From NCBI GenBank assembly GCA_016196415.1, contig JACPXS010000117.1:1-6940 (forward strand): DNA of 6,940 bases. Reading direction: 5' to 3'. Below, piece by piece: positions 1 through 6,940 of this stretch. The DNA comes from Candidatus Omnitrophota bacterium (GTDB taxonomy: Bacteria; Omnitrophota; Koll11; Aquiviventales; Aquiviventaceae). The first letter of the stretch is position 1. Every line of letters starts with the position of its first letter. Below the pieces are notes generated by a model, which saw only the letters and a list, made by a program, of their open reading frames with translations, made no database searches and was not told where the DNA came from. Made by a program: the position numbers and the translations under genes.

Positions 1-66
1 CTGAAGGCCTACGCCAAGCAGTTTGACCGGAGCCTCTACGTGAAAGAACGTCGCTCGGCTCCTTAG
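1..66 (+). CDS. C-terminal end of an unidentified gene (partial)
   Basis: Frame 1 is open from the window edge to a TAG at 64-66 and gives 21 residues ending in VKERRSAP. The other two forward frames stop at positions 2 and 22, and third codon positions are mostly G or C as in the neighbouring genes, so a genuine gene end is plausible. The fragment is hydrophilic and basic and has no recognisable motif, so no function is proposed. It converges on the PilZ gene on the opposite strand. The 54 bp between the two stop codons (67-120) contain no hairpin with a T run that would serve as terminator for either gene. Confidence 0.45.
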   Translation: MKAYAKQFDRSLYVKERRSAP

Positions 67-120
67 CCGGGACAACCAGAGGGACCCTGACGGGCGGGCG
101 CGGGCGAGGCGATGAGCGGA

Positions 121-1200
121 TCACCGCTCCAGGTCATGCACACGAACCCAGACCGTGGAGCTCTTGGGCGTGGGTTGACCGTCCCGAATAACGTATCCGC
201 CATTGCCTTGCCCGGACGGATTCCGATCGTTGGACGGGGGGCGGTCCGGCTCGGCGGAAACGCGCTCGCGCTCCTGCTGATGAGCGGGGTTCGAGCCGGG
301 GGACGGGACGCTCAGAAATCCCGCAATCAGCGGGTTCGAGGATGTCTGAGCGAGCGCATCGCGCAGAGCCCCCTCACGCACCTCAACGGCTTCTCGAATC
401 GCCTGGTGAAGCTCGGGGAGCGAGATGGAAGATCGAGCGAGCAACGCGCGCTCCTGCTTCACGTCGAGGAGTCGCTGCATGAGTTCTTCGCGCTCCCCAT
501 GTACACGCTCGTACGACTGCTGAAAACGCTCGATCTCCCGATCTAACCGCTCAGTCTCAGCTTGAAACAGCGCGGCCTCCTGACTCAATCGCGCGACTTC
601 CCCTGAGGTGGCGCTCACGTAAGTCCTGCTTGCCATCAGTTCACGTGCCGCTTGCGCTTCCCGCTGTTTCAACCGTAGGATGAGAGTGTTGCGCTGCTCC
701 AGCATGATTTCCAGCTGGCGTTGACGGCGGTGCGCTGAGTCGATCCACACGCCCCAGGCGAGTATGAGCAACAGCCCCGCAAGTCCGGCCGAACGCCAAG
801 CCGACGGGCCAACGTTCCAGACACCCACAGTAGCGGATTGAAACGCAGCGCTCGGAGCCGGCGTACGTTGGATTCGGTGCGCAAGGAATTCATGCAGCCG
901 ATGGCGAGTCGCCTCTTCGAGTGAGAGCCATTCAAGCCCAAGCGGATACCAGCGGCCCTTGAGCGGCTCTGAGGCTGACCACCGGACCACCCCGGTGGCG
1001 GTCAAGACCTCTCGTTCCCCCGGAAGCGAAAACCCGACGGTCACCTGTTCGCCACTGCGGTATGCCTCGCGCACCAAGAGGCCGACCCCCTGCTCACTGA
1101 GATTCGTAATGCGGCCATCGCGCGGAAGAAGATCGTCGGCAGGACAGTACTGCGCGCGGCACACGTGCGGGGTTCGAATGGTTGCGCGGCGCTCTTGCAT
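121..1200 (-). CDS. Gene C: PilZ domain protein with transmembrane segment and coiled coil
   Basis: This is a 359-residue protein and probably a c-di-GMP effector. Residues 1-110 form a PilZ domain: R5-xxx-R9 just after the start and NLSEQG at 33-38 match the two c-di-GMP-binding motifs, RxxxR and (D/N)xSxxG. A hydrophobic helix lies at about 137-153. It is followed by a charged helical stretch at about 157-255 with coiled-coil character, a Pro/Ser/Asn/Gly-rich linker (285-335) and a short ordered tail containing DGQPT and WVRVH. The frame is open 25 codons further upstream to 1275, but that extension overlaps gene B; the ATG at 1198-1200 lies 4 nt after gene B's stop and puts RxxxR at the usual N-terminal place. 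No Shine-Dalgarno sequence is visible, so translation may be coupled to gene B. If PilZ is cytoplasmic, the coiled coil would be periplasmic, yet the basic cluster HRRQRQ after the helix argues the reverse. PilZ assignment is firm; partner and output are unknown. Confidence 0.85.
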   Translation of the reverse strand: MQERRATIRTPHVCRAQYCPADDLLPRDGRITNLSEQGVGLLVREAYRSGEQVTVGFSLPGEREVLTATGVVRWSASEPLKGRWYPLGLEWLSLEEATRHRLHEFLAHRIQRTPAPSAAFQSATVGVWNVGPSAWRSAGLAGLLLILAWGVWIDSAHRRQRQLEIMLEQRNTLILRLKQREAQAARELMASRTYVSATSGEVARLSQEAALFQAETERLDREIERFQQSYERVHGEREELMQRLLDVKQERALLARSSISLPELHQAIREAVEVREGALRDALAQTSSNPLIAGFLSVPSPGSNPAHQQERERVSAEPDRPPSNDRNPSGQGNGGYVIRDGQPTPKSSTVWVRVHDLER

Positions 1201-1204
1201 GGAA

Positions 1205-3367
1205 CTAGGGGCGTGCCGACCGGAATGTTTCCACGAGCTGATCGAGTTGCGCCCGCGTTGACGCAGACAGACCAATCAGCCGATACCCGCTCCGGTACTG
1301 GGAAGACCCATCCTGGACTCGCTGCCACTTCACGTGAGCCCTGGATTCAATGGGAGAATGACCAGGCACCGTGATGCGAATCCGCAGCGAGGGGCGCGCC
1401 GGAAGCTCCTGGGCCGTTTCCAATCCCACCCCTGCACTGCTGAGATCCCGAAGCGATCCGGCCATCACGGAACCTTGCTTGCCGTTGCGCACCTCCACGG
1501 ATCCCTCCGGAACGCGAACGCGAGCCTGGCGGCGCCGGTTGCCTGAGGCTTCCAAGAAACCCAACTCTCGCTTCACGATGGCGAACGCTTCCTGCAACGC
1601 GCGTTCCCGACCCGTCGACGCTTGAAGCTGCTGCTGGAGCTCGGCGAGCTGCGCAGCCAACTGCTCATGCTTCGCCCGCTCTTCATCGAGGACGCGAGCG
1701 GCTTCAGTCGTTCCCTGCTCGGCTGTCTCGACCTGTTTGGCGCCATCTTGCAAGATGGCCAACTGCGTTTCCAAATGGCGCACGCGCTCCTGGGATTCGC
1801 CAAGGTACCACTGACTCTCTTCCCAGCGCTTGCGCAGTGTATCGGCCTCGCGCTCCCATCGTTGGATATCCGCCTCGTACCGGCGGAGCTGTTCGCTAAA
1901 TTCGCTCAACTGCGTTTCCAGCTTGGCGGACTTCGCTCGCTCCTCGCCAAGGGACCAACTGGCTACGTTGCGCTGTCGACGCAACGCTTCGAGCTCTTCG
2001 GTGTATTGGCGCACCGCAGCCCTGGCCTCCTCCAGACGCGCCCGGCTCTGTTCAAGCTGTCTCGTGAAATGCTCGTTGCCGGCCCCTGCGCTCAGTAACT
2101 CGACCACCTGCTCCCGCTCAACCAGCGCCACGCGGTGCTCCTTCGCCAGGCGCTGTGCGGGGATGGTGAACGTCCCCGCGGCCACGAGGAAACCTTGCGC
2201 GGCCTCAGCGCCGCGCATGGCGTTGATGAACTGCTCAACGGTCTGCTTTTCAAAAAATGGCCCTGACCCAACGAACAGGAGCGCCGATTTGACATCATCT
2301 TTTGTGATCACTCGCAGCGTGCCGAGCGGGGTATGCAGAAGTTCTTTCTCAAGGACGAGTTGGTAGCCTTGCCGTTCAAACGCCCGCCAGACTAACTGAT
2401 CAATGAGGATGACGCCGGCGGGCAGCCGACCGGTGGGGAGCGCGCGGCCAACGAAGCGCCCTGGGCCCTTCCAAGAGAAAACGGCCCAGAACCCCGCACC
2501 GCACGCCAGCCCAAGACCCAGGAACCCGACCGCCCAGGAGCTCGCCGGTGTGCGACGCGCTGCCTGTGGTGGCGCTCCGGACGGCTTCATCGTCCACGCA
2601 CCGGGGCGTGAGGAGACCGGGGCTCCTGGCTCGCGTCGTAACGAGAGGGTTGTCATCTCCGAATCGCCTGGACCCGTCGAAGCCGACGGCGATCCTGATG
2701 ACCGCAGAGCAACCTCGCTGATGCCATCGCCAGTGGACTGAACACTCCCGCTAGGCGTTAAACGTTGCGAGGCTGCTGGGGCGGCGTTGAGTGGCAGCAC
2801 CCACGTCGCGGGAGTCGCTTGCGCCATCGCGTGTTGCATAGCGCGGAACCGCTCGCTGATGTTCACGGCTCCGAGCCCGCTGATCACCGTCCCGCCCCGT
2901 AACCCGACCTCGACGTCCGCACGACCGACCGAAACCGGATGATCGATTTCCACCACGACCTGCCCAGGCTCTGACCGGACACGAAAGGGATGCGGGGCAT
3001 CCAACGTGATGGCCACGGACTGGATGAAGCGTGTGGGCGGCGCGCCCGTTGGAGAACCGTAACGGGCGGCGATGGCTCGAACGACTCCCTGCCCCCCCAC
3101 GGTTCGTTCCGGCAACAACCCCACCACCCGCTGACCAGGGAATTCAATCATGATCGTCGGCGGCTGCTGGAGCAATCTCGTCCGGACGGTCAAGGTTTCT
3201 TCCGAGCCAACCTTGAGAATGACCGAGGTCGTGCTCATCGCAACTGGATCCGTGGTCTCAGCGGCCCGCGCTGGGAGGGACGAGAGACCGATCCACACGC
3301 TCCATCCTATGAGCAGCGATGGGATCCAACGTTCGGTCATTCGGTGAGCACGTGAGCGACCCGCCAT
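1205..3367 (-). CDS. Gene B: AMIN-like / TM / Mrr-like / coiled coil / PilZ fusion protein
   Basis: This 720-residue multidomain envelope protein has, in order: a signal peptide (hydrophobic core about 14-32, cleavage probably after PARA at 35); a beta-rich region at about 45-145 resembling AMIN domains, which in known proteins bind peptidoglycan or target periplasmic machines; a Ser/Pro/Gly linker (146-275); a transmembrane helix (277-299); an Mrr/restriction-endonuclease-like domain (about 315-426, with FERQGY, QGFLVAAGTFT and VALVEREQ); a long coiled coil (430-605); and a C-terminal PilZ domain (610-715) with R612-xxx-R616 and DLSSAG at 641-646. The D...(E/Q)xK nuclease triad is not recognisable (KDDVKSALLFVG stands where it is expected), so this domain is probably structural or ligand-sensing. 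The predicted topology is periplasmic AMIN with cytoplasmic Mrr-like, coiled-coil and PilZ parts. The first ATG lies 3 nt after gene A's stop; the ATG at 3338-3340 (MTERW) gives a more usual signal peptide. Neither has a clear Shine-Dalgarno. The coding call is firm, the Mrr-like assignment moderate. Confidence 0.85.
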   Translation of the reverse strand: MAGRSRAHRMTERWIPSLLIGWSVWIGLSSLPARAAETTDPVAMSTTSVILKVGSEETLTVRTRLLQQPPTIMIEFPGQRVVGLLPERTVGGQGVVRAIAARYGSPTGAPPTRFIQSVAITLDAPHPFRVRSEPGQVVVEIDHPVSVGRADVEVGLRGGTVISGLGAVNISERFRAMQHAMAQATPATWVLPLNAAPAASQRLTPSGSVQSTGDGISEVALRSSGSPSASTGPGDSEMTTLSLRREPGAPVSSRPGAWTMKPSGAPPQAARRTPASSWAVGFLGLGLACGAGFWAVFSWKGPGRFVGRALPTGRLPAGVILIDQLVWRAFERQGYQLVLEKELLHTPLGTLRVITKDDVKSALLFVGSGPFFEKQTVEQFINAMRGAEAAQGFLVAAGTFTIPAQRLAKEHRVALVEREQVVELLSAGAGNEHFTRQLEQSRARLEEARAAVRQYTEELEALRRQRNVASWSLGEERAKSAKLETQLSEFSEQLRRYEADIQRWEREADTLRKRWEESQWYLGESQERVRHLETQLAILQDGAKQVETAEQGTTEAARVLDEERAKHEQLAAQLAELQQQLQASTGRERALQEAFAIVKRELGFLEASGNRRRQARVRVPEGSVEVRNGKQGSVMAGSLRDLSSAGVGLETAQELPARPSLRIRITVPGHSPIESRAHVKWQRVQDGSSQYRSGYRLIGLSASTRAQLDQLVETFRSARP

Positions 3368-3370
3368 GGC

Positions 3371-4048
3371 TTAGAGGACCCGAACGAGATCATTGATACG
3401 GATTTCAATGGTCTCCCATTCTGGCAAGACGGTGGCGGCACACACCCCTTCTTGAACGCGCTCGATCCGCGCCTTGGCAAGCAACTGGTCACCTCGAAAG
3501 ATGGAGACGGTATCTCCGATGCGGACGGCATCCCATCCTAAATCGATCACAACAAAGTGCCAGTCCCGGTTGATGGAGAGCACCCGGCCACTCAATGCAG
3601 ACGGCTCCGCATTGCTGACGACCACGCGCTCTAACTGGACCGGGCTCGCGTGCTCCGATCCCCCACCGCTTTTCTGTTGCTGAAGCGCCAGGGCGAGTTC
3701 CCCTTGGAGCTGGTCGCTCTGCTGTTCGATCGCGGAAAGACGCGCGTGGAGCTCTTGGGTTTTTCTGGCTTCCTCGCTCAGCTGGGCCATGGCCCCCTCC
3801 ATTTGCGTCCGGACCTGCGCTAAAGCCTCGGTGAGCTCTCGGGAGCGTTGTTGCTCGTGCTGGAGCTCCGCTTTCAACCGTTCATCGGTTGCCAAGACCT
3901 CCCCAAATCGCAACTCGAGCTGTCGGCGAGCTTCCAAGGCGTCCCGGTAGCGAGACTCAAGTGTTTGACGATACCGATACTCCCACGCCATCCCTCCCAT
4001 AACAACCACCCCGAACACCGCCACGAGGATCTGACGTCCTCTGCTCAC
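3371..4048 (-). CDS. Gene A: membrane-anchored coiled-coil protein with C-terminal beta domain
   Basis: This 225-residue protein has no family I can name. It has a short basic N-terminus (MSRGRQ), one hydrophobic helix (about 6-22), a long Glu/Gln/Arg/Leu-rich coiled coil (24-126), a flexible KSGGGS linker, and a C-terminal domain (139-225) of alternating beta strands with GRVLSINRDW, VVIDLGWDAVRIGDTV and a final INDLVRVL. That pattern (G-x-V...hydrophobic-D-LG...G-D) resembles SH3-like or barrel domains in secreted and envelope proteins. The N-terminus suggests helix insertion with the coiled coil and beta domain in the periplasm. I prefer the GTG at 4046-4048 because GGGGAGGG (4057-4064) lies 8 nt upstream; the frame stays open to a TTG at 4087, which would add 13 residues but lacks this ribosome binding site. 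It is first of the three-gene operon and its stop is 3 nt from gene B's start. Confidence 0.8.
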   Translation of the reverse strand: MSRGRQILVAVFGVVVMGGMAWEYRYRQTLESRYRDALEARRQLELRFGEVLATDERLKAELQHEQQRSRELTEALAQVRTQMEGAMAQLSEEARKTQELHARLSAIEQQSDQLQGELALALQQQKSGGGSEHASPVQLERVVVSNAEPSALSGRVLSINRDWHFVVIDLGWDAVRIGDTVSIFRGDQLLAKARIERVQEGVCAATVLPEWETIEIRINDLVRVL

Positions 4049-4053
4049 TCCGC

Positions 4054-4188
4054 TCACCCTCCCCGCTGACCACTCCGCTGCCAACAAAAAATCCCCAACG
4101 ACACGTTGTCCTTGGGGATCACTCCGTTGTCCACCACGAGCTGGCCTTCGACACCGTTCTTCTTATCCCGCTTCAAGCGAACCGCCAC
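4054..4188 (-). CDS. Possible small protein or leader peptide, 44 codons
   Basis: An open frame runs from a GTG at 4186-4188 to a TGA at 4054-4056. The peptide begins VAVRLKRDKKNGVEG and ends QRSGQRGG. Over its first 32 codons the GC content by my count is about 84% at position 3, 66% at position 1 and 28% at position 2, the ordering typical of real genes in GC-rich genomes; the preceding in-frame stretch lacks it and ends in TAG directly before the GTG. The ribosome binding site is weak (CAGG, 7 nt upstream). Its stop lies 5 nt before gene A's start, matching the 3-4 nt junctions further down the operon. Its distal half is also the arm of a terminator-like hairpin, so it could be a leader peptide controlling read-through, a small protein, or chance. 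I recognise no homologue. Confidence 0.35.
   Translation of the reverse strand: MAVRLKRDKKNGVEGQLVVDNGVIPKDNVSLGIFCWQRSGQRGG
4057..4064 (-). promoter_or_regulatory. Ribosome binding site deciding the start of gene A
   Basis: The minus strand reads GGGGAGGG followed by 8 nt and then GTG at 4046-4048. It is the best Shine-Dalgarno match in the operon and favours this GTG over the upstream TTG at 4085-4087. It lies within the last codons of the upstream 44-codon frame, whose TGA ends 5 nt before the GTG. Confidence 0.55.
4086..4119 (-). terminator. Intrinsic terminator or attenuator in the leader of the PilZ operon
   Basis: On the minus strand ATCCCCAA pairs perfectly with TTGGGGAT (forward arms 4112-4119 and 4091-4098). 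One mismatch is followed by an inner GACA/TGTC stem closed by a 3-nt loop, and a run of six T follows immediately at 4091-4086. The shape is that of a strong rho-independent terminator. It lies about 150 nt downstream of a predicted promoter but 38 nt upstream of gene A, so it would either end a short RNA or act as an attenuator controlling entry into the operon. Confidence 0.65.
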
Positions 4189-4259
4189 CTAACAACCTGC
4201 GCGGTGTAAGCGTCCGTGACCACACGCCTTCAATTGTCCCCGCACCACAATCGCTTAAC

Positions 4260-4269
4260 GTTCGCGAAC
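4260..4269. repeat. Perfect 10-bp palindrome at the predicted transcription start
   Basis: GTTCGCGAAC is identical on both strands and coincides with the first ten predicted transcribed bases of the PilZ operon. It could be an operator half-site pair or a small 5' hairpin in the RNA. A 10-bp palindrome can also arise by chance. Confidence 0.3.
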
Positions 4270-4275
4270 AATCAC

Positions 4276-4304
4276 ACACTACCAACTGTGGTATCACTTG
4301 TCAA
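4276..4304 (-). promoter_or_regulatory. Sigma70-type promoter of the PilZ operon
   Basis: A perfect TTGACA (forward 4299-4304) is separated by 17 bp from TAGTGT (4276-4281; 3 of 6 matches to TATAAT). The predicted start is near 4269, giving a leader of about 220 nt before gene A. The -35 is exact and the spacing ideal, but the -10 is weak, which would suit an activated or otherwise regulated promoter. Confidence 0.5.
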
Positions 4305-4313
4305 CACCATAGT
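4280..4313. repeat. Inverted repeats around the -35 box (possible operator)
   Basis: ACTGTGGTAT (4285-4294) and ACACCATAGT (4304-4313) are inverted repeats matching at 8 of 10 positions, with centres 19 bp apart and the -35 box between and partly within them. A second short palindrome, TACCA-ACTG-TGGTA, occupies 4280-4293 in the spacer, and GTATCA is repeated directly at 4291 and 4312, 21 bp apart (two helical turns). This arrangement is typical of a dimeric regulator's binding site, but no particular regulator can be named. Confidence 0.35.
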
Positions 4314-4334
4314 ATCATCAGCGCGATAACGAAC

Positions 4335-4358
4335 ACGGCGAGTCGCACGACTCGCCGT
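4335..4358 (-). terminator. Hairpin terminator after tRNA-Leu
   Basis: ACGGCGAGTCG (4335-4345) and CGACTCGCCGT (4348-4358) form a perfect 11-bp stem around two bases (effectively a 4-nt loop). On the minus strand it begins 20 nt after the tRNA 3' end and is followed by GTTCGTT, only a mild U-rich tail. It separates the tRNA unit from the PilZ operon promoter. On the plus strand it is followed by CTTTCGCT, so it is mainly useful in the minus direction. Confidence 0.6.
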
Positions 4359-4378
4359 CTTTCGCTGGGAGATTGAAA

Positions 4379-4460
4379 TGGGGACGACAGGATTTGAACC
4401 TGCACCCCTTGCGGGACTAGGCCCTCAACCTAGCGCGTATGCCAGTTCCGCCACGTCCCC
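4379..4460 (-). tRNA. tRNA-Leu (anticodon GAG)
   Basis: The minus strand folds as a class II tRNA of 82 nt: acceptor GGGGACG/CGTCCCC, three-pair D stem GCG/CGC, anticodon stem CTAGG/CCTAG with loop TTGAGGG (anticodon GAG, reading CUC and CUU), long variable arm with CCC-GCAA-GGG, T arm GCAGG-TTCAAAT-CCTGT, and discriminator A. The CCA end is not encoded (ATTTC follows). Its first 44 nt are overlapped by the ilvD reading frame on the same strand. No strong separate promoter is evident; TATGAC about 18 nt before the mature 5' end is a weak -10 candidate without a -35. It may depend on read-through from cobO-ilvD. Confidence 0.95.
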
Positions 4461-6249
4461 CTCGTTGAACAGCGTCATACAGAGCCCGACGCTTCCGCTT
4501 GCCGGATGACGCGCGAGCCCCACGCTCCTCCCTGTGACCGTTGTGAGTGCGCGGGCTCTCCGTCAGCCCATCACCCATCCCTGTCACAGCGCCCTCCGAC
4601 GCGGAAGAAACCAGTCGCGCATACTTGCTCATCACCCCAGCACGGTAGTGTGGAGTCGGCGCTCGCCACCGGGTGAGCCGGCGTTCAAGCTCAGCCGCCG
4701 AGAGCTCGACGTCGAGCCGCTTGGCCGCGACATCAAACGCAATCATATCGCCATCGCGCACCAGGGCAATGGGACCTCCGACCGCCGCTTCGGGTGCGAC
4801 GTGTCCAGCCATCAGGCCTCGGGTCGCGCCGGAGAACCGTCCATCGGTCAGTAACGTCACGGACTCCCCGAGCCCTTGACCCACAAGCGCGGCAGTCACG
4901 GCGAGCATTTCCCGCATGCCAGGCCCGCCTTTCGGACCTTCATAGCGAACGACCACGGCATCGCCTCGTTTGATCAGCCGCCGTTGCACGGCCGCAAACG
5001 CGGCTTCCTCGCAATCAAACACCCGAGCCGGACCACGATGGCGAGACGGCTCATGTCCCGTGATCTTAACCACGCACCCCTCAGGAGCCAGGTTGCCGTG
5101 GAGCACGACAAGGCCGCCGGTCCGACGCAGGGGGTTGGTGATCGGACGCACTACGACTTGCCCCCGCGTTTCATTCGCACGCTTGGCCTCTTCCCCGATG
5201 GTGCGACCCGTAACCGTGAGGGCGTTCCGGTGCAGGCGGTGCGCCTGCAGTAACCGTTTGATGATCAGTCCCACCCCGCCGGCTTGATAGAGATCGGTCG
5301 CGACGAAACGACCCCAGGGCTTGAGATCGGCCAACAGCGGGGTCTTGCTGCTGATCCGGTCAAAGTCATCGATCGAGAGCGGCACCCTTGCTTCCCGAGC
5401 AATCGCGAGCAGGTGCAAGACGCTGTTCGTCGATCCGCCTGTGGCGGCCACGGCGGCGATGGCGTTTTCCAGCGCCTGGCGCGTCACGATGTGACGGGGA
5501 CGGATCCCGTGGTGCAGAAGATCCATCACCAACTTGCCGACCTCGAACGCCACGTCGTCTTTGCCTGGATCCATGGCCGGCACGCTGGCGCTGCCCATCG
5601 GCGAGAGGCCCAGCACTTCAATCGCCATGGCCATCGTATTGGCGGTGAACTGGCCCCCGCACGCTCCAGGGCCTGGGCAGGCCTGATTTTCCAACTCGCG
5701 CAGGGCGCGCGCGCTCATCTTCCCGGCAGCGCATGCGCCCACCCCCTCAAACACGTCTTGAATCGTCACGGAGCGGCCGTGAAACTGGCCGGGCGCAATG
5801 GACCCACCGTAGAGCATGAGCGAGGGAAGATCCAGCCGGATGAGCGCCATGACCGTGCCGGGAATCGTCTTATCGCATCCGGAGAGCGCGACCACGCCGT
5901 CGAAGAGATGGCCGCGCACGACCAGCTCAATAGAATCCGCCACCACTTCGCGACTGACAAGCGAGGCCTTCATCCCCTCCGTGCCCATACTGATTCCATC
6001 CGAGATCGCAATCGTATTGAACTCAATCGGGGTCCCGCCGGCTGCGCGCACGCCCGCCTTCACGCGCTCTGCCAGACGCCGCAGATGGGAGTTGCACGGC
6101 ATCACCTCGATCCACGTGTTGGCGATGCCGATGAGCGGCCGCTTCAAATCCTCATCGGTGAACCCGACCGCTTTCAGCATCGCGCGCGCCGGCGCACGAT
6201 CCCTGCCGTCTAACAACACGCGGCTCACGGCACGCAGAGTCTCTGGCAT
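4417..6249 (-). CDS. ilvD: Dihydroxy-acid dehydratase
   Basis: IlvD removes water from 2,3-dihydroxy-isovalerate and 2,3-dihydroxy-3-methylvalerate to give the 2-keto acids for valine, leucine and isoleucine; it is a cytoplasmic iron-sulfur enzyme. Family motifs are intact: MPCNSH with C52, GCDKT with C125-D126-K127, CPGPGACGG with C191 and C197 (cluster and metal ligands lie in these motifs), GGSTNSVLHL at 271-280, and TDGRFSGATRG at 468-478 with the catalytic Ser at 473. The ATG has AAGGA 9 nt upstream and lies 12 nt after the cobO stop, so the two are probably co-transcribed. The family normally ends shortly after SSASEGAVT (residues 548-556); this frame continues for about 54 mostly basic residues and stops at a TAG within the anticodon stem of tRNA-Leu. 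Both other frames meet a TGA near the normal end (4584-4586 and 4571-4573), so an indel, by mutation or sequencing error, may have created the extension. Identity is certain; the C-terminus is doubtful. Confidence 0.96.
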   Translation of the reverse strand: MPETLRAVSRVLLDGRDRAPARAMLKAVGFTDEDLKRPLIGIANTWIEVMPCNSHLRRLAERVKAGVRAAGGTPIEFNTIAISDGISMGTEGMKASLVSREVVADSIELVVRGHLFDGVVALSGCDKTIPGTVMALIRLDLPSLMLYGGSIAPGQFHGRSVTIQDVFEGVGACAAGKMSARALRELENQACPGPGACGGQFTANTMAMAIEVLGLSPMGSASVPAMDPGKDDVAFEVGKLVMDLLHHGIRPRHIVTRQALENAIAAVAATGGSTNSVLHLLAIAREARVPLSIDDFDRISSKTPLLADLKPWGRFVATDLYQAGGVGLIIKRLLQAHRLHRNALTVTGRTIGEEAKRANETRGQVVVRPITNPLRRTGGLVVLHGNLAPEGCVVKITGHEPSRHRGPARVFDCEEAAFAAVQRRLIKRGDAVVVRYEGPKGGPGMREMLAVTAALVGQGLGESVTLLTDGRFSGATRGLMAGHVAPEAAVGGPIALVRDGDMIAFDVAAKRLDVELSAAELERRLTRWRAPTPHYRAGVMSKYARLVSSASEGAVTGMGDGLTESPRTHNGHREERGARASSGKRKRRALYDAVQRGGRGGTGIRARLRA

Positions 6250-6261
6250 GAGATCCGTTCC

Positions 6262-6819
6262 TTAGTAGTCGATCCCAAGCTGAGCCGGGATCCGTCGTTG
6301 CCACGGGTGTTTGATCTCTCGCATCTCGGTGACCAAATCGGCGCGGTCGAGCAACGCCTGGGGGGCGTCGCGCCCCGTCAGGATCAGATGCAGCGACGGC
6401 GGCTTCGCGTCGAGGAGCGCGAGGACCTCCTCGAGCGTCACCAACTGCACCCCCGCGTAATCGATCGCGTAGATGATCTCATCCAGCACAATCAAGTCGT
6501 AGGTGCCCGCGGTGATCTGTTCGGTGGCCACGCGCAGGGCGTCTTTGGCAGCGGCCAGATGTTCGCTAAACGGCTTGGCGTCTCCCATGTGTTTCACGAA
6601 GCCCTTGCCGAGCTGCAGGACCTCAAGCTGGGGCGCCAGCCGCTTGCCCATTTCCACTTCACCAAAGATCACCGGCCATTCCCCTTTAAAAAACTGGATG
6701 ATGAGCACGCGCCACCCATGCCCCAGCGCTCGGAACGCCGCCCCTAACGCTGCTGTGGTCTTGCCCTTACCGTGCCCCGTATAGATGAGGATCAGACCGT
6801 GGCGAGCCGCTGGAGACAT
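6262..6819 (-). CDS. cobO: Cob(I)yrinic acid a,c-diamide (corrinoid) adenosyltransferase
   Basis: CobO/BtuR-family enzymes transfer adenosyl from ATP to reduced corrinoid cobalt, making adenosylcobalamin or its precursor in the cytoplasm. The 185-residue length is normal. Visible motifs are the P-loop GHGKGKTT (15-22), which in this family binds ATP in an unusual orientation; IQFFKGEW (40-48); the acidic VLDEI (111-115); LTGRDAP (147-153); and the closing IKHPWQRRIPAQLGID (169-184). All are in the expected order with none missing. The ATG is the first in-frame start after a TGA 15 nt upstream. It lacks a Shine-Dalgarno and lies only about 8 nt after the predicted transcription start. It is first in a pair with ilvD; branched-chain amino acid synthesis needs no cobalamin, so the link is probably positional. 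CobO and BtuR cannot be separated from sequence alone. Confidence 0.95.
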   Translation of the reverse strand: MSPAARHGLILIYTGHGKGKTTAALGAAFRALGHGWRVLIIQFFKGEWPVIFGEVEMGKRLAPQLEVLQLGKGFVKHMGDAKPFSEHLAAAKDALRVATEQITAGTYDLIVLDEIIYAIDYAGVQLVTLEEVLALLDAKPPSLHLILTGRDAPQALLDRADLVTEMREIKHPWQRRIPAQLGIDY

Positions 6820-6833
6820 CCCGGTAGGGTGTC

Positions 6834-6862
6834 AGTGTAACAAACCGCCTCGACGGTGTCAA
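6834..6862 (-). promoter_or_regulatory. Sigma70-type promoter of cobO-ilvD
   Basis: A perfect TTGACA (forward 6857-6862) is followed after exactly 17 bp by TACACT (6834-6839; 4 of 6 matches to TATAAT). The predicted start is near 6827, leaving about 8 nt before the cobO ATG. GGTGTCA occurs directly at 6828-6834 and 6855-6861, next to each box, and might be a regulator site. There is no room for a cobalamin riboswitch. Confidence 0.55.
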
Positions 6863-6901
6863 AGTTCCAAGCGAATCTAAGAGCGCCTCACTGCTCTGTC
6901 G

Positions 6902-6927
6902 AAAACCCCCTGCGATGGCTGCTGGGG
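6902..6927 (-). terminator. Possible terminator of the gene beyond the right edge
   Basis: The minus strand reads CCCC-A-GC, a 7-nt loop, then GC-A-GGGG, G and TTTT. That is a four-pair GC stem, one A-A mismatch, two more pairs and a short U run. It lies about 40 bp upstream of the cobO promoter and would separate cobO-ilvD from an upstream minus-strand gene. The stem is short, so this is tentative. Confidence 0.3.
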
Positions 6928-6940
6928 CCACGGGGCCTGC

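Follow-up and report, generated by a model that had tools for sequence, protein, structure and literature searches.

A two-PilZ membrane operon of Omnitrophota as a candidate set of transmembrane c-di-GMP receptors of unusual composition

What might three adjoining genes do together when each appears to encode a membrane segment and a coiled coil, and two of them a PilZ domain? The question is raised by a stretch of 6,940 nucleotides from a Candidatus Omnitrophota bacterium (GenBank assembly GCA_016196415.1, contig JACPXS010000117.1), referred to here as the window. Omnitrophota are described as uncultured and mostly of ultra-small size, and host-dependent traits are reported for them (PMC10066038); a term search of the main text of that paper returns no c-di-GMP, PilZ or GGDEF. 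A preliminary description of the window had proposed that the three products carry a c-di-GMP signal across the inner membrane. The features on which the following analysis is built are these.

1..66, plus strand: last 3' part of a REC-GGDEF gene (response regulator/diguanylate cyclase-like) that converges on C and is interrupted by the window edge (translation and relatives' C-termini)
121..1200, minus strand: gene C, product of 359 aa; PilZ at the N-terminus, then a linker, a single membrane segment, a coiled coil and the conserved tail GYxxRxGxPT
1205..3367, minus strand: gene B, 720 aa (Pfam, structure model, fold matches, AMIN through intermediates)
B, N-terminus: signal peptide or first membrane segment
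B, residues about 44-155: AMIN-type domain (through intermediates)
B, residues 277-297: membrane segment
B, residues about 317-416: restriction-endonuclease fold, inactive-looking (Mrr_cat and fold matches)
B, residues 418-605: helix of 188 residues (structure model)
B, residues 610-720: PilZ (Pfam match 610-713)
3371..4048, minus strand: gene A, product of 225 aa with its start at GTG 4048; membrane segment, then a helix of 124 residues and a C-terminal beta barrel
4086..4118, minus strand: terminator-like hairpin and T-run, about 40 nt upstream of the A start

The coordinates bear out three minus-strand genes with junctions of 3 nt (A-B) and 4 nt (B-C), as first described; A starts with GTG, B and C with ATG. 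A membrane segment in each product is likewise borne out by 19-residue hydropathy peaks, which begin at residue 19 in the 238-residue frame of A, at residues 15 and 279 in B and at residue 138 in C. The coiled coils claimed for all three products are seen as long helices in the models of A and B, and in C a coil is suggested by weak coiled-coil matches. Pfam and NCBIfam matches to coiled-coil proteins (CENP-F, SMC and similar) were not accepted as homology, and NCBIfam assigns none of A, B and C to a named family above its cut-offs.

The signature of a PilZ c-di-GMP receptor (fold, RxxxR and (D/N)xSxxG) is present in B. The Pfam match scores above the curated cut-off (E 3.2e-9), all 113 aligned B proteins have the RxxxR arginines 612 and 616, and both motifs are found by pattern search in 106 of the 113. 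This alignment comprises the B of the window and 112 of 119 others, among the best 120 of 136 relatives, with the short rows P0095, P0102, P0106, P0110, P0116, P0119 and P0120 left out; about 8000 candidates were scored in each of the searches for relatives of B, A and C. The PilZ domain of C (residues 3-107, E 4e-10) also lies above the curated cut-off. Among the best 120 of 122 C relatives, 103 carry both motifs and 119 carry RxxxR, and where a motif is missing the leading D/N is mostly replaced by S or T. Both domains are placed as first described, at the N-terminus of C and the C-terminus of B with motifs intact, and both may be expected to bind c-di-GMP.

The earlier anatomy of B was correct for the membrane segment, coil and PilZ but overlooked an endonuclease-like domain at about residues 317-416. 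This region matches Mrr_cat in Pfam (E 2.7e-7), and structure comparison also identifies an Mrr-type restriction endonuclease fold. The catalytic motif of Mrr-type restriction endonucleases is D...(Q/E)xK, which B does not have: third-strand positions 365-367 are mostly F/C, V/I/L/A and G/W/A, with lysine outside the six commonest residues, and 21 of 113 B proteins have a loose D/E..(E/Q)xK pattern at some point of this domain. Judged from these residues, the fold looks catalytically dead. The long helix follows in the structure model of B (mean pLDDT 76). Its stretch 458-580 shows a strongly conserved repeated motif with the family consensus NEASWYLGEERA / WEESQWYLGESR, and W471, W520, G523 and E524 are invariant in the 113 rows.

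The preliminary description had also drawn on AMIN domains, and the presence of one in B is supported by way of its relatives. AMIN is not listed by Pfam for the B of the window itself, and in operon-type B proteins it falls under the cut-off (E 0.03 in G300, 0.34 in G305). In short-form relatives of B, introduced below, it reaches 24.7 bits in L055, where no individual stretch passes by itself, and 20.8 bits in L043, against a Pfam cut-off of 20.5; L059 (20.4 bits) and L060 (19.3 bits) are slightly under it, and L047 is not listed. As L055, L043, L059 and L060 align with the N-terminal part of the B profile, membership of the N-terminal domain of B in the AMIN family is supported through these relatives. 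According to the title of one paper, AMIN is a peptidoglycan-binding domain. The best 50 structural matches to B include no AMIN entry; they are filled by PilZ and endonuclease folds, so that the AMIN part was hardly probed by fold. A PDB sequence search with B gave no matches (E up to 0.01). Only half of the full-length B proteins (56 of 112) conform to a crude signal-peptide pattern, and charges were counted in 111 of 119.

The longest frame of A opens with TTG at 4087 and encodes 238 residues; since most listed relatives measure about 222-238 aa (best 120 of 293), the start is most likely GTG 4048. Its structure model shows a 124-residue helix, and the C-terminal beta barrel is probably of FlgT_C type, the matched chain of the LPHT ring being one that we take to be FlgT. 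Among the matches listed (60 of 100), a PDB sequence search with A finds the coiled-coil region. The charge rule predicts N-in for 34 and the opposite for 55 of 111 proteins (out of 120 relatives) and does not fix the topology of A, which most likely is periplasmic. The picture is clearer for C, whose mean net charge is +2.92 before and +0.44 after the membrane segment, with N-in in 100 of 120 relatives, and the coil and tail are predicted to lie in the periplasm. The C alignment holds 11 rows, without the L025, L027 and L031 copies. A small membrane/coiled-coil family (L070-L074) resembles C in its coil and in its tail, which is like GNRGYxxRxGxxT, and has no PilZ.

How far does the operon extend beyond this contig? 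Within 384 sampled Omnitrophota genomes, which are drafts of unstated completeness, B was found in 14 (E up to 1e-20), and A adjoins B in all 14. Operon-type A matches, at least 277 bits, are confined to the same genomes, the next best reaching 151 bits. C is present at 13 of the 14 loci, in full or near-full length in 12 and truncated in G158, and is absent at the G147 locus; other C matches across the sampled genomes comprise the membrane segment and coil only. Conservation of the A-B-C order, which the preliminary description had left to be checked, is therefore seen across genomes, and operon-type homologues are not scattered. Within the clade, such synteny could be plain inheritance. Among the 12 longer C copies, that of G296 (L025) shares a single 1028-aa frame with B. 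This was rejected as a gene fusion: the B frame is lost inside PilZ and C continues in a new frame, so that a frameshift or assembly error is likely and the frame gives no evidence of interaction. A B relative with 42% identity lies on a Candidatus Omnitrophota contig, and all organism names among the listed matches to A, B and C are Omnitrophota/Omnitrophica or merely "bacterium".

The wider A-like family reaches 275 of the 384 genomes (E up to 1e-10). These were not all accepted as carriers of the system, as the A-like matches read outside the operon are often a paralogue elsewhere. By eye, the paralogue adjoins an aroA-like gene in L041, L042, L045, L048 and L049, and mreB- or mreC-like genes lie beyond it in L041, L045, L048 and L049; it is possibly an envelope or shape protein of the phylum.

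An A-B pair lacking both the endonuclease fold and C is present in 13 further genomes outside the clade. The short B matches B at both ends and lies directly downstream of an A-like gene, at junctions of -32 to +26 nt (13 pairs measured). Adjacency was read from the ORFs in G218, G246, G331, G377, G222, G017, G157, G212, G314, G292, G127 and G224 and comes from coordinates only in G201; the short-form B matches G094 and G292:C5 were left out of the survey. The weak points are G377, where the A-like match has only 19.9 bits, G331 and G224, where the short B frame is broken, and G222, which has no matched AMIN part. In L055-L058, little or no coil separates the membrane segment from PilZ (by eye), and these A-linked proteins share with L051 a second PilZ motif in which S is replaced by G, which makes c-di-GMP binding doubtful there. 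Second A-like genes also exist in G305 and G365; behind each lies a B-like gene in which no AMIN part is visible, and the copy in G305 runs into a contig end. For the B-like genes L062, L064 and L065, no A-like gene was seen in the roughly 1.5 kb examined. In L047, L059 and L060, glycogen-binding AMPK1_CBM/CBM48 modules follow PilZ. The cytoplasmic end of B varies among A-B pairs. Because these pairs sit in genomes outside the clade, the pair recurs beyond the inherited block, and A-B is probably the older module, to which C and the endonuclease fold were added later.

The surroundings of the operon differ from what was first reported. The absence of a neighbouring GGDEF gene had been part of the preliminary description, and this is ruled out: plus-strand positions 1-66 translate as LKAYAKQFDRSLYVKERRSAP-stop, the counterpart in L001 is LKAYAKQFDRSIYVQERR..., and similar ends are found in 12 REC-GGDEF copies at the same place. 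The gene thus converges on C. In L001 it encodes Response_reg and GGDEF domains (Pfam); the next gene there codes for another response regulator, and beyond that come, in this order, histidine kinase, FIST and GGDEF genes. Kinase, FIST and canonical GGDEF genes also follow in relatives. In a survey of ten kinds of neighbour gene, a GGDEF gene converges on the operon at all 14 loci. At 12 this is REC-GGDEF; L021 and L027 instead have the canonical GGDEF gene directly beside C, with the REC-GGDEF, kinase and FIST genes missing from that place. The canonical protein has the GGDEF and RxxD motifs in 12 of 12 copies read. REC-GGDEF reads HIGGDDF for GGDEF in all 11 copies long enough to include the motif (L001, L019, L020, L022, L024-L026, L028-L031; L023 is cut) and aligns only from about position 5 to positions 82-120 of the 161 in the GGDEF profile. 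With GGDDF and a partial profile alignment its cyclase activity is doubtful, and it may be a cyclase that has degenerated or else serve as a binding module.

On the other side, ilvD lies upstream of the operon at 11 of 14 loci (two end at contig ends, and L027 lacks it), and cobO was seen at six. In the window, the ilvD frame (4417-6249) overlaps a tRNA-Leu(GAG) gene (4379-4460) by 44 nt, and a second terminator-like hairpin lies at 4335-4358, between tRNA-Leu and A. The hairpin at 4086-4118 reads CCCCAAGGACAACGTGTCGTTGGGG followed by ATTTTTT and could possibly be an attenuator of the operon. One pattern, applied from the assumed A start and missing weaker T-runs, finds a comparable hairpin near A at 10 of 15 loci; Rfam has no match for it. 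No known c-di-GMP riboswitch matched within the window (E up to 1), and a conserved upstream peptide was rejected as the frames before A differ among loci.

The 14 genomes appear, from their domain matches, to encode the means to make, degrade, and read c-di-GMP. Each has 3-17 GGDEF, 1-4 HD_5, 7-12 PilZ and 7-18 T2SSE matches. Neither EAL nor FliG_C matched in any of the 14, absences that are weaker than they appear in draft genomes. With no EAL and HD_5 (which we take to be of HD-GYP type) in all, c-di-GMP is probably removed by HD-GYP enzymes; flagella are probably absent on the evidence of FliG, the one family looked for; and, given the number of PilZ matches, A-B-C is not the sole c-di-GMP receptor.

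When these results are placed together, we consider it likely, at a probability of roughly 0.6, that A, B and C build an envelope scaffold that spans the membrane and is gated by c-di-GMP. B would cross the inner membrane, with its AMIN domain in the periplasm, probably holding peptidoglycan, and with the dead endonuclease fold, very long coiled coil and C-terminal PilZ on the cytoplasmic side. A would be the dedicated partner of B, a coiled coil anchored in the membrane and bearing a FlgT_C-like barrel, and C would bring a second PilZ, connected by its single membrane segment to a coiled coil in the periplasm, the three presumably forming one complex. Diguanylate cyclases encoded next door could supply part of the c-di-GMP. 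It can be hypothesized that binding at both PilZ domains rearranges the long coils, and that the AMIN and barrel parts in the periplasm then hold the wall or an envelope machine differently, a form of inside-out signalling. A candidate machine may be found in the type IV pilus or secretion ATPases, which are abundant in these genomes, flagella being apparently absent.

Other readings share much of this evidence. The GGDEF neighbour might be incidental, the operon merely travelling with ilvD and tRNA-Leu as part of a conserved block of the chromosome; the frequent presence of ilvD upstream and the GGDDF motif and partial profile alignment of REC-GGDEF would fit, but L021 and L027 have lost REC-GGDEF, kinase and FIST from this place and yet keep a canonical GGDEF gene directly beside C, and we regard this reading as somewhat doubtful. 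Control of type IV pili or type II secretion by the operon, with A, B and C as FimV- or PilO-type scaffolds placing or switching the pilus machine by c-di-GMP, would accord with the many T2SSE-family ATPase matches, the lack of FliG matches and the AMIN domain known from PilQ. However, among the matches listed only one T2SSE match shares a contig with the operon, at a distance of about 28 kb in G259, and the A paralogue adjoins aroA-like genes, nearer than pilus ATPases, so that we judge it unlikely.

It could also be speculated that A and B are a structural wall-to-cytoplasm scaffold for cell shape or envelope spacing, in which PilZ is a minor tuning or dimerisation module. The dominance of the 188-residue helix in B and the aroA-like and mreB-/mreC-like genes near the A paralogue point this way. 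The invariant PilZ arginines of B, the gain of a second PilZ as C and the GGDEF neighbour at every locus argue against it, and it seems rather improbable. Farther still from expectation, a long shot even as speculation, is that A-B serves Omnitrophota generally as a wall tether under c-di-GMP control, with an exchangeable cytoplasmic cargo adaptor, here the dead endonuclease fold, which might bind the chromosome or some other nucleic-acid complex, and elsewhere the glycogen-binding modules; c-di-GMP would then decide when a cytoplasmic body anchors to the cell wall.

The c-di-GMP-gated scaffold that we favor offers a concrete candidate route of c-di-GMP to the envelope in some Omnitrophota. 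It would represent a transmembrane receptor that senses through PilZ and has neither an EAL nor a synthase module; a dead nuclease fold would serve in it as a membrane-bound domain, and its core pair is met again in the phylum, joined to other cytoplasmic parts. No description of the A-B-C combination was found in a literature search on PilZ with AMIN, restriction endonuclease-like or glycogen-binding domains, or in Omnitrophota/Omnitrophica, within a coverage that mostly excludes subscription papers. In that coverage, PilZ and AMIN domain occur together only within the reference list of one paper, and no paper mentions a PilZ domain along with a restriction endonuclease-like one, or PilZ along with both glycogen-binding and AMIN. 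The preliminary description knew of no named system of such composition, and no characterised system matched here. We rate A-B-C as candidate transmembrane c-di-GMP receptors of unusual composition whose core recurs in the phylum and whose description was not found in the literature searched.

Comparison with known systems places the operon beside several families. To our knowledge, none of MotI/YcgR, Alg44 and BcsA has AMIN, an endonuclease fold or a comparable coiled coil, and the glycan synthase or flagellar link of these proteins is not seen for A-B-C. With the AMIN proteins AmiC and PilQ, B shares an N-terminal AMIN-family domain, supported through relatives; unlike them, it has no amidase or secretin domain (Pfam), and its AMIN is joined to a cytoplasmic PilZ. 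The inactive Mrr-type folds (NA-iREase1, with RPB5 related by fold) have the fold and the loss of the catalytic lysine in common with B, whose copy differs in being membrane-tethered with PilZ in the same chain. A likely resembles the flagellar ring protein FlgT in its C-terminal barrel, but is membrane-anchored through a long coil, and no FliG match was found in the 14 genomes. LapD senses c-di-GMP via a degenerate GGDEF-EAL module; no such module was found in A, B or C, for which Pfam lists neither GGDEF nor EAL (E up to 0.1). In contrast to LapD, A-B-C has PilZ, AMIN and coiled coils, no protease partner was seen, and EAL matched in none of the 14 genomes. LapD is described as an inner-membrane c-di-GMP receptor with inside-out signalling to periplasmic LapG, and A-B-C would likewise be a membrane system reading cytoplasmic c-di-GMP and thought to act in the periplasm. 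A-B-C would thus be like LapD in signal direction and stands outside the LapD family.
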